From Halovivax limisalsi (lineage in GTDB: Archaea; Halobacteriota; Halobacteria; Halobacteriales; Natrialbaceae), in contig NZ_CP095757.1 of the NCBI RefSeq assembly GCF_023093535.1, positions 1,922,001-1,986,000 of the forward strand: a stretch of 64,000 nt of DNA, read 5' to 3'. Positions 1 to 64,000 of the stretch are shown here, one piece after another (the stretch's first letter is position 1; every line of letters begins with the position of its first letter). A program made the position numbers and the translations under genes. Below the pieces are notes generated by a model. That model saw nothing but the letters and a program-made list of their open reading frames with translations, was not told the DNA's origin and ran no database searches.

Positions 1-33
1 TGACCTTTTGGTCCCTGCTGGTGTACCTGTCCC

Positions 34-684
34 ATGCGACCGGATCGACGCGTTCGCGGTCGGGAGCCGGCGGCCGATCCGTCGGATTCGGTCGACGCGT
101 CGCGACTCCTGGCTTCCCCGCGCCGCGTCGCAATACTCGAAGTGCTGACCGAGGCCGAGGGTCCGATGTCCGTCGCCGAGCTGGCCCGTCGTGTCGTCGC
201 CGGGGAGCGATCGGCGACCGCGACGTCGATCGACGACCGCGACGTCCACCGGCTGGCCATCTCGCTTCGACACGCGCACCTGCCGAGGCTCGCCTCGTAC
301 TCGGTCGTCGACTGGGACCGCGACGAGTCGGTGGTGGGGCTGTCGGACGACGCGACGCCGCCCCGGCTACCGGTCGATCCGACCGACGTCTCCACCCCCG
401 CCTTCGCCAGACTGTTCCGGACGCTGTCCCAGCCGCGACGGCGCCTCGTGCTGGCGGCGCTGGGGGCGCGGGAGACGCCCCTCTCGCTCGATGAACTCGC
501 GAGGGACGTCGCTGCGGCCGAAACGGCCCGAGAACCGGACTCGGTTTCGGCACCCACCGTCGACCGGATTCGGATCTCGCTCGTCCACTCGCACCTCCCG
601 GCGCTCTCCGCCGCCGACGTTGTCACGTACGACGAGGCGAGCGGACTCGTCGACGCGGTACCCCACGACGGCGACGTGGAGTGA
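34..684 (+). CDS. Tandem winged-helix protein, DUF7344-like
   Basis: This 216-residue protein starts at the first ATG after an in-frame stop at position 1. It has two similar halves, about residues 20-100 and 115-205. Each begins with a winged-helix-like pattern (SPRRVAILEVL in the first, QPRRRLVLAAL in the second), continues through a helix ending in HAHLP or HSHLP, and closes with a strand reading VVDWD or VVTYD. This matches haloarchaeal tandem HTH proteins of the DUF7344 type; the family name is from memory. It is probably a DNA-binding regulator or a sensor domain that lost DNA contact. No partner gene is visible on its left because the window begins there. The two-domain HTH assignment is good, but the target is unknown. 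Confidence 0.7.
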   Translation: MRPDRRVRGREPAADPSDSVDASRLLASPRRVAILEVLTEAEGPMSVAELARRVVAGERSATATSIDDRDVHRLAISLRHAHLPRLASYSVVDWDRDESVVGLSDDATPPRLPVDPTDVSTPAFARLFRTLSQPRRRLVLAALGARETPLSLDELARDVAAAETAREPDSVSAPTVDRIRISLVHSHLPALSAADVVTYDEASGLVDAVPHDGDVE

Positions 685-846
685 CCGGATGGGACGTCGC
701 GACGAGGGACCGCGGTGGTCGTGGGAGCGACTGTCCTGTCGCGCTCTCCGTCGCTTCAGGCATGGGTTACCGGGTCGGCCGCTCGTCTGACGAGCGTCTG
801 CCGGCGAGGGGAAACGTGTTTGAACGCGGAGTCTGACAGTGTTGGT

Positions 847-2727
847 ATGACTGACCTTGGGGATTTCGAGAATTACTCCGACGAGGTGGACGACCCAGGG
901 GACGAACCGGTCGCCGAGGTCGACGACGCGGGCGCCTCGGCGGTCGATTCCGCCGATGCGGACGTGGAGTCGGCCGGCGCTACTGGCCACTCGGGGGCAG
1001 ACGGGCGCGACGAACCGTCGGCCCGGTTCGAACCGGCCGACGTCGACCCGGCCGGACGCGAGGAGGGCGTCGGGACGCTCTGCGTCTCGCGCGGCCTTCG
1101 CGTGGCGGAGGACGGCGACGACACCACGCTGCAGGCTTACGTCACGCGCGAGAACCGGCCTGCGGTCCGACTCGGGAGCTACCTCATCGCGCCGTACCCC
1201 GACGGCGAACTCCTGTTCTGTCGCGTCACGGAACTCGAGTACGGCCAGCAGTTCCACGCGGACGACGCCACCGAGATCCACGCCCGGCGAGCGATGCGTT
1301 CCGACGACTTCGACGAGGCGGACTACCGCTTGCTGGCGGGTCTGGAACCGGTGGCGGTACTGTACGACGACGGCGGCGACCTGAAGCGACGGATGACCGA
1401 CCGCGTCCCCAAACCCGAGACCACGCTCTCGCGGGCGAGCGACCCGACCCAGATCAAGACGGGCCTGAAGATGCCCGAGGACGGCGTCTTCCTCGGCCAC
1501 CTCTCCGTTGGCGGGGAGAAAGTCCGGACGGCTGCCACGCCGCCGACGATCGACTACCGACTGAACGACGACTACGAGAACGGCGATCCGCTCGTCTTCC
1601 GGCACACGCTGGTCGCCGGCGGCACCGGGTCTGGCAAGACCCACGCCGCGAAGAACATGCTGCGCCAGTTTCTCGCCGAGGAGCGGCGCTATCCGATGGG
1701 TGACGGGCGGACGGTCAACCCGGCGGTCGTCCAGTTCGATCCGCAGGACGAGTACGCCCAGATGCACGACGACGGGGAGTACGACGCCGACTTCGCCCGA
1801 AAACTCGATCGGGAGGGTATCGCCCACGGTGGCCACGACGATACGGTCGCCTTCGTCCCGAAAGTGGGGTCGGCGACCTACGCCGCCGACCACCACCGCG
1901 CGGAGCAGATCGAGTTCACGATCCCCTTCTCGATGGTCCACGACGACCCGTGGCTGGTCGCGGGGAGCGGTCTCAACGACAACCAGTACGGCGCGCTGGT
2001 GCGCGTCCTGCTCCCGCGGTTCGAACGCCAGTACGGCGCCGAGGCGACCTACGACGAGTTCGTCGAGTTCCTCTCTGATCCGGCCCTGCGCGAGGAACTC
2101 GACGAGCAGGGGGCCGTCCACGAGGCGACGTTCGACGCCGTCGGTCGCCGAGTACGGGGCTTTAGCCACGTCTTCGACCAGGACGCCCGCCCCATAACCG
2201 ACCTCGTCTCGGACTTCGTGAAACCCGGCCGGCTCTCGGTCGTCCCGACCTACCACGTCTCGGACTCGCGGGCGACGGAGGCGGTCGTCCTCGCGCTGTC
2301 GAGCCTCCTCATCGACCAGAAGCTCTCGAACGACCCGACCTACGAGCGGATCGCCGAGACGCCGTTGCTCCTGGGGATGGACGAGGCGCACAACTTCCTC
2401 ACGGACGCCGAGTCGGTCCAGGCCCGAAAGGTCATCACCAAGTTCACCGAGGCCGCCAAACAGGGTCGCAAGGAGCGACTCGGCCTCTTCCTCGTCACGC
2501 AGGACCCACAGGACATCGACGACGCGGTGTTCAAACAGATCAACACGACGATCGTCCTCAACCTCGGCGACGAGGACGCGATCAAGAGCGTCAACATCCC
2601 GCGATCGCTCGAGTCGAAGGTGCCCTACATGGAGCAGGGTCAGATGGTGGTCTACTCGCCCGATAACTCCGAGCCCGTCGAACTGATCGGCCTCTCGAAG
2701 TGTCTGACGCGACACGGACGGGGGTGA
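847..2727 (+). CDS. HerA-type DNA translocase/ATPase (DUF87)
   Basis: Hexameric HerA/FtsK-superfamily ATPase, expected to move along double-stranded DNA. In archaea HerA works with the NurA nuclease in end resection, but no nurA is visible here. The protein is 626 residues. Residues 1-60 are acidic and disordered, and about 60-180 fit the N-terminal barrel. A Walker A motif (GGTGSGKTHAAK) lies near residue 257 and a Walker B motif (LLLGMDEAHNFL) near residue 508, followed by a conserved QDPQDIDD stretch. I chose the ATG at 847 because upstream in-frame codons back to 715 look unlike haloarchaeal protein and the acidic N-terminus begins at MTDLGDF. A ribbon-helix-helix gene follows after 7 bases and is probably cotranscribed. 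The ATPase family is certain; the DNA repair role is inferred. Confidence 0.9.
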   Translation: MTDLGDFENYSDEVDDPGDEPVAEVDDAGASAVDSADADVESAGATGHSGADGRDEPSARFEPADVDPAGREEGVGTLCVSRGLRVAEDGDDTTLQAYVTRENRPAVRLGSYLIAPYPDGELLFCRVTELEYGQQFHADDATEIHARRAMRSDDFDEADYRLLAGLEPVAVLYDDGGDLKRRMTDRVPKPETTLSRASDPTQIKTGLKMPEDGVFLGHLSVGGEKVRTAATPPTIDYRLNDDYENGDPLVFRHTLVAGGTGSGKTHAAKNMLRQFLAEERRYPMGDGRTVNPAVVQFDPQDEYAQMHDDGEYDADFARKLDREGIAHGGHDDTVAFVPKVGSATYAADHHRAEQIEFTIPFSMVHDDPWLVAGSGLNDNQYGALVRVLLPRFERQYGAEATYDEFVEFLSDPALREELDEQGAVHEATFDAVGRRVRGFSHVFDQDARPITDLVSDFVKPGRLSVVPTYHVSDSRATEAVVLALSSLLIDQKLSNDPTYERIAETPLLLGMDEAHNFLTDAESVQARKVITKFTEAAKQGRKERLGLFLVTQDPQDIDDAVFKQINTTIVLNLGDEDAIKSVNIPRSLESKVPYMEQGQMVVYSPDNSEPVELIGLSKCLTRHGRG

Positions 2728-2734
2728 TGCGGCG

Positions 2735-3052
2735 ATGGACGACCGTTTCGAATCGACGGGCGACCGTGCCCCTGTTCGCGAGGGCCGGACGGAGCCTGTG
2801 GCCGAGTCGGGACCGGGTGACGAATCGGCGTCGGCGGGCGACCGGCCGGCGGATACGGAATCTCGGTCGAACGGGGTCGACGGCCGGCCGTGTGCCCTCG
2901 ACGATCGGGCGATGACCACCTGTGAGGTGACGCTCCCGGACGAACTGGTCGCTGACCTCGACAAATACTGTCGGCAATCGCATCTCCACCGGGAGGCGGC
3001 CGTCGGCGAACTGCTCGACGCGTGGCTCGAACGCACAGCGGCGGAGTCCTAA
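2735..3052 (+). CDS. Ribbon-helix-helix (CopG-like) small protein
   Basis: The last 46 residues carry a typical ribbon-helix-helix domain: a short strand (CEVTLPDEL) and two helices (LVADLDKYCRQ and REAAVGELLDAWLE). The first 59 residues are acidic, low in complexity and probably disordered. A second possible start, the ATG at 2912, would give only the RHH domain; I kept the ATG at 2735 because it sits 7 bases after the HerA-type gene and gives coupled translation. RHH dimers usually bind operator DNA and often autoregulate. The pairing with a HerA ATPase suggests control of, or DNA tethering for, that enzyme, which is an inference. There is no toxin-like gene next to it. Confidence 0.7.
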   Translation: MDDRFESTGDRAPVREGRTEPVAESGPGDESASAGDRPADTESRSNGVDGRPCALDDRAMTTCEVTLPDELVADLDKYCRQSHLHREAAVGELLDAWLERTAAES

Positions 3053-3115
3053 CGGCGGGGCCGCGGCGGATCGGGAGGGCCCCGCCACCAGGTCGGTGGA
3101 GGCGTGCGGGCGCAA

Positions 3116-3526
3116 TTAGAGTTCTTTCTCGATGACGTAGCCCCACCGTTCGTACCCTTGCGACTCGTAGTACCGGTGAACCCCCGGCTTCTCCAACGGT
3201 GAGGCGAGCGCAACGGACTCGCAGCCTCGATCGGCGGCCCACTCCTCGACGAACTCGACGAGCGTCGTCCCGTGTCCCGCTCCTCGTCGGGGCTCGTCCA
3301 CGACGAGATCGTACAGCCAGGCGTGGCGAGCGTGGTGGAGGAAATCGGTGACGACGACGCCGGCGACGCCGACCAGCTCCCCGTCGACGACGCCGCCGAA
3401 CAGGTGGTACTCCTCAGCAGCGGTCCACGCCAGTACCTCGTCGGCGCTCGCCTCGCTCCACAGCTGACGCACGAGCGGGACCGCCGCACGACGCTCGGCC
3501 TCGTCGGTCAGTTCTCGAACGTCCAT
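3116..3526 (-). CDS. GNAT family N-acetyltransferase
   Basis: 136-residue single-domain GNAT enzyme that would transfer an acetyl group from acetyl-CoA to an amine; the substrate is not deducible. The acetyl-CoA loop is visible as DEPRRGAGHGTTLV around residues 78-91, following the strand HAWLYDLVV, and the C-terminal strand-helix pattern YYESQGYERWGYVIEKEL closes the fold. The ATG at 3526 is preferred to one nine codons upstream because it begins directly with MDVRELTDEAE. The gene converges with the HerA/RHH pair and diverges from trm56, with about 100 bases between the start codons, so it is likely a single-gene unit. Confidence 0.85.
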   Translation of the reverse strand: MDVRELTDEAERRAAVPLVRQLWSEASADEVLAWTAAEEYHLFGGVVDGELVGVAGVVVTDFLHHARHAWLYDLVVDEPRRGAGHGTTLVEFVEEWAADRGCESVALASPLEKPGVHRYYESQGYERWGYVIEKEL

Positions 3527-3627
3527 GGGGGCTGATTCCGGTGGTCGAACCATAAACGTTCGAGCGGTGGACCGACGCTCGCGGCGTGATCCGAACTGAC
3601 AAAGCGACGCGACCGCGTAGTCCCCGT

Positions 3628-4197
3628 ATGGAGCACCTTCCCGAGGTCGCGGTCTGCCGGCTTGGCCACCGGCCCGGCCGGGACGACCGGATGACGACGC
3701 ACGTGGGGTTGACCGCTCGCGCGCTGGGAGCCGATCGCGTCGTCCTGCCCGAGAACGCGACGGACGCGGCGCGGACGGCCCGCGACATCACCGACCGGTT
3801 CGGCGGCCCGTTCGCCGTCGAACGGACCGAGTCGCCGCGCGGCGTCGTCCGGAACTGGGATGGCCGGGTCGTCCACCTGACGATGTACGGGCTGGCGGTC
3901 CAGGACGTCGAGGACGAGGTGCGAACGACGCTCGTCGACGACCGGGAGCCGCTGCTGATCGTCGTCGGCGCCGAGAAGGTCCCGTTCGAGATCTACGAGG
4001 CCGCCGACTGGAACGTTGGCGTGACGAACCAGCCCCACTCGGAGGTCGCCGGCCTCGCCGTCTTCCTCGATCGACTGTTCGACGGTGCGGAACTCGATCG
4101 GGCGTGGGAGGGTGCCGACCGGCGCGTCGTCCCGAAGTCGACGGGGAAGGAGGTAGTTTCCGTCGAAGACGAACCGGCGGACTCGACGCCCACGTGA
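3628..4197 (+). CDS. trm56: tRNA (cytidine(56)-2'-O)-methyltransferase Trm56
   Basis: SPOUT-class enzyme that methylates the ribose of C56 in the T-loop of archaeal tRNA using S-adenosylmethionine. Its 189 residues are about normal for the family. It begins with EVAVCRLGHRPGRDDR, characteristic of Trm56, and the C-terminal trefoil-knot region reads LIVVGAEKVPFEIYEAADW then NVGVTNQPHSEV (about residues 110-145), where the cofactor binds. I chose the ATG at 3628 because the conserved start lies immediately after it. There is no obvious operon partner: the lipoprotein gene downstream is on the opposite strand. The assignment is confident from the conserved motifs. Confidence 0.92.
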   Translation: MEHLPEVAVCRLGHRPGRDDRMTTHVGLTARALGADRVVLPENATDAARTARDITDRFGGPFAVERTESPRGVVRNWDGRVVHLTMYGLAVQDVEDEVRTTLVDDREPLLIVVGAEKVPFEIYEAADWNVGVTNQPHSEVAGLAVFLDRLFDGAELDRAWEGADRRVVPKSTGKEVVSVEDEPADSTPT

Positions 4198-4354
4198 CGG
4201 TTCATCCGACGACCGCCGCGTCCGATCGGACGCCCGATCCGGTCCACGCGCCTCGTCGGCCGCCGTCGTCGCTATCGACGTTCCGAAAAAAGAATCGATC
4301 GGGGCCAATTCGTCGGGCGGTGCCACCGGGTCTTGGACCGTCCGTGGCGGCGAA

Positions 4355-4708
4355 TCAGGCGCCGTCGTCGGATTCGTTGTCGTCGCCGACGTCACCGCCG
4401 TCGGACTCGTTGTCGTCACCCGGGCCGCCATCGTCCGTCTCGTTGTCGTCGCCGACACCGCCGTCGGATTCGTTATCGTCGCCGATACCACCGTCCGTCT
4501 CGTTGCCGTCGCCGACGCCGCCGTCATCTCCACCGCCAGTATCCCCGTCGTCACCGACGCCGCCGTCGGCTCCGTCTTCGGGTTCGCCGGGGCCGCCGGC
4601 GCCGTCTCCGCCGCCATCGTCTCCGCAGCCGGCCACGAGGACGGCACCGATGGCGCCACCGGCAGCGGTCAGATACTGTCGACGGTCGAGTGGATGTGGG
4701 GCATCCAT
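4355..4708 (-). CDS. Tat-exported lipoprotein with acidic Gly-Asp repeats
   Basis: Short 117-residue secreted protein. The N-terminus has a twin-arginine-like signal (LDRRQYLTAAGG) followed by the lipobox LVAGC, so it should be exported folded and lipid-anchored on the outer face of the membrane. The rest is almost only Gly, Asp, Asn, Glu and Ser, built on a repeated unit GDDNESDGG or GDDNETDGG with at least four recognisable copies toward the C-terminus. No enzymatic domain is present. It may be a surface decoration or a remnant of a larger protein that lost its functional domain. The ATG at 4708 puts the Tat motif close to the start, as expected. Function unknown. Confidence 0.6.
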   Translation of the reverse strand: MDAPHPLDRRQYLTAAGGAIGAVLVAGCGDDGGGDGAGGPGEPEDGADGGVGDDGDTGGGDDGGVGDGNETDGGIGDDNESDGGVGDDNETDDGGPGDDNESDGGDVGDDNESDDGA

Positions 4709-4839
4709 GGGCGATCGGACGGCCCGGTCGGACAATAGTCATCTCCGCCTAATCGTCCGTCGTTTATTGGAGTTATCCTCCGTCTCACCGCGTGCGACGC
4801 GCTCCCGGCGGCGTCGGCGGGCGCGGTCGCCTCAAAAGA

Positions 4840-4846
4840 CTTAATT
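4840..4846 (+). promoter_or_regulatory. TATA-like element before tfe
   Basis: The sequence cttaatt lies in an otherwise GC-rich stretch, centred about 27 bases before the tfe ATG. This is the spacing expected for a leaderless haloarchaeal transcript. Confidence 0.5.
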
Positions 4847-4870
4847 GTGTCATCGGGCTAGTGGCGGCCG

Positions 4871-5395
4871 ATGGCTTTTGAAGACCTGCTCGAGGACCCC
4901 GTTATCCAGAAGTACCTACACGAGTTGGTCGGTCCGAAGGGGATGCCCGTCGCGGCGGCGCCGCCCGACGGCGAGGTGACCGACGAGGAACTCGCGGAGG
5001 AACTCGACCTCGAACTCAACGACGTGCGCCGGTCGCTGTTCATCCTCTACGAGAACGACCTGGCCACCTATCGCCGGCTTCGCGACGAAGACTCGGGCTG
5101 GCTCACCTACCTCTGGACCTTCGAGTACGAGAACATTCCGGAGAACCTGGAATCGGAACTCGAACGGCTTCACGGTGCGCTCGAAGAGCGCCGGGAGTAC
5201 GAGCGGACCCACGAGTTCTACCTCTGCGAGATCTGCTCGATCCGCTTCGAGTTCGGCGAGGCGATGGACTTCGGCTTCGAGTGTCCGGAGTGCGGGACGC
5301 CGATGGACGCGATGGACAACGACCGACTCGTCCACGCGATGGACGAACGCATCGACGCGCTCGAAGACGAACTCAACATCGACGCCGAGGCCTGA
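4871..5395 (+). CDS. tfe: Transcription initiation factor TFE alpha
   Basis: Archaeal counterpart of the TFIIE alpha subunit. It helps TBP/TFB and RNA polymerase open promoter DNA. The protein is 174 residues, as usual. Residues 1-100 form the extended winged helix (VTDEELAEELDLELNDVRRS followed by LFILYENDLATYRR). Residues 115-145 form a zinc ribbon with four cysteines at 119, 122, 138 and 141 (CEIC and CPEC). The C-terminal helix is acidic. The stop codon overlaps the next gene's ATG by one base, so the DUF2110 gene is translationally coupled. A TATA-like element sits near position -27. Assignment is firm. Confidence 0.95.
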   Translation: MAFEDLLEDPVIQKYLHELVGPKGMPVAAAPPDGEVTDEELAEELDLELNDVRRSLFILYENDLATYRRLRDEDSGWLTYLWTFEYENIPENLESELERLHGALEERREYERTHEFYLCEICSIRFEFGEAMDFGFECPECGTPMDAMDNDRLVHAMDERIDALEDELNIDAEA

Positions 5396-6066
5396 TGGTC
5401 GTCCTCGCATCCAAGTGTTACGTCGAGGGTGACGCCCGGGAGCGAGCCCTTCGCTCGCTCGAATCGCTCGTCGGGAACGACCTCGACGACCTCGACGTCG
5501 AGTACGAGATCGGTCTCCGCCACGACGACTTCCCGAGCGTGACGGTCGAGGGCCCGGACGCGGTCGTCGCGCGCAACGTCCTGCGCGAGACGTGGGGCGA
5601 GATCCTGCCGGAACTCGAACCCGGCGAGCGAGCCGTCGGCACGTTCGAATCCTGGGACGAGGACGGCATCGTCCTCGACGCGGGCACGGCCGTCCGGATT
5701 CCGACCGACGAACTCGGGCTCGGGCCCGGCGATCCGATCCAGGTCCGCGAACGCTTCGGGCTCGTCCAGCACCTCCCGATGGCGTTCGTCTACGGCGGCG
5801 ACGAGCCGAGCCGGCTCGCGGACGACGAACGGGACCGTCTCTTCGAGTGGCAGCGCGGCTCGGGCCGTGTGAACGTCAACAGCGCGACGCGCGGGGAGGT
5901 TCGGGCGACGCTGAACCGCGCCGGGCACGCGCAGGATTACGTGACCGTCGAGCGCCTCGGCCTCCTCGAACAGAGCATCATCTGCACGGACGACACCGAC
6001 CCGCCGGGACTGCTCTCGAGCGTCGGTTCGTACCTCCCGGCGGAGCTTCGCTGCGTCGTCCCGTGA
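5395..6066 (+). CDS. DUF2110 family protein, coupled to TFE
   Basis: 223-residue cytosolic protein matching the archaeal DUF2110 family, whose function I do not know. The N-terminal half is alpha/beta (VVLASKCYVEG; VEYEIGLRHDDFPSVTVEG). A middle stretch (ESWDEDGIVLDAGTAVRIP, then LGLGPGDPIQVRERFGLVQ) looks like a small beta barrel of the S1/OB type. Residues about 160-200 (GRVNVNSATRGEVRATLNRA) resemble a helix-hairpin-helix-like nucleic acid contact; this is a visual impression. The ATG overlaps the tfe stop by one base, so the two proteins are made together. A role in transcription or RNA handling is suggested only by this coupling. Confidence 0.8.
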   Translation: MVVLASKCYVEGDARERALRSLESLVGNDLDDLDVEYEIGLRHDDFPSVTVEGPDAVVARNVLRETWGEILPELEPGERAVGTFESWDEDGIVLDAGTAVRIPTDELGLGPGDPIQVRERFGLVQHLPMAFVYGGDEPSRLADDERDRLFEWQRGSGRVNVNSATRGEVRATLNRAGHAQDYVTVERLGLLEQSIICTDDTDPPGLLSSVGSYLPAELRCVVP

Positions 6067-6068
6067 GC

Positions 6069-6845
6069 ATGCCGTCGGGATCGCGCCGACTCGTGCTGGC
6101 GACGGCCGCCGTCCTGTGTCTGCTCGCGCTCTCGGGGTGTTCGGGGCTCTTCGGCGGTATCTCCGACGAACAGCTCGACCGGGAGGGCAGTTACGACGAC
6201 CTGCGCGAGCGAAACGCGACGGTCGCGATCGACGTCGAAGACGGCGGGCTTTTGGACGAGGGCTCGTTCCGCGCGGTCTACACCCTGAACGGGACGGACG
6301 AACTCGAGCTCTACACGTCGTCGTTCTTCTCGACGCAGCCCCTCGACGTCAGCGCCGTTCGCTTCTGGTACGAGAACGGCACGATGGTGACAGGATCGGA
6401 ACTGGACGTCGAACAGGACCGAAGCAGTACCGACATCTCGCTCCCCGCTTCGAACGGCACGCTCGCGTTCACCGCGAACACCGATGGGTCGTCGTTCTCG
6501 CTGCCCGCCTACGTCGAGGGCTCCTACGACGTCACGCTGCCGGAGGACCACCGGACGTCGATGTACCTCTTCGGCTCCGTCTCTCCGTCGGGCTACGACC
6601 GGACCGTGGAGGACGACCGCGAGCGGCTCGTCTGGGACGAGGTCGACGGCTCCATCTCGATCAGTTACTATCAGGAGCGCGACGTCCCCATCTTCGTCGG
6701 TATCGTCCTCGTCGTGCTGAGTGCGGGCGCGGTCGCGCTGACGTACACCTACCTGAAACTCAGGCGGTTACAGCGAACGCGCGAGGCGATCGACGGCTCG
6801 CTCGACGCGACCGACGACGGCGGATCGCCGCCCTGGCGTCGGTGA
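6069..6845 (+). CDS. DUF5803-like lipoprotein with C-terminal membrane anchor
   Basis: 258-residue envelope protein. The signal peptide ends in the lipobox ALSGC with Cys24, so the N-terminus is probably lipidated. An extracellular domain of about 180 residues rich in beta strands follows. A hydrophobic helix (IFVGIVLVVLSAGAVALTYT, about residues 213-232) and a basic stop-transfer tail (KLRRLQRTREA) then put the C-terminus in the cytosol. It resembles the haloarchaeal DUF5803 family (name from memory). It begins 2 bases after the DUF2110 stop and so belongs to the tfe transcription unit. The reason a surface lipoprotein travels with a transcription factor is unclear. Confidence 0.7.
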   Translation: MPSGSRRLVLATAAVLCLLALSGCSGLFGGISDEQLDREGSYDDLRERNATVAIDVEDGGLLDEGSFRAVYTLNGTDELELYTSSFFSTQPLDVSAVRFWYENGTMVTGSELDVEQDRSSTDISLPASNGTLAFTANTDGSSFSLPAYVEGSYDVTLPEDHRTSMYLFGSVSPSGYDRTVEDDRERLVWDEVDGSISISYYQERDVPIFVGIVLVVLSAGAVALTYTYLKLRRLQRTREAIDGSLDATDDGGSPPWRR

Positions 6846-6972
6846 TGAGCGAGCGGCGGGTACTGGCGAACCGCGGCCGACCTGGGGGCGGCCGTCCGGA
6901 TGGGCGCGACCCGTCGGCCGGGATGGCAGTCCGCATCGACCACCCGACCGAGGACTCCGACGGGGGTCACAG

Positions 6973-6978
6973 TTTTAA
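6973..6978 (+). promoter_or_regulatory. TATA-like element before cheW
   Basis: The sequence ttttaa is centred about 31 bases before the cheW ATG within a GC-rich surround, fitting a promoter that fires the chemotaxis genes with a very short leader. Confidence 0.45.
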
Positions 6979-7006
6979 CGATGCGCTGTAATACTCCGGT
7001 ACGTAC

Positions 7007-7981
7007 ATGTCTTCGGATCTTCCGGACGGGGCCTTGGGAGCGGGTGGGAAGGCGGACCGGCCCGGGTCGGACGACGACGAGGTACCGGTTCGTCGACTCG
7101 CCGTCATTCAGCTCGGCCGACATCGACTCGCCATCCCGGTCGAGTCAGTCCGCGCGATCATCGATCCGCCGGAGACGGTCACGCGCGTCCCGCGAACGCC
7201 GCCCGCGATCGCGGGCGTGACCGACGTTCGCGGCCAGATTACGGTTCTCGTCGATCCCCACGTCCACTTCCCGGACAGCGGCGGTCCGGACGCGGGCGGC
7301 TCCCTCCTCGTGTTCGACCGCCCCGATCAGCCCGCCGCGATCCGCGTCGACGAAGTGCACGGCGTCGAGACGGTCGCCGAAGACGACGTTATCGGAGCCG
7401 AGGAGTACGAACCGGAAGCGATCGACGGCACGGCGCTGGCCCACCCGCTCATCTCTGACGCGGTCCGTATCGAGCGGGTCGACCGCCGAACGGTCGTCGA
7501 ATCGTACGCGAGCGCCGATGGAGAGGGGGCCGAGCAGGCCGGGTCGATTGACCGATCGTCGATCCCCGAATCGACCGTCGGCGCGGACGGCCTGGGCGAT
7601 GACGGCGACGTCCAGGTCGCCGAATTCTCCCTCGACGAGGAGGCCGAATCGGACGTCGCGTCGGATCCGGCGGCCGTCGAAATCGAAGTCGTCCCGCTCG
7701 TCGACGTCGACCGACTGCTTCTGGCCTCCGGGCCCGTCGCGAATCTCGATTCCGTCGAGACCGACGCCGATTCTGCGGACGCAACCCCAGCGGAGACCGA
7801 CGTCGGTGCCGAGGAATCGACTGTTGACGAGACCGACGCCGATTCCACCGACGCGGCTCGCGAGGACACCGACGCCGATCCCGTAGAATCACCCGCCGGG
7901 GAGGCGGCCGTTGGCGAGGAGGCAGCTGGTGAGGGCGAGAACTCAGTCGCCACCGAGGGACGCGTCGATACCGAAGAGTAA
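7007..7981 (+). CDS. cheW: Chemotaxis adaptor CheW with acidic insert and tail
   Basis: Adaptor that couples chemoreceptors to CheA in the signalling array. The CheW fold is recognisable: residues 27-160 hold the strands RRLAVIQLGRHRLAIPVESV, then ITVLVDP and the helix-strand pattern PLISDAVRIERVD. The last characteristic segment, VVPLVDVDRLLLAS, does not follow directly. It comes near residue 226, after an acidic insert of about 60 residues. A second acidic tail (about residues 240-324) has the repeated phrase ETDADSADA/ETDADSTDA. Typical CheW proteins are 140-180 residues, so this one is nearly double length. It leads the che cluster, 179 bases before cheY. Confidence 0.88.
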   Translation: MSSDLPDGALGAGGKADRPGSDDDEVPVRRLAVIQLGRHRLAIPVESVRAIIDPPETVTRVPRTPPAIAGVTDVRGQITVLVDPHVHFPDSGGPDAGGSLLVFDRPDQPAAIRVDEVHGVETVAEDDVIGAEEYEPEAIDGTALAHPLISDAVRIERVDRRTVVESYASADGEGAEQAGSIDRSSIPESTVGADGLGDDGDVQVAEFSLDEEAESDVASDPAAVEIEVVPLVDVDRLLLASGPVANLDSVETDADSADATPAETDVGAEESTVDETDADSTDAAREDTDADPVESPAGEAAVGEEAAGEGENSVATEGRVDTEE

Positions 7982-8130
7982 TCCGATTCGCTGATGGCCG
8001 CGCGTGCCGGTCGCGAACGCAATCCGTCCGTCGATTGTCCACCCTGTACCAGCCCACGTCGCCCCATCGTGACCCGCCAGGAGATGGATTATCGATTCTG
8101 ATAACCGGGGAACAGCATTTATGGTCGTCG

Positions 8131-8138
8131 TATTTCTA
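8131..8138 (+). promoter_or_regulatory. TATA-like element before cheY
   Basis: The sequence tatttcta is centred about 26 bases before the cheY ATG, the ideal spacing for a leaderless mRNA. A second AT-rich patch (catttatgg at 8115-8123) lies further up. cheY through cheR can therefore be transcribed independently of cheW. Confidence 0.5.
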
Positions 8139-8160
8139 TGGAGTCTTGGTGTACAACTAA

Positions 8161-8523
8161 ATGTCGAAAGGGGTGCTTATCGTCGACGATTCACATTTTA
8201 TGCGTAATCTCCTTCGTCAAATAATGGAGGACGAGTATCGCATCGTCGGCGAGGCGTCGAACGGGGCTGAGGCGGTGAAGCTGTACAAGGAGGAATCGCC
8301 GGACGTGGTGATGATGGACATCGTGATGCCAAAATGCAACGGCATCAAGGCCACGGCGGCGATCAAGAAGCTCGATCCCACATCGCGCGTCATCATGTGT
8401 ACGAGCGTCGGACAGCGCGAAAAGATGAAACTCGCCGTGAAAGCCGGTGCCGACGGCTACGTCACGAAGCCGTTCGAGGAACCGAGCGTTCGGAAGGCAC
8501 TGGCAGACGTCGTCGCTGCATGA
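8161..8523 (+). CDS. cheY: Response regulator CheY
   Basis: Single-domain receiver (120 residues) that is phosphorylated by CheA and passes the signal to the motility motor, in haloarchaea through CheF. All key residues are present: the acidic pair Asp9-Asp10 (LIVDDSHFMR), the phospho-acceptor Asp53 (VVMMDIVMP), the switch Thr in IMCTS, and the Lys in YVTKPF. Its stop overlaps the cheB start by three bases, so translation is coupled. A TATA-like element lies at about -26. This intact receiver contrasts with the degenerate receiver of CheB next door. Assignment is firm. Confidence 0.95.
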   Translation: MSKGVLIVDDSHFMRNLLRQIMEDEYRIVGEASNGAEAVKLYKEESPDVVMMDIVMPKCNGIKATAAIKKLDPTSRVIMCTSVGQREKMKLAVKAGADGYVTKPFEEPSVRKALADVVAA

Positions 8524-9767
8524 CGCGCGTACTCGTCGTCGACGACTCGGCGGTCGATCGGACGGTCGTCGGTGACGCGCTGGCAGCCGACGGTGACATC
8601 GTCGAGGAAGTACGGGAGCCGGACGCCGCGGTCGCGGCCGTCGCGGCGGGCGATCCCGACGTCGTCGTGGTCGTCGCCGACGCGGGAACGAGCAGCGAGC
8701 TCGCCATCGTCGAGCGGATCATGGCGACGCGGCCGACGCCGATTCTCGCGGTAACCTCCCCGAGAGCCACGGCGGCCGAGGAGTCGATGGCGCCGTACGA
8801 ACGCGGCGCGATGGCCGTCCTCGAACGCCCCGACCCCCCGACCGGGCGCGCTCTCGAACGGTTCGAAACGGCCCTTCGCGAAACGGTTACGGAGTTATCG
8901 TCCGCCTCACAGTCGTCGCTGGCCGTGGCGCGGACGACCGCGAGCGCCCATCGGACGGCGGCGCGAACCGCCAGGGACCCCGATTACGACGACGCCGGAG
9001 ACGAGGCACCCGACAACTCACGAGCGAACGAGCGACCCCGATCCGCGGACGAATCTACCGGACAGACTGTGAGGGCCCCCGTCGACGCAGCCAGTAACGG
9101 CGTTCGACCGCCGCTAGAACCGGCAACAGTCGCCCTCGACGGACCGGTTTCGCCGTCACCGGTCGTCGTTATCGGCGCGTCGACCGGCGGCCCGCGTCTC
9201 GTCGAGCACCTCCTGGCGAGCCTTCCCCGCGCCCTCTGCGCGCGAATCGTCGTCGTCCAGCACATGCCGGGCGACTTCACCGATCGGTTCGCGGCCCGGC
9301 TCGATCAGGTGTCGGCCTATGACGTCTCCGAAGCGACCGCGGAGACGGCCGTGGCGCCGGGCGAATCGATCGTCGCCCCGGGCGGGAAGAATCTCGAGGT
9401 CCGCGACGACAGCGACGGAACCCTCGTCGTCGCCCCGACCCACGCCGACCGGCGCGACGGCGCTCGCCCGTCGGTCGACGCGGCGATGGAATCCGCGGCG
9501 GCCGCCTGTTCGTCGCCGCTGCTGGGCGTCGTTCTCTCCGGGATGGGGCGAGACGGCGCCCGCGGCGTCGAGGCGATCAGCGACGCCGGCGGGACGACGT
9601 TCGCGCAGGACGAGCGCACGGCGGCGGTGTTCGGGATGCCGCGACGGGCGATCGAGACGGACGCCGTCGACGCCGTCGTCCCGATCGATCGGCTGGCTCG
9701 CCGCATCGTGGGGGCCGTCGCCGGGCCGACGGACGACGCGATCGGAGGTGTCGAGACAAATGGATGA
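8520..9767 (+). CDS. cheB: Chemotaxis methylesterase CheB with degenerate receiver
   Basis: CheB removes methyl groups from (and deamidates) chemoreceptors during adaptation. The 415 residues hold an N-terminal receiver-like domain (1-125), an acidic linker (about 125-208) and a C-terminal methylesterase (about 209-405). The catalytic triad is visible: Ser221 in VIGASTGG, His248 in VVQHMP and Asp345 in SGMGRDG. The receiver keeps Asp8-Asp9, but the phospho-acceptor position is Val52 (PDVVVVVADAG where PDVVTLDVEMP is usual) and the conserved Lys is Arg103 (LERPDPP). Phosphorylation control by CheA is therefore probably lost. The start overlaps cheY, and the stop overlaps the cheA ATG. Confidence 0.93.
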   Translation: MTRVLVVDDSAVDRTVVGDALAADGDIVEEVREPDAAVAAVAAGDPDVVVVVADAGTSSELAIVERIMATRPTPILAVTSPRATAAEESMAPYERGAMAVLERPDPPTGRALERFETALRETVTELSSASQSSLAVARTTASAHRTAARTARDPDYDDAGDEAPDNSRANERPRSADESTGQTVRAPVDAASNGVRPPLEPATVALDGPVSPSPVVVIGASTGGPRLVEHLLASLPRALCARIVVVQHMPGDFTDRFAARLDQVSAYDVSEATAETAVAPGESIVAPGGKNLEVRDDSDGTLVVAPTHADRRDGARPSVDAAMESAAAACSSPLLGVVLSGMGRDGARGVEAISDAGGTTFAQDERTAAVFGMPRRAIETDAVDAVVPIDRLARRIVGAVAGPTDDAIGGVETNG

Positions 9768-12700
9768 GTACGTTCGGGAGTTCGTCGAAGAGGCAGACGA
9801 AGCGATCACGGAACTAAACACGCTCCTGCTCGAACTGGAGCGCTCGCCGTCTGACGAGGCCGTTCTCGAGGAGATATTTCGGACGGCGCACACCCTGAAG
9901 GGCAACGCCGGAGCGATCGGGCTCGATCGAGTCAGCGATCTGGCCCACGCGTTCGAGGACCTGCTCGACGCGATTCGGGCCGGAACGGTCGAGGTCACGC
10001 CCTCGCTGATGGACACGATCTTCGAGACGGTCGACGCGCTCGAAGCGATGATCGAGGAGGTCGCTCGAACCGGTGCGATCGAAACGGACCCGGAACCGAT
10101 GGTCCGTCGGCTTCGAGACCCTCTCGCTGCTGGGACCCGAACGCTCGAGGAGCCGACGGACGAGGCGGTCGACGCGATCCTCGCTCGGTTCGACCCGCCA
10201 ACCCACCCGGACCACGAGGCGTATCTCGCCCGGATGCGGATCGCCGAGTCGGACCGGTTGAACAACGGGCTTGTCGTCGTGGAGGCGCTGATCGACGCGT
10301 TCGACCTGATCGGCACCGACCCCTCCCGGACGGCTATCGAGAACGACGGGTACGGCGACCGGATCGACGCCGTCTTCGCGACCGCCGTCGGAACGTCCGC
10401 GATCCGGGCGGCGCTGGAACCGGTCGACGCGGTCGAATCGTTCACTATCACGCGCGTGACCGACCGGTTCGAGGCGGCGGGGACCGGATCGACCGTCGAG
10501 GACGATCTCGCCGCGATCGATCTCTCGTCGGACGAGGCCAACGCGCTCTCGGTCGACGAGTTGCTCGACGAATTTTCCGAACTCGACGATATCGACGCGC
10601 TCGCCGAGACGATCGACGATGCGAGCGAGTTCGACGACATCGACGACGCCGGTTCGTTCGACGATCTGTTCGACTCGGAGTCGACTGACGCGGCGGCCGA
10701 TACGGAACCGGCGTCGTCGACGGAGAGCACGTCCGAGACGGAGGATGTGGAGGACGCCAACGCCGTCTTCTCGGAACTGCAGGACGAAGTCGAGATGGTC
10801 GGCTTCGACGAACTCCAGGCCGAACTCGAGGAGCTCGAATTCGACGAGTTCGACGAGGAAGAGATCGGCATGGACGAACTCCTCGGTGACGACGTCGACC
10901 CCGACGACCCGACCTTCCTCGATATCGAGAGCGACGAGGAGGCGGCGGGCGCCGACGATTCGGGCGAGGACGTAGCCGCGACGTCGTGGGAGACGGCCGC
11001 CGAAACGGACGAAGCCACGATCGGCGCAAACGCGGACCCGTCGGTGGACGCGGGCGACGGTTCGGCGGCCGACGACGCGGCCGACGTGACGGTAGAGACG
11101 GATGCGGAGGCCGCGACGGCCCACGACTCGGAGGCGGCGACGGTCGTCGACGACGCGGCTGACGCGGATGGCGAATCGGCGACCCCAGACGAATCCGAGG
11201 TCGACTGGGAACCGGATCCGGCGGCCGACTGGGAACCGGACTCGGAGCCCGAGAGCGCCTCGGCCGACGACGCATCCCGACCGGCAACGGCGGGAGAGTC
11301 GACCCGGGCGGATTCCTCCGAGACGGAACCGACCCGGGCCGACGCGCCCGCCGAGGGCCAACCGGACTGGATCGCCGAAATCGGGCCCGACGCGGCGGCC
11401 GCGGACGACGCTCCGTCGTCTTCGGTGGACCAAGCGGGCGCCGCCGATCGGTCGAGTACCGATCCAGACGCGGCGGCGACGGGTTCGGCGGTCGACGAAC
11501 CGGAATCGCCCGCGGGTGAGGCCGATCCCGACGAGTTCGCCGACGCGCTCTTCGGCGGCCCGCCGTCGGACGCCGACGAAACCGAGGATGACGGCTCGGC
11601 CGACGACGAACCGGCTGACCGGGGTGTCGAACCGACTGCGCCGGGGGAGTCCGAGCGCGAAGAGTCCGCCGAGGCCCCAGCGGCCGAGGGCGTCACCGAC
11701 GAAGCGGCGACAGTATCGTCGGAACGGCCGGACGAGTCGCCGGAGGGAGCCGAATCGCCGGACGAGTCGCCGGAGGGAGCTGAATCGCCGATCGAAGAAT
11801 CGGATTCGGTCGACTCGGCGGCTGCCGAATCGGACCCTGCGCCCACGGAGTCGGCCGGTGTGGACGGTCACGAATCGGCGGTCGACGAACCAGACGAACC
11901 CGAACCGACGGCCGATGCCGACCCGGACGGCGGCGGGTTCGAGGCCGCTGCGGGTGCGGATTCCGACGCCGACGACGTCTTCGACCCGACCGACATTCCG
12001 GATCCGTCGTCGATCGGGGCCGACGTGGACGTCGATGCGGATGCGGCCGATGACGTCGAGCCGGATTCGGCCGATGACGTCGCGGCGCCGGCCGACGCCT
12101 TCGACCCGTCGGCTGACCTCGGCGACGTCTCGTTCGATCCGGACGCGGACGCAGCCGGATCGGCGACCGGCGAACCGGATGCTGGCGTCGACGACTGGGG
12201 CGAGGAACCGTCACCCTGGGACGCAGACGCGGACGACGCGGCCGCGTTTTCCGCGGTCGGGACGGGGGCAGAATCGGCCGAATTCGACGACGAGTTCGGC
12301 GTGGACGAGTCCGGCGCCGACGCGTTCGTCGAATTCGACGAAGACGACGCGTCGTTCGCGGACCCGGCCGACGATGCAGACGCGTCGGCGGACGGGGACG
12401 ATCCCGAGGATCCGGTTCTCGCGAAACTCGACGCGATGGAGATCCCGGACATCACCATCCCCGAACGCGCCGAGGTCGACGCCGAGTCCGCGGTCGAAGA
12501 CGGGGCGCAGTCGGTCCGCGTCGATCGCGAGTCCATCGATTCCCTGCTCCAACTGGTCGAGGGACTCGTCACCTCGCGGGTGCGATTGCGATCCGCGGTC
12601 GACGATCGGGCCCCCTACGAGGAACTCGATCGCGAACTCGACGACCTCGAAGAGATCACCACGGAACTCCAGGAGACGGTGATGGACGTCCGACTCGTCC

Positions 12701-13638
12701 CGCTCGAGACGGTGACGAACCGGCTGCCGCGCCTCGTCCGAGACCTGGCTCGGGAACAGGAGAAGCAGATCGACCTCGAGCGCGAAAACGACGGCGTCGA
12801 ACTCGACCGGCGGCTGCTCGACGAGATCGGCGATCCGCTCATCCACCTCGTTAGAAACGCGGTGGATCACGGGATCGAACCGCCCGAGGAACGCGAGGAC
12901 GCCGGGAAGCCGCCGGAGGGGACGATCACGATCGATGCCGACCGGGTGCGCGATCGAGTCACGATCACGGTGGCCGACGACGGGCGCGGCCTCGACGCGG
13001 ATCGCATTCGAGAGGAGGCGGTCGAGGCCGGCGTCGTCACCGAAACGGAGGCCGCCGAACTCGAGGAGTCGGCGGTCTACGACCTGGTGTTCCACCCCGG
13101 GCTCTCGACGGCCAGCGAGGTAACCGACGTCAGCGGTCGCGGCGTCGGGATGGACGTGGTCCGGCGGACCATGGAGACGCTCAACGGGAGCGTCTCGATC
13201 GAGAGCGAGCCGGGCGAGGGGACGACGGTGACGATGACGCTGCCGGTGAGCGTGGCCATCGACGACGTCCTCTTCGTCGAGAGCGGCGGCGAGCAGTTCG
13301 GCCTGCCGGTCGACGTCGTCAGGGACGTCGCGGACGGCCGGTTCGTCACCGAGACCGACGAGGGGCGGGTGTTCGACGACGGCGACGACCCGCTGCCGGT
13401 CATCGAACTCGACGACGCCCTCGACGCACCGGGACCCGGTGACGATCGCGACGGAATGGTCGTCCGGGTCCGCGACGACGTTCGATCGGTGGCGCTGCAC
13501 TGCGAGACGGTCCACGGGCGTCGGGAAGTCGTCGTCAACCCGTTCGAGGGGTTCATGCGCGACGTGCCAGGCGTCGGCGGGGCGACCGTCCGCGGCCGGG
13601 GCGAGGTGGTTACGATTCTCGACGTGGCAACGTTATAA
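9760..13638 (+). CDS. cheA: Chemotaxis histidine kinase CheA with giant acidic linker
   Basis: CheA autophosphorylates on a histidine in response to receptors and phosphorylates CheY. The protein is 1292 residues against roughly 650-1100 usual. Order: P1 Hpt domain with phospho-His44 (FRTAHTLKGNAG); P2-like response-regulator docking domain about 150-238; an acidic low-complexity linker about 240-915; P3 dimerisation from about 918 (VDRESIDSLLQLVEGLV); P4 kinase with N box near 1029 (HLVRNAVDHGIE), G1 near 1071 (VADDGRGLD) and G2 near 1126 (GRGVGMDVV); and P5 CheW-like from about 1164. The ATG at 9760 overlaps the cheB stop, which fixes the start. The linker carries a 30-base direct duplication at 11731-11790. 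Confidence 0.95.
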   Translation: MDEYVREFVEEADEAITELNTLLLELERSPSDEAVLEEIFRTAHTLKGNAGAIGLDRVSDLAHAFEDLLDAIRAGTVEVTPSLMDTIFETVDALEAMIEEVARTGAIETDPEPMVRRLRDPLAAGTRTLEEPTDEAVDAILARFDPPTHPDHEAYLARMRIAESDRLNNGLVVVEALIDAFDLIGTDPSRTAIENDGYGDRIDAVFATAVGTSAIRAALEPVDAVESFTITRVTDRFEAAGTGSTVEDDLAAIDLSSDEANALSVDELLDEFSELDDIDALAETIDDASEFDDIDDAGSFDDLFDSESTDAAADTEPASSTESTSETEDVEDANAVFSELQDEVEMVGFDELQAELEELEFDEFDEEEIGMDELLGDDVDPDDPTFLDIESDEEAAGADDSGEDVAATSWETAAETDEATIGANADPSVDAGDGSAADDAADVTVETDAEAATAHDSEAATVVDDAADADGESATPDESEVDWEPDPAADWEPDSEPESASADDASRPATAGESTRADSSETEPTRADAPAEGQPDWIAEIGPDAAAADDAPSSSVDQAGAADRSSTDPDAAATGSAVDEPESPAGEADPDEFADALFGGPPSDADETEDDGSADDEPADRGVEPTAPGESEREESAEAPAAEGVTDEAATVSSERPDESPEGAESPDESPEGAESPIEESDSVDSAAAESDPAPTESAGVDGHESAVDEPDEPEPTADADPDGGGFEAAAGADSDADDVFDPTDIPDPSSIGADVDVDADAADDVEPDSADDVAAPADAFDPSADLGDVSFDPDADAAGSATGEPDAGVDDWGEEPSPWDADADDAAAFSAVGTGAESAEFDDEFGVDESGADAFVEFDEDDASFADPADDADASADGDDPEDPVLAKLDAMEIPDITIPERAEVDAESAVEDGAQSVRVDRESIDSLLQLVEGLVTSRVRLRSAVDDRAPYEELDRELDDLEEITTELQETVMDVRLVPLETVTNRLPRLVRDLAREQEKQIDLERENDGVELDRRLLDEIGDPLIHLVRNAVDHGIEPPEEREDAGKPPEGTITIDADRVRDRVTITVADDGRGLDADRIREEAVEAGVVTETEAAELEESAVYDLVFHPGLSTASEVTDVSGRGVGMDVVRRTMETLNGSVSIESEPGEGTTVTMTLPVSVAIDDVLFVESGGEQFGLPVDVVRDVADGRFVTETDEGRVFDDGDDPLPVIELDDALDAPGPGDDRDGMVVRVRDDVRSVALHCETVHGRREVVVNPFEGFMRDVPGVGGATVRGRGEVVTILDVATL
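11731..11790 (+). repeat. 30-bp tandem duplication inside the cheA linker
   Basis: Two adjacent 30-base units differ at one base (c or t). They encode DESPEGAESP twice. The unit length is a multiple of three, so the frame is kept. This is direct evidence that the acidic linker grows by in-frame duplication. Confidence 0.9.
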
Positions 13639-13678
13639 TTATGACCGGTCCGAGACAACCAGAGAGGAACGACAGATC

Positions 13679-14284
13679 ATGACGCTGAAAGTAGACATTC
13701 GAAAACTGAGCTTCATCAACGAGATGGCCAAGGTCGGAACGAACGGGGTCGCGGACAACCTGAGCAAGCTCACCGGCGAGGACGCCCGGATGGAGGTCAC
13801 GAAGACGAACTTCATCGACGTCGACGACATCCAGTCCCAGCTCGACGCCGGGAAGCGCGTCGGCGTCCGCGTCCGACTGCTCGACGAACCGCACGGCCAC
13901 ATCCTGGTCCTCTTTCCGGAGTCGAGCGCGAAGAAGATCACGGCGCTCATGCTCAGAGACGTCGTCGACGACATGGGCAACGTCTCCGGAAAGATGGCCC
14001 GCAGCGCCGTCGAGGAGATGGGCAACATGATGGCGTCGGGCTTCATCGATGGCTGGGCGGACGTCCTGGGTCGGGCGATCGACACGGCCGCGCCGCAACT
14101 CGTCTACGCGCCGGCGGGCGACATCGTCGTCCGCACGGCCGGGCTCGGCGGCGACGACCTGGCGCTGTTCTTCGACTCGAACCTGACAGTCCCGAGCTAC
14201 CAGATCGAGGCGGAGATCTACGCCTTCCCCGACCTCGAGGAGTTCGTCTCGATGGTCAACGAGATCGAACCACAGCCCGCATGA
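13679..14284 (+). CDS. cheC: CheC-like protein (single domain)
   Basis: 201-residue member of the CheC/FliY/CheX class, which in other prokaryotes dephosphorylates CheY-P and binds CheD. The second helix pair keeps the active-site pattern: EEMGNMMASGFIDGWADVL near residues 112-130, with the Glu-x-x-Asn pair. The first copy (INEMAKVGTNGVADNLSKL) has Lys where Asn is expected, so only one site looks functional. A CheC-typical strand with TNFIDVDDIQ follows. The gene begins 40 bases after cheA and overlaps the next cheC-like gene by four bases. Confidence 0.85.
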   Translation: MTLKVDIRKLSFINEMAKVGTNGVADNLSKLTGEDARMEVTKTNFIDVDDIQSQLDAGKRVGVRVRLLDEPHGHILVLFPESSAKKITALMLRDVVDDMGNVSGKMARSAVEEMGNMMASGFIDGWADVLGRAIDTAAPQLVYAPAGDIVVRTAGLGGDDLALFFDSNLTVPSYQIEAEIYAFPDLEEFVSMVNEIEPQPA

Positions 14285-15519
14285 AACTGGACGTCAACGC
14301 CCTCGGCACGTTCTACCGGATGGCCCGCGAGGGCGCCGGCCTCGCGGCCGGCCGACTCACCGGCATGACCGGCGTCGACACGCAGGTCGGCGTAACGAAA
14401 CTCAACTTCATGCGCGGCGACGAGATCCGCCACGACTTCGAGGACGGGACGAGCAAGGTTGGCATCCGGGTCGAACTCTCCGGCGGCATCGACGGCCACT
14501 CGGTCGTGGTCTTCGAGCGCGAGAGCGTCCAGACGATCCTCGAAGCGTTGCTCGCCGAGGCCGACACCGACGAGTTCGACGAACTGAGCCAGTCCGCGGC
14601 GACCGAAGTCGGACAGATCATGAACAACGGATTCATCGACGGCTGGGCCGACGTCTTAGAGACCGTCATCGACGTCTCGACCCCGGAGTTCGTCGAGGGC
14701 GAGACGGCCGAGCCGTTCTTCGGCGGGCTCGAGGCCGCGCCGGACTCGGACGATCTCGCGCTCGTCTTCCAGAGTCACATCGAGGCCGTCGGTCACGAGA
14801 CCGGGTTCAGACACTACCTCTTTCCCGAACACGACTCGATGGCCCGCCTACTCGATCGGATCCGGACGAGCGACGGGATCGAGTACGACAAACTGGAAGG
14901 CTTCGATCGGATGGCCGAGCAGGGCGCCGAGGAGGTGGCGAAGACGGCGACGACGCTCACCGGAATCGAGACCAGCGTCGAGATCAGGCGCCTCAACTTC
15001 CTCTCGCTCGAGGCCATTCCGGCCGAAGTCGCCGACGAGCGCCTCGTCGGCGTCGCCTTCGAGTTCGACGGCACCCCGAGTGGCTACCTGCTCTTCCTGT
15101 TCGACGAGGACTCCGCCCACGAGATCGTCGACGCGATGGTCCCGACCGAGACCGACGGCGAGGGCGAGTTCGACGAGATGGGTCGGAGCGCGATCACGGA
15201 ACTTGGAAACATCATGGCGAGTGGATTTTTAGACGGCTGGGCGAACGTCCTCGATACGACGATCGACCACTCCACGCCGGAGTTCATCCACGACATCGGT
15301 GCCGCGGCCGTCGATCCCGTCGTCGTCCGGCTCGGCGAATCCCAGGACTACGCGTTCGTCTTCGACACGAAGGTCGTCGCCGACGGCCGCGAGTTCGACT
15401 GCGAGGTGTACGCGATCCCCGACGAGGACGATCTCGAACGCGCGCTGAACGCCCTCGAGGTCGATCGAATCGACGAAACGCCGACGACCGCCGAGTTCGC
15501 GGACATCGAAGGCACATGA
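14281..15519 (+). CDS. Tandem CheC-like protein
   Basis: 412 residues with two CheC domains in a row (about 1-195 and 200-395). Both have the family's strand motif (VTKLNFMRGDEI; IRRLNFLSLEAI) and the helix motif (GFIDGWADVLE; GFLDGWANVLD). The second domain keeps Glu-x-x-Asn (ITELGNIMASG). The first has Glu-x-x-Gln (ATEVGQIMNNG). The N-terminal helix sites of both domains are degenerate. At most one canonical CheY-P phosphatase site remains, so the other domain may be a scaffold. The ATG overlaps the preceding cheC stop, and the stop overlaps the cheD ATG. Confidence 0.85.
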   Translation: MKLDVNALGTFYRMAREGAGLAAGRLTGMTGVDTQVGVTKLNFMRGDEIRHDFEDGTSKVGIRVELSGGIDGHSVVVFERESVQTILEALLAEADTDEFDELSQSAATEVGQIMNNGFIDGWADVLETVIDVSTPEFVEGETAEPFFGGLEAAPDSDDLALVFQSHIEAVGHETGFRHYLFPEHDSMARLLDRIRTSDGIEYDKLEGFDRMAEQGAEEVAKTATTLTGIETSVEIRRLNFLSLEAIPAEVADERLVGVAFEFDGTPSGYLLFLFDEDSAHEIVDAMVPTETDGEGEFDEMGRSAITELGNIMASGFLDGWANVLDTTIDHSTPEFIHDIGAAAVDPVVVRLGESQDYAFVFDTKVVADGREFDCEVYAIPDEDDLERALNALEVDRIDETPTTAEFADIEGT

Positions 15520-16031
15520 AAACGTACGGAACCGAACCCGGCGCGCCGGAACCGGTTCAGGTCGGCATCTCCGACCTCGCCGTCTCCGAGGGCGACGACA
15601 CGCTGAAATCCTACGGGCTGGGGTCGTGTCTCGCGATCGCGCTGTACGATCCGGAGACGGGGATCGGCGGCCTGGCGCACACGATGTTGCCCGACGGCGA
15701 CGCGGCCGACAACAGCGACGTCAAACCCGGCAAGTACGCCGACACGGCCATCCGCGCGCTCCTCCGCCGGATGGTCGAGCGAGGCGCGACCTACACCGAC
15801 GTCGAGGCGAAGATCGCCGGCGGTGCGGACATGTTCGAGTTTCAGAGCTTCGGCGACGGCGTCGGCCGGCGCAACACGGCGGCGGCCAGGGCCGAACTCG
15901 AGAAGCTCGGCGTCCCGCTCGTCTCGGAGGACGTCGGCGGCAGTTTCGGCCGGACGGTCGAGTTCACCCCGGGGACGGGCGTCCTGCGCATCAAGCGCGC
16001 GGACGGCGACCACGGAGTGTCCGAGTTGTGA
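15516..16031 (+). CDS. cheD: Chemoreceptor glutamine deamidase CheD
   Basis: CheD deamidates receptor glutamines and forms a regulatory complex with CheC. It is 171 residues, of normal size. The catalytic Cys lies in KSYGLGSCLAIAL (about residue 38) and the His in GGLAHTMLP (about residue 55), with the conserved KYADTAI and IAGGADMF segments following. It overlaps the upstream tandem cheC by four bases and its stop overlaps the cheR GTG. Placement next to three CheC domains supports a CheC-CheD feedback module as in Bacillus and Thermotoga. Confidence 0.93.
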   Translation: MKTYGTEPGAPEPVQVGISDLAVSEGDDTLKSYGLGSCLAIALYDPETGIGGLAHTMLPDGDAADNSDVKPGKYADTAIRALLRRMVERGATYTDVEAKIAGGADMFEFQSFGDGVGRRNTAAARAELEKLGVPLVSEDVGGSFGRTVEFTPGTGVLRIKRADGDHGVSEL

Positions 16032-16858
16032 GCGACGAGGCGTTCGACGCGATTTGTTCGTTCGTCGAATCCGACCTCGGATTCGCGACGAGTCACTACA
16101 ACGATAGCTATCTCGATCGCCGCATCTCCTCGCGAATTCGACGGACCAACAGCGAGGGATACGAGGCCTACGCGGACCTGCTTCGATCGGACCCGGACGA
16201 ACAGACGGCGCTTTTGGATTCGTTCTCGATCAACGTCACCGGGTTCTTCCGTAACCCCGACGTCTGGGACGGCGTTCGGTCGGTCCTGCGGTCGCTCTCC
16301 GCGTCGAACGAGACCGTCCACGTCTGGTCGGCCGCCTGCGCCGACGGCCGCGAGGCGTACTCGCTGGCCATGCTCGCTCGCGACGATCCGGAGATCGACG
16401 AGTCGAGCGTCTACGTCCTCGGCACCGACATCAGCGACCCTGCCCTCGAGACGGCACGGCAGGGCGTGTATCGACGGACCCGAACGACGGATATCGACGA
16501 CCAGCTCTCGTACCTCGAGACCTACGAGGACTACGTCGAGTGCGAGGACGACTGCGTTCGCATCCGTCCGACGCTCTCCGAAACCGTTCGATTCGAGCGC
16601 CACGACCTCATCAACGACGAACCGAAGTCCGGCTTCGATCTCGTTATCTGTCGCAACCTTTTCATCTACATCGACCCGGCGTACAAGGAGTCGATGCTCG
16701 AGACGATCGCCCGATCGCTTCGGCCGGGCGGCTACCTGGTCATCGGGAAGGCCGAGACGATTCCGCCGTCGTTGAAGGCCACGTTCACGATCCACGACGG
16801 TCGACTGCGGATCTATCGCGTCGATTCGACCGACGGGTCCGCGCCGTCGAACGGCTGA
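16028..16858 (+). CDS. cheR: Chemoreceptor methyltransferase CheR
   Basis: S-adenosylmethionine-dependent methylation of receptor glutamates, opposing CheB. 276 residues. The N-terminal helical domain includes YLDRRISSRIRR. The methyltransferase core includes SINVTGFFRNP, the SAM-binding VHVWSAACADGREAYSLAM, the acidic VLGTDIS, and FDLVICRNLFIYID. I chose the GTG at 16028 because it overlaps the cheD stop as GTGA, and the next residues (SDEAFDAIC) begin the conserved domain. It is the last gene of the che operon; a 73-base gap precedes the next gene. Confidence 0.93.
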   Translation: MSDEAFDAICSFVESDLGFATSHYNDSYLDRRISSRIRRTNSEGYEAYADLLRSDPDEQTALLDSFSINVTGFFRNPDVWDGVRSVLRSLSASNETVHVWSAACADGREAYSLAMLARDDPEIDESSVYVLGTDISDPALETARQGVYRRTRTTDIDDQLSYLETYEDYVECEDDCVRIRPTLSETVRFERHDLINDEPKSGFDLVICRNLFIYIDPAYKESMLETIARSLRPGGYLVIGKAETIPPSLKATFTIHDGRLRIYRVDSTDGSAPSNG

Positions 16859-16931
16859 CGGGCGAGAGCGACCATCTGATCGCGGTTCGAGAACCGGTTC
16901 TTACATTGCGGCGGAGCGTCTTCTCCCGCCA

Positions 16932-18101
16932 ATGGACGGGACCCCGATCGATCGGCTGGCGGAGCGGATCGAGTCGGTCGCGTCGGAGGGGCCGTTCGAA
17001 TCCGGAGCGGAGCTGCGCCGGTGGATCGTCCGGCCGCTGCTCGACGCGCTCGGCTGGACGGTGACGGAAGAGGCAGTCCGTCCCGACGTCCGGATCGTCG
17101 GCGAGTCAGTCGACTATCTCCTGTCGGTGGATGTCGACGGCCTGGTTCCAGCCACACTTGTCGTGATCGACGTGAACCCGGTCGGCCGAGACGGACTCGC
17201 CGCGATGGAGCGCGCGATGGCCGCGACCGGCGTCGATCGCGGCCTCTATGTCACGAACGCCGAACTGGTTTGCGTAACCGGTGGGGCGACACCCGAGCGT
17301 GAGTCCGTCCGGTTCGAGTCGTTCGGCGACGGGGTTGACACGCTCGGCCAGTACCGACGCGACGCCGTTCGGTCCCGAATCGCCGATCTCGACGCGTCCC
17401 GGCGGTCGCACCGACGACTCGCAGCGACCGCCAGCGCTGTCCGGGACGACATCGTCGCCGGGCTTTCGGACGCGGTCGACCTCGACCCGGCGACGACGCG
17501 ACCGGTCGTCGAACGCGTCATCGATGCGGTGCTCGCGGACGGCGTTCCGAACTCGCGCGGGCCTGCCGGCGAACCGGCAAGCGACACGCGATTCGATCGC
17601 CAGCCGTCGGACCCTTCCGGCGGAGACGAGCCGACGGATGCTCCTGACGAACGCCGGTCGGTAGAAGACCCTACTCAGGACGCCACATCGTCGGCGCCGG
17701 AGCGATCGGAAGCCGACTCAGCGGCGCCCCCGCCGTCGCATCCCCCCGAAACCGACCGTGAGGGCGAGTTCGTCGTCCGGGTGTTCAACGAGCGCGGGTC
17801 GATCGGCGCCGTCGGTCACTCGACGTCGGCCGGCGCGCTCCGCGAGGCGACCGAGTACTTCTTCGAACGCGGCCTCGGTGGCGTCAGACTCCCGTGGGAG
17901 ACGGACGATGGCGTGGTCGTCCTCGCCGAACGGCCGACCGACGGCGACGGTACGCGCTGGAACGCGTACGAGCGGCTGTCGAACGGAACCTTCCTGAACA
18001 CGAGCGGGACCGTCGCGGATCGAGCCGCGCGCGTCGAGGCACTCGCGGACCGGGCGAGCCTCAGGGTGATGCTCAGCGGGGACTGGGAGAATCGATCCTG
18101 A
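16932..18101 (+). CDS. HsdR-N-like nuclease-fold protein lacking catalytic Lys
   Basis: 389 residues in three parts. Residues 1-125 follow the pattern of type I restriction N-terminal nuclease domains: AELRRWIVRPLLDALGW, then VDYLL, a strand ATLVVIDVNPVG and GLYVTNAELVCV. Where an active enzyme would have Glu-x-Lys after the Asp, this has Asp-Val-Asn (IDVNP), so it is probably non-catalytic. Residues about 200-275 are a disordered acidic linker. Residues about 280-389 form a second domain (EFVVRVFNERGSIGAVGHST, then ATEYFFERGLGG) that I do not recognise. It lies between cheR (same strand) and the pilus-like operon (convergent). No methylase or helicase is nearby, so I do not call a restriction system. 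Confidence 0.65.
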   Translation: MDGTPIDRLAERIESVASEGPFESGAELRRWIVRPLLDALGWTVTEEAVRPDVRIVGESVDYLLSVDVDGLVPATLVVIDVNPVGRDGLAAMERAMAATGVDRGLYVTNAELVCVTGGATPERESVRFESFGDGVDTLGQYRRDAVRSRIADLDASRRSHRRLAATASAVRDDIVAGLSDAVDLDPATTRPVVERVIDAVLADGVPNSRGPAGEPASDTRFDRQPSDPSGGDEPTDAPDERRSVEDPTQDATSSAPERSEADSAAPPPSHPPETDREGEFVVRVFNERGSIGAVGHSTSAGALREATEYFFERGLGGVRLPWETDDGVVVLAERPTDGDGTRWNAYERLSNGTFLNTSGTVADRAARVEALADRASLRVMLSGDWENRS

Positions 18102-18109
18102 CGGCCGCC

Positions 18110-18895
18110 TCAGTCGTACGCGATCTCGACCGTCGTAATCCTGACGACGACCGATCCCGAACTGCCTCCGCCGCAGGTGAACGTATTCCCGCTGCCGCTG
18201 AATCCCTGCTCGCTCAGCGATCGATTCCACGCCGGTTCGGCGGGTGAGGTCCCGAGCACGATATCCACTGAGTTGCCACGCACTACCGTCGTCGCTCGCT
18301 TGCTGGCGGTGATCTCGCGGCCGCTCGAACTCGTCAGGCGGGGCGGATCGCCGTCGACGACGACGAGCGAGACGATGGCGGTCTCGCCGTCGATACACTG
18401 CATCGGCGGGTTGCGAACGGCGAGTTCGCCGGAGTCGGTTACTTTCGTCACGGCACCGCCCTGGTAGGCGACGGTCGTCCCCTCGTACTCGTAGGTGAAC
18501 GAGCCGATATCGCTTCGACCCGTGTCGTTCAGATGCGGTTCGAGGACGTCCGTCCCGTCGACGGTCACCTCCTTGACCACGTTCGAGGATCCGACCTCGA
18601 TCGTCCCCTTCCGCAGGTTCAACTCGCCCGAGCGCTGTCGAATGCCGTCGTTTCGGACCAGGTCGTTGAAGTTCTCCGCGAGCGCGTCGAAGGCGTAGTC
18701 GGCGTTTCGCTGCTGCTCGTTCTCCCGGAACTCCTCCATGGCGCCGAATCCGGTCGTGTAGAGGATGCCGACCGAGCCGATGATGATGCCGAAGACGACG
18801 ACGAAGCCGACGACCTCGCTCACCCCGCGCTCGTCGACGAACGCGAACCGTGACGAACCGGGAGCGGACGCGTTCGACGCCCGGGCCCGCCTCAT
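18110..18895 (-). CDS. Pilin-like protein, DUF7289-like
   Basis: Last of five small genes after the ATPase and platform genes. 261 residues with one N-terminal hydrophobic helix preceded by a basic stretch: ERGVSEVVGFVVVFGIIIG, similar to the class III signal of archaeal type IV pilins, where cleavage would fall after the Gly. The rest is a beta-rich extracellular domain with several Cys residues. It resembles the haloarchaeal DUF7289 family (name from memory). The start ATG at 18895 overlaps the stop of the preceding gene. It is likely a minor pilin or pseudopilin-like subunit; whether it is processed by PibD is untested. Confidence 0.7.
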   Translation of the reverse strand: MRRARASNASAPGSSRFAFVDERGVSEVVGFVVVFGIIIGSVGILYTTGFGAMEEFRENEQQRNADYAFDALAENFNDLVRNDGIRQRSGELNLRKGTIEVGSSNVVKEVTVDGTDVLEPHLNDTGRSDIGSFTYEYEGTTVAYQGGAVTKVTDSGELAVRNPPMQCIDGETAIVSLVVVDGDPPRLTSSSGREITASKRATTVVRGNSVDIVLGTSPAEPAWNRSLSEQGFSGSGNTFTCGGGSSGSVVVRITTVEIAYD

Positions 18896-19365
18896 GGTTC
18901 TTCCTCCAGCGTGATGTCCCCGCCGTCCCACTCGATGATGATCGCGCCGCCGGTGACGCTGCCGCCGATCGACTGGTTCGTCGTGAGCGGGACGCCGACC
19001 GAGACACCTTCGCTGTTCGAGGTGAGGCCGATACACTGCTCGGTGTCGATCAGCGGGTACTCGCTCGCGCAGCCAGTCTCGATCAACTCGACGGTGTACT
19101 GCGAACCGGTGACGAATCGCTGGTGGTCGGTGCGGACCGTGACGTTGTCGGCGCCATCGGACGCGATCCGATCGACGTCGGTAATCTCGCTCGCCAGGCG
19201 CTCGCCGATCGTCTCTAGCGACGATTTGGTCGCCTCCTCGCGTTGATTCTCGAGCATCGACCCGGCGCCGAGCAGTAACCCCGAGATGAGTATCGTCGTG
19301 ATCCCGATGGTGAGGACGTGCGTGACCGCGATCGAAACCGCCCGCTCGTCGCGCTCGAGGGTCAC
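18892..19365 (-). CDS. Pilin-like protein, DUF7266-like
   Basis: 157 residues: a short N-terminus (MTLERDERAVS), one hydrophobic helix (IAVTHVLTIGITTILISGLL), then an extracellular beta-rich domain with a Cys pair (ETGCASEY and TEQCIGL). It resembles the haloarchaeal DUF7266 family (name from memory). It overlaps its neighbours by four bases on each side, consistent with one polycistronic message. The ERAVS-x-x-x-x-HVL pattern is like that of pilin-type signals, although it lacks a clear Glu at position +5. Likely a subunit of the filament or secretion complex. Confidence 0.7.
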   Translation of the reverse strand: MTLERDERAVSIAVTHVLTIGITTILISGLLLGAGSMLENQREEATKSSLETIGERLASEITDVDRIASDGADNVTVRTDHQRFVTGSQYTVELIETGCASEYPLIDTEQCIGLTSNSEGVSVGVPLTTNQSIGGSVTGGAIIIEWDGGDITLEEEP

Positions 19366-19793
19366 GGCGATCCCTCCGAGGCGTTCACCGTGAGCGTTTT
19401 CGACGTGGATATCGCCCCGTCGTCGTATCGATAATCGACCGTGACCGTCTCGTTCGGCCAGTCGATCGATCTATTCCCGAGCGTGACGACCGCCGGTTGA
19501 CGATGGGCGGTCGTGTTCGGATACTCAGATTCGAACTCCCCCAATGCAGTGTCCAACTCGGACTTGCCCCCTGCCGATTCGATCAACACCGCGATCCCAG
19601 CTTCGAGTTCCGCCTCGACCGTCCGGACGTGTTCGACGCTGCGATCGGCTCCGCCGGTGTTTACCGTCTCCGTGTACTGGACGCCGTTGTAGACGACGAC
19701 CACGCCGAGGAGGATGAACGCGATCGTAATCGCGCCGATCAGCACGAGCTGCCCTCGGTCTGTTCGCGCGCTGTCGGTCGTCCGTCTCACCAT
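19362..19793 (-). CDS. Pilin-like protein, DUF7261-like
   Basis: 143 residues. The N-terminus reads SARTDRGQLVLIGAITIAFI and continues as one transmembrane helix to about residue 38, and an extracellular domain follows. The DRGQ start resembles the DRGQTVQDF start of the fourth protein upstream and is typical of TadE/pilin-like membrane proteins in haloarchaea (DUF7261, from memory). The start overlaps the end of the gene before it by seven bases. It is probably membrane-anchored with the bulk outside the cell. Confidence 0.65.
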   Translation of the reverse strand: MVRRTTDSARTDRGQLVLIGAITIAFILLGVVVVYNGVQYTETVNTGGADRSVEHVRTVEAELEAGIAVLIESAGGKSELDTALGEFESEYPNTTAHRQPAVVTLGNRSIDWPNETVTVDYRYDDGAISTSKTLTVNASEGSP

Positions 19794-20419
19794 ACTGTCA
19801 CCCGTACTTCGACGATGTTGTAGAGATTCGAACTGAAGGCGTCCGGGATCGGGTAATTATTCGCATTCCCGAGTTCCGTCGATCCCTCGGTCGGCTGCCC
19901 GTCGCTTCCCGGCTCGGTCAGGTTCTGCGAGTCGTGTAGCGTCACCGTGAAGCTGGCCGAGACGGCGCCTTCGCCGCGAGCGCCGCCCATCCTGACGGCG
20001 TCGATCGTCTCCCGATGTCCGCTCCCGTTCCAGTAGATGTACTCGACGTTGAACGAGTTGCCGCCGTGTTCGTAGAAGTGCGTATCGAGCACCCGGCCGA
20101 ACGCGCTCTCGTTTGCGTACTGGCTGTTGTTGTAGACGAAGTTCGAATTCCCCCCTGTTCCGTTGTGCCACCGATCCTGGGGATCGTCGTAGTACCGGAC
20201 CAGTTCCGAGAGGTTGCCCGTCGACTGGCCCGTATTCAGCGCGTCGACGACCTCCTGTTCGGCCTGAGCCTGGACGCCGCGATCGACGGCGCCACCCGTC
20301 GTCGGCGTGATGACGACGGCCTGGAGCGCGAACAGCACCGCCGTCAGGAGGACGATCGCCCCGATGAATCCCTCGAGGGTGAACGCCTGGGCCCGCTGTG
20401 GAGTTCTCGTGTCCTTCAT
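19787..20419 (-). CDS. Pilin-like protein, DUF7288-like
   Basis: 210 residues. The start MKDTRTPQRAQAFTLEGFIG then a hydrophobic helix (AIVLLTAVLFALQAVVI) is strikingly similar to bacterial type IV pilin and pseudopilin N-termini (FTLIE), with Glu at position 5 after a possible cleavage before Phe. The extracellular part is rich in Asn, Gly and Tyr. It resembles haloarchaeal DUF7288 (name from memory). One base separates it from the upstream gene. Among the five small proteins this has the best pseudopilin-like signal. Confidence 0.7.
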   Translation of the reverse strand: MKDTRTPQRAQAFTLEGFIGAIVLLTAVLFALQAVVITPTTGGAVDRGVQAQAEQEVVDALNTGQSTGNLSELVRYYDDPQDRWHNGTGGNSNFVYNNSQYANESAFGRVLDTHFYEHGGNSFNVEYIYWNGSGHRETIDAVRMGGARGEGAVSASFTVTLHDSQNLTEPGSDGQPTEGSTELGNANNYPIPDAFSSNLYNIVEVRVTVW

Positions 20420-20420
20420 C

Positions 20421-20912
20421 TTACCACACCCTCACGATGAGTTTACAGACGGGGTCGCACGTGCCCTCGGTGTCCGTCACGAGGCGCGTCGTACTGGCAC
20501 CGATCTGGTCGTCGTACGCCTCGCCGGCGCTCTCGTTGGCCGGTTGTCCCGTGCCGTAGGCATCGAGCGTGATGACGGTCACGTTCACGTGGTCGCCGAC
20601 GCCTCGTAATCCCAGGCGCTTTGCCAGTTCGTCTTCCCCGACGTCGTACGTGTTCTCGAACGCCGTGAGGTTGATTTGGTTTATTTCTTCACCCGCGACG
20701 GTCTCGTTCTCGACGATCGTCGACGCGACCCGATCGGCCTGTGCGGTCCGGGCGCCGCCCGCGTCCGCGAACGGCGTGATGATCGTCGGGACGAACGCGA
20801 AGACGAACGCCACGGCGAGCAGGAACAACCCGATCCCGACGGCGAAGTCCTGAACCGTCTGTCCGCGGTCGCTCGATCGTCCATCCGTCCGGGTGAGTGC
20901 GTCTCGATGCAT
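20421..20912 (-). CDS. Pilin-like protein, DUF7287-like
   Basis: 163 residues. After a basic start (DGRSSDRGQTVQDFAVGIGL) comes one long hydrophobic helix (FLLAVAFVFAFVPTII), then an extracellular domain containing a Cys pair near the C-terminus (EGTCDPVCKLIVRVW). It resembles the haloarchaeal DUF7287 family (name from memory). It follows the platform gene by four bases. The C-terminal CxxxC may form a disulfide outside the cell. Its position directly after the platform gene suggests a core rather than accessory role. Confidence 0.7.
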   Translation of the reverse strand: MHRDALTRTDGRSSDRGQTVQDFAVGIGLFLLAVAFVFAFVPTIITPFADAGGARTAQADRVASTIVENETVAGEEINQINLTAFENTYDVGEDELAKRLGLRGVGDHVNVTVITLDAYGTGQPANESAGEAYDDQIGASTTRLVTDTEGTCDPVCKLIVRVW

Positions 20913-20916
20913 GATA

Positions 20917-22977
20917 TTAGGCGACCAGCGACCAGCTGATCAGGGCAACCGTCGCCAGTCCGAGTACGTACTTGAGACCGCTCAACAGCTTCGCGTCTCG
21001 CATGTACCCGCTGATGAACCCCGAGAGGATCGCGTGCATCGACACGGCGTGGAAGAACAGCAGCGACATCAGCTGGATGTCGACGTTCTCGCTGAAGCTC
21101 GCGTCGCTCATCGGCGTGCCGGCGGCCTGCTGTCCGGGATCGGCGTCCCCGGAGGTTTCGAGCCCCGCCATCGTCTCGAGGAACTGCGTCTGCAGGATGG
21201 CGATCACCGCGAGCATCGTCATGAACGTCATGATGATGATCACGACCTGCATCCGCGTCCGGGACTTGCGGTCGCGCTCGATGTCGTCGTGGTTCTCGCT
21301 CGCGCGGGCCGCCGTGCGCAACACGTTCGAGATCTGGTTCGACGCCTCCTGGGCCTTGGTGATGAGCTTGACTGATCGAGCCAGTCGCGGAATGTGGTAC
21401 TTGTTGTTGAACTCGATCATCGCCGCTTTCAGTCCCATCCCGTAGTTGACCTTCGTGTTCATCTCCTCGAACTCGCTGGCGAGTTTGCCGCTCGTGGTAT
21501 CGGAAACGGACTTGAGCGACTCGAGCAACGTCAGTCCCGTGTCGTTGGCGCTCGATAGTTTCCGGAGATCTTCCGACAACGTCGAAACCACCTTGTGACG
21601 AGCGCGGACGTTCCACTCGTAGAAGACGGCGAGCGGCACCGCGAGGACGTACAGCGGGAAGTAGACGTAGATGAACGTCCCCCAGACTGGCGCTTCCTTC
21701 AAGGCCGACCAGCTGGTCGGGGCGGCGTTTTGTACCATCGCCGAGGTGAGGACCACCAGCACCGCCGGCACGGTCAACGCGAGCGTATACATCGGGTTCT
21801 CCCTGAAGAAGTGGTGCGGCCTGGCGAGGACGTCCATCGTCTCGTGAGTCCCCTCGCGGTTTTTGATCCGGTCGAACACCCGGTAACTGCCGGAGAACTC
21901 CTCGATGAGGCCGAGATCGAGTATGCCGCTACTCTGGGTTGCCTTCAATCGGTTGTGCCCACCGTCCGGGCTGAGGTAGCCGTCGCCGACCTCGTCGTGT
22001 TTCACCGTCGACACCAGGACGATGAAGCCGACGCCCGTCAGCGGAATCAGCCCGTAGACGGCGATGTATATCATGTTCGTGCTGACGTCGGCGTCGGGGA
22101 TCATCTGCATGATCACCAAGATGATGATCAGCAACAGCGGGAACAACGACAGCGTCATGTACATCTCGCCGAACAGCTCCAGGGTCTCGAGCGTGAGCTC
22201 CTGTTGCTGCTTGGCGGTCCGCATGTGCTTTTCCTTCTTGTCCGAGAGGAAACTCTCCATGTCCCCGCCGCTGTTGACGATCGAGAGCATGTCGGTCAGA
22301 AACTGCGAGAGTTCGTCGCTCGGCGTTTCGATCGCCTGGTTTCGGATCGCCGTCCGGTAGTCCGTATCGAAGTACTCGGTCTCGTTGACGACGTTTTGAA
22401 ACTCCTTCGACACCTCGCCGTACGTGTCGTCGGCCTCGGCCATCGCCTGGAGTATCTCGAGTTGATTCAACCCGCCGACTGACAGCGCGTACATGAACGA
22501 GACGGCGTCGGTCAGCAGCATGTTGATCTCGCGCTTTCTGGCCGACGCCCGCGAGTACGGCACCGCGACGAGCGAACCGAACCCGAGCGCGAATCCCAGC
22601 GTCCCGAAGACCAGTCCACAGACGACGATCAGCGTCGGAATCTTCACCGCTTCCCAGATGGCGAGGACGCGCTCGCTCGGGACGGGCACGCCGATCAACT
22701 GATCGACCTCGACCAGCCCGGTGCCGAAGACTCCCCAGCCGACGAGCAACCCGAGGATCCAGAGGAAGAGCCCGCTGATGAAGCCGATCCCGAGCGCCCG
22801 CGAGAGATACATCTCCACGGTGTCGGTCATCCGCGCCTGGGCGAGTTTCTTCTCGACGTCGCCGACGAACTGGCTCTCCTCGGAGAACAGGCGCGCGTAC
22901 AGCGGGTAGAACGTATCTCCGAGCGCATCCGAGTCGCCGAAGCGCTCGTCGGTGGACGTTCCTCGCCCGAGACTCAT
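20917..22977 (-). CDS. Membrane platform protein of pilus/secretion system (GspF/TadC-like)
   Basis: 686-residue polytopic membrane protein with two T2SSF-type domains, the archaeal form of the platform on which pilins are assembled (relatives FlaJ/ArlJ, TadB/TadC, PilC). Hydrophobic segments cluster near residues 60-85, 110-145, 255-310, 410-460, 590-620 and 650-680, with cytosolic helical parts such as EILQAMAEADDTYGEVSKEF between them. Its ATG overlaps the ATPase stop, so the two are coupled. No archaellin or ArlCDEFGH gene is adjacent and the small downstream genes are the DUF72xx set, so I favour a pilus or secretion system over the archaellum. Confidence 0.85.
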   Translation of the reverse strand: MSLGRGTSTDERFGDSDALGDTFYPLYARLFSEESQFVGDVEKKLAQARMTDTVEMYLSRALGIGFISGLFLWILGLLVGWGVFGTGLVEVDQLIGVPVPSERVLAIWEAVKIPTLIVVCGLVFGTLGFALGFGSLVAVPYSRASARKREINMLLTDAVSFMYALSVGGLNQLEILQAMAEADDTYGEVSKEFQNVVNETEYFDTDYRTAIRNQAIETPSDELSQFLTDMLSIVNSGGDMESFLSDKKEKHMRTAKQQQELTLETLELFGEMYMTLSLFPLLLIIILVIMQMIPDADVSTNMIYIAVYGLIPLTGVGFIVLVSTVKHDEVGDGYLSPDGGHNRLKATQSSGILDLGLIEEFSGSYRVFDRIKNREGTHETMDVLARPHHFFRENPMYTLALTVPAVLVVLTSAMVQNAAPTSWSALKEAPVWGTFIYVYFPLYVLAVPLAVFYEWNVRARHKVVSTLSEDLRKLSSANDTGLTLLESLKSVSDTTSGKLASEFEEMNTKVNYGMGLKAAMIEFNNKYHIPRLARSVKLITKAQEASNQISNVLRTAARASENHDDIERDRKSRTRMQVVIIIMTFMTMLAVIAILQTQFLETMAGLETSGDADPGQQAAGTPMSDASFSENVDIQLMSLLFFHAVSMHAILSGFISGYMRDAKLLSGLKYVLGLATVALISWSLVA

Positions 22978-25900
22978 CGATCCTCCTCCTGCGGACCGTC
23001 CGCTCTGTCGGCAGTACTCGCGTCGTCGGCCCCGTCGGACGGGGTCGATTGCGCATCGTCGGGGGACGCGTCGGCCGGTTCGCCCTCGCCAGTTTCGTCG
23101 ACCGCGTCGTCACCCACGCCCTCGACGGCCTGTTCGTCGTCGGCGTCGCGACTCGATTCCGTCCCGTCGCCGGTCTGCGTCGAGGCGTCGGCCGATCCCG
23201 ACCCGAAGATCGACGACTCGCGATCGTCGCCCGCGACGAACGACCCCGTCGCTTCGTCGTCCGGCTCGGACGGGTCGGTACCGAACACCGAGTCCTCGTC
23301 CTCCGACCCGAATATCGAGTCCTGACCGTCGCCCGCGTCCGTCAGATCCTCGTCGGTCGCCTCGGATCGCTTCGACCCGTCACGGGTCGGCTGCGACTCA
23401 CTGACGTCGTCTGACGCCGACGAATCGCCATCCTCGGCCACCTTCGCGTCGTCGGGCCACTCCTCGCGGTCGCTCGCGTTCGCAGGGAACCAGCCGTCGT
23501 CGTCCGACCGATCGGCGTCCGGGACCCCGGTCTCCGCCTGGTCCGCCGGCGACGCGCCCGAGTGTTTCCCGAGGTCCCACGTCGGCTCGGTCGCTTCGCC
23601 CGATTCGCCGGCGTCGGGGTCGAAGACCGAATTCAGTTCGGAATCGGGGAACATCGAGTCGAACTCCGATGTGTCGGGTTCAAAGCGCGATGTGCCCGCC
23701 GCCGAGTCGGATTCCTCCGTATCCGACGCGCCTGTTTCGAGCGATTTCAGCGTTTCGTCCATCCCGGTGAAGAGGCTTTCAAGTGCGTCCACGGACGATG
23801 ACTCGCCCTCCTCGGCCGGCTGCTCTGCCCCCTCAAGGCTCGGTACGGCCTCCTCCTCGCCGTCGTGTTTCTCCGGGCGGGACGGATCGTCGGTGTCGCC
23901 GTCGAGCTCCGGTGGGCTGGCGTGGTCGCCGGCCGCACCGTCGAGTTCCGGCGTCACCGGCTCGTTCGTTTCGCCGTCCAGCTCCGGATTGGCCGGGGAC
24001 TCGGCCGCTGGCGCGTCACTCTCGATTCGCTGCGCGGTTCCCGATGCGCTGGCCGTGGAGGCGTCGATGGTGGCGTCGTCGTCCAGCCACGATGGCGCCT
24101 CCGCCGCGCCCGCCTCGCTCGCGCTCGACTCGTCGACGGCGAACGAGTCGTCGACGTCCTCGAACGCCGTCTCCGACGACTGCGGGACCGCGGTCTCCTC
24201 GAAGTCGAACGCCTCTTCGACGCCCGAATCGATGGCGCCGTCGTCCGCCTCGACGTCGTCGAGGGCACTCGCCAGCCCGCTCGGAACCTTGCCGCGGTAC
24301 TCGTCGAAGAGCGACTCCTCGGCCCGTTCGAGAAGGTCCATCGAGAGATTGAGCGTCTCCGAGGAGGCGTCCGGGCGCGGGACGAGTTCCTCCTTCGACG
24401 GATCGACGTCGATGTGGACGCTCTCCATCTCGCGCAAGTCGGCCAGACTGTTCTCTAACTGCTCGTTGGCGATCAGCGTCAGGATCGTCTCCGGATCGTT
24501 GATGAACGCCTGGACCGTCGCCGCCACTTCGGCGTAGGTGTTGAGCCCGTTGCGAATCAGGTAGGCGAGGATCACCTTCCGCTTGAAGAGCTCGTCCTGG
24601 AGCTTCTCGTGGTTCCAGCCCCGGTCGAACATGATCTCGTCCAGGGTGTTCGAATCGCCCATCTTGAGATACTCGTCCGTCTCGGCCTGCCACTGGTAGA
24701 CGTCCTGAACGTTGATCTCGTCGTTCTCGGCCTCGTAGTGGTTGATCTCGGTCAGGGACTTGTTTCGACGGACCTTCCGGCCCTGCACCCGCGTTTGAGT
24801 CTGGATCGAGACGAGATCCAGCGCCGTGAACATCGTCTTCGAGACGTTGATCGGGTCCGTCGTGAAACGCTTCAGGACCTCGTCGACGGAGTCGGCGTGG
24901 AACGTGGTGTAGGTGGTGTGGCCCGTCGACATGACCTGGAACAGGGTCCGACCCTCTTCCCCGCGGATCTCGCCCATGACGATGTAGTCGGGTCGCTGTC
25001 GGAGCGCGGCTTCCAGCAGGTCGAACTCGTCGATGTCGCCGGTCGAATCGTCGGCGAACGACGGCCGCGTCATCGAGGCGATCCAGTTGCGCTGGGGCAA
25101 CTCGACCTCGCGCGTGTCCTCGATGGAGACGATCTTGGTGTTCGCGGGGATGAACAGCGAGACGGCGTTCAGCGACGTCGTCTTGCCTGACGCCGTGCCG
25201 CCCGCGAAGATCAGGCTCTTGTGGTTCTCGATACAGAGCCAGAGGAACGCCATCTCGTCGAGGCTGAACGTGTTCCAGTTGATGAGGTCGATCGGGGTGA
25301 ACGGAACGTCCTTGAACTGACGAATCGTGTAGTTCGTCCCGTGGTCGGAGACCTCCTTCCCGAGCGTGAGCTGCGCGCGCGATCCGTCCGGCAGCGTGGC
25401 GTCGACCTGCGGGAGTCGCTTGCTGATCCCCTTGCCGGATCGCTGGGCCAGTTTGACGACGAAGTCGTCGAGGTCGTCCTCGCCGTGGTAGACGTTCGAG
25501 ATGATCTGTTCGTACTCGGAGTGATAGACGAAGACCGGCGAGTTGTACCCGTCACACGAAATGTCCTCGACGTTGATGTCGTGTTTGATCGGGTCGATCC
25601 GCTCGTAGCCGATGAAATCCCGCTTGAGCATGTAGAGCAGCTTTTCGACCTGGTACTCGCTCAGCGTGTCCGGGTCCTCTTCGAGGATGATCGGTTCCGG
25701 TCGCACCGACATCCCCTCGAGTTGTGACACCGTCTCGGCCGCTTCCTCGTCGGTCTCGTCGTCCTCGGCGAAGAAATCGCGGAACGAATCCAGGATTCCG
25801 AGCGAGGTCTCGTTCGAAGTCGCCTCGAAGAGGTCGTAGCGTTTCAGCAGCCGGCGGGTCTCGCGCTCGATGACCTCGCGTCGTCCCGTCTCGTCTCGCT

Positions 25901-26825
25901 TCGTCTTGACGCCCTCGTCGGCGTACTTGATCGCCGTGCGGAGCTTCCCCGACAGGAACTCCTGCAGTTCGCGCTCGATCTCGTTTCGGTACGGCTCGAT
26001 GACGTAGTACTTCTTCTCGTTTTCCTTCTCGGAGTGGAAGATGATGACGAACGAGTAGGGTTTGTTCACCCAGTATCGCTCGGACTCGATGAAGTGGGTC
26101 TTCTTCTCGAACGGGACGGCCTTCTCGAGATCGTAGCGATTGACGACCGTCGTGTTCCCGTGGTCGGTCGAGAAGAAGTCGTCTTCGTCGAGGTCTTCGG
26201 TGACGTTCACCGTTCGTTCGTCGACGACCTCGTCGAGTTCCATCGCGGCGGACCCGGCCGCGTTGAGTCGTCCCTCGATCGTCTCCGGATCGAAGCCGAG
26301 CGCCGCCTCGTCGTCGAAGCGATCGATTTCGCCGTCCCTCGTTCGGGGTCGACTCCCGTCATCCTCGTAGTAGTACTCCCACTTGTAGTGCTCCCAGGTG
26401 TAGACGTCCTTGACGACCGGCGTCGTCTCCGGATCGACGTACTCCAGAAACTCGTTCCAGAGCACGTTCGCGTTCGGGGCGAACGTCTCCGAGATGAGCG
26501 ACGAGAGGTCGTCCGGATGATAGCCGAGATACGTCGTCGGATCGAACGATACGCGGTCCCAGTCCGACCCGCGCGGCACGCCGGCGCCGTCGTCGGCGTC
26601 GAGACCCAGCCGGTCGTTCGACCCATCCGGTCCCTCGGGATAGAGCGTGGAGACCTCGGATTCGTACCCGTACTCGGCCATGAAATCCGACCACGTGTAC
26701 TCGCCGACTCGAACCGAGCTCTCACGCGTCGGTCCGCTACTTTCACCCGTCGCGACCGTCGATTCTGATGGCTCACCATCAGAAAACTCCGACGCTTCGG
26801 CGGGGTCACCCTCGTCAATAGCCAT
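22974..26825 (-). CDS. Type II/IV secretion system ATPase with long acidic C-terminal tail
   Basis: 1283 residues. About 1-330 is an N-terminal region special to haloarchaeal homologues. About 360-830 is the secretion ATPase core: Walker A GGTASGKTT at residues 542-550, an Asp box (VSIEDTREVELPQRNW), Walker B YIVMGEIRGEE and His box STGHTTYTTFHADS. The last 430 residues are acidic and disordered, with repeated PELDG and repeated Ser-(Ile/Val)-Phe-Gly phrases. Core homologues are about half this length. The ATG at 26825 is chosen because it begins an acidic start (MAIDEGDPAE) and has a TATA-like element at about -30; another ATG lies 7 codons upstream. It heads an operon of seven genes and powers filament or secretion assembly. 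Confidence 0.88.
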   Translation of the reverse strand: MAIDEGDPAEASEFSDGEPSESTVATGESSGPTRESSVRVGEYTWSDFMAEYGYESEVSTLYPEGPDGSNDRLGLDADDGAGVPRGSDWDRVSFDPTTYLGYHPDDLSSLISETFAPNANVLWNEFLEYVDPETTPVVKDVYTWEHYKWEYYYEDDGSRPRTRDGEIDRFDDEAALGFDPETIEGRLNAAGSAAMELDEVVDERTVNVTEDLDEDDFFSTDHGNTTVVNRYDLEKAVPFEKKTHFIESERYWVNKPYSFVIIFHSEKENEKKYYVIEPYRNEIERELQEFLSGKLRTAIKYADEGVKTKRDETGRREVIERETRRLLKRYDLFEATSNETSLGILDSFRDFFAEDDETDEEAAETVSQLEGMSVRPEPIILEEDPDTLSEYQVEKLLYMLKRDFIGYERIDPIKHDINVEDISCDGYNSPVFVYHSEYEQIISNVYHGEDDLDDFVVKLAQRSGKGISKRLPQVDATLPDGSRAQLTLGKEVSDHGTNYTIRQFKDVPFTPIDLINWNTFSLDEMAFLWLCIENHKSLIFAGGTASGKTTSLNAVSLFIPANTKIVSIEDTREVELPQRNWIASMTRPSFADDSTGDIDEFDLLEAALRQRPDYIVMGEIRGEEGRTLFQVMSTGHTTYTTFHADSVDEVLKRFTTDPINVSKTMFTALDLVSIQTQTRVQGRKVRRNKSLTEINHYEAENDEINVQDVYQWQAETDEYLKMGDSNTLDEIMFDRGWNHEKLQDELFKRKVILAYLIRNGLNTYAEVAATVQAFINDPETILTLIANEQLENSLADLREMESVHIDVDPSKEELVPRPDASSETLNLSMDLLERAEESLFDEYRGKVPSGLASALDDVEADDGAIDSGVEEAFDFEETAVPQSSETAFEDVDDSFAVDESSASEAGAAEAPSWLDDDATIDASTASASGTAQRIESDAPAAESPANPELDGETNEPVTPELDGAAGDHASPPELDGDTDDPSRPEKHDGEEEAVPSLEGAEQPAEEGESSSVDALESLFTGMDETLKSLETGASDTEESDSAAGTSRFEPDTSEFDSMFPDSELNSVFDPDAGESGEATEPTWDLGKHSGASPADQAETGVPDADRSDDDGWFPANASDREEWPDDAKVAEDGDSSASDDVSESQPTRDGSKRSEATDEDLTDAGDGQDSIFGSEDEDSVFGTDPSEPDDEATGSFVAGDDRESSIFGSGSADASTQTGDGTESSRDADDEQAVEGVGDDAVDETGEGEPADASPDDAQSTPSDGADDASTADRADGPQEEDR

Positions 26826-26850
26826 TAACTCCCCCCAAACACTCACCCAT

Positions 26851-26859
26851 CAAAAAATT
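26851..26859 (-). promoter_or_regulatory. TATA-like element of the pilus/secretion operon
   Basis: On the minus strand aattttttg is centred about 30 bases before the ATPase start codon, within the only strongly AT-rich stretch nearby. Confidence 0.5.
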
Positions 26860-27184
26860 CATGCACAAATTATCGGCCGTGATAATTCGAAACCCGGCCG
26901 TTTTCGGCCGATGGTGCCGGTCCGTCATTCGAATTCCAATCCCCATCTATCAATACCCCCTTCTTGATTTGTATCGTGGTATCTAATAGGTCTTTTATTT
27001 TATGGCCTGAAAAATTCCTGCTCGGCTGACGGCCGAAACAGTTCGTCGGTAGTCCCGATCCGCGTTCGGCCTCCGGCGGCGAGATCGGGATCCCGTTCCT
27101 TCCGTTAGCCGGCCGATCCGTTCGAACGGCGGTCAGAACAATGTCGTCTCGATATTACACTTCCCGGCAGTGCTGTCCTCCCGG

Positions 27185-27227
27185 CTCACCGCGTTCGTCG
27201 GCGTACGGGCGTGACGGGATTCGAACC
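27185..27227. repeat. tRNA-Arg 3'-end repeat, copy A
   Basis: 43 bases that match 27418-27460 with a single mismatch. The right half equals the acceptor end and T-arm of tRNA-Arg(CCU) read in reverse; the left half equals the sequence just beyond the tRNA 3' end. The rest of a tRNA is missing, so this is a fragment. Confidence 0.85.
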
Positions 27228-27327
27228 GAACCCAGCCGTGCTCGCTCACTTCGTTCGCTCCGCGCGACTGGTAGGCTTCGAATCCCTCGTCCCGTTCACA
27301 CGGCTCGCTATCGTTCGCCGGTGAACT

Positions 27328-27347
27328 GGCGTGACGGGATTCGAACC
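27328..27347. repeat. tRNA-Arg 3'-end repeat, copy B
   Basis: Twenty bases identical to the acceptor/T-arm part of copies A and C. The bases to the left (from 27303) are a degenerate version of the flank of copies A and C. Units begin at about 27185, 27303 and 27418, a period of 115-118 bases. Confidence 0.75.
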
Positions 27348-27417
27348 GCGGTCGGACGTGCTCGCGTCGCTGCGCGCGACCTCCCTGATTCGAAGCCCGA
27401 CGGAGCCGTACTCACGA

Positions 27418-27460
27418 CTCACCGCGTTCGTCGGAGTACGGGCGTGACGGGATTCGAACC
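27418..27460. repeat. tRNA-Arg 3'-end repeat, copy C (inside the real tRNA)
   Basis: The intact member of the repeat family. Positions 27439-27460 are the 3' part of the functional tRNA-Arg gene, and 27418-27438 is its downstream flank, also shared with copy A. Confidence 0.85.
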
Positions 27461-27511
27461 CGCGATCAGAAGGTTAGGAACCTCCTGCCCTCTCCGCTAG
27501 GCCACACGCCC
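27439..27511 (-). tRNA. tRNA-Arg (anticodon CCU)
   Basis: 73 bases fold into a complete cloverleaf on the minus strand. The acceptor stem GGGCGTG pairs fully with CACGCCC. The anticodon stem GGAGG/CCTTC encloses the loop TTCCTAA with anticodon CCT, reading AGG. The T-arm is GCGGG-TTCGAAT-CCCGT, with discriminator G73. CCA is not encoded. There is no intron. Fragments of its 3' end are repeated downstream of it (27185-27347). Confidence 0.95.
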
Positions 27512-27526
27512 CGGCCAGAAACAGCG

Positions 27527-27838
27527 TTACTTGCTACTCGTCTCCGTCTCCGTTTCAGTCTCCGTCGCGTCCTCGCTCGTGACCGGCTCGGTGTCGACGA
27601 AGTCGGTGTCGTCGTCGGCGGTCGTGTCGTCGAAGTCCCCGGTTTCGCGCATCTCTTCGAGTTCCGTTTCTACCTTCTCTCTCCCCTTCTGGAACTCGCC
27701 CATCGCCTCGCCGGTCGAGCGTGCGAGTTTCGGGATCTTGTTGGCACCGAACAACAAGATGGCGATGAAGAGGATGATCAACAGTTCCGGTCCCCCGGGC
27801 ATGCCGGGGACGAACAACGGTGCGATATCGGCTACCAT
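27527..27838 (-). CDS. tatA: Twin-arginine translocase subunit TatA
   Basis: 103-residue TatA/Hcf106-type pore-forming component that exports folded proteins, the main secretion route in haloarchaea. It has one N-terminal membrane helix (GPELLIILFIAILLFGANKI), the hinge and amphipathic helix IPKLARSTGEAMGEFQKGRE, and an acidic C-terminal tail with Thr-Glu repeats. The ATG at 27838 is preferred to one nine codons up because haloarchaeal TatA begins MVADIAPLF and a TATA-like element lies at -29. It is monocistronic, beside tRNA-Arg. Substrates in this window include the Tat-type lipoproteins at 4355 and 57197. Confidence 0.92.
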   Translation of the reverse strand: MVADIAPLFVPGMPGGPELLIILFIAILLFGANKIPKLARSTGEAMGEFQKGREKVETELEEMRETGDFDDTTADDDTDFVDTEPVTSEDATETETETETSSK

Positions 27839-27863
27839 CTCTATCCGATGCTTACCGAGCGGC

Positions 27864-27871
27864 AATTATAA
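27864..27871 (-). promoter_or_regulatory. TATA-like element before tatA
   Basis: Minus-strand ttataatt is centred about 29 bases before the tatA ATG, in a GC-rich context. Confidence 0.55.
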
Positions 27872-28100
27872 CCTTTTTGGACCGAGCGGTCGACTGCGGG
27901 CGAGGGAACCACCTCTTCTTGGCGTCCCACGATTCAATCTGCGATCGACGTGCTACAAAATTCATATAGTACGATATCCCTGTCCGTCTCGCTTACGCCG
28001 TCTGCTCTGGCGAGGCAGTGTGTACATCCGCGTATGGGATGGCCGACGAGACCACACTCGCCGGGGGCGGTCCGACGGTCCCGCCAGAACCGATGGGGAG

Positions 28101-28148
28101 GCACCGTCACGGGACGGAGTCTCCCTTGGCCGGGGAGGTGACGGGTGC
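28101..28148 (+). repeat. Inverted repeat (possible leader hairpin) before HD hydrolase gene
   Basis: gcaccgtcac at 28101-28110 pairs with gtgacgggtgc at 28138-28148 (one bulged G). Inside, ctcc at 28121-28124 pairs with ggag at 28134-28137. The structure ends about 35 bases before the ATG at 28184. It could be an RNA leader element or a protein-binding palindrome; there is no independent support. Confidence 0.4.
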
Positions 28149-28183
28149 GGAGCGCTTTTCTCTCCGGCCGGTGTCCCACCCGT

Positions 28184-28993
28184 ATGAGCGATTCTACCGG
28201 CAACGGCTATCGGGTGTACGATCCCGACGAACCCCACGCCTTCCCCGACGACAAAGTGAACGACGTCCTCGCGTACGTCGAGAGCGACGCGGAGATTTCG
28301 GCGTACCTCGAGGCCCAGAACGTCAACGCCGTCGATCGAATGCGCTACAACGACCACGGCCCGAAACACATCGAAATCGTCCGGAACCGCGCCCTCTGTC
28401 TCTACGACCTGATGAAAGCGGGCGGCGTCGAATTCAACGGCGCTCGCCAACAATCGCTCGACGCGGACGACGAGGCCGTCATTATCGCGCTGGCCGCGAC
28501 GCTGCACGACATCGGGCACATCGTCCACCGCGACCGACATCCGTTTTACTCCGTCCCGCTGGCGTCGGACGTGCTGGATCGGGTGCTCCCCGAATTTTAC
28601 GGCGTCGCCGACGCCGTCCGGATGAAAGGCGAGATCCTGCACGCGATCCTCTGTCACCACACGCCGGTGGATCCGCTGACCCTCGAAGCGGGCGTCATCC
28701 GGGTCGCCGACGCGCTGGACATGGAGCGCGGGCGCTCTCGCATCCCCTACGAACAGGGCGGGCGCGGGATCAACACCCTCTCCAGTCAGGCGATCAGTCG
28801 GGTGTCGCTCTACGAGGGCGATTCGCGGCCGGTGATGGTCGAGATCGAGATGACGAACGCCGCCGGCGTCTACCAGGTCGACAACCTCCTCAAGGCCAAG
28901 CTCGAACGCTCGATGCTCGAAGAACACGTCCGCATCGTCGCGGTCAACACCAACGAAAATCGGGACGCACTGGTCGAACGCATCGAACTCTGA
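28184..28993 (+). CDS. HD-domain metal-dependent phosphohydrolase
   Basis: 269-residue cytosolic HD-superfamily hydrolase; substrate unknown, the class commonly acting on nucleotides or cyclic dinucleotides. Metal ligands are visible: RMRYNDHGPKHIEIV (His58, His62), LAATLHDIGHIVHRDRH with the His-Asp pair at 108-109, AILCHHTP, and a final Asp in VIRVADALDMERGR. The C-terminus (VEIEMTNAAGVYQVDNLLKA) resembles the tail domain of archaeal HD proteins. The ATG at 28184 is preferred because the acidic start MSDSTGNGYRV follows. It is transcribed alone, away from tatA. Confidence 0.85.
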   Translation: MSDSTGNGYRVYDPDEPHAFPDDKVNDVLAYVESDAEISAYLEAQNVNAVDRMRYNDHGPKHIEIVRNRALCLYDLMKAGGVEFNGARQQSLDADDEAVIIALAATLHDIGHIVHRDRHPFYSVPLASDVLDRVLPEFYGVADAVRMKGEILHAILCHHTPVDPLTLEAGVIRVADALDMERGRSRIPYEQGGRGINTLSSQAISRVSLYEGDSRPVMVEIEMTNAAGVYQVDNLLKAKLERSMLEEHVRIVAVNTNENRDALVERIEL

Positions 28994-29089
28994 ACTCCTC
29001 GCGTGCCGGTCCGTCCGGCACGCCCGTGGGCCTGTCCCCGTCGTCGCCCGCTTCAGTTCGTCGTCTCCCGTCGCTCGGCGACCGTCCGG

Positions 29090-29314
29090 TCAGGCCAGTT
29101 GATAGCGGCCGTTCTCGCGCACCACGTGCTTCCGATCGCGGAGCGTGGCGACGATGGCGAGGAGGGTACTCTTATCGAGGTCGAGTGCCAGACACAGTTC
29201 GTCGGCCGTCGCGGCTCCTCGGACGGCGAGGCAGAAGTAGACGAGTTTCGCCCGCGCCGAGCTGAGGTCTGTTGGCATCGAGACGTCGAACTGCTCCATC
29301 GCGTTTGTGCTCAT
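29090..29314 (-). CDS. Small helix-turn-helix protein, TrmB/MarR-like
   Basis: 74 residues forming one winged-helix domain: SSARAKLVYFCLAVRGAATA, then DELCLALDLDKSTLLAIVATL (recognition helix) and the wing RKHVVRENGRYQL. This is a DNA-binding regulator of the short haloarchaeal TrmB-like kind. The ATG at 29314 has a TATA-like element 28 bases upstream. It is divergent from the xapX-like gene, so it could control that shared intergenic region; this is inference. Confidence 0.75.
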   Translation of the reverse strand: MSTNAMEQFDVSMPTDLSSARAKLVYFCLAVRGAATADELCLALDLDKSTLLAIVATLRDRKHVVRENGRYQLA

Positions 29315-29337
29315 ATCCCTGACTCTGTGGTTCGACG

Positions 29338-29346
29338 ATAATAAAA
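29338..29346 (-). promoter_or_regulatory. TATA-like element before the small HTH gene
   Basis: ataataaaa on the plus strand (ttttattat on the minus strand) is centred about 28 bases before the start codon at 29314. Confidence 0.5.
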
Positions 29347-29453
29347 CTGACCTACGTCGATCGTCGAAATCAGTCGCTCGAGTTCGCGACGGTCGGGCGC
29401 CGGGCGCTCGACGGTCGGATCCTTTTTCCCGTTCCTCGGCGCAGTCGAACGCG

Positions 29454-29648
29454 ATGTCGACACCACTCGCCGCGCTCGCCCTGTTGACCGGATTGCTCAC
29501 CGGAGGCCTGTTTCGGTTCCTCTCGATTCCGATTCCGGCGCCGCCGGAGTTACCCGGCCTGCTCGGAATCGTCGGTCTCTTCCTGGGCTATCGACTCGTC
29601 GACCACCTCGAGATCGGCGTCGATCTGCTTGACGTACTCGGCCTCTAA
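29454..29648 (+). CDS. XapX domain small membrane protein
   Basis: 64 residues with two hydrophobic helices (LAALALLTGLLTGGLFRFL and LPGLLGIVGLFLGYRLVDHL), separated by a Pro-rich turn (SIPIPAPPELPG). This is the XapX-type duplicated Gly-rich membrane motif found in small bacterial and archaeal proteins. Its function is unknown. The short length and both helices match the family. The start is the ATG at 29454, where the hydrophobic helix begins. Confidence 0.75.
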   Translation: MSTPLAALALLTGLLTGGLFRFLSIPIPAPPELPGLLGIVGLFLGYRLVDHLEIGVDLLDVLGL

Positions 29649-29732
29649 GTCCGCCGGCCCAGCCGATTCGGTGCTCGATCGTAGGGCGCACGCTCGTACC
29701 CGCAGTCGAGAAAAACAGTCCCGGACGGTTCC

Positions 29733-31580
29733 TCAGTAGCTCCGGACCTTCGGCTCGTAGGTTTTGTCCTCGCCCTCGAGGATGACGGGCCGGTACCAGA
29801 TCGACGGTTCACCGTCGTCCCAGGTGATCATCGTGTGCTTGAGCCAGTTCTCGTCGTCGCGAACCTGATTCTCCTGGCGCCAGTGAGCGCCGCGGAACTC
29901 GTTGCGGACGAGCGCCCCGAGCGCGATCGTCTCTGCGACGTCGATCAGGTTGCGCGTCTCGTAGGTCATCTGGAGGTCGGTGTTGAACGTTCGCGAGGGG
30001 TCGGCGACGCCGACGTGCTGGTACTCCTCGCGACACTCGCGGATGATCGAAAGCGCCTTCTTGATGCCCTCCTCTGTCCGGAAGACGTTGACGTAGTCCG
30101 TCATCGCCGTCTGGAGCTTCGAGCGGATGTCGGCGTGGTTCGTCCCGTCGTTTTCCATCAGGTACTCCACGCGCTCGCGCTCGGCTTCGACGGCGCGGTC
30201 GAGGACGTCCCCGCTCGCCAGCGCCTGGCCGCCGCCGTCCGTCGCGACCTGGCCCGCGGGACTCGTCTCGTCGAGACCGGCGCGACCGGGCTGGACGGGC
30301 GCGTCGACGTCGGTCTCGTCCTCGACGTCGTCCCCGTACCCCGTCCGAATCTCCGCCTCGCCGAGGTCCTCACCCGCTGCGTGGCGGCCGGCGCGCTTGC
30401 CGAAGACGATCAGTTCTGGCAGGGCGTTCCCGCCGAGGCGGTTCGCGCCGTGGACGGAGACGCATGCGCACTCGCCGGCCGCGTAGAGGCCGTCGATACA
30501 CGTCGCACCGTTCTCGTCGGTCTCGATGCCGCCCATCTCGTAGTGCTGACCGGGCTTGACCGGCATCGGTTCGACGAGCCCGTCGACGCCCTCGAAGTCC
30601 TCCGCGAGGTGGAGGATGTTCTCCAGGCGGTCCACGATGCGCTCCTCGCCGAGGTGGCGCATGTCGAGGTGGACGTACTCGTCCTCGACGCCGCGACCCT
30701 CGTTGACCTCGGTGAGCTCCGCCCGCGAAACCACGTCCCGCGAGGCCAGCTCGCCGTCGTTGTTGGCGTAGCCGTGTTCGAACATGAAGCGCTCGCCGTC
30801 CTCGTTGTAGAGGATGCCACCCTCGCCGCGGACGCCCTCGGAGATGAGCACGCCCGTACTCGGCAGCGTCGTCGGGTGGAACTGGACGAACTCCATGTCC
30901 TCCAGCGGGACGCCCGCGCGGTAGGCCATCGCCTGCCCGTCGCCGGTACAGGAGACGGCGTTGGTCGTGTGGTCGAACGCCTGGCCGGGCCCGCCCGTGG
31001 CGAGGATGACGCCGTCGTTCGCTTTGAACCCCTCCACCTGCCCGGATTTGACGTCGTAGGCGACGACGCCGTGACAGGAGCGGTCGTTCGGGTCCGGCTC
31101 GTCGGTCACGGCGAGGTTCATCACGTACCACTCGTCGTAGACCGGGATCCCGCGCTTGACGACCTGCTCGTACATCGTGTGCAGCAGGTGGTGACCGGTC
31201 TCGGCGCCCGCGTAGGTCGTCCGCGGGAACGAGAGGCCGCCGAACGGTCGCTGGGAGACGGTGCCGTCCTCTTCGCGGGAGAACGGCATCCCCCAGTGTT
31301 CGAGGGTGATCGTGTCCTCGGGCGAATCCTGGGCCAGCGTCTCGATCGCGGGGGCGTCGCCCAGGTAGTCCGAGCCCTTCATCGTGTCGTAGGCGTGCAG
31401 CTCCCAGTCGTCGCCCTCGCGGATCGCCGCGTTGATGCCGCCCTCGGCCGCGCCGGTGTGACTGCGGACCGGGTGGAGTTTCGTGACGAGCGCCGCGTCG
31501 GCGCCCGCCTCGTGCGCTGCGATCGCGGCCCTGAGGCCGGCGCCGCCCGCGCCGACGACGATGACGTCGTGTTCGTACAT
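29733..31580 (-). CDS. sdhA: Succinate dehydrogenase flavoprotein subunit
   Basis: Catalytic subunit of complex II, oxidising succinate to fumarate in the citric acid cycle. 615 residues. FAD-binding Rossmann start DVIVVGAGGAGLRAA, and the histidine for covalent FAD is His41 in RSHTGAAEGG. Active-site segments include HPTTLPSTGVLISEGVRGEGG and the MGGIETDENG and GANRLGGNALPEL regions. The ATG at 31580 begins exactly at the conserved MYEHDVIVVG, 2 bases after sdhB. It is the last gene of sdhCDBA. Confidence 0.96.
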   Translation of the reverse strand: MYEHDVIVVGAGGAGLRAAIAAHEAGADAALVTKLHPVRSHTGAAEGGINAAIREGDDWELHAYDTMKGSDYLGDAPAIETLAQDSPEDTITLEHWGMPFSREEDGTVSQRPFGGLSFPRTTYAGAETGHHLLHTMYEQVVKRGIPVYDEWYVMNLAVTDEPDPNDRSCHGVVAYDVKSGQVEGFKANDGVILATGGPGQAFDHTTNAVSCTGDGQAMAYRAGVPLEDMEFVQFHPTTLPSTGVLISEGVRGEGGILYNEDGERFMFEHGYANNDGELASRDVVSRAELTEVNEGRGVEDEYVHLDMRHLGEERIVDRLENILHLAEDFEGVDGLVEPMPVKPGQHYEMGGIETDENGATCIDGLYAAGECACVSVHGANRLGGNALPELIVFGKRAGRHAAGEDLGEAEIRTGYGDDVEDETDVDAPVQPGRAGLDETSPAGQVATDGGGQALASGDVLDRAVEAERERVEYLMENDGTNHADIRSKLQTAMTDYVNVFRTEEGIKKALSIIRECREEYQHVGVADPSRTFNTDLQMTYETRNLIDVAETIALGALVRNEFRGAHWRQENQVRDDENWLKHTMITWDDGEPSIWYRPVILEGEDKTYEPKVRSY

Positions 31581-31582
31581 GG

Positions 31583-32485
31583 TTACCAGAATTTCAGGTT
31601 CTGCTTGACGGCCTCCCGCTTGAGCTCCTGAATGTGCTCGGTGAGCGGGATGTCCTTCGGACACACTTCGGTGCAGGAGAACTGCGTCTGGCACCGCCAG
31701 ACGCCGTGTTCCTGCTCGAGAATGCGCAGTCGATGCTCCTTCAGCTCGGCCTCCTCGCGGTCGTCCATCGCGAAGCGGTAGGCCTTGTTGATCGCCGCGG
31801 GGCCCAGGTACTGGTTGTCCCCGGCCGCGATGTTACAGGAGGACATGCAGGCGCCACACCAGATGCACCGCGTCGACATCTTGACCTTCTCGCGGTTCTC
31901 GGGCGTCTGGTGCTGCTCTTCGAGCTCGGCCGCGTCCGGCGTCTCCTCGGACTGGAAGTACGGCTCGACGGCGTGCATCTGCTCGTAGAAGTGCTCCATC
32001 TCGACGACCAGATCCTTGACGACCTCCTGGTGTGGCAGGGGCTCGACGCGTACCGGCTGGTCGAGGTCCGAGATCTGGGTCTGACAGCCCAGGCGCTGGC
32101 GCCCGTTGATGAAGAACGCGTCCGAGCCGCAGACGGCCTGCCGGCAGGAGTGACGGAAGGTCAGCGACGAGTCGAACTCGTCCCTGGCGTAGATGAGCGC
32201 GTCGAGGACGGTCATCCCCTTCTCGAAGGGGACGTGGAAGTCGTCGAAGCGCGGTTTCTGCTTGGCCTCGACTTCCGGGTCGAACCGGAACACCTTCAGG
32301 TGGACCGAGTCGCCGGCCGGCCCGGCGGCCTCGGCCGCCCGTTCACGCTCGGCCGCCCGGTCGGCTTTCCGCTCCATCCGACGGTCCTGCGGCGAGGGTC
32401 CGGCCGGTTCCGGCTCGGCCGCGTCCCCACTGTCGTCGCCTGGTTCGGTCTCGTCGGTCTGCGGTTGTTCCTGTTGCGTGCTCAT
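31583..32485 (-). CDS. sdhB: Succinate dehydrogenase iron-sulfur subunit
   Basis: Carries electrons from FAD to quinone through three Fe-S clusters. 300 residues. After an acidic N-terminal extension of about 50 residues come the [2Fe-2S] ligands (HSCRQAVCGSDAF and GCQT), then CIWCGACMSSCN, a single Cys in QFSCTEVCPKDIPL and related Cys ligands for the [4Fe-4S] and [3Fe-4S] centres. The third 2Fe-2S ligand position is Asp, as in E. coli SdhB. It overlaps sdhD by four bases. Confidence 0.95.
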   Translation of the reverse strand: MSTQQEQPQTDETEPGDDSGDAAEPEPAGPSPQDRRMERKADRAAERERAAEAAGPAGDSVHLKVFRFDPEVEAKQKPRFDDFHVPFEKGMTVLDALIYARDEFDSSLTFRHSCRQAVCGSDAFFINGRQRLGCQTQISDLDQPVRVEPLPHQEVVKDLVVEMEHFYEQMHAVEPYFQSEETPDAAELEEQHQTPENREKVKMSTRCIWCGACMSSCNIAAGDNQYLGPAAINKAYRFAMDDREEAELKEHRLRILEQEHGVWRCQTQFSCTEVCPKDIPLTEHIQELKREAVKQNLKFW

Positions 32486-32850
32486 TGGAGTACTCCCCCC
32501 ATGACGAGGGCGACGTAGGTTCCCTGCGCGACGAGCGCGAGCCCGGCGACGATCAAGATGCCGAGGACGATCCGCTTGGGCGTGCCGGAGAGGCCCTGAT
32601 TGACCAGCGCGTTGTAGACGCCGTTGACGCCGTGGAAGGCGGCCGCCCAGAGGAAGAGGATCATCGTCACCATGTAGCCGACGTTCTCCATACGCATGGT
32701 CGTTCCAGCGAACGTGACCTCGTAGGCGTGATTGACGAAGTGCAGCAGGAAGAAGTGAAACGCGAGCGTGACGATCAGAAACGCTGCCGTCACGCGCTGG
32801 AGGAGCCAGCCCGTCCCGCCGGGCGTGAAACTGGAGTAGCGCTCGGCCAT
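32482..32850 (-). CDS. sdhD: Succinate dehydrogenase membrane anchor subunit SdhD
   Basis: 122-residue membrane subunit with three helices: WLLQRVTAAFLIVTLAFHFF, VGYMVTMILFLWAAAFHGVN and VLGILIVAGLALVAQGTYVA. The conserved His residues in the first and second helices (FHFF, FHGVNG) are candidates for heme b ligands. The ATG overlaps the sdhC stop, and its stop overlaps the sdhB start, giving tight coupling. Confidence 0.9.
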   Translation of the reverse strand: MAERYSSFTPGGTGWLLQRVTAAFLIVTLAFHFFLLHFVNHAYEVTFAGTTMRMENVGYMVTMILFLWAAAFHGVNGVYNALVNQGLSGTPKRIVLGILIVAGLALVAQGTYVALVMGGVLQ

Positions 32851-33278
32851 CAGACGCCCACCTCCGTCATGAACGTGGGAACGCTCGCGACGGTGATCGC
32901 GGCGGTGACGATCAGCGAGACGTAGAAGCTCTTGTCCTGGGCCTCGAGGCCGATGCCCAGGTCGACCAGCAGCAGCCGAACCCCGTTCAGGATGTGAAAG
33001 ACGGCGACGGCCAGCAGGCCGACCTCGAGGACGCGAACGATGAAGAGCCCCTCGAGACCCTGTAGCGTCGTGGTGTAGACGTCTTCGTTGGCCTGAATCT
33101 CGGCCATCGTGGCGTCGGCCGCGCCCAGCGCCGTGCTCAACACCGCGATGTGGGTGAACAGGTAGCCGATGAGGATCCAGCCGGTGAACTTGTGGAGGAT
33201 CCACGCCCACATCCCGGGCGCGAACTCCCGCCACCGACCGAAGTCCTCGACGAGGCCGCGGTTGTAAGACTGGCTCAT
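32850..33278 (-). CDS. sdhC: Succinate dehydrogenase cytochrome b subunit SdhC
   Basis: 142-residue membrane subunit that heads the operon. Helices: [20 protein letters not shown], a second with [20 protein letters not shown] and a third [17 protein letters not shown]. The His residues in HKFTGW, FTHI and FHILNG are typical of the heme-binding/quinone site of SdhC. A TATA-like element lies 32 bases before the ATG at 33278. Order C-D-B-A is standard for haloarchaea. Confidence 0.92.
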
Positions 33279-33306
33279 GCTCGTCTGAGGGATCGAACCC
33301 CGCTGG

Positions 33307-33314
33307 TATAGAAG
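33307..33314 (-). promoter_or_regulatory. TATA-like element before sdhC
   Basis: Minus-strand cttctata is centred about 32 bases before the sdhC start codon and should drive the whole sdhCDBA operon. Confidence 0.5.
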
Positions 33315-33437
33315 TTACTTTCCGTCCCCACAATCGCCGAGAACCTCGTAGCACGCGACCGGCCGAACCCGAATTGGTTCGGTCGGGCCGGCCCGATCGG
33401 TCGGTGTTCGGTAACTGGCATCGATCGGCCGCCTCGA

Positions 33438-34505
33438 TCACCCGACGCCGAGGCCGGAGAGCGACTTCTCGAGTTCGCGCTCGAGCGCGCGCAGCGTGTC
33501 GTCGTCGAGCGCGACCAGGTGACAGAGCGGGTTGCCGGGATAGACGACCGGGTTCTCGAGGACGCCGACGATCAGTCCCGTAAAGGGCGCCTCGACGGAG
33601 ACGATGTCGTCCTCCTCCTTGAACGGGTTCGTGATCGTACAGATCACCTCGCCCTCGCGGACGAGCTCGCCCCGGCCGAGTTTCATGTCGACGATGCCGC
33701 CCGCGTCGGCGCGGAGCCAGGTCTTCTCGCCGGCCTCTTCGATGACGGTTCGCCACCCGGGCCAGTGAACCGACGATTCGGGGTGACAGCCCACCTCGGC
33801 CAGGACGCTCGCGACGCCGGTCAGCGCCCGATCGATGAGCGTCCGCTGGAATCGGTGGGCCTCGCCCATCTCGATCGTGATCGTCGGAACGCCGGCCCTC
33901 GTCGCCTCGCGACGGAGCGTTCCCTCGGGGCCCTCGCCGTCGATCACGACGTTCGAACTGAAGGCGAAGGCCAGGCGCTTGACGGCCTCGTCGCCCGTGT
34001 CGGCCCGGACGTGGAGCATGTTCGTTCGCCCGCGAGTGGAGGTGTGAAAGTCGAGGCCGAAGTCGCAAGGGGCGATGAAGTTCGAGAAGATGCGATCGGC
34101 CATCCGCTTCGCGCTGGTCGAGTCCGACTTCCCCGGAAACGACCGGTTGAGGTCGCGGTCGTAGATCGGAAGGTATCGCTCCTGCGCGAGGAAGCCGGGG
34201 ACGTTCAGCACCGGTACGCAGACCAGCGTCCCGTGGAGGTCAGTGTGATCCCAGTCGTGGGCGACCTCGCGGACGACCTCGATCCCGTTGAGTTCGTCGC
34301 CGTGCGAGGCCGCGGTGAGAAAGACGGTCGGGCCGGGCCCGCTCCCGTTGACGATCGTCACCGGGATCCGGATCGGATCCCCGAGGTAGGTCTCGCTGAT
34401 CCCGTATCGGATGTTCGCGGTCTCGCCGGGATCGACCCGCCCGCCGGAGTAGGTGAACGGTTCCGGCTCGCGATCGTCGTCCGACCCGGACGCGGCGTCG
34501 GCCAT
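33438..34505 (-). CDS. Succinylglutamate desuccinylase/aspartoacylase family zinc enzyme
   Basis: 355-residue M14-like zinc deacylase. Zinc ligands appear as His and Glu in LTAASHGDELNGIEVVRE and a second His in LDFHTSTRGR; the arginine/asparagine substrate loop is DLNRSFPG. The C-terminal third (about 280-350) is a barrel-like lid with VREGEVICTITNPF and VEAPFTGLIVGV, resembling a biotinyl-lipoyl fold. It would hydrolyse an N-acyl amino acid or related amide; the real substrate is not clear. The ATG at 34505 is chosen for an acidic start and a TATA-like element at -27. It stands alone. Confidence 0.85.
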   Translation of the reverse strand: MADAASGSDDDREPEPFTYSGGRVDPGETANIRYGISETYLGDPIRIPVTIVNGSGPGPTVFLTAASHGDELNGIEVVREVAHDWDHTDLHGTLVCVPVLNVPGFLAQERYLPIYDRDLNRSFPGKSDSTSAKRMADRIFSNFIAPCDFGLDFHTSTRGRTNMLHVRADTGDEAVKRLAFAFSSNVVIDGEGPEGTLRREATRAGVPTITIEMGEAHRFQRTLIDRALTGVASVLAEVGCHPESSVHWPGWRTVIEEAGEKTWLRADAGGIVDMKLGRGELVREGEVICTITNPFKEEDDIVSVEAPFTGLIVGVLENPVVYPGNPLCHLVALDDDTLRALERELEKSLSGLGVG

Positions 34506-34528
34506 ACGCTCTCCATCTTCCGGGGCCC

Positions 34529-34536
34529 TAAAAATA
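34529..34536 (-). promoter_or_regulatory. TATA-like element before the zinc deacylase gene
   Basis: Minus-strand tattttta is centred about 27 bases before the ATG at 34505, the spacing of a leaderless transcript. Confidence 0.55.
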
Positions 34537-34761
34537 GTGCGTGTGACGACGAACGGGTCGATCGGTATCGCCCCGACGGATTGTGAGTCGACGCTGAGCG
34601 GCAGTCGGTCGACTTCCGGTACGGCCGCACCGGGGCACCGGCCCACGGGTGAGCTGTCGGTTCTCGGTGCGTCCGCGTCGGCGGCCTCCCGTCCGACGGG
34701 CCAGGTTCGCGACGTGCGCACCGGGGCGACAGTTATGTACGAGGGCGTGATCGTCTTCGAC

Positions 34762-35517
34762 ATGGAATTTCGCGAGGCGACGGCGTCAGATACCGAGGTG
34801 CTCCGATCGATGGCTCGGGAGTCGGTGAAAGCGTCCTACGCGTCGTTTCTCGACGAGGAGACGATCGACGACGCCCTGGCGCAGTGGTACGGCGGCGACG
34901 CCACCCGGGATCTCGTCGAGAGCGAGGACTCGGTCGTTCTGCTGGCCGTCGACGACGGTCGCCCCGTCGGCTTCAGCCAGTCCGAGATCGTCGGCGACCG
35001 GGAGACGGCCGGACACATTCACTGGTTGCACGTCCGGCCGGACGAACGCGGCGCCGGACTCGGTTCCCGGTTGCTCACGCGGACGCGGGAAGCGTTGCTC
35101 GACGAAGGCGCGGAGGGCGTTCGGGGATTCGTGCTCGCCGGCAACGAGGACGGCAACCGATTCTACGACGAGCACGGCTTCGAGCGCGCGGGGACGCGCT
35201 CGATCCGAATCGGCGACGAGACCCACACCGAGAACGTCTACGTCGAGAGCGACGTGGCCGACGCGGAGTGGCGCGCGATCGAGGCACGCGAACTCGCGGA
35301 CGGAACGACGGCCTACGTCAGTTACGGCGAGGCGGCCCGCGGCTCGCAGGCGCCGTTTTACGCCGCCTACGAGTCGACCGACGAGGACGAGCGCTACGGC
35401 TGGTTCTGCGGCAACTGCGACACCCTCGACAACGCGATGGACTCGATGGGCCGCATCGCGTGTAACGTCTGCGGAAACAAACGCAAGGCGACCCGGTGGG
35501 ACGCGTCCTACCTGTAA
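34762..35517 (+). CDS. GNAT acetyltransferase fused to a C-terminal zinc ribbon
   Basis: 251 residues. The GNAT domain covers about 1-160: MEFREATASDTEVLRSMARE, the acetyl-CoA loop RPDERGAGLGSRLL and the closing FYDEHGFERAGTR. The last 80 residues form a second domain that includes a four-Cys zinc ribbon (GWFCGNCDT and IACNVCGNKRK), resembling the haloarchaeal DUF5816 family (name from memory). The ribbon may select a protein or nucleic-acid substrate for acetylation, which is inference. I chose the ATG at 34762 because the conserved EFREA strand follows. Confidence 0.85.
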   Translation: MEFREATASDTEVLRSMARESVKASYASFLDEETIDDALAQWYGGDATRDLVESEDSVVLLAVDDGRPVGFSQSEIVGDRETAGHIHWLHVRPDERGAGLGSRLLTRTREALLDEGAEGVRGFVLAGNEDGNRFYDEHGFERAGTRSIRIGDETHTENVYVESDVADAEWRAIEARELADGTTAYVSYGEAARGSQAPFYAAYESTDEDERYGWFCGNCDTLDNAMDSMGRIACNVCGNKRKATRWDASYL

Positions 35518-35690
35518 CCCTCTGGGTCGGGGGACGGCGTGAGACGCTGGCCCGCATACCGATCAGTTTGCGGACCGGTACGGAGCGCCTGCGGTCTGAT
35601 CGGACCGGATAACAATTCGGACGCCCCGGTACCCTCGACCTGGTCGACGGCGGAGGCGGTTCGCGTCGATACCCGAGGGTGTGGTTTCCG

Positions 35691-37160
35691 ATGCAATCGA
35701 GGGGACGGCTAGTACGGGGGTTCACGGCGACGCTCGCGGCGCGAGCCGTCTACATGCTCACGAGCGCCCTGCTGCTGGTATTGCTGGCGCGCGTCTTCCT
35801 CGATCCGGAGGGGTACGGCCTGCTGTACTGGTCGATCGGCGTCCTCGCGGTCGTCCAGCTCGTCGCCGACCTCGGGCTGGGGAAGTCGGCGGCGCGGTAC
35901 CTCGCCGAGTACCGCGAGACCGACCCCGGCCAGATTCCGCACCTGCTCCGGCGCGTCGTCGGCTACAAACTCCTCCTCGTCTCGATCGTGGCCGCCGCGC
36001 TGTTCGTCGGCGCCCGTCCGCTCGCCGCGGCGCTGGGCGAACCGGCCGCCGCGCCGTTCCTGACCGCCGGCGCCGGGCTCGTCGTCGCGAAATCGTTCGG
36101 CGTCTTCACGGAGATCGTCTTCCAGGGGTCGAACCGACTCGTCTTCAGCGCCGCGCTCAGGGCGGTCGGCGGCGCGGCCAGGCTCGTCTTCGCCGTCGCG
36201 TTCGTCCTCGCGGGGCTGGGCGCGCTCGGGGCGTTCTTCGGGTACGTCGTCGGCTACCTCGTCGCCGCGGCAGTCGGCCTGACTGCGACGTTCGTCCTCG
36301 TCTACGCGGCCCACGAGCCTGCGGACGCGGTCGATCCCGGACTCTCTCGTCGGGTGCTCGGCTACAGCGTGCCGCTCACGGCGACGCGCGGCGCGAACGT
36401 CCTCGACAAACAGATCGACATCGTGCTCGTCGGCGTCTTCCTGAACCCGGCGGCCGTCGGCGTCTACACCCTCGCGAAACAGATAACGGACTTCGTGCTC
36501 GCCCCGGCGGAGTCGCTCGGCTTCGTCATCTCGCCGAACTTCGGCGAGGAGAAGGCCGGCGGGGATCTGGACCGCGCGCGAGCCCTCTACGAGACGGCGT
36601 TGACGAACGCGCTGGCGCTGTACGTGCCGGCCGCGGCGGGCCTCGCCATCGTCGCCGACCCGCTCGTGACGCTCGTCTTCGGCGCCGACTACGCGAGCGC
36701 CGCGGTGCTGCTCCAGGTGCTCTCGGTCTTCGTCGTCCTCCAGACGATCACCAACCTGACCAGCGACGGGCTCGACTACCTCGGTCGGGCGAGAGCCCGC
36801 GCCGTCGCGAAAGGGGCGACCGCGATCGGCAACGCCGGCCTGAACGTCCTGTTGATCCCCGCGATCGGCGTCGTCGGCGCGGCGCTCGCGACGATCGTCA
36901 CCCACGCCGTCTACGTCGCGGTCAACGGCTACGTCGTCCACGACGAACTCTCCTTGCGGCTTGGATCGCTGGGAATCGAGCTGACTCGAATCGTCGCGAT
37001 CACCGCGGTGATGGCCGCCAGTGTGATCGTCGTCGTGCCGACGATCGCAACGGTGGGCGAACTCGTTCTCGCGATCGCCGTCGGCGTGTTCGTCTGGGGC
37101 GTGCTGGCCGTCGCGAGCGGCCTCGTTCGCCCGGCGTCGCTTCGCGCGGTGCTCACCTGA
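35691..37160 (+). CDS. Oligosaccharide flippase (MVF/MATE-like)
   Basis: 489-residue polytopic membrane protein with 12-14 predicted helices, of the polysaccharide biosynthesis/Wzx class that moves lipid-linked sugars across the membrane for S-layer glycoprotein or polysaccharide synthesis. Typical features: the first helix with ARAVYMLTSALLLVLLARVF, the LYWSIGVLAVVQLVADLGLG segment, KQIDIVLVGVFLNPAAVGVY in the middle and DYLGRARARAVAKGATAIGN late. The ATG at 35691 is preferred to a GTG four codons upstream. No glycosyltransferase is adjacent, so the sugar is unknown. Confidence 0.85.
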   Translation: MQSRGRLVRGFTATLAARAVYMLTSALLLVLLARVFLDPEGYGLLYWSIGVLAVVQLVADLGLGKSAARYLAEYRETDPGQIPHLLRRVVGYKLLLVSIVAAALFVGARPLAAALGEPAAAPFLTAGAGLVVAKSFGVFTEIVFQGSNRLVFSAALRAVGGAARLVFAVAFVLAGLGALGAFFGYVVGYLVAAAVGLTATFVLVYAAHEPADAVDPGLSRRVLGYSVPLTATRGANVLDKQIDIVLVGVFLNPAAVGVYTLAKQITDFVLAPAESLGFVISPNFGEEKAGGDLDRARALYETALTNALALYVPAAAGLAIVADPLVTLVFGADYASAAVLLQVLSVFVVLQTITNLTSDGLDYLGRARARAVAKGATAIGNAGLNVLLIPAIGVVGAALATIVTHAVYVAVNGYVVHDELSLRLGSLGIELTRIVAITAVMAASVIVVVPTIATVGELVLAIAVGVFVWGVLAVASGLVRPASLRAVLT

Positions 37161-37299
37161 TCGCGATCACCGCTCGCAGCAATCCGTCGTCGCCGGGCCC
37201 GACCACCCCGCCTCGTCTCCGGTGACGCCACTCGATCGCCGGTTACCGGCGCCCGAGATCGGTACGAACGTTTTTCGGGCCCACTGGCGTGTTTCCGGT

Positions 37300-38637
37300 A
37301 TGAACACGGTCGAGCCGGTGACGGTGGGCGTACTGAGCCTGCACAACAGCAAGGAGACGAAGGCGATCTGCAACGCGGTCGAAGGGCTCGGCCACCGGCC
37401 GCAGTGGCTCCGGACCGACAACACGACGATCCGGGTCGACGACGGCCGGGTGACGCTCGAACCGTCGGTCGACGTCATCGCGAACCGCCTTCTGCTATCG
37501 AACACCGAACAGCCCTGCGAGGCCCTCGGGCTGGTCAACACGCTCTCCCGGCTCGTCCCGACGCTCAACACGCCGGTCGCGACCATGACGGCCCTGCACA
37601 AGCTGTCGACGGCCGTCGCGCTCGCCGCGCACGAACTCCCCGTTCCGGACGTGCTCCTCTCGCTCAGCAGCGACCGCCTCAACGAGGCCCGTCAGGAGTT
37701 CGGCGACGAGGCGGTGTACAAGACCGCGATCGGAACCCACGGCGGCGGCACCTGGAAGGTCGGCCGCGAAGAGCGGGTCAACCCCAAGGTCGGCAACCGG
37801 TACGCCTTTTTGCAGGAACTGATCGAGCGCGACGCCGACCGACACCGCGACATCCGCATCTACGTCGTGGGCGACGGGATTATCGGCGCGATGTACCGCT
37901 ACGCGCCGGACAACGACTGGCGGACGAACGTCGCCCTCGGCGGGTCGGTCGAGGACGCGACCGACGATCTTCCCCGGGATGTACGCGACATCGCGATCGA
38001 ATCGACGGAGGCGATCGGCCTCGACTACGCGGGCGTCGACGTCGTCGAGAGCGACGACGGCTGGTACGTCCTCGAGGTGAACCCGACCGCCGGGTTCAAG
38101 GGCCTCTTCCAGGCCACGGGCGTCAGCCCCGCGCCGTACATCGCGAAGGAGGCGATCGAGCGCGTCGGCGGCGAGGTCGACGACGAGCAGGTCGAGCGCC
38201 TCGCGGGCACGCTCGACGACTCCCGGCCGTCGTTCCTGCCCGCGGAGCCGGTCGCCAAGGACGAGGTTCCGTCCGACATCGGCTACACCGAGGAGATCAT
38301 TCTCACCGGGACGAGGGGCTCCGAGACGGTCGTCGCGAAGTCCGACACGGGTGCAAAGCGGACGAGCATCGACACCAGCCTCGCCGCGGACATCGGCGCC
38401 GGCCCGATCAAGTCCATCACGAAGGTCAGGACGGGCAGCGCCTCCGGCAGCCGAAGTCGGCCGGTCGTCGACGTGGTCGTCGGCGTCGGCGGTAACCAGC
38501 ACACCGTGACCGCGAGCGTCGAGGATCGCAGTCACATGGATTACCCCGTGATCCTCGGTCGGGACATCCTCTCGAACTATCGCGTCGACGTCGGACGGCG
38601 CACCGATGGCGAGGAACGCGAGTTCGACGAGGAGTGA
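37300..38637 (+). CDS. RimK-type ATP-grasp ligase fused to retropepsin-like domain
   Basis: 445 residues, two modules. Residues 1-290 are a RimK/LysX-like ATP-grasp ligase: VGVLSLHNSKETKAICNAV, ATP-binding AVYKTAIGTHGGGTWKV, DIRIYVVGDGIIGAMYRY and metal/ATP residues in DGWYVLEVNPTAGFKGLF. Residues about 325-445 match the RimK-associated zinc/aspartyl protease-like family (RimB): the DTG triad in AKSDTGAKRTSIDT, then SVEDRSHMDYPVILGRDIL. RimK ligases add glutamate or similar residues to proteins or small molecules. The second domain could trim or recognise the product. The ATG at 37300 precedes the conserved start. There is no cofactor gene nearby. Confidence 0.88.
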   Translation: MNTVEPVTVGVLSLHNSKETKAICNAVEGLGHRPQWLRTDNTTIRVDDGRVTLEPSVDVIANRLLLSNTEQPCEALGLVNTLSRLVPTLNTPVATMTALHKLSTAVALAAHELPVPDVLLSLSSDRLNEARQEFGDEAVYKTAIGTHGGGTWKVGREERVNPKVGNRYAFLQELIERDADRHRDIRIYVVGDGIIGAMYRYAPDNDWRTNVALGGSVEDATDDLPRDVRDIAIESTEAIGLDYAGVDVVESDDGWYVLEVNPTAGFKGLFQATGVSPAPYIAKEAIERVGGEVDDEQVERLAGTLDDSRPSFLPAEPVAKDEVPSDIGYTEEIILTGTRGSETVVAKSDTGAKRTSIDTSLAADIGAGPIKSITKVRTGSASGSRSRPVVDVVVGVGGNQHTVTASVEDRSHMDYPVILGRDILSNYRVDVGRRTDGEEREFDEE

Positions 38638-38768
38638 CCCGTCCCGCGGCTCTCCCCCGTCGTGCGTGGCGAAACGCCCGGCGCCGGTTCGGCCGGTCGG
38701 TGCCGGTCGCCGAGTCGGGTTCTCCCCCGTCTGGACGCCGATCGGACGCGTCACCGACCCGCCGTCGG

Positions 38769-38966
38769 TCAGTGACCCCGTCCGTTCGATTCGACGGATT
38801 CGTCGATCGGCGACAGCGCGAGAGCGAGGGAACCGACGATGAGGAGCACGTTCACCGAGGCGATGAGACCGCCGAGTCCGGCCTCGGTGACCGCGAAGAG
38901 GATCGTCGGTCCCAGGGCGAGCACGGCGACGACGAGCGCGATCCGGGGAGACGGCGCGGACGCCAT
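38769..38966 (-). CDS. Small membrane protein of the ba3 oxidase operon
   Basis: 65 residues with two hydrophobic helices (RIALVVAVLALGPTILFAV and LIASVNVLLIVGSLALALSP). It is the last gene of the oxidase operon, 67 bases after the cbaC-like gene. Comparable 60-70 residue subunits are annotated at the end of haloarchaeal ba3 operons. The ATG at 38966 leaves a short start MASAPSPR. Probably an accessory subunit; its role is not established. Confidence 0.65.
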   Translation of the reverse strand: MASAPSPRIALVVAVLALGPTILFAVTEAGLGGLIASVNVLLIVGSLALALSPIDESVESNGRGH

Positions 38967-39033
38967 ATCGTCCTGCTTCGACTCGGGCAGCCATAGTGAC
39001 CCGCCCTGCACTTCGCGGCACGGTGACGGATCG

Positions 39034-39222
39034 CTAGGCGGAGCCGTTTTCGCCGGGCCACACCGCCCACCCGAGCAGGAGGGCGAACGCGACCACGCCG
39101 AGCGCGACGGTCTCGGTCGGCGTCACCTCGACGCCGAAGAAGGCGAGGACGGTCCGGCCCTCGACGAGGAACACGAGGACGAGCGCGCCGACGAGCAGCA
39201 GTTTGGCTGGCGACGTGCGCAT
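39034..39222 (-). CDS. CbaC-like small membrane protein
   Basis: 62 residues with two membrane helices (AKLLLVGALVLVFLVEGRTV and TVALGVVAFALLLGWAVWPG), resembling the small CbaC protein of haloarchaeal ba3 oxidase operons (identified from memory). The ATG at 39222 lies 3 bases after the cbaA stop; a GTG at 39228 overlapping the stop as GTGA is an equally possible start adding two residues. Likely an accessory subunit or assembly protein of the oxidase. Confidence 0.65.
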   Translation of the reverse strand: MRTSPAKLLLVGALVLVFLVEGRTVLAFFGVEVTPTETVALGVVAFALLLGWAVWPGENGSA

Positions 39223-39224
39223 CG

Positions 39225-40967
39225 TCACGGGGGCGCTGTGATCGACGATATGGGGGCCTCGCGAGCGGCGACGACGACCGGATACGGGTCGATACCGGTA
39301 TCGAAGAGCCCGCCGCTCCGGACGATGCTAGCAAGCGGCAGCGCGTACGCCAGCACCAGGAGGACGATCGCGATTCCCGCCCAGAGCCCCAGGTTGTCCA
39401 GGATCGCCGGCGAATCGCCGGGGCCCGAAAGCGGGGGCGGAATCTCCCCGTCGACGAGCGGTTCGCTGTCCGCGTTGAACGCCGTTAGCGCCATCAGCGC
39501 GAGGAAGAGCGCTCCGGAGATGAACAGAAGTGTGCCCCCGAGCGCGATCTGCGCGTCGAGTTCGGCGACCGAACCGATGCCGACGTCGTACTCGAAGCCG
39601 TACTGGGGTTCGGCCGTCCGGCGAGGGATGCCGAACAGCCCGCCGCGGTACATGGCGTTGGTCATGAAGACGATGCCGAGGAACCACAGCACTACCTGTC
39701 CGAGCGCGAGCTGTCGGCCGACGAGTCGATTGCCCGTGAGCTGGGGGACCAACCAGTAGGAGCCGGCCATGAGGCTGAGCGCCGTCGCGGTCCCGACCTG
39801 CGTGTGGATGTGCCCCGGAATCCACAGCGTGTTGTGCACCAGGTAGTTGACGTTCATCCCCGCGTTGACGATGCCGGTGAAGCCGCCGAAGGCGAAGACG
39901 GCGCCGGAGAGGGCCATCCCGGTGAACGCCGCGTCGGACCACGGCAGGTCGCGGATCCAGCCGAGCAGGCCCGTCCCGCCGCGCTGGCGGGCGCCGTGTT
40001 CCATGCTCGCGACGACGGTGAAGGCGGTCAGCAGACTCGGCAACAGGAGGAACATCGTGTTGGTCATCGCGACGAACTTGAAGCCCTCCGCGATGCCGGG
40101 GTCCAGGTACTGGTGGTGGATGCCGACCGGGGTGGACAGCAGGACGAACAGGATGAAGACGACTCGCGCGAGCGGATCGCTGAACAGCCGCCCGCCCGAG
40201 AGTTTCGGGAGGACGTTGTACCAGAGCAGGTACGCCGGCAGCACCCAGAAGTAGACGACCATGTGGCCGAAGTACCAGAAGAGCGTCCGCGTCAGCAACG
40301 GGTTGATCGTTTCGACGACGCCGAGCGACCACGGCAGCAGGAAGAATAGGATCGAGACGATGACGCCGACCGAACCCAGGTACCACATGAGCATCGTCGT
40401 CAGGACCATGAAGGTGGGGAGCGGAATGCGCCGATCGGCGTGCTCGCGCTTCCAGGCTCGCCACGTCAGAAACCAATCGAGGCCGGCGAGCCACGTTCCG
40501 GCGAAGAAGATGGCCAGGCCGAGGTAAAAGAGCGGGTTGGCCAGCAGCGGTGCGTAGAACGTAAAGAGGACGTCTGCGCTCAGCGGGGCGCCGAGGACCG
40601 ACGGCGGTTCGGGGAGGAATCCGCCGAGGATCGTGATCGCGACGAGGATCGAGCCGACGACCATCAGGCCGTACCACGCCCAGCTCAGGCGCGTATCGAC
40701 CGGCTCCCGGTCCAGGCTGTCGGTGACCGCCCAGTGGAAGAGCCCGACGAGGAAGAAGACGACGAAGGAGATGACCAGGAACACGCCGTGGCCGGTCAGG
40801 ACCGTGTAGTAGTCCGCCGACTCGAGGAACCGATAGGTGCCGGTCCGGTGGAACGCCTGGATCAACCCGAAGACCGCACCGATCCCGAACGCGACGAACG
40901 ACGCGAGAAACGCCGCGCGAACGAGCCGCGCCTGCGACGGAAACCGATCGACGAAGTGAGCGGTCAC
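39225..40967 (-). CDS. cbaA: ba3-type terminal oxidase subunit I
   Basis: Heme-copper oxygen reductase subunit that reduces O2 to water and pumps protons. 580 residues, about 13 membrane helices. Signature segments: VLTGHGVFLVISFVVFFLVG (heme a ligand His), YFGHMVVYFWVLPAYLLWYN (CuB/Tyr region), STPVGIHHQYLDPG (CuB His pair) and NTLWIPGHIHTQVGTATAL (heme His pair region). Sequence features fit the B-type (ba3) rather than the A-type. A GTG start at 40967 overlaps the cbaB stop as GTGA. The operon order is cbaD-cbaB-cbaA-cbaC-like-small protein. Confidence 0.93.
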   Translation of the reverse strand: MTAHFVDRFPSQARLVRAAFLASFVAFGIGAVFGLIQAFHRTGTYRFLESADYYTVLTGHGVFLVISFVVFFLVGLFHWAVTDSLDREPVDTRLSWAWYGLMVVGSILVAITILGGFLPEPPSVLGAPLSADVLFTFYAPLLANPLFYLGLAIFFAGTWLAGLDWFLTWRAWKREHADRRIPLPTFMVLTTMLMWYLGSVGVIVSILFFLLPWSLGVVETINPLLTRTLFWYFGHMVVYFWVLPAYLLWYNVLPKLSGGRLFSDPLARVVFILFVLLSTPVGIHHQYLDPGIAEGFKFVAMTNTMFLLLPSLLTAFTVVASMEHGARQRGGTGLLGWIRDLPWSDAAFTGMALSGAVFAFGGFTGIVNAGMNVNYLVHNTLWIPGHIHTQVGTATALSLMAGSYWLVPQLTGNRLVGRQLALGQVVLWFLGIVFMTNAMYRGGLFGIPRRTAEPQYGFEYDVGIGSVAELDAQIALGGTLLFISGALFLALMALTAFNADSEPLVDGEIPPPLSGPGDSPAILDNLGLWAGIAIVLLVLAYALPLASIVRSGGLFDTGIDPYPVVVAAREAPISSITAPP

Positions 40968-41869
40968 GATCGGTCACCTCCGGGCTCGACGCCGCTCGAT
41001 CCGGTCGTACTCGATTCGGGGACGAGCCCTGGGGCTCCCTCGCTCTCGACGGGGTTCGTCGCCGACTCCGCCCGCTCGTCGACGGCATTCGCGGTCGCCG
41101 CCGCTCGCTCGTCGACCGTGATCGTCCCCGACTCGGTCAGTCCGTCGACGGATACCGACCAGTCGTGTTCGCCGGCGCCGAGGTCCCCGCTGTCGACCTC
41201 CACTGTCACGTTCTCGCTGCCATCGCCGGGGATGGTCACGTCTCGTTCGACCGTTTCGCCGGCGATATCGACCGTCACGGTCGTCTCGCGAGCCTCGAGG
41301 AGCCCGTTCGACACCGTCGCCGTGAGGTCGACCGTCGAACTCGCCTCGACGGCATTCGGGGCGGTGACGGCGACGCTCGTCTGATCGTAACGCTCGGCCG
41401 GCACCACGGTGAGCGAGCCTTCCATGGTGTGGTGGCCGGGGCCGCAGTACTCGTTACAGACGACGCCGTAGGTGCCGGGCTCGTCGAACTCGACCGTCAG
41501 CTGGGCGATCTGGCCCGGAATCACCATCGAGTTGACGTTCGTTCCCGCCACCTCGAAGCCGTGGATGACGTCGGCGCTCGTCAGGTAGAACGTGACCTCG
41601 CTGTCGGCGGGCACCTCGATCTCGGCGGGCTGGAAGATGAACGTGTACGCGACGACGTAGACCTCGTACTCGCTCGGTCCGACCTGCTCGACGCGCGGGT
41701 CCCCGAAGCGGTCGTCGTCGCCGATCGCGTCCGGGTCGATCGTCCCCGGCTCGTCGCCGATCATCTCGATGCCGATCCCGACCGCGCCGTAGGTGACGGT
41801 CGCGATGAACCCGACGATCAGCACCAGCGAGGCGACCAGCCAGAGTCGCTCGTAGGTGTGGATTCTCAC
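40964..41869 (-). CDS. cbaB: ba3-type terminal oxidase subunit II with C-terminal Ig-like extension
   Basis: CuA-containing subunit that accepts electrons for the oxidase. 301 residues. An N-terminal anchor helix (LWLVASLVLIVGFIATVTYG) precedes a cupredoxin domain (about 65-160) with CuA ligands in SADVIHGFEVAG and VVCNEYCGPGHHTMEG. Beyond it, residues about 165-255 form a CARDB/Ig-like beta domain (AVTAPNAVEASSTVDLTATV), and an acidic Ser-rich tail follows. Standard subunit II ends after the CuA domain, so this extension is extra and should lie outside the cell. GTG start overlapping the cbaD stop. Confidence 0.92.
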   Translation of the reverse strand: MRIHTYERLWLVASLVLIVGFIATVTYGAVGIGIEMIGDEPGTIDPDAIGDDDRFGDPRVEQVGPSEYEVYVVAYTFIFQPAEIEVPADSEVTFYLTSADVIHGFEVAGTNVNSMVIPGQIAQLTVEFDEPGTYGVVCNEYCGPGHHTMEGSLTVVPAERYDQTSVAVTAPNAVEASSTVDLTATVSNGLLEARETTVTVDIAGETVERDVTIPGDGSENVTVEVDSGDLGAGEHDWSVSVDGLTESGTITVDERAAATANAVDERAESATNPVESEGAPGLVPESSTTGSSGVEPGGDRS

Positions 41870-42174
41870 GGCTGCCCGTCACCTCCGGGGAATCGTGGAC
41901 AGTCGGGGCGCGTCGGGCCGTCGCCTTCGTTTCCACGCCGTCGGGATCGGTCACCTCCGCCGCGGCTCGCCCGCCCGTGGACGCCGCCGATTGCGGCCGC
42001 GGCGGTCGGTTCGAGCAGGCCGACGACCGTCGGTCCGTTTCCCAGAAACTCGACGAAGTACGTGAACAGCCACATGATACTCAACACCGCGAAGTAGAGC
42101 GCGACCAGGGCGAGCGTCCCCACGGGTTCGAATTCCTCGTGATCGATCGATCGCCCCGCCTCGGACCGGGACAT
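41866..42174 (-). CDS. CbaD-like membrane protein, first gene of oxidase operon
   Basis: 102 residues with one clear hydrophobic helix (GTLALVALYFAVLSIMWLFTYF followed by VEFLGNGPTVVG), then a Gly/Arg-rich tail. The helix and the WLFTYFVEFLGNGP phrase match the short CbaD proteins that precede cbaB in haloarchaeal ba3 operons (from memory). The Arg-rich tail is unusual and could reflect a frameshift near the end; I cannot test this without relatives. The ATG at 42174 has a TATA-like element at -28. Confidence 0.7.
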   Translation of the reverse strand: MSRSEAGRSIDHEEFEPVGTLALVALYFAVLSIMWLFTYFVEFLGNGPTVVGLLEPTAAAAIGGVHGRASRGGGDRSRRRGNEGDGPTRPDCPRFPGGDGQP

Positions 42175-42198
42175 GTCGTCCTCCGACCACGAACGCGG

Positions 42199-42205
42199 TA
42201 ATAAA
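42199..42205 (-). promoter_or_regulatory. TATA-like element before the cba oxidase operon
   Basis: Minus-strand tttatta is centred about 28 bases before the cbaD-like ATG at 42174. Confidence 0.55.
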
Positions 42206-42448
42206 TTGCGAGTCGGCGGATGACGGCGACGTACCGTTTCAGGATGGTAATCGATCGTTGGCCGCCGCTCGTGAGTGAGCGACCGTCGGCGTCGATCGCT
42301 CGCGACCGACCGATGGCATCGTCCGCTGCCGGTCGGTGCGGTGGGCGCGAGCGCGGTCGCAGTCGGCGCCGCAGGAACCTCGTCGCACTCCGTTCGACGA
42401 ACCGAACGGATGCGCGCGACTGACGGTGCACCGTTGCTGTCTCTCAGC

Positions 42449-42455
42449 ATTTATT
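42449..42455 (+). promoter_or_regulatory. TATA-like element before gap
   Basis: tttatta lies about 51 bases before the ATG, implying a short leader of roughly 25 bases. A second AT-rich patch (caatttacg) is nearer the gene. Confidence 0.45.
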
Positions 42456-42502
42456 ACCAATCTTCCAACACCAATTTACGCGCTCGTCGCGTGCCGCCGA
42501 CT

Positions 42503-43570
42503 ATGGGAACGACAGTCGATCGCGGCGGCTCGGGCGAACCGCTTCGACTCGGAATCAACGGCTTCGGCCGGATCGGCCGCAGTCTGCTACGCGCGTCGCT
42601 GACTCGCGACGATCTCCGGGTCGTCGCGGTCAACGACGTGATGGACGACGACGATATGGAGTACCTGTTCCGGTACGATTCCGTCCACGGTCGCACGGAG
42701 AACGTCGCCCGGAACGGGGATCGGCTCGTGATCGGGGACCAGCGGATCCGGCTCCTCTCGGAACCCGATCCGACGACGCTCCCGTGGGACGACCTCGACG
42801 TGTCGCTGGCGCTCGAAGCCACCGGCCTGTTTCGCACGCGTGCGGAAGCCGCCCAGCATCTGGACGGGGGTGCGGACCAGGTTCTCATCTCGGCCCCGCC
42901 GAAGGGTGACGAGCCGGTGCCGATGTTCGTCTACGGCGTCAACCACCGGGCCTACGACGGCGACGCCGTCGTCTCGAACGCCTCGTGTACGACGAACTCC
43001 GTCGCGCCGGTGATGATGGTCCTCGACGAGGCGTTCGGCATCGAATCGGGGTTCCTCATGACGGTCCACGCCTACACGGGGAGCCAGGGCCTGATCGACG
43101 GGCCGAAGAAGAAGCGCCGGCGCGGTCGGGCGGCCGCGGAGAATATCGTCCCGACGACGACCGGTGCCGCCGTCGCGACCACCGAAATCCTGCCCAACCT
43201 GCGCGGGAAATTCGACGGTCGCGCGATGCGCGTTCCGGTCCCTGACGGCTCGATCTCCGATCTCACGCTCACCCTCGAAACCGACGTGACCGAGGCGGAC
43301 GTCGCCGACGTGATCAGACAGGCCGCCGACGGCCGCCTCGCCGGCGTCCTCGGCTACACCGACGACGAGATCGTCTCCCGCGACGTCGTCGGCCTGCCGA
43401 TCCCGTCGTTCGTCGACCTGAACTCGCTGATGGTCGTCGCCGGCGACATGCTCAAGATCCTCGTCTGGTACGACAACGAGTACGGCTTTTCGAAACAGAT
43501 GCTCGACCTCGCCGCCTACGTCGCGAACGAACGGGACGCGATCGACGCCGGCCGGGCCGTCGCGCACTGA
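42503..43570 (+). CDS. gap: Glyceraldehyde-3-phosphate dehydrogenase, type I (phosphorylating)
   Basis: Glycolysis/gluconeogenesis enzyme interconverting glyceraldehyde 3-phosphate and 1,3-bisphosphoglycerate. 355 residues of the bacterial-type family. NAD-binding LGINGFGRIGRSLLRAS, catalytic Cys162 in SNASCTTNSVAP, the conserved TVHAYTGSQGLIDGPKK and the C-terminal WYDNEYGFSKQMLDL are all present. Haloarchaea commonly carry both this bacterial-type enzyme and an archaeal type; this is the former. An N-terminal extension of about 12 residues precedes the fold. Single gene with its own promoter. Confidence 0.95.
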   Translation: MGTTVDRGGSGEPLRLGINGFGRIGRSLLRASLTRDDLRVVAVNDVMDDDDMEYLFRYDSVHGRTENVARNGDRLVIGDQRIRLLSEPDPTTLPWDDLDVSLALEATGLFRTRAEAAQHLDGGADQVLISAPPKGDEPVPMFVYGVNHRAYDGDAVVSNASCTTNSVAPVMMVLDEAFGIESGFLMTVHAYTGSQGLIDGPKKKRRRGRAAAENIVPTTTGAAVATTEILPNLRGKFDGRAMRVPVPDGSISDLTLTLETDVTEADVADVIRQAADGRLAGVLGYTDDEIVSRDVVGLPIPSFVDLNSLMVVAGDMLKILVWYDNEYGFSKQMLDLAAYVANERDAIDAGRAVAH

Positions 43571-43716
43571 GCTGGCGGATCCGACCACCGGACCCCCGTC
43601 GCCCTCGATCGGTTTCGGTCCGAACGCACCCGGTGACCGGATCGACGCCGGCGATCCCGACGCCCCATCTTGCTCGGAGCCATTCGTTTACCTGTCCCGC
43701 GCCCGTACGGAGGCGT

Positions 43717-44880
43717 ATGCCTAGCTATCGGATCGGGCGAATCTTCGGCATTCCGATCGAACTCGACCTGACGTTCCTGCTCGTCCTGCCGCTGTTCGCC
43801 TGGATCATCGGCACGCAGGTGGAGTTCTGGGTCGACATCCTCGGGATTCTGCCCGACGTGGCCGTCTCGGAGGGGGCGCTGACCGAGGGGCTCACGCCGT
43901 GGATCCTCGGAACGAGCGCCGCGATCGGGCTGTTCGTCGGCGTCCTGCTCCACGAACTGGGCCACTCGCTCGTGGCGATGCACTACGGCTTCCAGATCGA
44001 CTCCATCAAATTGTGGCTGCTCGGCGGCGTCGCCCAGTTCACGGAGATGCCGGAGGACTGGCGCCAGGAGTTCGCGGTCGCGATCGCCGGGCCCGTGGTC
44101 AGCGTCGCGCTCGGCGTCGTCTCGTGGGTGGCGTTTCAGGCAATTCCGCCGGGCGAACCGGCGATCCGGTTCGTCGTGGGCTATCTCGCCCTGATGAACG
44201 TCGCGCTCGCGGGCTTCAACATGCTCCCCGGGTTTCCGATGGACGGTGGACGGGTCCTTCGGGCGCTGCTCGCTCGGAACCGCCCGCACGTCCGGGCGAC
44301 CCGGATCGCCGCGTCGGTCGGGAAGGCCTTCGCCGTGCTCCTCGGATTCGTCGGCCTCTTCGCGTTCGACCTGATACTGATCGCCATCGCGTTTTTCATC
44401 TACATGGGCGCCTCTGGCGAGGCCCAGCGGACGACCCTCAAGGCGGCGTTCGAGGGGATCACCGTCCGCGACGTCATGACGCCGGCGTCCGACCTGAAGA
44501 CCGTCGACGAGGAGACGACGGTCGCGGAGCTCCTGGACCGGATGCTCCTGGACCGGCACGTCGGCTACCCGGTCCTGCGAAACGGCGAGTACGTCGGGAT
44601 GGTCCGCCTCGAGGACACCCGGTCCGTCAAAGACGTCGAGCGGGACGCCTACCAGGTCGGCGACGTGATGACGCGCGACGTCCCGAGCGTGGCGCCCGGC
44701 GCCGACGTGATGGACGTCCTCCAGCTGATGCAGTCGAACGACGTCGGTCGCGTGCCGGTGATGACCGACGACGAACTCGTCGGCCTCCTCTCGCGGACGG
44801 ACATCATGCGCGCGCTCTCGATCGCACAGTCCGGCGGGTCGTTCCAGCGGGGATACGACAACCGCCGGCACGTGGAGTAG
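43717..44880 (+). CDS. Site-2-protease-type metalloprotease with two CBS domains
   Basis: 387-residue membrane protein. Residues 1-225 are the M50/SpoIVFB-type intramembrane zinc protease: HELGH at residues 79-83 within the second membrane segment, and the third ligand in NMLPGFPMDGGRVLRALL. Residues about 248-370 hold two CBS domains (TVRDVMTPASDLKTVDEETT; VGDVMTRDVPSVAPGADVMD) that usually bind adenine nucleotides and gate activity. Such proteases cleave membrane-embedded regulators such as anti-sigma or signal proteins; the substrate here is unknown. The ATG at 43717 leads directly into the conserved PSYRIGRIFGIPI. Confidence 0.92.
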   Translation: MPSYRIGRIFGIPIELDLTFLLVLPLFAWIIGTQVEFWVDILGILPDVAVSEGALTEGLTPWILGTSAAIGLFVGVLLHELGHSLVAMHYGFQIDSIKLWLLGGVAQFTEMPEDWRQEFAVAIAGPVVSVALGVVSWVAFQAIPPGEPAIRFVVGYLALMNVALAGFNMLPGFPMDGGRVLRALLARNRPHVRATRIAASVGKAFAVLLGFVGLFAFDLILIAIAFFIYMGASGEAQRTTLKAAFEGITVRDVMTPASDLKTVDEETTVAELLDRMLLDRHVGYPVLRNGEYVGMVRLEDTRSVKDVERDAYQVGDVMTRDVPSVAPGADVMDVLQLMQSNDVGRVPVMTDDELVGLLSRTDIMRALSIAQSGGSFQRGYDNRRHVE

Positions 44881-45000
44881 GAACCGCGCCGGCGAACGGG
44901 TGTTCGGTGCCGCAGCTATGAGTCCCCGGTCGGCGACGGCCGCGGGCGCGCCGCCGGACGGCTCGTGCCGTTCGACCACCGTCGAACCGAGGGCCGCCGC

Positions 45001-45597
45001 TCAGTCGTCCGCCTCGTACTCGGCCCAGACGTAGCGCGTTCCGACCGATCGGTACGGCCGCCACGCCGACGCCACCTCGCGCATCTCGGCGCGCGTCAGC
45101 TCCTCGCCGTTCCCGTAGAGCTGCTGGATCCCGTTTCTGATCGCGAGGTCGCCCAGCGGAAGCACGTCCGACCGTTCGAGGACGAACAGGAGGTACATGT
45201 CGGCCGTCCACTCGCCGATTCCCCTGATTTTGGTCAGTTCGTCGACGACCTCCTCGTTGGTGTGGTCTCGCAGCCCCTCCCGCGTGAGATCCCGTTCCTC
45301 GAACGCCCGGGCCGCGTTCTGCATGTACTCGACCTTCGTTCGAGAGAGTCCGGCCTCTCTGAGCGCGGTCTCGTCGGCGGCCAGGACGGCCTCGGTCGTG
45401 ATCCCGTCGTCCAGCACCGAGTAGACCCGCTCCCTGATCGCGTTCGCGCTCGCCGTCGAGAGCTGCTGGTTGATGATCGAGACGCAGAGGCGTTCGAACT
45501 CGTCCCACCGCCGCTCGGTGTAGGGATCGTGTTCGTCGAGGAGCCGCGCCATCACCGGGTCCCGCCGGAGGACGTCTTCCGCTTCGTCCGTGAGCAT
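45001..45597 (-). CDS. DNA glycosylase, HhH-GPD (AlkA-like)
   Basis: Base excision repair enzyme that removes alkylated bases. 198 residues. The helix-hairpin-helix and Gly/Pro-Asp loop are visible: DELTKIRGIGEWTADMYLLF followed by VLPLGDLAIRNGIQQLYG with the catalytic Asp. The N-terminal part FERLCVSIINQQLSTASANA matches the AlkA/3-methyladenine glycosylase family. No iron-sulfur Cys cluster is present, which argues against endonuclease III or MutY. The ATG at 45597 gives the typical length. Confidence 0.9.
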   Translation of the reverse strand: MLTDEAEDVLRRDPVMARLLDEHDPYTERRWDEFERLCVSIINQQLSTASANAIRERVYSVLDDGITTEAVLAADETALREAGLSRTKVEYMQNAARAFEERDLTREGLRDHTNEEVVDELTKIRGIGEWTADMYLLFVLERSDVLPLGDLAIRNGIQQLYGNGEELTRAEMREVASAWRPYRSVGTRYVWAEYEADD

Positions 45598-45811
45598 CGG
45601 TTCGAACGCGGTACGGCTGGGGCATCCAAGAATCTCTCGATCGTGGCCGATCCGCGGGGCCACCGTCCGTTCCGAAGCGCGATACCGACCGAACTGGCCC
45701 ACAGCAGCCGGTGACCGGCGCGACGAGCGTCCGATGGCCGACGCGTTCTCACCGAGTGAGGCGCTTGTGAAGACCTTTTTTGGCGGTCGGGGTGGATCCG
45801 GGCGTGGCGGC

Positions 45812-47128
45812 ATGTCAACGAGTAACAGCGTTCTCGGTGCGTGGAATCGCTACCGGTCGATCCCGATCGTCTATCGGATCGGGGCATCGTTCGCTCTCGG
45901 ATCCATCGTCGGCCTGATCGTCGGCGACCCGGCGACGGCCCTGCAACCGCTCGGCGACCTGTTCGTCCGGTTGCTGAGCATGATCGTGGTGCCGATCGTG
46001 ATCTTCACCCTCCTGATGGGGATTCGGGGACTCACCCCGTCGAAACTGGGCAAGATCGGCGGCGAGGTCGTCGGTCTCTACCTCCTCACCTCCGCCGCGG
46101 CGGTCTTTTTCGGCCTCGCCGTCGCGAACCTGATCGCGCCGGGCACTCGCCTGACTCTCGAGGATGGGGACCCCGAGACGCAATCGCCACCGCCGCTCGA
46201 AGAGGTGTTCCTGGGGATCGTCCCTGAGAACCCGATCGGGGCGATGGCGAACACCGAGATCCTTCCGACGATCTTCTTCGTGATCGTCTTCGGCCTCGCG
46301 CTGGCGATGGTGGCGGAGACGACCGACAGCGAGCGAGTCGCCGCGGGCGTCGAGACGATCTTCGACATCGCCGAGGCGGGCGCGGAGGCGATGTTCAAGA
46401 TCGTCTGGGGCGTCATGGAGTACGGCGTGATCGGCGTCTTCGCCCTCATGGCCGCCGTCTTCGCGGCGGCGGGCGTCGACGCGGTCACCACGTTCGCGGT
46501 GCTCATCGCCACCTTGCTGCTGGCCGTCGCCCTCCACATTCTCGTCGTTCATCTCGGGGCGATCATCCTCGTCCTGGTCGGCCAGTCGCCCGCCGGCTTC
46601 CTCGCCGGCGCGAAAGAAGCGCTCGTCACGGCGCTCAGTATCCGATCGAGCAGCGGCACGCTCCCCGTCACGATGGCGAACGCCGACGACAACTTCCACA
46701 TCGACGAGAGCGTGTACGGCTTCTCGCTCCCGCTGGGGGCGACGATCAACATGGACGGCACGGCCCTCTATCAGGGCGTCGCCGCGATCTTCGCGGCCAA
46801 CCTGGCAGGCGCCTCGCTGACGATCGGCGAGCAGGTAACCGTCGTCGCCATCGCCGTCCTCGCGAGCATCGGCGCCGCGGGCGTCCCCGGTGCCGGACTC
46901 ATCATGCTCACGCTTGTCCTCACCCAGCTCGGCCTCCCGCTTTCCGTCGTCGCCTTCGTCGCCGGCGTCGACCCGATCCTCGATCGGCTGCGCACGATGA
47001 CGAACATCAGCGGCGACCTCGCGGTGACCACCCTCGTCGCGAAGTGGAACGGCGCGGTCGACTTCGAGCGCGGCTCCTGGGTCGGCGACCACTCGGGTGC
47101 GCCCGGCGGCGTCCCGGGTGACGACTGA
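45812..47128 (+). CDS. Dicarboxylate/amino acid:cation symporter (DAACS/GltP family)
   Basis: 438-residue transporter that imports glutamate, aspartate or C4-dicarboxylates with Na+ or H+. Eight helices with two re-entrant loops are expected: the Ser-rich hairpin ALSIRSSSGTLPVTMANADD, the NMDG signature in GATINMDGTALYQGVAAIF, and the second hairpin ASIGAAGVPGAGLIMLTLVL, all key substrate-binding sites. The substrate-selecting residues near the last helix (DPILDRLRTMTNISGDL) fit family members using acidic substrates. The ATG at 45812 precedes the conserved start. Single gene. Confidence 0.93.
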   Translation: MSTSNSVLGAWNRYRSIPIVYRIGASFALGSIVGLIVGDPATALQPLGDLFVRLLSMIVVPIVIFTLLMGIRGLTPSKLGKIGGEVVGLYLLTSAAAVFFGLAVANLIAPGTRLTLEDGDPETQSPPPLEEVFLGIVPENPIGAMANTEILPTIFFVIVFGLALAMVAETTDSERVAAGVETIFDIAEAGAEAMFKIVWGVMEYGVIGVFALMAAVFAAAGVDAVTTFAVLIATLLLAVALHILVVHLGAIILVLVGQSPAGFLAGAKEALVTALSIRSSSGTLPVTMANADDNFHIDESVYGFSLPLGATINMDGTALYQGVAAIFAANLAGASLTIGEQVTVVAIAVLASIGAAGVPGAGLIMLTLVLTQLGLPLSVVAFVAGVDPILDRLRTMTNISGDLAVTTLVAKWNGAVDFERGSWVGDHSGAPGGVPGDD

Positions 47129-47188
47129 CCGAAGCGGACTCGACTGGCCGTTCGAGCGGGGTGGCACACACAACTTGACCCGAATCGG

Positions 47189-47527
47189 ATGGGTGTTTTC
47201 CGTCCGCTCGTCGTAGGAGACCCCGTGAACGCGCTCGCCATTCGCCGAACCGCTCGCAACGTCTGGTCCTTCTATCGGGGCTACGTGGACTCGCCGGTCC
47301 ACGCCCTCTCGGCGGCGCTGCTTGCCATCTTCAGGATTCTCGTCTTCGTCGATCCGCTGTTCGCGATCCTCGCCATCGCGGCGTACGTCATCCCGCCGAT
47401 CGTCCTCTTCTCGACGGACTGGTCCGCGCGGTTCGAGCCGGCGGACGAACCAAAAGGGCGATCGTCCGAGCCACCCCGTTCAACCGACTCGCGATCGACC
47501 GAACGTGGTGGCACCGGGATCGGTTGA
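47189..47527 (+). CDS. Small haloarchaeal membrane protein, possibly truncated by a TGA
   Basis: 112 residues: helical N-terminus (LAIRRTARNVWSFYRGYVDS), two hydrophobic segments (LSAALLAIFRILVFVDPLF, AILAIAAYVIPPIVLFS), then a disordered hydrophilic tail. A GTG at 47225 is a possible alternative start that would remove 12 residues. After the TGA at 47525 the same frame stays open for 31 more codons, with an acidic Asp-Ser-rich sequence (about 47562-47620) before a second TGA at 47621, so the protein may have been longer. No known family recognised. Confidence 0.55.
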   Translation: MGVFRPLVVGDPVNALAIRRTARNVWSFYRGYVDSPVHALSAALLAIFRILVFVDPLFAILAIAAYVIPPIVLFSTDWSARFEPADEPKGRSSEPPRSTDSRSTERGGTGIG

Positions 47528-47955
47528 CCGGAACGGGCTGGTCGCCCGGGACAGACCGACGCCGATAGCGATTCGGATAGCGACGACGGTGATACCGACA
47601 CGGATTCGGATAGCGACTCGTGATCGAGTATGGTGGCCGGGAGCGTGCCCGAACGGTAGTGAGGGCGCGCGACCCGGGGAAGGGCTGGCTTACAACAAGT
47701 ACGTTGTACCGCGAGCAGCCCTCGGCTGCGAGCGGGCCGACGACCGATCCAAAAGCCGCGCTTGGCGCGGCTGTCGGGGAGGGAGGAGTGCTTTTTCATC
47801 GAAGTTTTTCCGAGCGTCGGCGAGCTGTGCGCCAGCGAAGCTGGCGTCAGCTCGCCAGAGCGTGGTTCGAAAGGCGCTTCGCGCCTTTCGTCATCACGAG
47901 AGAGCGAAGCTCTCTCGAACGACAGCGAAAAAGTTCGGCGTAAAAAGTTCGTTAT
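47528..47955. other. Convergent intergenic island of hairpins
   Basis: 428 bases between convergent genes. The first 96 are the in-frame acidic continuation after the small membrane gene. The rest holds at least five hairpins in about 200 bases (47715-47917), three of them with perfect stems of 8-10 bases and a loop of three. No convincing protein gene. Confidence 0.75.
47715..47917. repeat. Array of short perfect hairpins with trinucleotide loops
   Basis: Hairpin 1: gcagcc/ggctgc, loop ctc (47715-47729). Hairpin 2: agccgcgc/gcgcggct, loop ttg (47754-47772). Hairpin 3: ggcgagctg/cagctcgcc outside and cgccagc/gctggcg inside, loop gaa (47819-47856). Hairpin 4: cgaaaggcgc/gcgcctttcg, loop ttc (47868-47890). 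Hairpin 5: cgagagagc/gctctctcg, loop gaa (47897-47917). Stem sequences differ but architecture is shared. They could be terminators for both convergent genes, or a REP-like element. Confidence 0.8.
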
Positions 47956-49110
47956 TTAGAACGCGCCCTTGCCGAGGTGCTCGCGCGCGATGATGTTCTT
48001 CTGGATCTCGGTGGTCCCCTCGTAGATCTGGGTGATCTTGGCGTCGCGGTAGAAGCGTTCGACGGGGAAGTCGTTGACGAAGCCGGCGCCGCCGTGGATC
48101 TGGACGGCCTCGTCGGCGGCGTCGACGGCGACGCGGGAGGCGAACTCCTTGGCCATGGAGGCCAGTTTCGTGATGTCCTCGCCCTGGTCGACCTTCCAGG
48201 CGGCCTTGTAGGTGAGGTTGCGGGCGGCCTCGGTCTCGGTGGCCATGTCGGCGATTTTGTGCTGGATGGCCTGGAAGTCGGAGATCGGGCGGCCGAACTG
48301 TTCTCGGTCCTTGGCGTACTCGGTGGCGGCTTCGAGGGCGCCCTTCGCGATGCCGACGCCCTGGGCGGCGACGGCGGTGCGGGTCTCGTCGAAGAACTGC
48401 ATCTGCTGGAGGAACGCGGCGTCGCGGGTGCCGATGAGGTTCTCCTCGGGCACGCGCACGTCGTCGAGGATGAGCTCGGCGGTGTCGGAGGCGCGGATGC
48501 CCAGCTTGCCCGTGATCTTCTCGGCGCTGAAGCCGTCGCGATCGGATTCGACGACGATCTGGGAGAAGCCGTTGTACCGGCCCTCGGCGTCGGGGTTGGT
48601 CTCGGCGAGGACGACGAAGTAGTCGCCGACGGAGCCGTTCGTGATCCACATCTTGTTGCCGTTCAGGACCCACTCGTCGCCGTCCTTCTCAGCGCGCGTG
48701 GAGACGGAGGAGACGTCCGAACCGGTGTCGGGTTCGGAGATGGCGGCGCCGGTGATGGCCTCGCCGGCGGCGACGGGTTCGAGGAAGCGTTCCTTCTGCT
48801 CGTCGGAGCCGAACGCGATGATGGCTTCGCAGCCGAAGGAGGTGGAAATCAGCGAGAGGCCGATCCCCGGGTCGACGGCGAAGAGCTCCTCGACGATCAT
48901 GGCCACCTCGAGGGAGCCGTAGCCGGCGCCGCCGTACTCGACGGGGATGTGGGGCCCGAGCAGGCCCATGTCGGCGGCTTTCTCGACGATCTCGTGGGGG
49001 TACTTCTCCTCGACGTCGTACTCCGTGGCGACGGGCGCGATCTCGTTCTCCGCGAACCGTCGCACCTCCTCCCGGAGTTGCTGCTGTTCGTCGGTGAGTT
49101 CGAAGTCCAT
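47956..49110 (-). CDS. Acyl-CoA dehydrogenase
   Basis: FAD enzyme that introduces the trans-2 double bond in acyl-CoA, the first step of beta-oxidation. 384 residues, standard length. The N-terminal alpha domain starts MDFELTDEQQQLREEVRRF; the FAD-interacting region reads GAAISEPDTGSDVSSVSTRA and WITNGSVGDYFVVLA; the catalytic base is Glu364 in ITQIYEGTTEIQ. It converges with the gene to its left across the hairpin island, and is divergent from the beta-oxidation fusion gene to its right. Chain-length preference cannot be inferred. Confidence 0.95.
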   Translation of the reverse strand: MDFELTDEQQQLREEVRRFAENEIAPVATEYDVEEKYPHEIVEKAADMGLLGPHIPVEYGGAGYGSLEVAMIVEELFAVDPGIGLSLISTSFGCEAIIAFGSDEQKERFLEPVAAGEAITGAAISEPDTGSDVSSVSTRAEKDGDEWVLNGNKMWITNGSVGDYFVVLAETNPDAEGRYNGFSQIVVESDRDGFSAEKITGKLGIRASDTAELILDDVRVPEENLIGTRDAAFLQQMQFFDETRTAVAAQGVGIAKGALEAATEYAKDREQFGRPISDFQAIQHKIADMATETEAARNLTYKAAWKVDQGEDITKLASMAKEFASRVAVDAADEAVQIHGGAGFVNDFPVERFYRDAKITQIYEGTTEIQKNIIAREHLGKGAF

Positions 49111-49225
49111 GTCCGTGACAACCAGCCACAGCCCTAAAGCGCTTCGTAACCCGTAGTAAACTAAATACGGGTTTCTTCGACCGGCGAGGGAAACGTTGAA
49201 ACGGGATCACGTCGGATTGTCGGGC

Positions 49226-51199
49226 ATGGATCTCGACGACATCAACACCGTCGCAGTTCTCGGTGCGGGCAACATGGGCCACGGCATCGCGGAGGTCGTC
49301 GCCCTTGCGGGCTACGACGTCCGGATGCGCGATATCAACGAGGAGGTCGTCCAGGACGGCTACGACCAGATCGAGTGGTCGCTCGGCAAGCTCGTCGAAC
49401 AGGAGCAGGTCTCCGAGGACGAGGCCGACGCGGCGCTCGAACGGATCACGCCGCTGGTCGACGTGGCCGAGGCCGTGGGAGATGCGGACGTCGTGATAGA
49501 GGCCGTCCCGGAGAAGATGGACATCAAGAAGGACGTCTACCAGGAGGTCGAAGCGCACGCCCCCGAACGTGCCATCTTCGCGACGAATACGTCCAGTCTC
49601 TCGATCACGGAACTGTCGGAGGTCACCGAGCGACCCGAGCAGTTCTGCGGGATGCACTTTTTCAACCCGCCCGTGCGGATGCAACTCGTCGAGGTCATCT
49701 CCGGCGCTCACTCCTCGGACGAGACCCTCGAGACGATCGCCGACCTCGCCGATGACATCGGGAAATCGCCCGTTCGCGTCCACAAGGACTCGCCCGGGTT
49801 CATCGTCAACCGGGTGCTGGTCCCCCTGATGAACGAGGCGGCGTGGATGGTCTACGAGGACGAGGCGACCGTCGCCGAGGTCGACTCGACCGCGAGCTAC
49901 GACATGGGTCTCCCGATGGGACTGTTCGAACTCACCGACCAGGTCGGACTCGACGTCGGACTCCACGTCCAGGAGTACATGCACGAGACGCTCGGCGACG
50001 CCTACAGGCCGTGTCCGATGACCGAGGAGAAGGTCGAGGCCGGCGAACTCGGCAAGAAGACCGGGAAGGGCGTCTACGACTACGAGGACGGCGAGGGCGT
50101 CGAGATCCCGGTCGACGCCGGCGCCGAGTGGATCGCGGATCGCCTGCTGGCCGTGATGGCCGACGAGGTCGCCCAGCTGGTCGACGGCGACGTCGCGGGC
50201 CCCGACGCAATCGACCGCGCGATGCAACTCGGCGCCGGGTTCCCCGACGGGCCGGCCCGGATGGCCGACGACCGCAGTCTCAAGGCGCTGTACGACGCGC
50301 TCGAGGGAGCGTACGAGGAGAGCGGCGCTGCGCGGCACGAACCCTCGGGGGCGTTCGCCGACTTCGCCGAGGCCGGCAGCTTTTTCGGCGAGGACGACGC
50401 CGGCGAGGACGGCGGGTACGACTTCGACGCGATCGCGGTCGAGATCGACGACACCGTCGGTCACATCGCGATCGATCGCGCCCACCGGATGAACACGATC
50501 ACGACGGACATGATCGAGGAGATCGACGTCGCGATCGATCGGCTGGTCGAAGACGACGCCGTGCGCGCGATCCTGCTCACCGGCGACGGCGATCGGGCGT
50601 TCTCGGCCGGGTTCGACGCCTCGACGGCATCGGCGGGCAGCGGCATCGAGGCCGCGGACCTATCCCGGCTCGGCCAGCGGGTCTTCGGTCGCTTCGAGGA
50701 GATCCCGATGCCGGTCGTGGCGGCGATCGACGGCTACTGTCTCGGCGGCGGGATGGAACTGGCCACCTGCGCGGACATGCGGATCGCCAGCGAGCGCTCC
50801 CAGTTCGGCCAGCCGGAGCACAACCTCGGGCTGTTGCCCGGCTGGGGCGGGACCCAGCGGCTGCCCCGCATCGTCGGCGAGGGTCGGGCGAAGGAGATCA
50901 TCTTCTCCGCGCGGAACGACTACGAACCCGAAACGATGGCCGACTACGGCTTCGTGAACGAGGTCGTCCCGACCGACGAGTTCGAGGAGCGAGCCCGGGA
51001 ACTGGCGCGGGACCTGGCTGCCGGCCCGCCGATCGCCCAGACGTTCACCAAACGCGCGATGCTCGCCGGGCGAACCGACATCGACGCCGGACTCGAAGTG
51101 GAGTCGAGCTCGTTCGGGCACCTGTTTACCACCGACGACCTCTGGGAGGGCCTGTCGGCATTCCAGTCCGATCGCGAGCCGGAGTTCGAGGGGCAGTAA
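49226..51199 (+). CDS. 3-hydroxyacyl-CoA dehydrogenase/enoyl-CoA hydratase fusion
   Basis: Bifunctional beta-oxidation enzyme of 657 residues: NAD-dependent 3-hydroxyacyl-CoA dehydrogenase at the N-terminus (1-385) and enoyl-CoA hydratase at the C-terminus (about 400-657), the reverse domain order of bacterial FadB. Evidence: NAD motif VAVLGAGNMGHGIAEVVALA, the HCDH signature with MHFFNPPVRMQLVEVISG and KDSPGFIVNRVLVPLMNEA; then the hydratase segments TGDGDRAFSAGFDAST and EIPMPVVAAIDGYCLGGG (oxyanion hole) with catalytic Glu in QFGQPEHNLGLLPGWGG. The ATG at 49226 precedes the NAD-binding fold. It is divergent from the acyl-CoA dehydrogenase gene. Confidence 0.95.
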   Translation: MDLDDINTVAVLGAGNMGHGIAEVVALAGYDVRMRDINEEVVQDGYDQIEWSLGKLVEQEQVSEDEADAALERITPLVDVAEAVGDADVVIEAVPEKMDIKKDVYQEVEAHAPERAIFATNTSSLSITELSEVTERPEQFCGMHFFNPPVRMQLVEVISGAHSSDETLETIADLADDIGKSPVRVHKDSPGFIVNRVLVPLMNEAAWMVYEDEATVAEVDSTASYDMGLPMGLFELTDQVGLDVGLHVQEYMHETLGDAYRPCPMTEEKVEAGELGKKTGKGVYDYEDGEGVEIPVDAGAEWIADRLLAVMADEVAQLVDGDVAGPDAIDRAMQLGAGFPDGPARMADDRSLKALYDALEGAYEESGAARHEPSGAFADFAEAGSFFGEDDAGEDGGYDFDAIAVEIDDTVGHIAIDRAHRMNTITTDMIEEIDVAIDRLVEDDAVRAILLTGDGDRAFSAGFDASTASAGSGIEAADLSRLGQRVFGRFEEIPMPVVAAIDGYCLGGGMELATCADMRIASERSQFGQPEHNLGLLPGWGGTQRLPRIVGEGRAKEIIFSARNDYEPETMADYGFVNEVVPTDEFEERARELARDLAAGPPIAQTFTKRAMLAGRTDIDAGLEVESSSFGHLFTTDDLWEGLSAFQSDREPEFEGQ

Positions 51200-51544
51200 C
51201 GGCCCGACGATCCGCCGAACGGGGGCCGGTCCGGCTCGATACCCCAGTTGGGTAGTCAACGTGATACGATATGGCTGTCCGCTGTGGATCGGTGCGATGA
51301 CTACTTCCCGCGATGAACGGTTGCTCTCGCCCGTCTTCGCCCGTATTTGCGCTCCGTTCACGAGTAGTGTTCGCGCCGTCGACGTCCATTCGTCGCCGAA
51401 CCACTCCCGAACACGAGCGGTGTGTAGTCGACGCGAGGGATACGCATATGGAGATTGACAACTGGTCGCGAGATTTATCACCCAGTATTGCTATTTTGTT
51501 GTCGTGGCCCGAATGGATGGTGATGGTATGGGAGTGGTCTACGC
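51200..51544. other. Intergenic region before the HalX response regulator
   Basis: 345 bases without a gene. An AT-rich patch (gagatttatca, then attgctattttgttg) at about 51468-51503 probably holds the promoter of the response regulator, roughly 45-75 bases before its ATG. No repeats or RNA structures were recognised in the remainder. Confidence 0.6.
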
Positions 51545-52120
51545 ATGAGCGACGAGGAGTACTCGGTGCTCGTGGTCGACGACGAGGCCCGTCTCGCGGA
51601 TCTCTTTGCGGCGTGGATACAGACCGAACGGGCGGTCGAGACGGCCTACGACGGGGAAACGGCACTCGAAAAAATGACCGACGCCGTCGAGGTCGTCCTC
51701 CTCGATCGACGGATGCCCGGGCTCTCGGGCGACGAGGTACTCGAGGAGATTCGGGAGACTGGCTACGACTGCCGCGTGGTGATGGTGACGGCGCTCGATC
51801 CCGACTTCGACATCATCGAGATGGGCTTCGACGACTACCTCGTCAAGCCGGTCTCGAAGGACGAACTCCTGGAGATGATCGATTCGGTGACGGATCGCTC
51901 CGACTACGAGTCCGACATCCAGGAGTACTACTCGCTCGTCTCGAAGAAAGCGTTGCTCGAATCGGAGAAGGCAGAGCGCGAGCTCGAGAACAACGATGAG
52001 TATCTCGATCTCGTCGACCGCGTCGAGGAACTTCGGGCGCAGGTCGACGAAACCGTCGCGGGCATGACCTCCCACGACGACTTCGTCGGTGCGTTCCAGG
52101 ACCTGCAGTCGGAGAACTGA
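51545..52120 (+). CDS. Response regulator with HalX output domain
   Basis: 191 residues. Receiver 1-120: acidic residues in VLVVDDEARLAD, phospho-acceptor Asp54 in VVLLDRRMPGLSG, Thr in VVMVTALD and Lys in DYLVKPVSKDELLEM. The C-terminal part (about 125-190) is the helical HalX domain (YYSLVSKKALLESEKAEREL), a haloarchaeal output module of uncertain mechanism. No histidine kinase is adjacent, so its partner is unknown. Start chosen at the ATG before DEEYSVLVVDD. The helical output domain makes DNA binding uncertain. Confidence 0.93.
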   Translation: MSDEEYSVLVVDDEARLADLFAAWIQTERAVETAYDGETALEKMTDAVEVVLLDRRMPGLSGDEVLEEIRETGYDCRVVMVTALDPDFDIIEMGFDDYLVKPVSKDELLEMIDSVTDRSDYESDIQEYYSLVSKKALLESEKAERELENNDEYLDLVDRVEELRAQVDETVAGMTSHDDFVGAFQDLQSEN

Positions 52121-52577
52121 GGGCTCTCTCGAGTTAGTTTTCGGACCGCAGTGTTCCCCTCTTCCCGCCCACCACTCGTCGTGCGAATCTCTCTCTCGAC
52201 TGATCCAATTCGTCTCTTCCGACCCTTGATCCGGACTCGGCGGACGCTTCCGTCTCGACATCGGAACCACGCTTCGTTTTGGGGCCGACGATCCACCGTT
52301 ACCGGCGCGTCCGATGGCCGACCCTTCCGCTCCGTGCTGACCGACGTCGATCGCACCGGGGTTCGCGTGGCCGTCGTCCAGCGGCCGAAACGATTCCGTT
52401 CCGCAGACGGGGTGTGAACTCCGTTCGAGGGCCCGGACGCTACTGGCCGGAAACTGACACGTTTCGGTCGTAATGGGGCCGCTGCGCGTATCGTCCCGGC
52501 CGCGACCCACGACGTGTCGGAACTTTGTCCACAAGCGGGCAGAAAGACTCTTTTTCGCGAATCAGCAGAGTACCAGT
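52121..52577. other. Gene-free stretch before the J-domain gene
   Basis: 457 bases. All open frames here are rich in Arg, Ser and Pro and lack the acidic bias of real genes in this window, so I call none. Near the right end the AT-rich agactctttttcgcgaatc (52545-52563) is a probable promoter for the J-domain gene. Confidence 0.55.
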
Positions 52578-53318
52578 GTGGATCGCGACTACGAAACGCT
52601 GGGCATCTCCCCGGACGCCTCGATCGAGGAGGTCCGCCGTCAGTATCGACGGCTGCTCAAAGAGCACCACCCCGATCACGGCGGGTCTCGCGAGCGGTTT
52701 CTCCGGATCAAGCGGGCCTACGAGGAGATCACCGGCGAGTCGCCTCCGCCGACTCGCCGCTCGGCGCTGCGTTCGTCGTTCCCGGCGACGTCCGCGGATC
52801 CGACGTTCGTGCGGGACGACGCCGATCCGGTGCGGACCCGATTGTCGGTCGACGGCGAGTACCTCTCGCTCTCGCTGGTCTCGATGCGACAGTCGCTCGA
52901 ACTCTCCACGATCGTTTCGAGTCCGGCCGTCGCCCCGGACGTCGAGCGGCCGGTCGCGTTCTTCGAGGCGACGAACAATTCCGACGACGCGCTCTCGTGG
53001 GCGGCCTGGACGGAAACGACGTTCGTCGGGACCGACGGATTCATGTATCAAGGCTCGTCGATCCTGCGGGAGCAGGCCGGACAGTTTCCCGGCCACTGGT
53101 GGCCGCGAAAGGCGACGCTCGAACCGGGACGGACGCTTCGGGCCGTCGTCGTGGCCGCCGACCTGCCGGCGGGCGTCGACGTCGACCGGATCGTCTACAC
53201 CCAGCGCGGTCCGGCCGTCGACGGGTCCGAGCGAGCGACCGAACGGTACCTCTTCGCCGTCTCGGAGGCGGACGACTCGATTCCGTTCGCTCCCGACGCC
53301 GCGGGCGGGCCACGCTGA
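52578..53318 (+). CDS. J-domain (DnaJ-like) protein with unique C-terminal domain
   Basis: 246 residues. Residues 1-58 are a J domain (DYETLGISPDASIEEVRRQY, RRLLKEHHPDHGGSRERFLR) with the HPD motif that stimulates Hsp70/DnaK ATPase. Residues about 95-235 form a separate beta-rich domain (VDGEYLSLSLVSMRQSLELS; FFEATNNSDDALSWAAWTET; ATLEPGRTLRAVVVAAD) with no zinc-finger Cys, so it is not DnaJ itself. The GTG at 52578 is chosen because the J domain begins right after it; upstream in-frame codons look non-coding. It probably targets DnaK to a special client; the client is unknown. Confidence 0.8.
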   Translation: MDRDYETLGISPDASIEEVRRQYRRLLKEHHPDHGGSRERFLRIKRAYEEITGESPPPTRRSALRSSFPATSADPTFVRDDADPVRTRLSVDGEYLSLSLVSMRQSLELSTIVSSPAVAPDVERPVAFFEATNNSDDALSWAAWTETTFVGTDGFMYQGSSILREQAGQFPGHWWPRKATLEPGRTLRAVVVAADLPAGVDVDRIVYTQRGPAVDGSERATERYLFAVSEADDSIPFAPDAAGGPR

Positions 53319-53395
53319 GCCGGACGACGAATCCGAAGCTGGATCGCGAGAGTCGAATCCGAAGACGGAAAGCGCTGGAGTCGAAAGCCTCGCCA

Positions 53396-53998
53396 ATGGC
53401 AGTCGCCGAGGCGCAGGCAGCGATTCGACGCAAACCCGAACGCGCGACGATCGGCCTGACGATCGTCGGCTACGCGCTCGTGATCGGAACCTTCCTCCTC
53501 GACGTCCCGATCTATCCGGACCTCTCCCAGGCGCAGGTGAATCTCATGACTCACGCGATCGCCGTCATAAACGCCACGACGACGATCCTGCTCGTGGCGG
53601 GCTGGTACCTGATCCGACGCGGCCGGGTGGACGCCCACCGCAGGGCGATGATGAGCGCGTTCACGACGATACTGCTCTTCCTCGTCGTCTACCTGCTCAA
53701 AGTCGGCGGCGGTGGGACCAAGGAGTTCGTCGGCCCCGATCCGTACTACTACGCCTACTTGCTCATGCTGGCGGTTCACATCGTCCTCTCGATCGTCGCG
53801 GTGCCGGTCGTCCTCTACGCGCTCCTGCTCGGCCTGACGCACACGCCGGCGGAACTTCGGGACACCGCCCACGCACGCGTCGGCCGGATCGCCGCCGCTT
53901 CGTGGATCGTCAGTCTCGGGCTCGGGGTGGTCACCTACGTCATGCTCAACCACGTCTTCGACTACACGTTCGCGCTCGCGACCCCGATTCCGGCGTAG
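53396..53998 (+). CDS. DUF420 membrane protein (CtaM/YozB-like)
   Basis: 200-residue membrane protein with about five helices (TIGLTIVGYALVIGTFLLDV; VINATTTILLVAGWYLIRRG; LLMLAVHIVLSIVAVPVVLY and others). DUF420 includes CtaM, needed for aa3-type cytochrome oxidase maturation in Firmicutes; the His in LMTHAIAVINAT, AHRRAMM and LAVHIVLS are conserved-looking. The heme O synthase lies 5 kb away and the ba3 oxidase operon about 12 kb away, so a role in oxidase assembly is plausible but inferred. Start ATG 53396. Confidence 0.85.
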   Translation: MAVAEAQAAIRRKPERATIGLTIVGYALVIGTFLLDVPIYPDLSQAQVNLMTHAIAVINATTTILLVAGWYLIRRGRVDAHRRAMMSAFTTILLFLVVYLLKVGGGGTKEFVGPDPYYYAYLLMLAVHIVLSIVAVPVVLYALLLGLTHTPAELRDTAHARVGRIAAASWIVSLGLGVVTYVMLNHVFDYTFALATPIPA

Positions 53999-54068
53999 TT
54001 GGCCGATCGATATCCCGGAATAGAACGCGATTTCGCTATCGATTCGAGCGCCAGCCAACGCCGTGCCG

Positions 54069-54869
54069 TCAGGACTCGGTTCGCGGGATGGATCGCGCGC
54101 CGAGCCAGAACGCGAGGACGGCGAACGCGGCGAGGACGAGCAGATTGCCGATCGCCGGGTCGAGGCCGGCGACCGCGCCGTGGGCTGTCTCGTCGTACGT
54201 CACGACTCTGACGCCGCGGGCGAAGTAGGTGAGCGGCGAGAGGGCGACGACGGGTTCGAACCACGCCGGGAGCTGGGCGAGCGCGACGAACGTCTCCGAG
54301 AGGAACAGCAGCGGCAGCCCGATCGCGTTGCTCGCCGCGACCGCGCCGTCGCGCGAGCCGGTGTAACTGCCGAGCATGGCCCCGACCCCGCAGAACCCGA
54401 CGACGCCGACGAGGACGTACCCGAGGACGAGCGGGTGGAGCGACACCGAGGCGCCGGTGAGCGCGACGACGAGCGCCAGGATGAGCCCGGCGGCGATCGT
54501 GATGATCCCGGCGTTGACGATCGTCTGGGCCGCCAGCCACTCCGACCGACGCAGCGGCGTCGTCGCCAGCCGTTCGAACCGATTCCCCTCGCGGTGACGG
54601 GCGACCTCGCTGCTCATCCGCGAGAGCGGCGTAAAGAGGACCACGACGGCGACGTAGCCCGCGACGTAGTAGCCCGCGGGTTCGGCGAAGAGGCCGCCGC
54701 CGGTCGGGTCGGTGCCCACCAGCGCACCGAAGATGATCACGATGATCGCCGGGAAGAAGAACGTGAAGAAGACGGCCGTCCGCCGGCGGACGAACGCGCG
54801 CCAGCCGGCGTCGGCCTCGCCGCGAATGCGACGCAGACGTGCGCCGACGGCGTCGGCGGTGTCCGTCAT
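54069..54869 (-). CDS. ABC-2 type transporter permease
   Basis: 266 residues with six hydrophobic segments, of the ABC-2 exporter class. Segments include VFFTFFFPAIIVIIFGALVG, YYVAGYVAVVVLFTPLSRMS, ITIAAGLILALVVALTGASV and LLVLAAFAVLAFWLGARSI. It pairs with the ATPase gene before it (four-base overlap), giving an exporter. The substrate could be a drug, lipid, polysaccharide or copper-site precursor; it is not deducible. The neighbourhood of oxidase-assembly genes leaves a NosFY-like role open. Confidence 0.9.
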   Translation of the reverse strand: MTDTADAVGARLRRIRGEADAGWRAFVRRRTAVFFTFFFPAIIVIIFGALVGTDPTGGGLFAEPAGYYVAGYVAVVVLFTPLSRMSSEVARHREGNRFERLATTPLRRSEWLAAQTIVNAGIITIAAGLILALVVALTGASVSLHPLVLGYVLVGVVGFCGVGAMLGSYTGSRDGAVAASNAIGLPLLFLSETFVALAQLPAWFEPVVALSPLTYFARGVRVVTYDETAHGAVAGLDPAIGNLLVLAAFAVLAFWLGARSIPRTES

Positions 54870-55921
54870 CGACGCTCACCTCCCGCTGCCGTGTCCACCG
54901 TGACGCTGTCGTCCGTTGTGTCGGTGCCGTCAGGTGCCGGCGCGGTGTCTCGTCCGTCGGCCGCCCACGCACCCGCATCGGTCGGATCGTCCAAGAGCGC
55001 CAGGTAGACCTCCTCCAGGCCGGGTTCCGCCCAGTCGAGTTCCGTGTACCTGACCTCGAGCGACTCGAGGGTCTCGACGATCGATCCGATCGCCGTCGCT
55101 TCGACGTCGTGGACGGTGAGCGCTCCCGCGCGCGCGGTGACCGGCCGGACGACCCGGTCTTCGATCGACGCCGCGATCGACGACGGGTCCGGGGCCCCCT
55201 CGTCCTCCTCGCTCGCCCGCGCCGGCGCGATGTCCGGAATTTCGATCCGCACGGACGCGCCCTCGGTGTGGTCGTCGACGAGCGTCGCGGGCGTGCCGAC
55301 GTCGAGGAGTCGCCCGTCCGCCAGGAGGCCGACGCGATCGGCGAGGCGTTCGGCCTCGGCCATGTCGTGGGTCGTCAGGAGGACGGCCGTCCCTCGCTCG
55401 GCGAGCGATTCGATCAACTCCCAGATCGTCCGCCGCCCGGCCGGATCGATGCCCGTCGTCGGCTCGTCGAGGACGAGGAGGTCGGGGTCGTTGAGCAGCG
55501 TCGTCCCGACGCAGAGGCGGCGCTGCTGGCCGCCGGAGAGGTTCTCGTACCAGGTGTCGGTCGAATCGCCGAGTCCCACCGCGTCGACGACCGCGTCCGG
55601 GTCGCGCGAATCGGGGTAGAGCGAGGCGTAGTAGCGGACGAGTTCGTCGACCGTGAGTCGGGCCGGCGGCGAGAACGCCTGCGGGAGGACGCCGATCGCC
55701 GTCGGGTCCACCGATTCCGGCGTCGAACCGAACAGCCGAACCGTCCCGGCGTCGGGCTCGACGGTCCCCGTGAGCGATCGGACGAGCGTCGTCTTGCCGG
55801 CGCCGTTGGGGCCGATCAGGCCGAAGACCTCGCCGGTCGCGATCGAGAGCGAGACGCCGTCGAGGGCGACCGTCTCCCCGTAGCGCTTGGCGACGCCGTC
55901 GGCGGATACGACCGGATCCAT
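54866..55921 (-). CDS. ABC transporter ATP-binding protein
   Basis: 351 residues. Nucleotide-binding domain about 1-230: Walker A GLIGPNGAGKTTLVRSL, signature NLSGGQQRRLCVG, Walker B DLLVLDEPTTGIDP and the His switch LLTTHDMAEAERLADRVG. The C-terminal 120 residues are a disordered acidic extension with a small regulatory part (IGSIVETLESLEVRYTELDW). The ATG at 55921 begins right at MDPVVSADGVAKRYG. It is coupled to the permease gene by a four-base overlap and belongs to the DRR/NatA-type subfamily. Confidence 0.94.
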   Translation of the reverse strand: MDPVVSADGVAKRYGETVALDGVSLSIATGEVFGLIGPNGAGKTTLVRSLTGTVEPDAGTVRLFGSTPESVDPTAIGVLPQAFSPPARLTVDELVRYYASLYPDSRDPDAVVDAVGLGDSTDTWYENLSGGQQRRLCVGTTLLNDPDLLVLDEPTTGIDPAGRRTIWELIESLAERGTAVLLTTHDMAEAERLADRVGLLADGRLLDVGTPATLVDDHTEGASVRIEIPDIAPARASEEDEGAPDPSSIAASIEDRVVRPVTARAGALTVHDVEATAIGSIVETLESLEVRYTELDWAEPGLEEVYLALLDDPTDAGAWAADGRDTAPAPDGTDTTDDSVTVDTAAGGERR

Positions 55922-56099
55922 GTCTCGCCAGTAGCGAGCCAGCCCGGGTAAGGCGTTCGGTTTCGGTCGTCTCGGCGCCAGCGGGCGGGCTCGTTGCTGG
56001 TCGCGTTTACGCCCGGGATCGGAGTCGCGACCGACGTCGTCCGTGCGTCGGGTTCGCAGGCCCAATCGATATGCACCTGGGGATGGTCCGGCCACTGGT

Positions 56100-57056
56100 A
56101 TGGTGGACGTCGGATACACGCTCTCGAGCGAGGAACACGGACCGACCGAGCTCGTCGAGTACGCCCGGCGCGCCGAAGCGGCGGGCTTCGACTTCGTCTC
56201 GATCTCGGATCACTTCCACCCGTGGGTGACTGCCCAGGGCGAATCGCCGTTCGTCTGGTCGACCCTCGGCGGCGTCGCGACGGCCACCGACCGGATCGAG
56301 ATCGGCGTCGGCGTCACCTGCCCGACGATCCGCATCCACCCGGTCAACGTCGCGCAGGCGGTCGCGACGATCGACGTCATGTGCGGCGATCGGTTCACCT
56401 TCGGCGTGGGGACCGGCGAGAACCTGAACGAACACGTCGTCGGCGAGCGCTGGCCGGAGCACGAGGTCAGGCTCGAACTGCTCGAGGAGGCGATGGACGT
56501 CATGCGGTCGCTCTGGACGGGCGAGAATACGAGTCACCGCGGCGAGCACTACACCGTCGAGAACGCCAAACTGTTCACCGCACCGGAGGACCAGCCGACG
56601 ACGATCGTGAGCGCGTTCGGCCCGCAGACCGCCGAGTGGGCGGCCGACCACGGCGACGGCCTGTGGTGTTCCGGTCCGCGGGACGCGGTCGTCGACGCCT
56701 ACGAGGGGGCCGGCGGCGAGGGGCCGCGCTACACGCAACTCCACGGCTGTTACGCCGAGTCCGAGGACGAGGCCGTCGAGACGGTCACCGAGATCTGGCC
56801 CAACGGATCGCTCCCCGGCGAACTCGGCCAGGAGTTGCCGAGTCCGCGTCACTTCGAGCAGGTCGCCTCGATGGTCGAACCCGAAGCCGTCGCCGAGTCG
56901 GCGACGCTCACCGATCCCGATCCCGAACCCTGGATCGAGTCGTTCGAGACGGCCGTCGACGCCGGCTACGACCACGTCTACTTCCACCAGATCGGGCCCG
57001 ACCAGGCGGCGTTCTTCGAGTTCTTCGAGGACGAACTGGCCGGCGAACTCGCCTGA
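56100..57056 (+). CDS. F420-dependent LLM-class oxidoreductase (G6PDH/TIGR03557-like)
   Basis: 318-residue TIM-barrel enzyme of the luciferase-like flavin/F420 superfamily. It has the family start VGYTLSSEEHGPTELVEYAR, the cofactor-binding ISDHFHPWVTAQGESPFVWS and GVGVTCPTIRIHPVNVAQAV, and the phosphate loop TFGVGTGENLNEHVVGERWP. It resembles the F420-dependent glucose-6-phosphate dehydrogenase group (TIGR03557), but the true substrate in haloarchaea is unclear. The ATG at 56100 gives the family's typical N-terminus. It is a single gene, divergent from the ABC exporter. Confidence 0.9.
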   Translation: MVDVGYTLSSEEHGPTELVEYARRAEAAGFDFVSISDHFHPWVTAQGESPFVWSTLGGVATATDRIEIGVGVTCPTIRIHPVNVAQAVATIDVMCGDRFTFGVGTGENLNEHVVGERWPEHEVRLELLEEAMDVMRSLWTGENTSHRGEHYTVENAKLFTAPEDQPTTIVSAFGPQTAEWAADHGDGLWCSGPRDAVVDAYEGAGGEGPRYTQLHGCYAESEDEAVETVTEIWPNGSLPGELGQELPSPRHFEQVASMVEPEAVAESATLTDPDPEPWIESFETAVDAGYDHVYFHQIGPDQAAFFEFFEDELAGELA

Positions 57057-57162
57057 AATGGTAGGTTTGCTCGGGCGCGCAGGCCGACACTTGCTTTGGT
57101 CTCGCCGGTCGTGTTACCGGTTACTATGAATACTAATCGTCACTGGTCGCGACGACACCAAT

Positions 57163-57171
57163 GGTTTATCG
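57163..57171 (+). promoter_or_regulatory. TATA-like element before the DUF192 lipoprotein
   Basis: ggtttatcg is centred about 30 bases before the ATG at 57197. Confidence 0.45.
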
Positions 57172-57196
57172 ACCGTGACGGCGTGCGTTCGGTCGT

Positions 57197-57850
57197 ATGT
57201 CTGACGGCTGGTTCTCGGCGAACCGACGTCGGGTACTCCTCGCGCTCGGCGGGACGGTCGCCAGCTCGACGCTTGCCGGCTGCGCGGGTGGAATCGAGTG
57301 GCCCGGGGACGGCCCTGGCGGCCCAGAGGATATCGATGCAGCGGATCCGGGACCTGCGAACGACTCGAGCGCCGATGGCGACGGGGACGACGGTTCGAGC
57401 AACGAATCGACCGACGGCGGATCGACAGAGCCGGAGATCCACGCCGGGTACGAGACGACCGAGGTCGTCGTCACCGACGATGATGGAATTGAACTCGGCT
57501 CGGTCACGGCCGCCATCGCGGACACGCGCGACCTCCGCTATCTGGGGTTGAGCGACACGGAGTCGCTTCCCGAGGACCGCGGGATGCTCTTCGTCTACGA
57601 TTCGGTCGCCGATCGGACGTTCGTCATGCGCGAGATGGACTTCGGGATCGACATCGTCTACGCCGACGCCGACGGACAAATCACGGCCATCCACCACGCA
57701 CCGGCACCCGGCCCGGACGAGGACGGCGAGTCGATGCGGTATCCCGGGCGCGGCCAGTACGTCCTCGAAGTGAACTACGAGTGGACGGCGGAGCGCGGGA
57801 TCGAAGTCGGACACTCACTCGACTGGGGGCGGTCGGTGACCGAGGACTAA
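57197..57850 (+). CDS. DUF192 family Tat lipoprotein
   Basis: 217 residues. Twin-arginine-type signal (SANRRRVLLALGGTVASST) with lipobox LAGC, then an acidic linker (about 35-75), and a DUF192 domain (about 85-215): VVVTDDDGIELGSVTAAIAD, LRYLGLSDTESLPEDRGMLF, YDSVADRTFVMREMDFGIDI and GRGQYVLEVN. DUF192 proteins are small extracellular beta proteins of uncertain role, sometimes near metal or oxidase genes. It should sit on the outer membrane face. A TATA-like element lies at -30. Confidence 0.88.
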   Translation: MSDGWFSANRRRVLLALGGTVASSTLAGCAGGIEWPGDGPGGPEDIDAADPGPANDSSADGDGDDGSSNESTDGGSTEPEIHAGYETTEVVVTDDDGIELGSVTAAIADTRDLRYLGLSDTESLPEDRGMLFVYDSVADRTFVMREMDFGIDIVYADADGQITAIHHAPAPGPDEDGESMRYPGRGQYVLEVNYEWTAERGIEVGHSLDWGRSVTED

Positions 57851-57936
57851 CCGATCGGCCTTCGGGCGAGTGCTTTCCGTCGACCGCTTCCGGGACCCCA
57901 CCTGTTTTGCCGGCCGCGGCCGAACGGCGACGTACT

Positions 57937-58926
57937 ATGGAGTACACCACCCTCGGCGAGACGGGCACCACCGTCTCCCGACTGTGCTTCGGCACCTGGC
58001 GATTCGGAAAGACGCACGGCGACGACGTCGAGACCACGCGCGAGGAGGCCCACGCCCTCCTCGATACGTGTTACGAGAACGGAATCAACTTCATCGACAC
58101 GGCAAACGTCTACGGCGATCCCGACGGCACGAGCGAGACGTGGATCGGCGAGTGGCTCGAGGAGTACGATCGCGAGGAGTTCGTCATCGCCTCGAAGGTC
58201 TACTTCCCCTTCGACGGCTGGGGCGAACCGGGGCCGAACGACTCCGGGCTGGGACGCAAGCACGTCCGTCGCCAGATCGAGGGGACGCTCGACCGCCTCG
58301 GGACCGACTACCTCGATCTGTACTACATCCACCGCTGGGACGACGAGACGCCGATCCGCGAGACGCTGTCGGTCCTGACGGATCTCGTCCGCGAGGGCAA
58401 CGTCAACCACCTCGGCATCTCGACGGCCGCGGCCTGGAAGCTCACCAAGGCGCTCTGGACCGCCGACGTCGAGGGCCTGGAACGCTTCGACGTCACGCAG
58501 CCGATGGTCAACGCCGCCCACTACGACGAGGTGGGCGACTACCTCGACGTCTGCGCCGACCAGGACCTCGCAGTCTGTCCGTACTCGCCGCTGGCCGGCG
58601 GCTTCCTCACCGGCAAGTACGACCGCGCCGCCGACGGCTCCGTCGAGGCGCCCGACGGCTCGCGCGCGACGCTCGAGGACCGCTTCGGCGAGTACTACGC
58701 CACGGAGACCGCCTGGGACGTCCTCGAAGCCGTCGAATCCGTCGCCGACGAGGTCGGGGCGACGCCGGCGCAGGTCTCGCTGCGCTGGCTGATGGAACAG
58801 GATCGATTCACCTGCGTCCCGATCGTCGGCGCGCGCACCCCCGACCAGCTGGAGGAGAACCTCGGCGCGGTGTCGCTCGACCTCTCGGACGAGCAGTTCG
58901 AGCGGATCGAAGCGGCCCGCGACTGA
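57937..58926 (+). CDS. Aldo/keto reductase
   Basis: 329-residue NADPH-dependent TIM-barrel oxidoreductase acting on aldehydes or ketones. The catalytic tetrad is visible: Asp and Tyr in NFIDTANVYGDPDGTSE, Lys in EFVIASKVYFPF and His in DLYYIHRWDDETPI. NADP-binding features appear near the C-terminus (FTCVPIVGARTPDQLEENLG). The YYIHRWD phrase and the general pattern place it with YhdN/potassium-channel-beta-like members. The ATG at 57937 matches the family start MEYTTLGETG. The physiological substrate is unknown. Confidence 0.92.
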   Translation: MEYTTLGETGTTVSRLCFGTWRFGKTHGDDVETTREEAHALLDTCYENGINFIDTANVYGDPDGTSETWIGEWLEEYDREEFVIASKVYFPFDGWGEPGPNDSGLGRKHVRRQIEGTLDRLGTDYLDLYYIHRWDDETPIRETLSVLTDLVREGNVNHLGISTAAAWKLTKALWTADVEGLERFDVTQPMVNAAHYDEVGDYLDVCADQDLAVCPYSPLAGGFLTGKYDRAADGSVEAPDGSRATLEDRFGEYYATETAWDVLEAVESVADEVGATPAQVSLRWLMEQDRFTCVPIVGARTPDQLEENLGAVSLDLSDEQFERIEAARD

Positions 58927-58967
58927 TCCGATCGCCGCCCGCGATCGTATTCTCCCCGATTGCCGTC

Positions 58968-60401
58968 TCAGACCAGCACCATCGCGTCGATCAGGATCGC
59001 GACGAGGACGGCCCCCAGGAAGGCGTTCGAGGCGTGGAACGACCGGAGGGCGGCCCGGTCCGTCCGGGCGAAGTGCAACTCGACGGCCGCCCAGAGGAAG
59101 ACCCCGCCGAAGGCGACTGTCGTCGCGGCGAAGAGGACGCCGAGGTCGGAGAGCCACGCGAGGACGGCCGCCCCGACGAGCGTCGCTCCGAGGTAGTAGA
59201 CGATGTGCTTTCGGGTCACCGTCTCGCCGCGAACGACGGGCATCATGGGGAAGCCGCCGCGCGCGTAATCCTCGCGGTAGGCCAGCGCCAGATTGTAGAA
59301 GTGTGCGGGCGTCCAGAGGAAGATCACGCCCGCGAGCGCGAGCGCCGGGAGCCCGATCTCGTTCGTGACGGCGGCCCAGCCGATGAGCGCCGGCAGCGCG
59401 CCCGCCGCGCCGCCGATGACGGTGTTCTGGACGGTGTTGGGCTTGAGAACCAGCGTGTAGACGACGCTGTAAAAGAGGATGGCGACCAGCCCGAGCGCCG
59501 CCGCGAGTCCGTTGATCGTCAGGAAGACGGCGATCGAGGCGGTCGACAGCCCGATTCCGAAACAGACGGCGTTCCTGATCGGGACGAGATCGGTCGCGAG
59601 CGGCCGGTCGGCCGTCCGGTTCATCCGGCGGTCGACGTCTCGTTCGAGGACGTGATTGAACGTCCCCGAGGCCCCGATGGCCAGGACGCCGCCGAGGAGC
59701 GTCGCGACGGCGGTGGCGCCGTCGAGGGCCGGGCCCGCAGCCAGCGCCATCCCGGCGGCGGCGACGAGACAGAGCAACCACATCAGGCGCGGTTTCGTCA
59801 TCGAGAGGTACGCCGTGGCGGTCAGTTTGATCCGGTCGGCGAGGTCGTCTGGCGTCGGATGTATCCCCGGTTCCGGGGCGTCTTCCAGCGGGTCGGCCGG
59901 CTCGGTCGCCACCGAGCGGTCGACGTCGTCGTCGCTCCCGGTCGCGCGCTCGAGATCCCACGCGAGCGAGAGGACGACGGCGCCGAAGACGGCCACCCCG
60001 AGTCCGAGGTGCAGCCCCGGAACGAGCGCGTCCGGCCCGTCCGTCGCCGTGACGGCGCCCACGCCGATCTGGAGCGCGTAGAGCCCGACGGCCACGAGCA
60101 TCGTCGACCGCACCCGTGCGGACGTATCGCCCAGCCAGGCCGCGATTGCCGTCGCCACGACCAGCAGGCCGACGACGATGGCGGCGAGTCGGTGGGCCCA
60201 CGCGATCGCCAGTTCCGTCTGGCTCAGCGGGTTCGTCGGTGGTTCACAGGTCGGCCAGGTCGTACAGGTCGCGGCGGCGTCGGTGACAGACGTCGTCGCG
60301 CCGATAATGATGAGGAGGTAGACGCCGAGGGACGTCGCTGCGAGCAAGGCGGCAAAGCGCGATCTGGTTCGGATCGGTGACGGAAATGCCTCGGCGGTCA
60401 C
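58968..60401 (-). CDS. ctaB: Heme O synthase with Cox15-like N-terminal domain
   Basis: 477-residue polytopic membrane protein with two modules. Residues about 10-165 resemble one half of heme A synthase (Cox15/CtaA): SLGVYLLIIIGATTSVTDAA, CTTWPTCEPP, AWAHRLAAIVVGLLVVATA. Residues about 195-477 are the UbiA-type protoheme farnesyltransferase: LSMTKPRLMWLLCLVAAAGM, the Asp-rich NHVLERDVDRRMNRTADRPL and the second Asp/Tyr-rich LAYREDYARGGFPMMPVVRG. Such a fusion gives heme O (and perhaps heme A) for terminal oxidases. GTG start at 60401. A DUF420 gene and an ABC exporter lie close by. Confidence 0.93.
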   Translation of the reverse strand: MTAEAFPSPIRTRSRFAALLAATSLGVYLLIIIGATTSVTDAAATCTTWPTCEPPTNPLSQTELAIAWAHRLAAIVVGLLVVATAIAAWLGDTSARVRSTMLVAVGLYALQIGVGAVTATDGPDALVPGLHLGLGVAVFGAVVLSLAWDLERATGSDDDVDRSVATEPADPLEDAPEPGIHPTPDDLADRIKLTATAYLSMTKPRLMWLLCLVAAAGMALAAGPALDGATAVATLLGGVLAIGASGTFNHVLERDVDRRMNRTADRPLATDLVPIRNAVCFGIGLSTASIAVFLTINGLAAALGLVAILFYSVVYTLVLKPNTVQNTVIGGAAGALPALIGWAAVTNEIGLPALALAGVIFLWTPAHFYNLALAYREDYARGGFPMMPVVRGETVTRKHIVYYLGATLVGAAVLAWLSDLGVLFAATTVAFGGVFLWAAVELHFARTDRAALRSFHASNAFLGAVLVAILIDAMVLV

Positions 60402-60529
60402 GGTTCGTCACGATGTCTACGCTCGAGGGTATTATGGTTCCCGCTTTTATCGGCCGTGAGGTGGATGTCCCCGCCGCCCTGTCCCGGGGACGACTCGTAT
60501 TCCGGTTCCGCCGTCAACGGCCCCGGTCG

Positions 60530-60841
60530 TCACATCCCCATGTCTTCGGCCGCGTCCGGGACCGGGAGGGCGCCCGGCGAGACGCCGAGGCGTTCGGCGA
60601 CGTGGTCGAGCGCCATCTCCAGGCCGTAGTAGCGTTCGAGTTCGGCACCGTCGGGCGCGGTCCGCACCGCGAGCATCGCGTAGCCGTCGACGTTCTGGGC
60701 GATCGCGGCCGTGTCGCCCGTGCCGTCCACGTCGAACTCGAGCAGCCGTTCGTCCGACGTCTCTCGATACGTCGCGACCACGCCGTCGGCGCGCGCAGTC
60801 GTTCGGTCCGCGTCGCCCCCGTTCGACCGATCCGAGCACAT
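60530..60841 (-). CDS. DUF7111-like haloarchaeal protein
   Basis: 103 residues: an acidic small alpha/beta protein (VVATYRETSDERLLEFDVDG, YAMLAVRTAPDGAELERYYG, LEMALDHVAERLGVSPGALP). It resembles haloarchaeal DUF7111 (name from memory); no function is known to me. The ATG at 60841 is selected from the onset of the acidic sequence. It diverges from a PadR regulator gene 145 bases away, so the two may share regulation. Confidence 0.65.
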   Translation of the reverse strand: MCSDRSNGGDADRTTARADGVVATYRETSDERLLEFDVDGTGDTAAIAQNVDGYAMLAVRTAPDGAELERYYGLEMALDHVAERLGVSPGALPVPDAAEDMGM

Positions 60842-60986
60842 AGCTTCCACTCGCGAGCGCGTCGACTGGAACCTGTCGGTTTCCGCCGGCCCGCTCCCCG
60901 TTCGACCCACCCACGTTCGCGAACCGGGCCACTCCGTCAGCGGCCGGACCGAAAGACTGGTGCGACCGCCCCGCCGACACAGGCGC

Positions 60987-61280
60987 GTGACACGCTGGCT
61001 CCAGAGCGGGCGGCGACGGGACATCTGCTACCTGCTGGCCGGGACCGACGGCCGACGGGGACAGGGGCTCAAGTCGGCGCTCGAATCGCACTACGACGAG
61101 CGCATCGACCCGAAATCGTTCTACGGTTCGCTCTCGGCGCTGGTCGACGCGGGCCTGATCGAGAAACGGACCGAGGGACTCCACGACCGGTACGCGCTGA
61201 CCGACGGCGGACGTCGTCGACTCGAAGACCACGTCGCGTGGGTCGCGGCCCAGACCGGGGAGATAGAAAGCGAGGAATAA
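60987..61280 (+). CDS. PadR family transcriptional regulator
   Basis: 97-residue winged-helix repressor-type protein: RRDICYLLAGTDGRRGQGLK, SALESHYDERIDPKSFYGSL (recognition helix), SALVDAGLIEKRTEGLHDRY (wing) and the terminal helix RRRLEDHVAWVAAQ. This fits the PadR fold in its short form, without a long C-terminal dimer domain. The start is a GTG at 60987, supported by the tight fold. It faces the lipid reductase gene tail to tail across about 42 bases. Target genes are unknown; the divergent DUF7111-like gene is a candidate. Confidence 0.82.
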   Translation: MTRWLQSGRRRDICYLLAGTDGRRGQGLKSALESHYDERIDPKSFYGSLSALVDAGLIEKRTEGLHDRYALTDGGRRRLEDHVAWVAAQTGEIESEE

Positions 61281-61322
61281 CCCGAACGTGGCGGGGAGCC
61301 GGGGACGAGTCGGCGACGATCG

Positions 61323-62627
61323 CTACTCGAATTCGAACGCGGCGGAGGCGTTGCTCCGCTGCTTGTTCACCGGTTTCGGGATGATGCCGTCGAGGTCGAC
61401 GGCCACCTTCTCGCGGACGAACTCCTTGAGCAGGGGGATGTCGTCGAGGTGCAGGAGTTTGGCGATCGCCAGCGGGTTGCCCGAGTTTAGTTTCCGCATC
61501 GTCCGCTCGTCGAGCCCGTTCAGGTCCTCCATGAAGCGATCGTAGCGCTCGTTCCCGGCCAGGTACAGCAGCTCGGTCATCAGTAGCCGCCGGCGCTGGT
61601 TCGGTGCGACGTCGCGGTGCCAGAGCCGGTCGTAGACGCTCATCTGCTCGGCGCTGGTGTCGGTCATCCCCTTGTCCAGACAGGCCTCGACGGTGATCGC
61701 GGCCGCGCGGGCGGATTTCATGCCCTTGTGGATTCCTTCGCCCCAGACGGGGTCGATGCTCGGGACCGTGTCGCCGATGGCCATGAACCGGTCGGTCGAG
61801 AGCCGATCCGGCATCTGGATGTGGGCCGAACCGCGGTGCTGGATTCCCTCCTTTCGCTCGGCGTCGGCGAAGCGCGGGTCCCGGTCCAGCCAGTAGTCCA
61901 TGTAGTCGTCGACCGAGAAGCCCTCGCGGGCGTTCTCGCGGTGGCTGTCGTTCTGGATGTAGCAGAGGCCGACCTTCGCCTCGTCCGCGCCGGTGTGAAA
62001 GATCCAGGAGTAGCCGCCGGGCGCGAGGTCGTGGTCGAGGCGCAGCATCATCGCGTCGGTCAGGTCGCCGAAGTCCGGGTGGTCGAGGTCGACGCCTGTC
62101 AGCTCGTACTCGATACCGATCGCGTGGTTCTCGCGGCGCAGGTCGCTCACGCCGAGTGCTTTCGCCAGCGGCGCGCTCGGCCCCGTCGCGTCGATAGTGA
62201 TATCGGCGCGCACCTCTTCGGAGCCGTCGTACCTGACGCCGACGATCTCGCCGTTCTCCATGATCGGCGCAGTGACTCGCGCGTCGAAGCGGTACTCGGC
62301 ACCCTGCTCGCGGCCCGCCTCGACGAGCCAGCGCTTGAAGTCCGCGAACTCGAGGACGGCGCCCGGGTGGTTGCGCGTGTAGTGGTGATTGGGGGATTCG
62401 AGGACCACCTTGTCGGTGAAGTTCATCACCACGTCGTCGGGGACGCCGAAGGAGGTGATCATCGACGGGAAAGTGCCGGCCGTGGACTTGTTACTGGTCT
62501 TGGGGAAGACGTCTTCGGCCTCGGTCTCGAGGACGACGACGTCGTACCCCCGCGTCGCCAGGTCGCGCGCACACTGGGCGCCCGCCGGGCCCGCACCCGC
62601 CACGATCACGTCGTACTGGTCGCTCAT
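61323..62627 (-). CDS. Geranylgeranyl reductase family flavoprotein
   Basis: 434-residue FAD enzyme of the digeranylgeranylglycerophospholipid reductase family, which saturates the isoprenoid chains of archaeal membrane lipids. FAD motif DVIVAGAGPAGAQCARDLAT; conserved YSWIFHTGADEAKVGLCYIQ; FAD-phosphate site RFMAIGDTVPSIDPVWGEGI followed by HKGMKSARAA. A plausible promoter (cattatcc on the minus strand near 62652) lies 26 bases before the ATG at 62627. Haloarchaea have several paralogues, so the exact lipid substrate is not assured. Confidence 0.88.
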   Translation of the reverse strand: MSDQYDVIVAGAGPAGAQCARDLATRGYDVVVLETEAEDVFPKTSNKSTAGTFPSMITSFGVPDDVVMNFTDKVVLESPNHHYTRNHPGAVLEFADFKRWLVEAGREQGAEYRFDARVTAPIMENGEIVGVRYDGSEEVRADITIDATGPSAPLAKALGVSDLRRENHAIGIEYELTGVDLDHPDFGDLTDAMMLRLDHDLAPGGYSWIFHTGADEAKVGLCYIQNDSHRENAREGFSVDDYMDYWLDRDPRFADAERKEGIQHRGSAHIQMPDRLSTDRFMAIGDTVPSIDPVWGEGIHKGMKSARAAAITVEACLDKGMTDTSAEQMSVYDRLWHRDVAPNQRRRLLMTELLYLAGNERYDRFMEDLNGLDERTMRKLNSGNPLAIAKLLHLDDIPLLKEFVREKVAVDLDGIIPKPVNKQRSNASAAFEFE

Positions 62628-62839
62628 CTCCGAATACTTCGTCAGCGTGGATAATGAGTGTTGATGAATCGATTCGCGGGCCGGACGGTCGGTTCTGCAC
62701 GATCGAGAGGTTCCGCAGACCGTGTTCCAGCCGCCTCCGGCCGCCCGAGCGTGATCGGTGTGCCGGGCACACAGACGACGCTAGCGGCGATGTTCGCCGC
62801 TCGAACGTCGATTCGACTTCGGGGCGGCGACCGCCGGGG

Positions 62840-64000
62840 TCACTCCAGCAGCTGATCCCCGATCGTGTTCCGCAGCACCTCGCTGGTCCCCTCGTAGATC
62901 TCGTTGAGCTTCGCGTCGCGGTAGAAGCGCTCGGCGGGGAAGTCCTTGGTGTAGCCGTAGCCGCCGTGGATCTGGATGCCCTCGTTGGCCACCTCTCGCG
63001 AGATCTCGCTGGCGTAGAGTTTCGCCTGGGCGGCTTCCTTGATGTAGTCCTCGCCGCGGATCTTGTTGTCCGCCGCCCTGTGCATCAGGAGTTTCGCGGC
63101 CTGGATCTTGGTGTCCATGTCCGCCAGCTTGTGCTTGATCGCCTGGAACTCGCCGATGGGCTGGCCGAACTGTTCGCGCTCGGTCGCGTAGTCGCGGGCC
63201 TCCTCGAACGCGGCTCGCGCGATGCCGACCCCCCGCGCGGCGATGGTGATGCGGCCGCCGTTCAGCGTCTTCAGCGCGTGGACGAACCCGCGGCCCTCCT
63301 CGCCGAGGCGGCGATCGGCGGGAATCTCGAGGCCGTCGAACCGGAGCTCGGCGGTCGGACAGCCCTTGTCGCCGAGCTTGTCCTCCGTTCCTTCGACGTG
63401 GAAGCCGTCGTCCTCGTCGGGACGGACGACGAAGGAGGAGATGCCCTCGTTGCCCGCCTCGGGGTCGGTCTTCGCGAAGACGACGACCGTCTCCGCGACC
63501 GAACCGTTCGAGATCCAGAGTTTGCCGCCGTTCAGCCGGTAGGCTTCGGGCTCGTCTTCCTCGGCACCAGCGCCGATCGGTTCGGCCGTCGTCTCCATCG
63601 CCGGGACGTCGCTCCCCGCACCCGGTTCCGAGAGGGCGAAGGCGCCGACGTCGCGCCCCTCGGCCAGCGGCGTCAGGTACGCTTCCTTCTGTGCGTCGTC
63701 CCCGAACTCGTAGAGCATGTTGCCGGCGAGGGAGGTGTGGGCCGCGACGATGGTCCCCAGTCCGCCAGACCCCCGCGAGATCTCTTCGAGCCCGATGGCG
63801 TAGGCGTGATAGTCGAGCCCGGCGCCGCCGTACTCCTCCGGGAACGGCATGCCCATCAGGCCCAGCTCGCCCATCTCGGCGACGAGATCGCGGGGAAAGT
63901 CGTCCTCGTGATCGATCTCGGCCGCGCGCGGGACGACCTCCTCGTCGACGAACGTCGCGACCATATCACGAATCTGTTGTTGCTCCGGCGAGAGTGTAAA
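62840..64000 (-). CDS. Acyl-CoA dehydrogenase (cut by window end)
   Basis: The gene continues past the right edge: codons from 64000 read FTLSPEQQQIRD in frame before the Met at 63964, so the true start lies outside. The visible 386 residues include FAD/substrate segments (ALSEPGAGSDVPAMETTAEP, LWISNGSVAETVVVFAKTDP) and the catalytic Glu in NEIYEGTSEVLRN. Like the 47956 gene, it belongs to the short-/medium-chain family, with a slightly different insert (GAGAEEDEPEAYRLNGGKL). It probably acts in fatty acid degradation. Confidence 0.95.
   Translation of the reverse strand, partial: FTLSPEQQQIRDMVATFVDEEVVPRAAEIDHEDDFPRDLVAEMGELGLMGMPFPEEYGGAGLDYHAYAIGLEEISRGSGGLGTIVAAHTSLAGNMLYEFGDDAQKEAYLTPLAEGRDVGAFALSEPGAGSDVPAMETTAEPIGAGAEEDEPEAYRLNGGKLWISNGSVAETVVVFAKTDPEAGNEGISSFVVRPDEDDGFHVEGTEDKLGDKGCPTAELRFDGLEIPADRRLGEEGRGFVHALKTLNGGRITIAARGVGIARAAFEEARDYATEREQFGQPIGEFQAIKHKLADMDTKIQAAKLLMHRAADNKIRGEDYIKEAAQAKLYASEISREVANEGIQIHGGYGYTKDFPAERFYRDAKLNEIYEGTSEVLRNTIGDQLLE

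Follow-up and report, generated by a model that had tools for sequence, protein, structure and literature searches.

A modular, hairpin-rich gene-end element downstream of an acyl-CoA dehydrogenase gene in Halovivax limisalsi and its relatives in haloarchaea

The locus and the anatomy of the element

In the window, i.e., the whole 64,000-nt stretch of the Halovivax limisalsi genome analyzed here, two genes converge on the region of interest, as an earlier note on this DNA had described: a plus-strand ORF, for which a Pfam search found no family, and the minus-strand gene of an acyl-CoA dehydrogenase (Table 1). The ORF has its TGA at 47525-47527, yet the frame remains open on to another TGA at 47621-47623, and this extension (47525-47623) reads as a Ser/Asp-rich tail; similar codon repeats were seen by eye to face the element at other dehydrogenase loci.

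The same note claimed a cluster of five stem-loops with three-base loops at 47715-47917, and a scan for perfect hairpins found all five, with perfect stems and with the positions and loops as claimed. The stem of up to 16 bases corresponds to the third hairpin along the window, namely its inner 7 bp plus the 9 bp of an outer arm in which 47819-47827 pairs with 47848-47856. This region is the densest 250-nt cluster of perfect triloop hairpins in the 64-kb window (n = 5), while the densest cluster in 20 order-2 Markov shuffles held two to four hairpins, the value of four being reached in one of the 20. Fold prediction, a check that the note had proposed, gave z = -6.7 as DNA and -6.9 as RNA for the minus strand of 47690-47950, and none of 200 shuffles folded equally well in either form. 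The element as a whole (~47673-47951, ~280 bp) is wider than the cluster first noted.

Table 1. Features of the gene-end region, numbered from the first letter of the window
Feature	Position	Strand	Basis
Convergent ORF, 112 aa	47189-47527	+	ORF list, Pfam search
Whole element, acyl-CoA dehydrogenase upstream	47673-47951	-	parts repeated elsewhere in genome; orthologous loci
Distal block CCCGGGGAAGGGCTGG, similar among orthologues	47673-47688	+	
Hairpin 3, CCGCGAGCAGCC-CTC-GGCTGCGAGCGG, tandem G.A mismatches on + strand	47709-47735	+	
Hairpin with stem of 6, loop CTC	47715-47729	+ (sequence)	perfect-hairpin scan
Hairpin 2, stem of 8, loop TTG on + / CAA on -	47754-47772		perfect-hairpin scan; orthologues
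Core GGGAGGAGTGCTTTTTCATCGAAGTTTTTCCGAG, whose double T-tract faces the dehydrogenase gene; query for relatives	47781-47814	+	
Hairpin 1, inner stem of 7 (TTC loop on -), outer 9-bp stem; other stems in orthologues	47819-47856	-	
Inner hairpin, stem of 7, loop GAA on + / TTC on -	47830-47846		perfect-hairpin scan
Two-hairpin module TC-GTTCG-P2-CGTGATGACG-P3-CGAAC-CA (fourth and fifth hairpins of the earlier note)	47863-47922	-	
P3 of module (fourth hairpin), stem of 10, loop TTC on + / GAA on -	47868-47890		
P2 of module (fifth hairpin), stem of 9, loop GAA on + / TTC on -	47897-47917		
Stop-proximal T-tract arm, second copy; partner of distal A-tract arm; C.C mismatch beside T-tract	47928-47937	-	
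Stop-proximal T-tract arm, first copy, CGAACTTTTT on - strand, 4 nt past stop codon	47942-47951	-	
Acyl-CoA dehydrogenase, gene preceding the element	47956-49110	-	family match

When read from the stop codon outward, the consensus drawn by eye begins with CGAAC-TTTT(T), hairpin 1, (A)AAAA-CTTCG-ATGAAAAGCACTCCTCCCTCC, and hairpin 2, and it continues with GGTCGTCGGCCCGCTCGC, hairpin 3, GCGAGCGGT, and CCTTTCCCCG. The T-tract arm and the A-tract arm pair with each other and thereby form an outer stem, the positions of which vary as G-C, A-T, and C-G pairs among 67 elements with 17 distinct arm pairs. In these 17 arm pairs, 98 of the 102 cells were paired vs a mean of 70.8 and a maximum of 83 after shuffling. 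The C.C mismatch beside the T-tract is kept in 59/67 elements, furthermore, and the T-tract lies at most 170 nt upstream of the A-tract arm in all of the 67 type-A elements. In the copy of the window, the stop-proximal arm AAAAAGTTCG is tandemly duplicated at 47928-47951, which provides the dehydrogenase gene with two T5 tracts.

Tandem G.A mismatches, on the strand that reads towards the gene, are present in hairpin 3 of 55/57 scored copies, and none of the 57 is fully Watson-Crick at that site. This count leaves 115 of 172 elements unscored, of which 58 lack GTCGGCC, 30 lack the hairpin-3 pattern, and 27 have unformed neighbouring pairs. Such conservation argues for a strand that folds. On the plus strand, GGGGAGGGAGGA at 47776-47787 is a Shine-Dalgarno-like run, the complement of which resembles the 3' end of 16S rRNA. 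A peptide reading of this strand (GGAGG and then GTG) was set aside, because the hairpins vary between copies.

Dispersal, position, and turnover of the stems

When the region was used as a query against its own 3.89-Mb genome, 19 matches were obtained at an E value of 0.001 or better (self included); the search of the genome for similar arrays, also proposed in the note, thus finds parts of the region at other genome sites. With up to two mismatches, the core TTTTCATCGAAGTTTT gave 26 matches in the genome (self counted) vs one for the reversed control, and with up to one mismatch it was matched in 20 of 41 genomes (own counted), including all five of the genus Halovivax, vs none for the control. 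In a named collection, 54 of 68 matches to the core pattern were haloarchaeal, in genera that we take to be Natrialbaceae, and the other 14, which are bacterial records, were left out of all later counts. A wider pattern, AAAAGCACTCCTCNCTCC, was matched in 64 of 195 Halobacteriales genomes, and most of 20 stretches taken from two further families are laid out alike. In L298 and L299, which belong to other families, the double T-tract is TTTTTAGTCCAGGTTTTT or TTTTTTGGTCCAGATTTTTT; given such variants, the element class is probably wider than the search patterns used. In short, the region belongs, as a single copy, to a large family of modular gene-end elements in haloarchaea.

Rfam covariance models gave a best E value of 0.31 on the region of the window, with all scores below gathering, and nothing but a tRNA reached the gathering scores at five further loci. 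Among the open-licence papers listed, judged by their titles and abstract openings, we found none on the element or its module. The element would combine known kinds, namely terminator, palindromic repeat, and double-hairpin element, in what appears to be a new form.

As to position, a sense ORF of coding-like, haloarchaeal composition ends 40-235 nt (median, 49 nt) before the core in 87 of 122 elements; for the remaining 35, no preceding sense ORF was called by our crude caller, which misses some (e.g., that of L054). Among the 87, the next gene runs in the same direction in 35 cases and convergently in 34, with 18 uncalled. The element is hence tied to the end of the preceding gene and not to convergence, and with 35 vs 34 among the 69 callable cases we dropped the idea of a terminator purely for convergent genes. 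Many of the genes concerned have housekeeping roles. At least two species carry the element after the genes for EF-2, IF-2, PAN, RadA, TFS, GDH, and thermosome, and also after those for the DNA polymerase II large subunit, PstB, ribosomal L10e, and acyl-CoA dehydrogenase, where the names are our assumption from the C-termini except for the dehydrogenase (family match). Of the 30 acyl-CoA dehydrogenase orthologues compared, which are part of those listed, inspection by eye recognized the element in 16 (a relaxed core pattern did so in 10), and 14 lack it, so the element is dispensable there.

Outside the family, the element is found directly after the genes of tRNA-Leu (778-861, in L246) and tRNA-Ala (1045-1116, in L249), in both of which a T4 tract lies within ~10 bases of the tRNA end. 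A third such case, L260, was rejected, since its tRNA-Leu ends at 1364. In L260 (1282-1482), the 3' end of tRNA-Leu (GGTTCGAATCCTGTCCCGCGCA) is repeated ~90 nt past the gene, and an element with the module starts there; this repeat looks like an integration scar.

At orthologous loci, the stems differ in sequence and stay paired: in the Halovivax dehydrogenase orthologues, the stems of hairpins 1, 2, and 3 have all changed and still pair. Covariation in relatives, another check of the note, is evident in that orthologues keep the pairing and that both the outer stem and the module stems covary, while stems destroyed by unpaired changes, which the note named as the refuting case, are not the general pattern. 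Single unpaired changes do exist; our census of 172 elements, which took in loops of 3 or 4 nt, counted 30 imperfect vs 230 perfect distinct hairpins. In the first slot, 83 of 93 segments have a stem of at least 6.

The loops are biased in sequence. Three-nucleotide loops occur in 211 of the 230 perfect hairpins, and 134 of these 211 triloops are GNA (58) or TNC (76), with 199 closed by C-G. Control sequence, most of it coding, has triloops in 27 of its 437 hairpins, five of these loops being GNA/TNC and 11 having a C-G closing pair. For the first element set, triloops were counted in 120 of 229 hairpins (GNA 41, TNC 41). Both loops and mismatches are nearly strand-balanced (GNA 58 vs TNC 76; G.U-able 11 sense, 8 antisense), and an antisense bias of single mismatches in an early count (n = 8) was dropped with this larger set. 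Complementary loops on the same stem make up 29 of 256 pairs vs 6.6% after shuffling (p ~3e-4, which is optimistic as hairpins share descent and are not independent).

Computed energies took one value for all DNA loops shown and one for 63 of 64 RNA loops; because the parameter sets did not separate the loops, the stability of GNA is taken from PMC4686876, which describes a GNA loop closed by C-G as extraordinarily stable in DNA. Template switching, furthermore, can make and repair stems (PMC8794818) and keep the arms identical without selection (PMC8794818, PMC8604942), and loop flips of tcc to gga and ttc to gaa by template switching are documented in yeast (PMC8604942). An excess of complementary loop pairs is expected where template switching inverts loops. 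The GNA/TNC loops, their C-G closing, and the small strand bias thus favour a signature of DNA mini-hairpins with loop inversion over selection on one RNA strand, and we infer that the hairpins are renewed at the DNA level. The view of the note that the stems imply selection for pairing is accordingly half retained: the pairing is conserved, but selection is not compelled, since template switching would also keep the arms alike.

The two-hairpin module

The module, ~60 nt in length, has the form GTTCG-P2-CGTGATGACG-P3-CGAAC and is flanked by GTC in 31/31 and by CAC in 28/31 copies, with G before the inserted TC and C after the inserted CA in 29/31. Its pattern was matched in 127 of 195 Halobacteriales genomes, some of the matches listed being chance coding sequence, and never by the reversed control; a covariance model of the module detected it at an E value of 1e-4 in 100 of 117 Halobacteriales genomes. 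In a draw of 100 genomes across the phylum, the model hit all 15 Halobacteriales and none of the 85 others, where match counts are not copy numbers because they include both strands of one site and are capped by the number of candidates scored (46 or 53). The genome with the most pattern matches among the 195, G180, has 30 (16 forward and 14 reverse).

Changes in the module stems were two-sided in 65 and one-sided in three cases, with covariation of 0.326 vs 0.127; the dropping of 13 of 44 matches with an arm unpaired at the first four bases inflates the pairing score of this set. Among those dropped, L265, L269, L278, and L281 look like real but imperfect modules. Few G.U intermediates are seen in the module stems of this set, which was filtered for paired arms.

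The clearest comparison is found after pstB: L172 and L003 align over 118 nt with five mismatches and with no gap where L003 has a 62-nt module, and this one clean pair, which concerns the module and not the whole element, displays no target-site duplication. After the dehydrogenase, PAN, and EEWFTYP genes, too, one species carries the module and the others compared lack it, but there the flanks have diverged further. Sites of the module include slot 1, the loop of hairpin 3 (L124), a linker (L238), and other inverted repeats (L264, L266, and L290). The eight slot-1 copies that were read share a single orientation, as would be expected from gene conversion between elements no less than from insertion. 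Taken together, the module is likely to be mobile, as far as sequence comparison can tell.

Interpretation and comparison with known systems

We consider, with a probability of about 0.58, that the element is a two-way terminator with continually rewritten hairpins, into which a mobile double-hairpin module has been inserted. The stop-proximal T4-5 tract would end the mRNA by archaeal T-stretch termination, and a second, inverted double T-tract, CTTTTTCATCGAAGTTTTT, would stop transcription from the other side, making the element a two-way terminator and insulator with hairpin slots between and beyond the T-tracts. Template switching during replication, at GNA mini-hairpins, would copy and correct the hairpins and invert their loops, and the hairpins would be retained because their structure is useful. 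The fourth and fifth hairpins of the earlier note would be the mobile module inserted into this copy. Termination at the T-tracts in vivo, mobility of the module, and DNA-level renewal are inferred here from sequence. In Haloferax volcanii (H. volcanii), termination reached 95% of transcripts at a T5C stretch and 59% at a hairpin signal (PMC7237163); with opposed T4-5 tracts right after genes, this suggests terminators acting both ways. The two-way terminator proposed in the note would thus stand in that T4-5 tracts meet the polymerase from either side, but convergent genes, on which the proposal was based, are found in only 34 of 69 cases.

The conserved blocks past the first T-tract and the G.A mismatches of hairpin 3 exceed the needs of a terminator and suggest an RNA on the strand towards the gene. 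The far part, which comprises the double T-tract, the GGAGGGAGGAGTGC block, and hairpins 2 and 3, might encode a small non-coding RNA or serve as a structured 3' UTR, transcribed in the direction of the gene and with the T-tracts as its own terminator. Conserved linker blocks, the tandem G.A on that very strand (55/57 scored, 0/57 fully Watson-Crick), a double T-tract placed at the 3' end of such an RNA, and the compensatory changes in the outer stem and the module, which are a hallmark of structured RNA, would all be accounted for; nonetheless, no Rfam family matched the window region or the five further loci, the filtered module set has hardly any G.U intermediates, and loops and mismatches are nearly strand-balanced, whereas selection on one RNA strand should be lopsided. 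We therefore regard this explanation as unlikely. A C/D-box reading of GTGATGA, which we take to be such a motif, was rejected, as no D box was seen by eye.

Even less probable, in our judgment, is that the whole element is selfish, namely a palindromic repeat of the REP/MITE kind, inserting at gene ends and playing no part in termination. Against this, the same orthologous gene ends carry the element across genera, the element brings its own T-tract, and neither a Y1 transposase in the genome nor a target duplication at the pstB module site was found; dispersed copies, a modular make-up with the module present or absent at a clean site, 14 of 30 orthologous dehydrogenase sites without the element, and the L260 copy behind a repeated tRNA-Leu 3' fragment, as integration sites can be, speak on its behalf. 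Template switching might also by itself make and keep palindromes where replication stalls, with gene ends merely tolerating them. This pure mutation artefact would explain the GNA/TNC loops with C-G closing, the complementary loop pairs on equal stems, the near absence of half-changed pairs in the module, and the same loop flips in yeast (PMC8604942), but fixed linkers, the conserved C.C mismatch (59/67), the G.A of hairpin 3, and the conserved location behind stop codons call for selection or shared ancestry, and we find it very hard to credit.

The two-way terminator with rewritten hairpins may also be extended to a haloarchaea-wide, self-renewing system of DNA hairpins at gene ends, where an enzyme-less module inserts between G and C in hairpin loops and junctions of terminators and where replication template switching, starting from d(C-GNA-G) mini-hairpins, rewrites the stems pairwise; what is inherited would then be structure and not sequence. 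This extension is tentative, and we would sooner doubt than believe it. If the preferred reading is true, a whole archaeal order would have a recognisable gene-end signal, which would aid annotation and the study of archaeal termination, and the module, which was detected in 100 of 117 Halobacteriales genomes and matched no Rfam family at the loci tested, would represent a small mobile unit of a new sort. Hundreds of natural hairpins, furthermore, make selection for pairing vs template switching testable through half-changed pairs and inverted loops.

In comparison with known systems, bacterial REP/BIME palindromes are dispersed and intergenic, with proposed roles in termination and mRNA stability. 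Our element likewise consists of dispersed intergenic palindromes but is longer and multi-hairpin, and the ends of its module have no regular tag: in 31 copies, the 5' ends are TGTC (15), AGTC (8), GGTC (7), and CGTC (1, L238), and GTAG occurs at the end of one copy (L280). A search for the Y1 transposase (PF01797), which was positive in five of 14 known genomes as a control, gave no match in this genome, so a REP with a resident Y1 transposase was ruled out; the label "REP-like" given in the note holds loosely for dispersed palindromes and fails on the transposase and, at the module ends, on the GTAG/CGTC tag. The target-site duplication that is a hallmark of MITEs is absent from the pstB pair. 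Double-hairpin elements are known from fungal and algal mitochondrial DNA, and the module resembles them as two intergenic hairpins with a short spacer and with insertion polymorphism; it differs in residing on an archaeal chromosome, often inside terminator elements, and in having a fixed outer stem (GT-C-GTTCG/CGAAC-C-AC) and the spacer CGTGATGACG; the likeness drawn here is one of layout.

The T5C terminators of H. volcanii (PMC7237163) share with the element an intergenic T4-5 tract soon past the stop codon and hairpins near some sites, while here the tract is a stem arm, is one of two opposed tracts, and forms part of a multi-hairpin element that is dispersed and has conserved linkers. 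The d(GCGNAGC) mini-hairpins (PMC4686876) have the same GNA loop closed by C-G, but those are synthetic oligonucleotides, whereas the loop bias here is a genomic statistic. Finally, inverted repeats maintained by template switching (PMC8794818 and PMC8604942) likewise have arms that change in concert and loops that become inverted, GAA/TTC and TCC/GGA among them; unlike those, which concern scattered genes, the present hairpins belong to a natural element repeated across an order.
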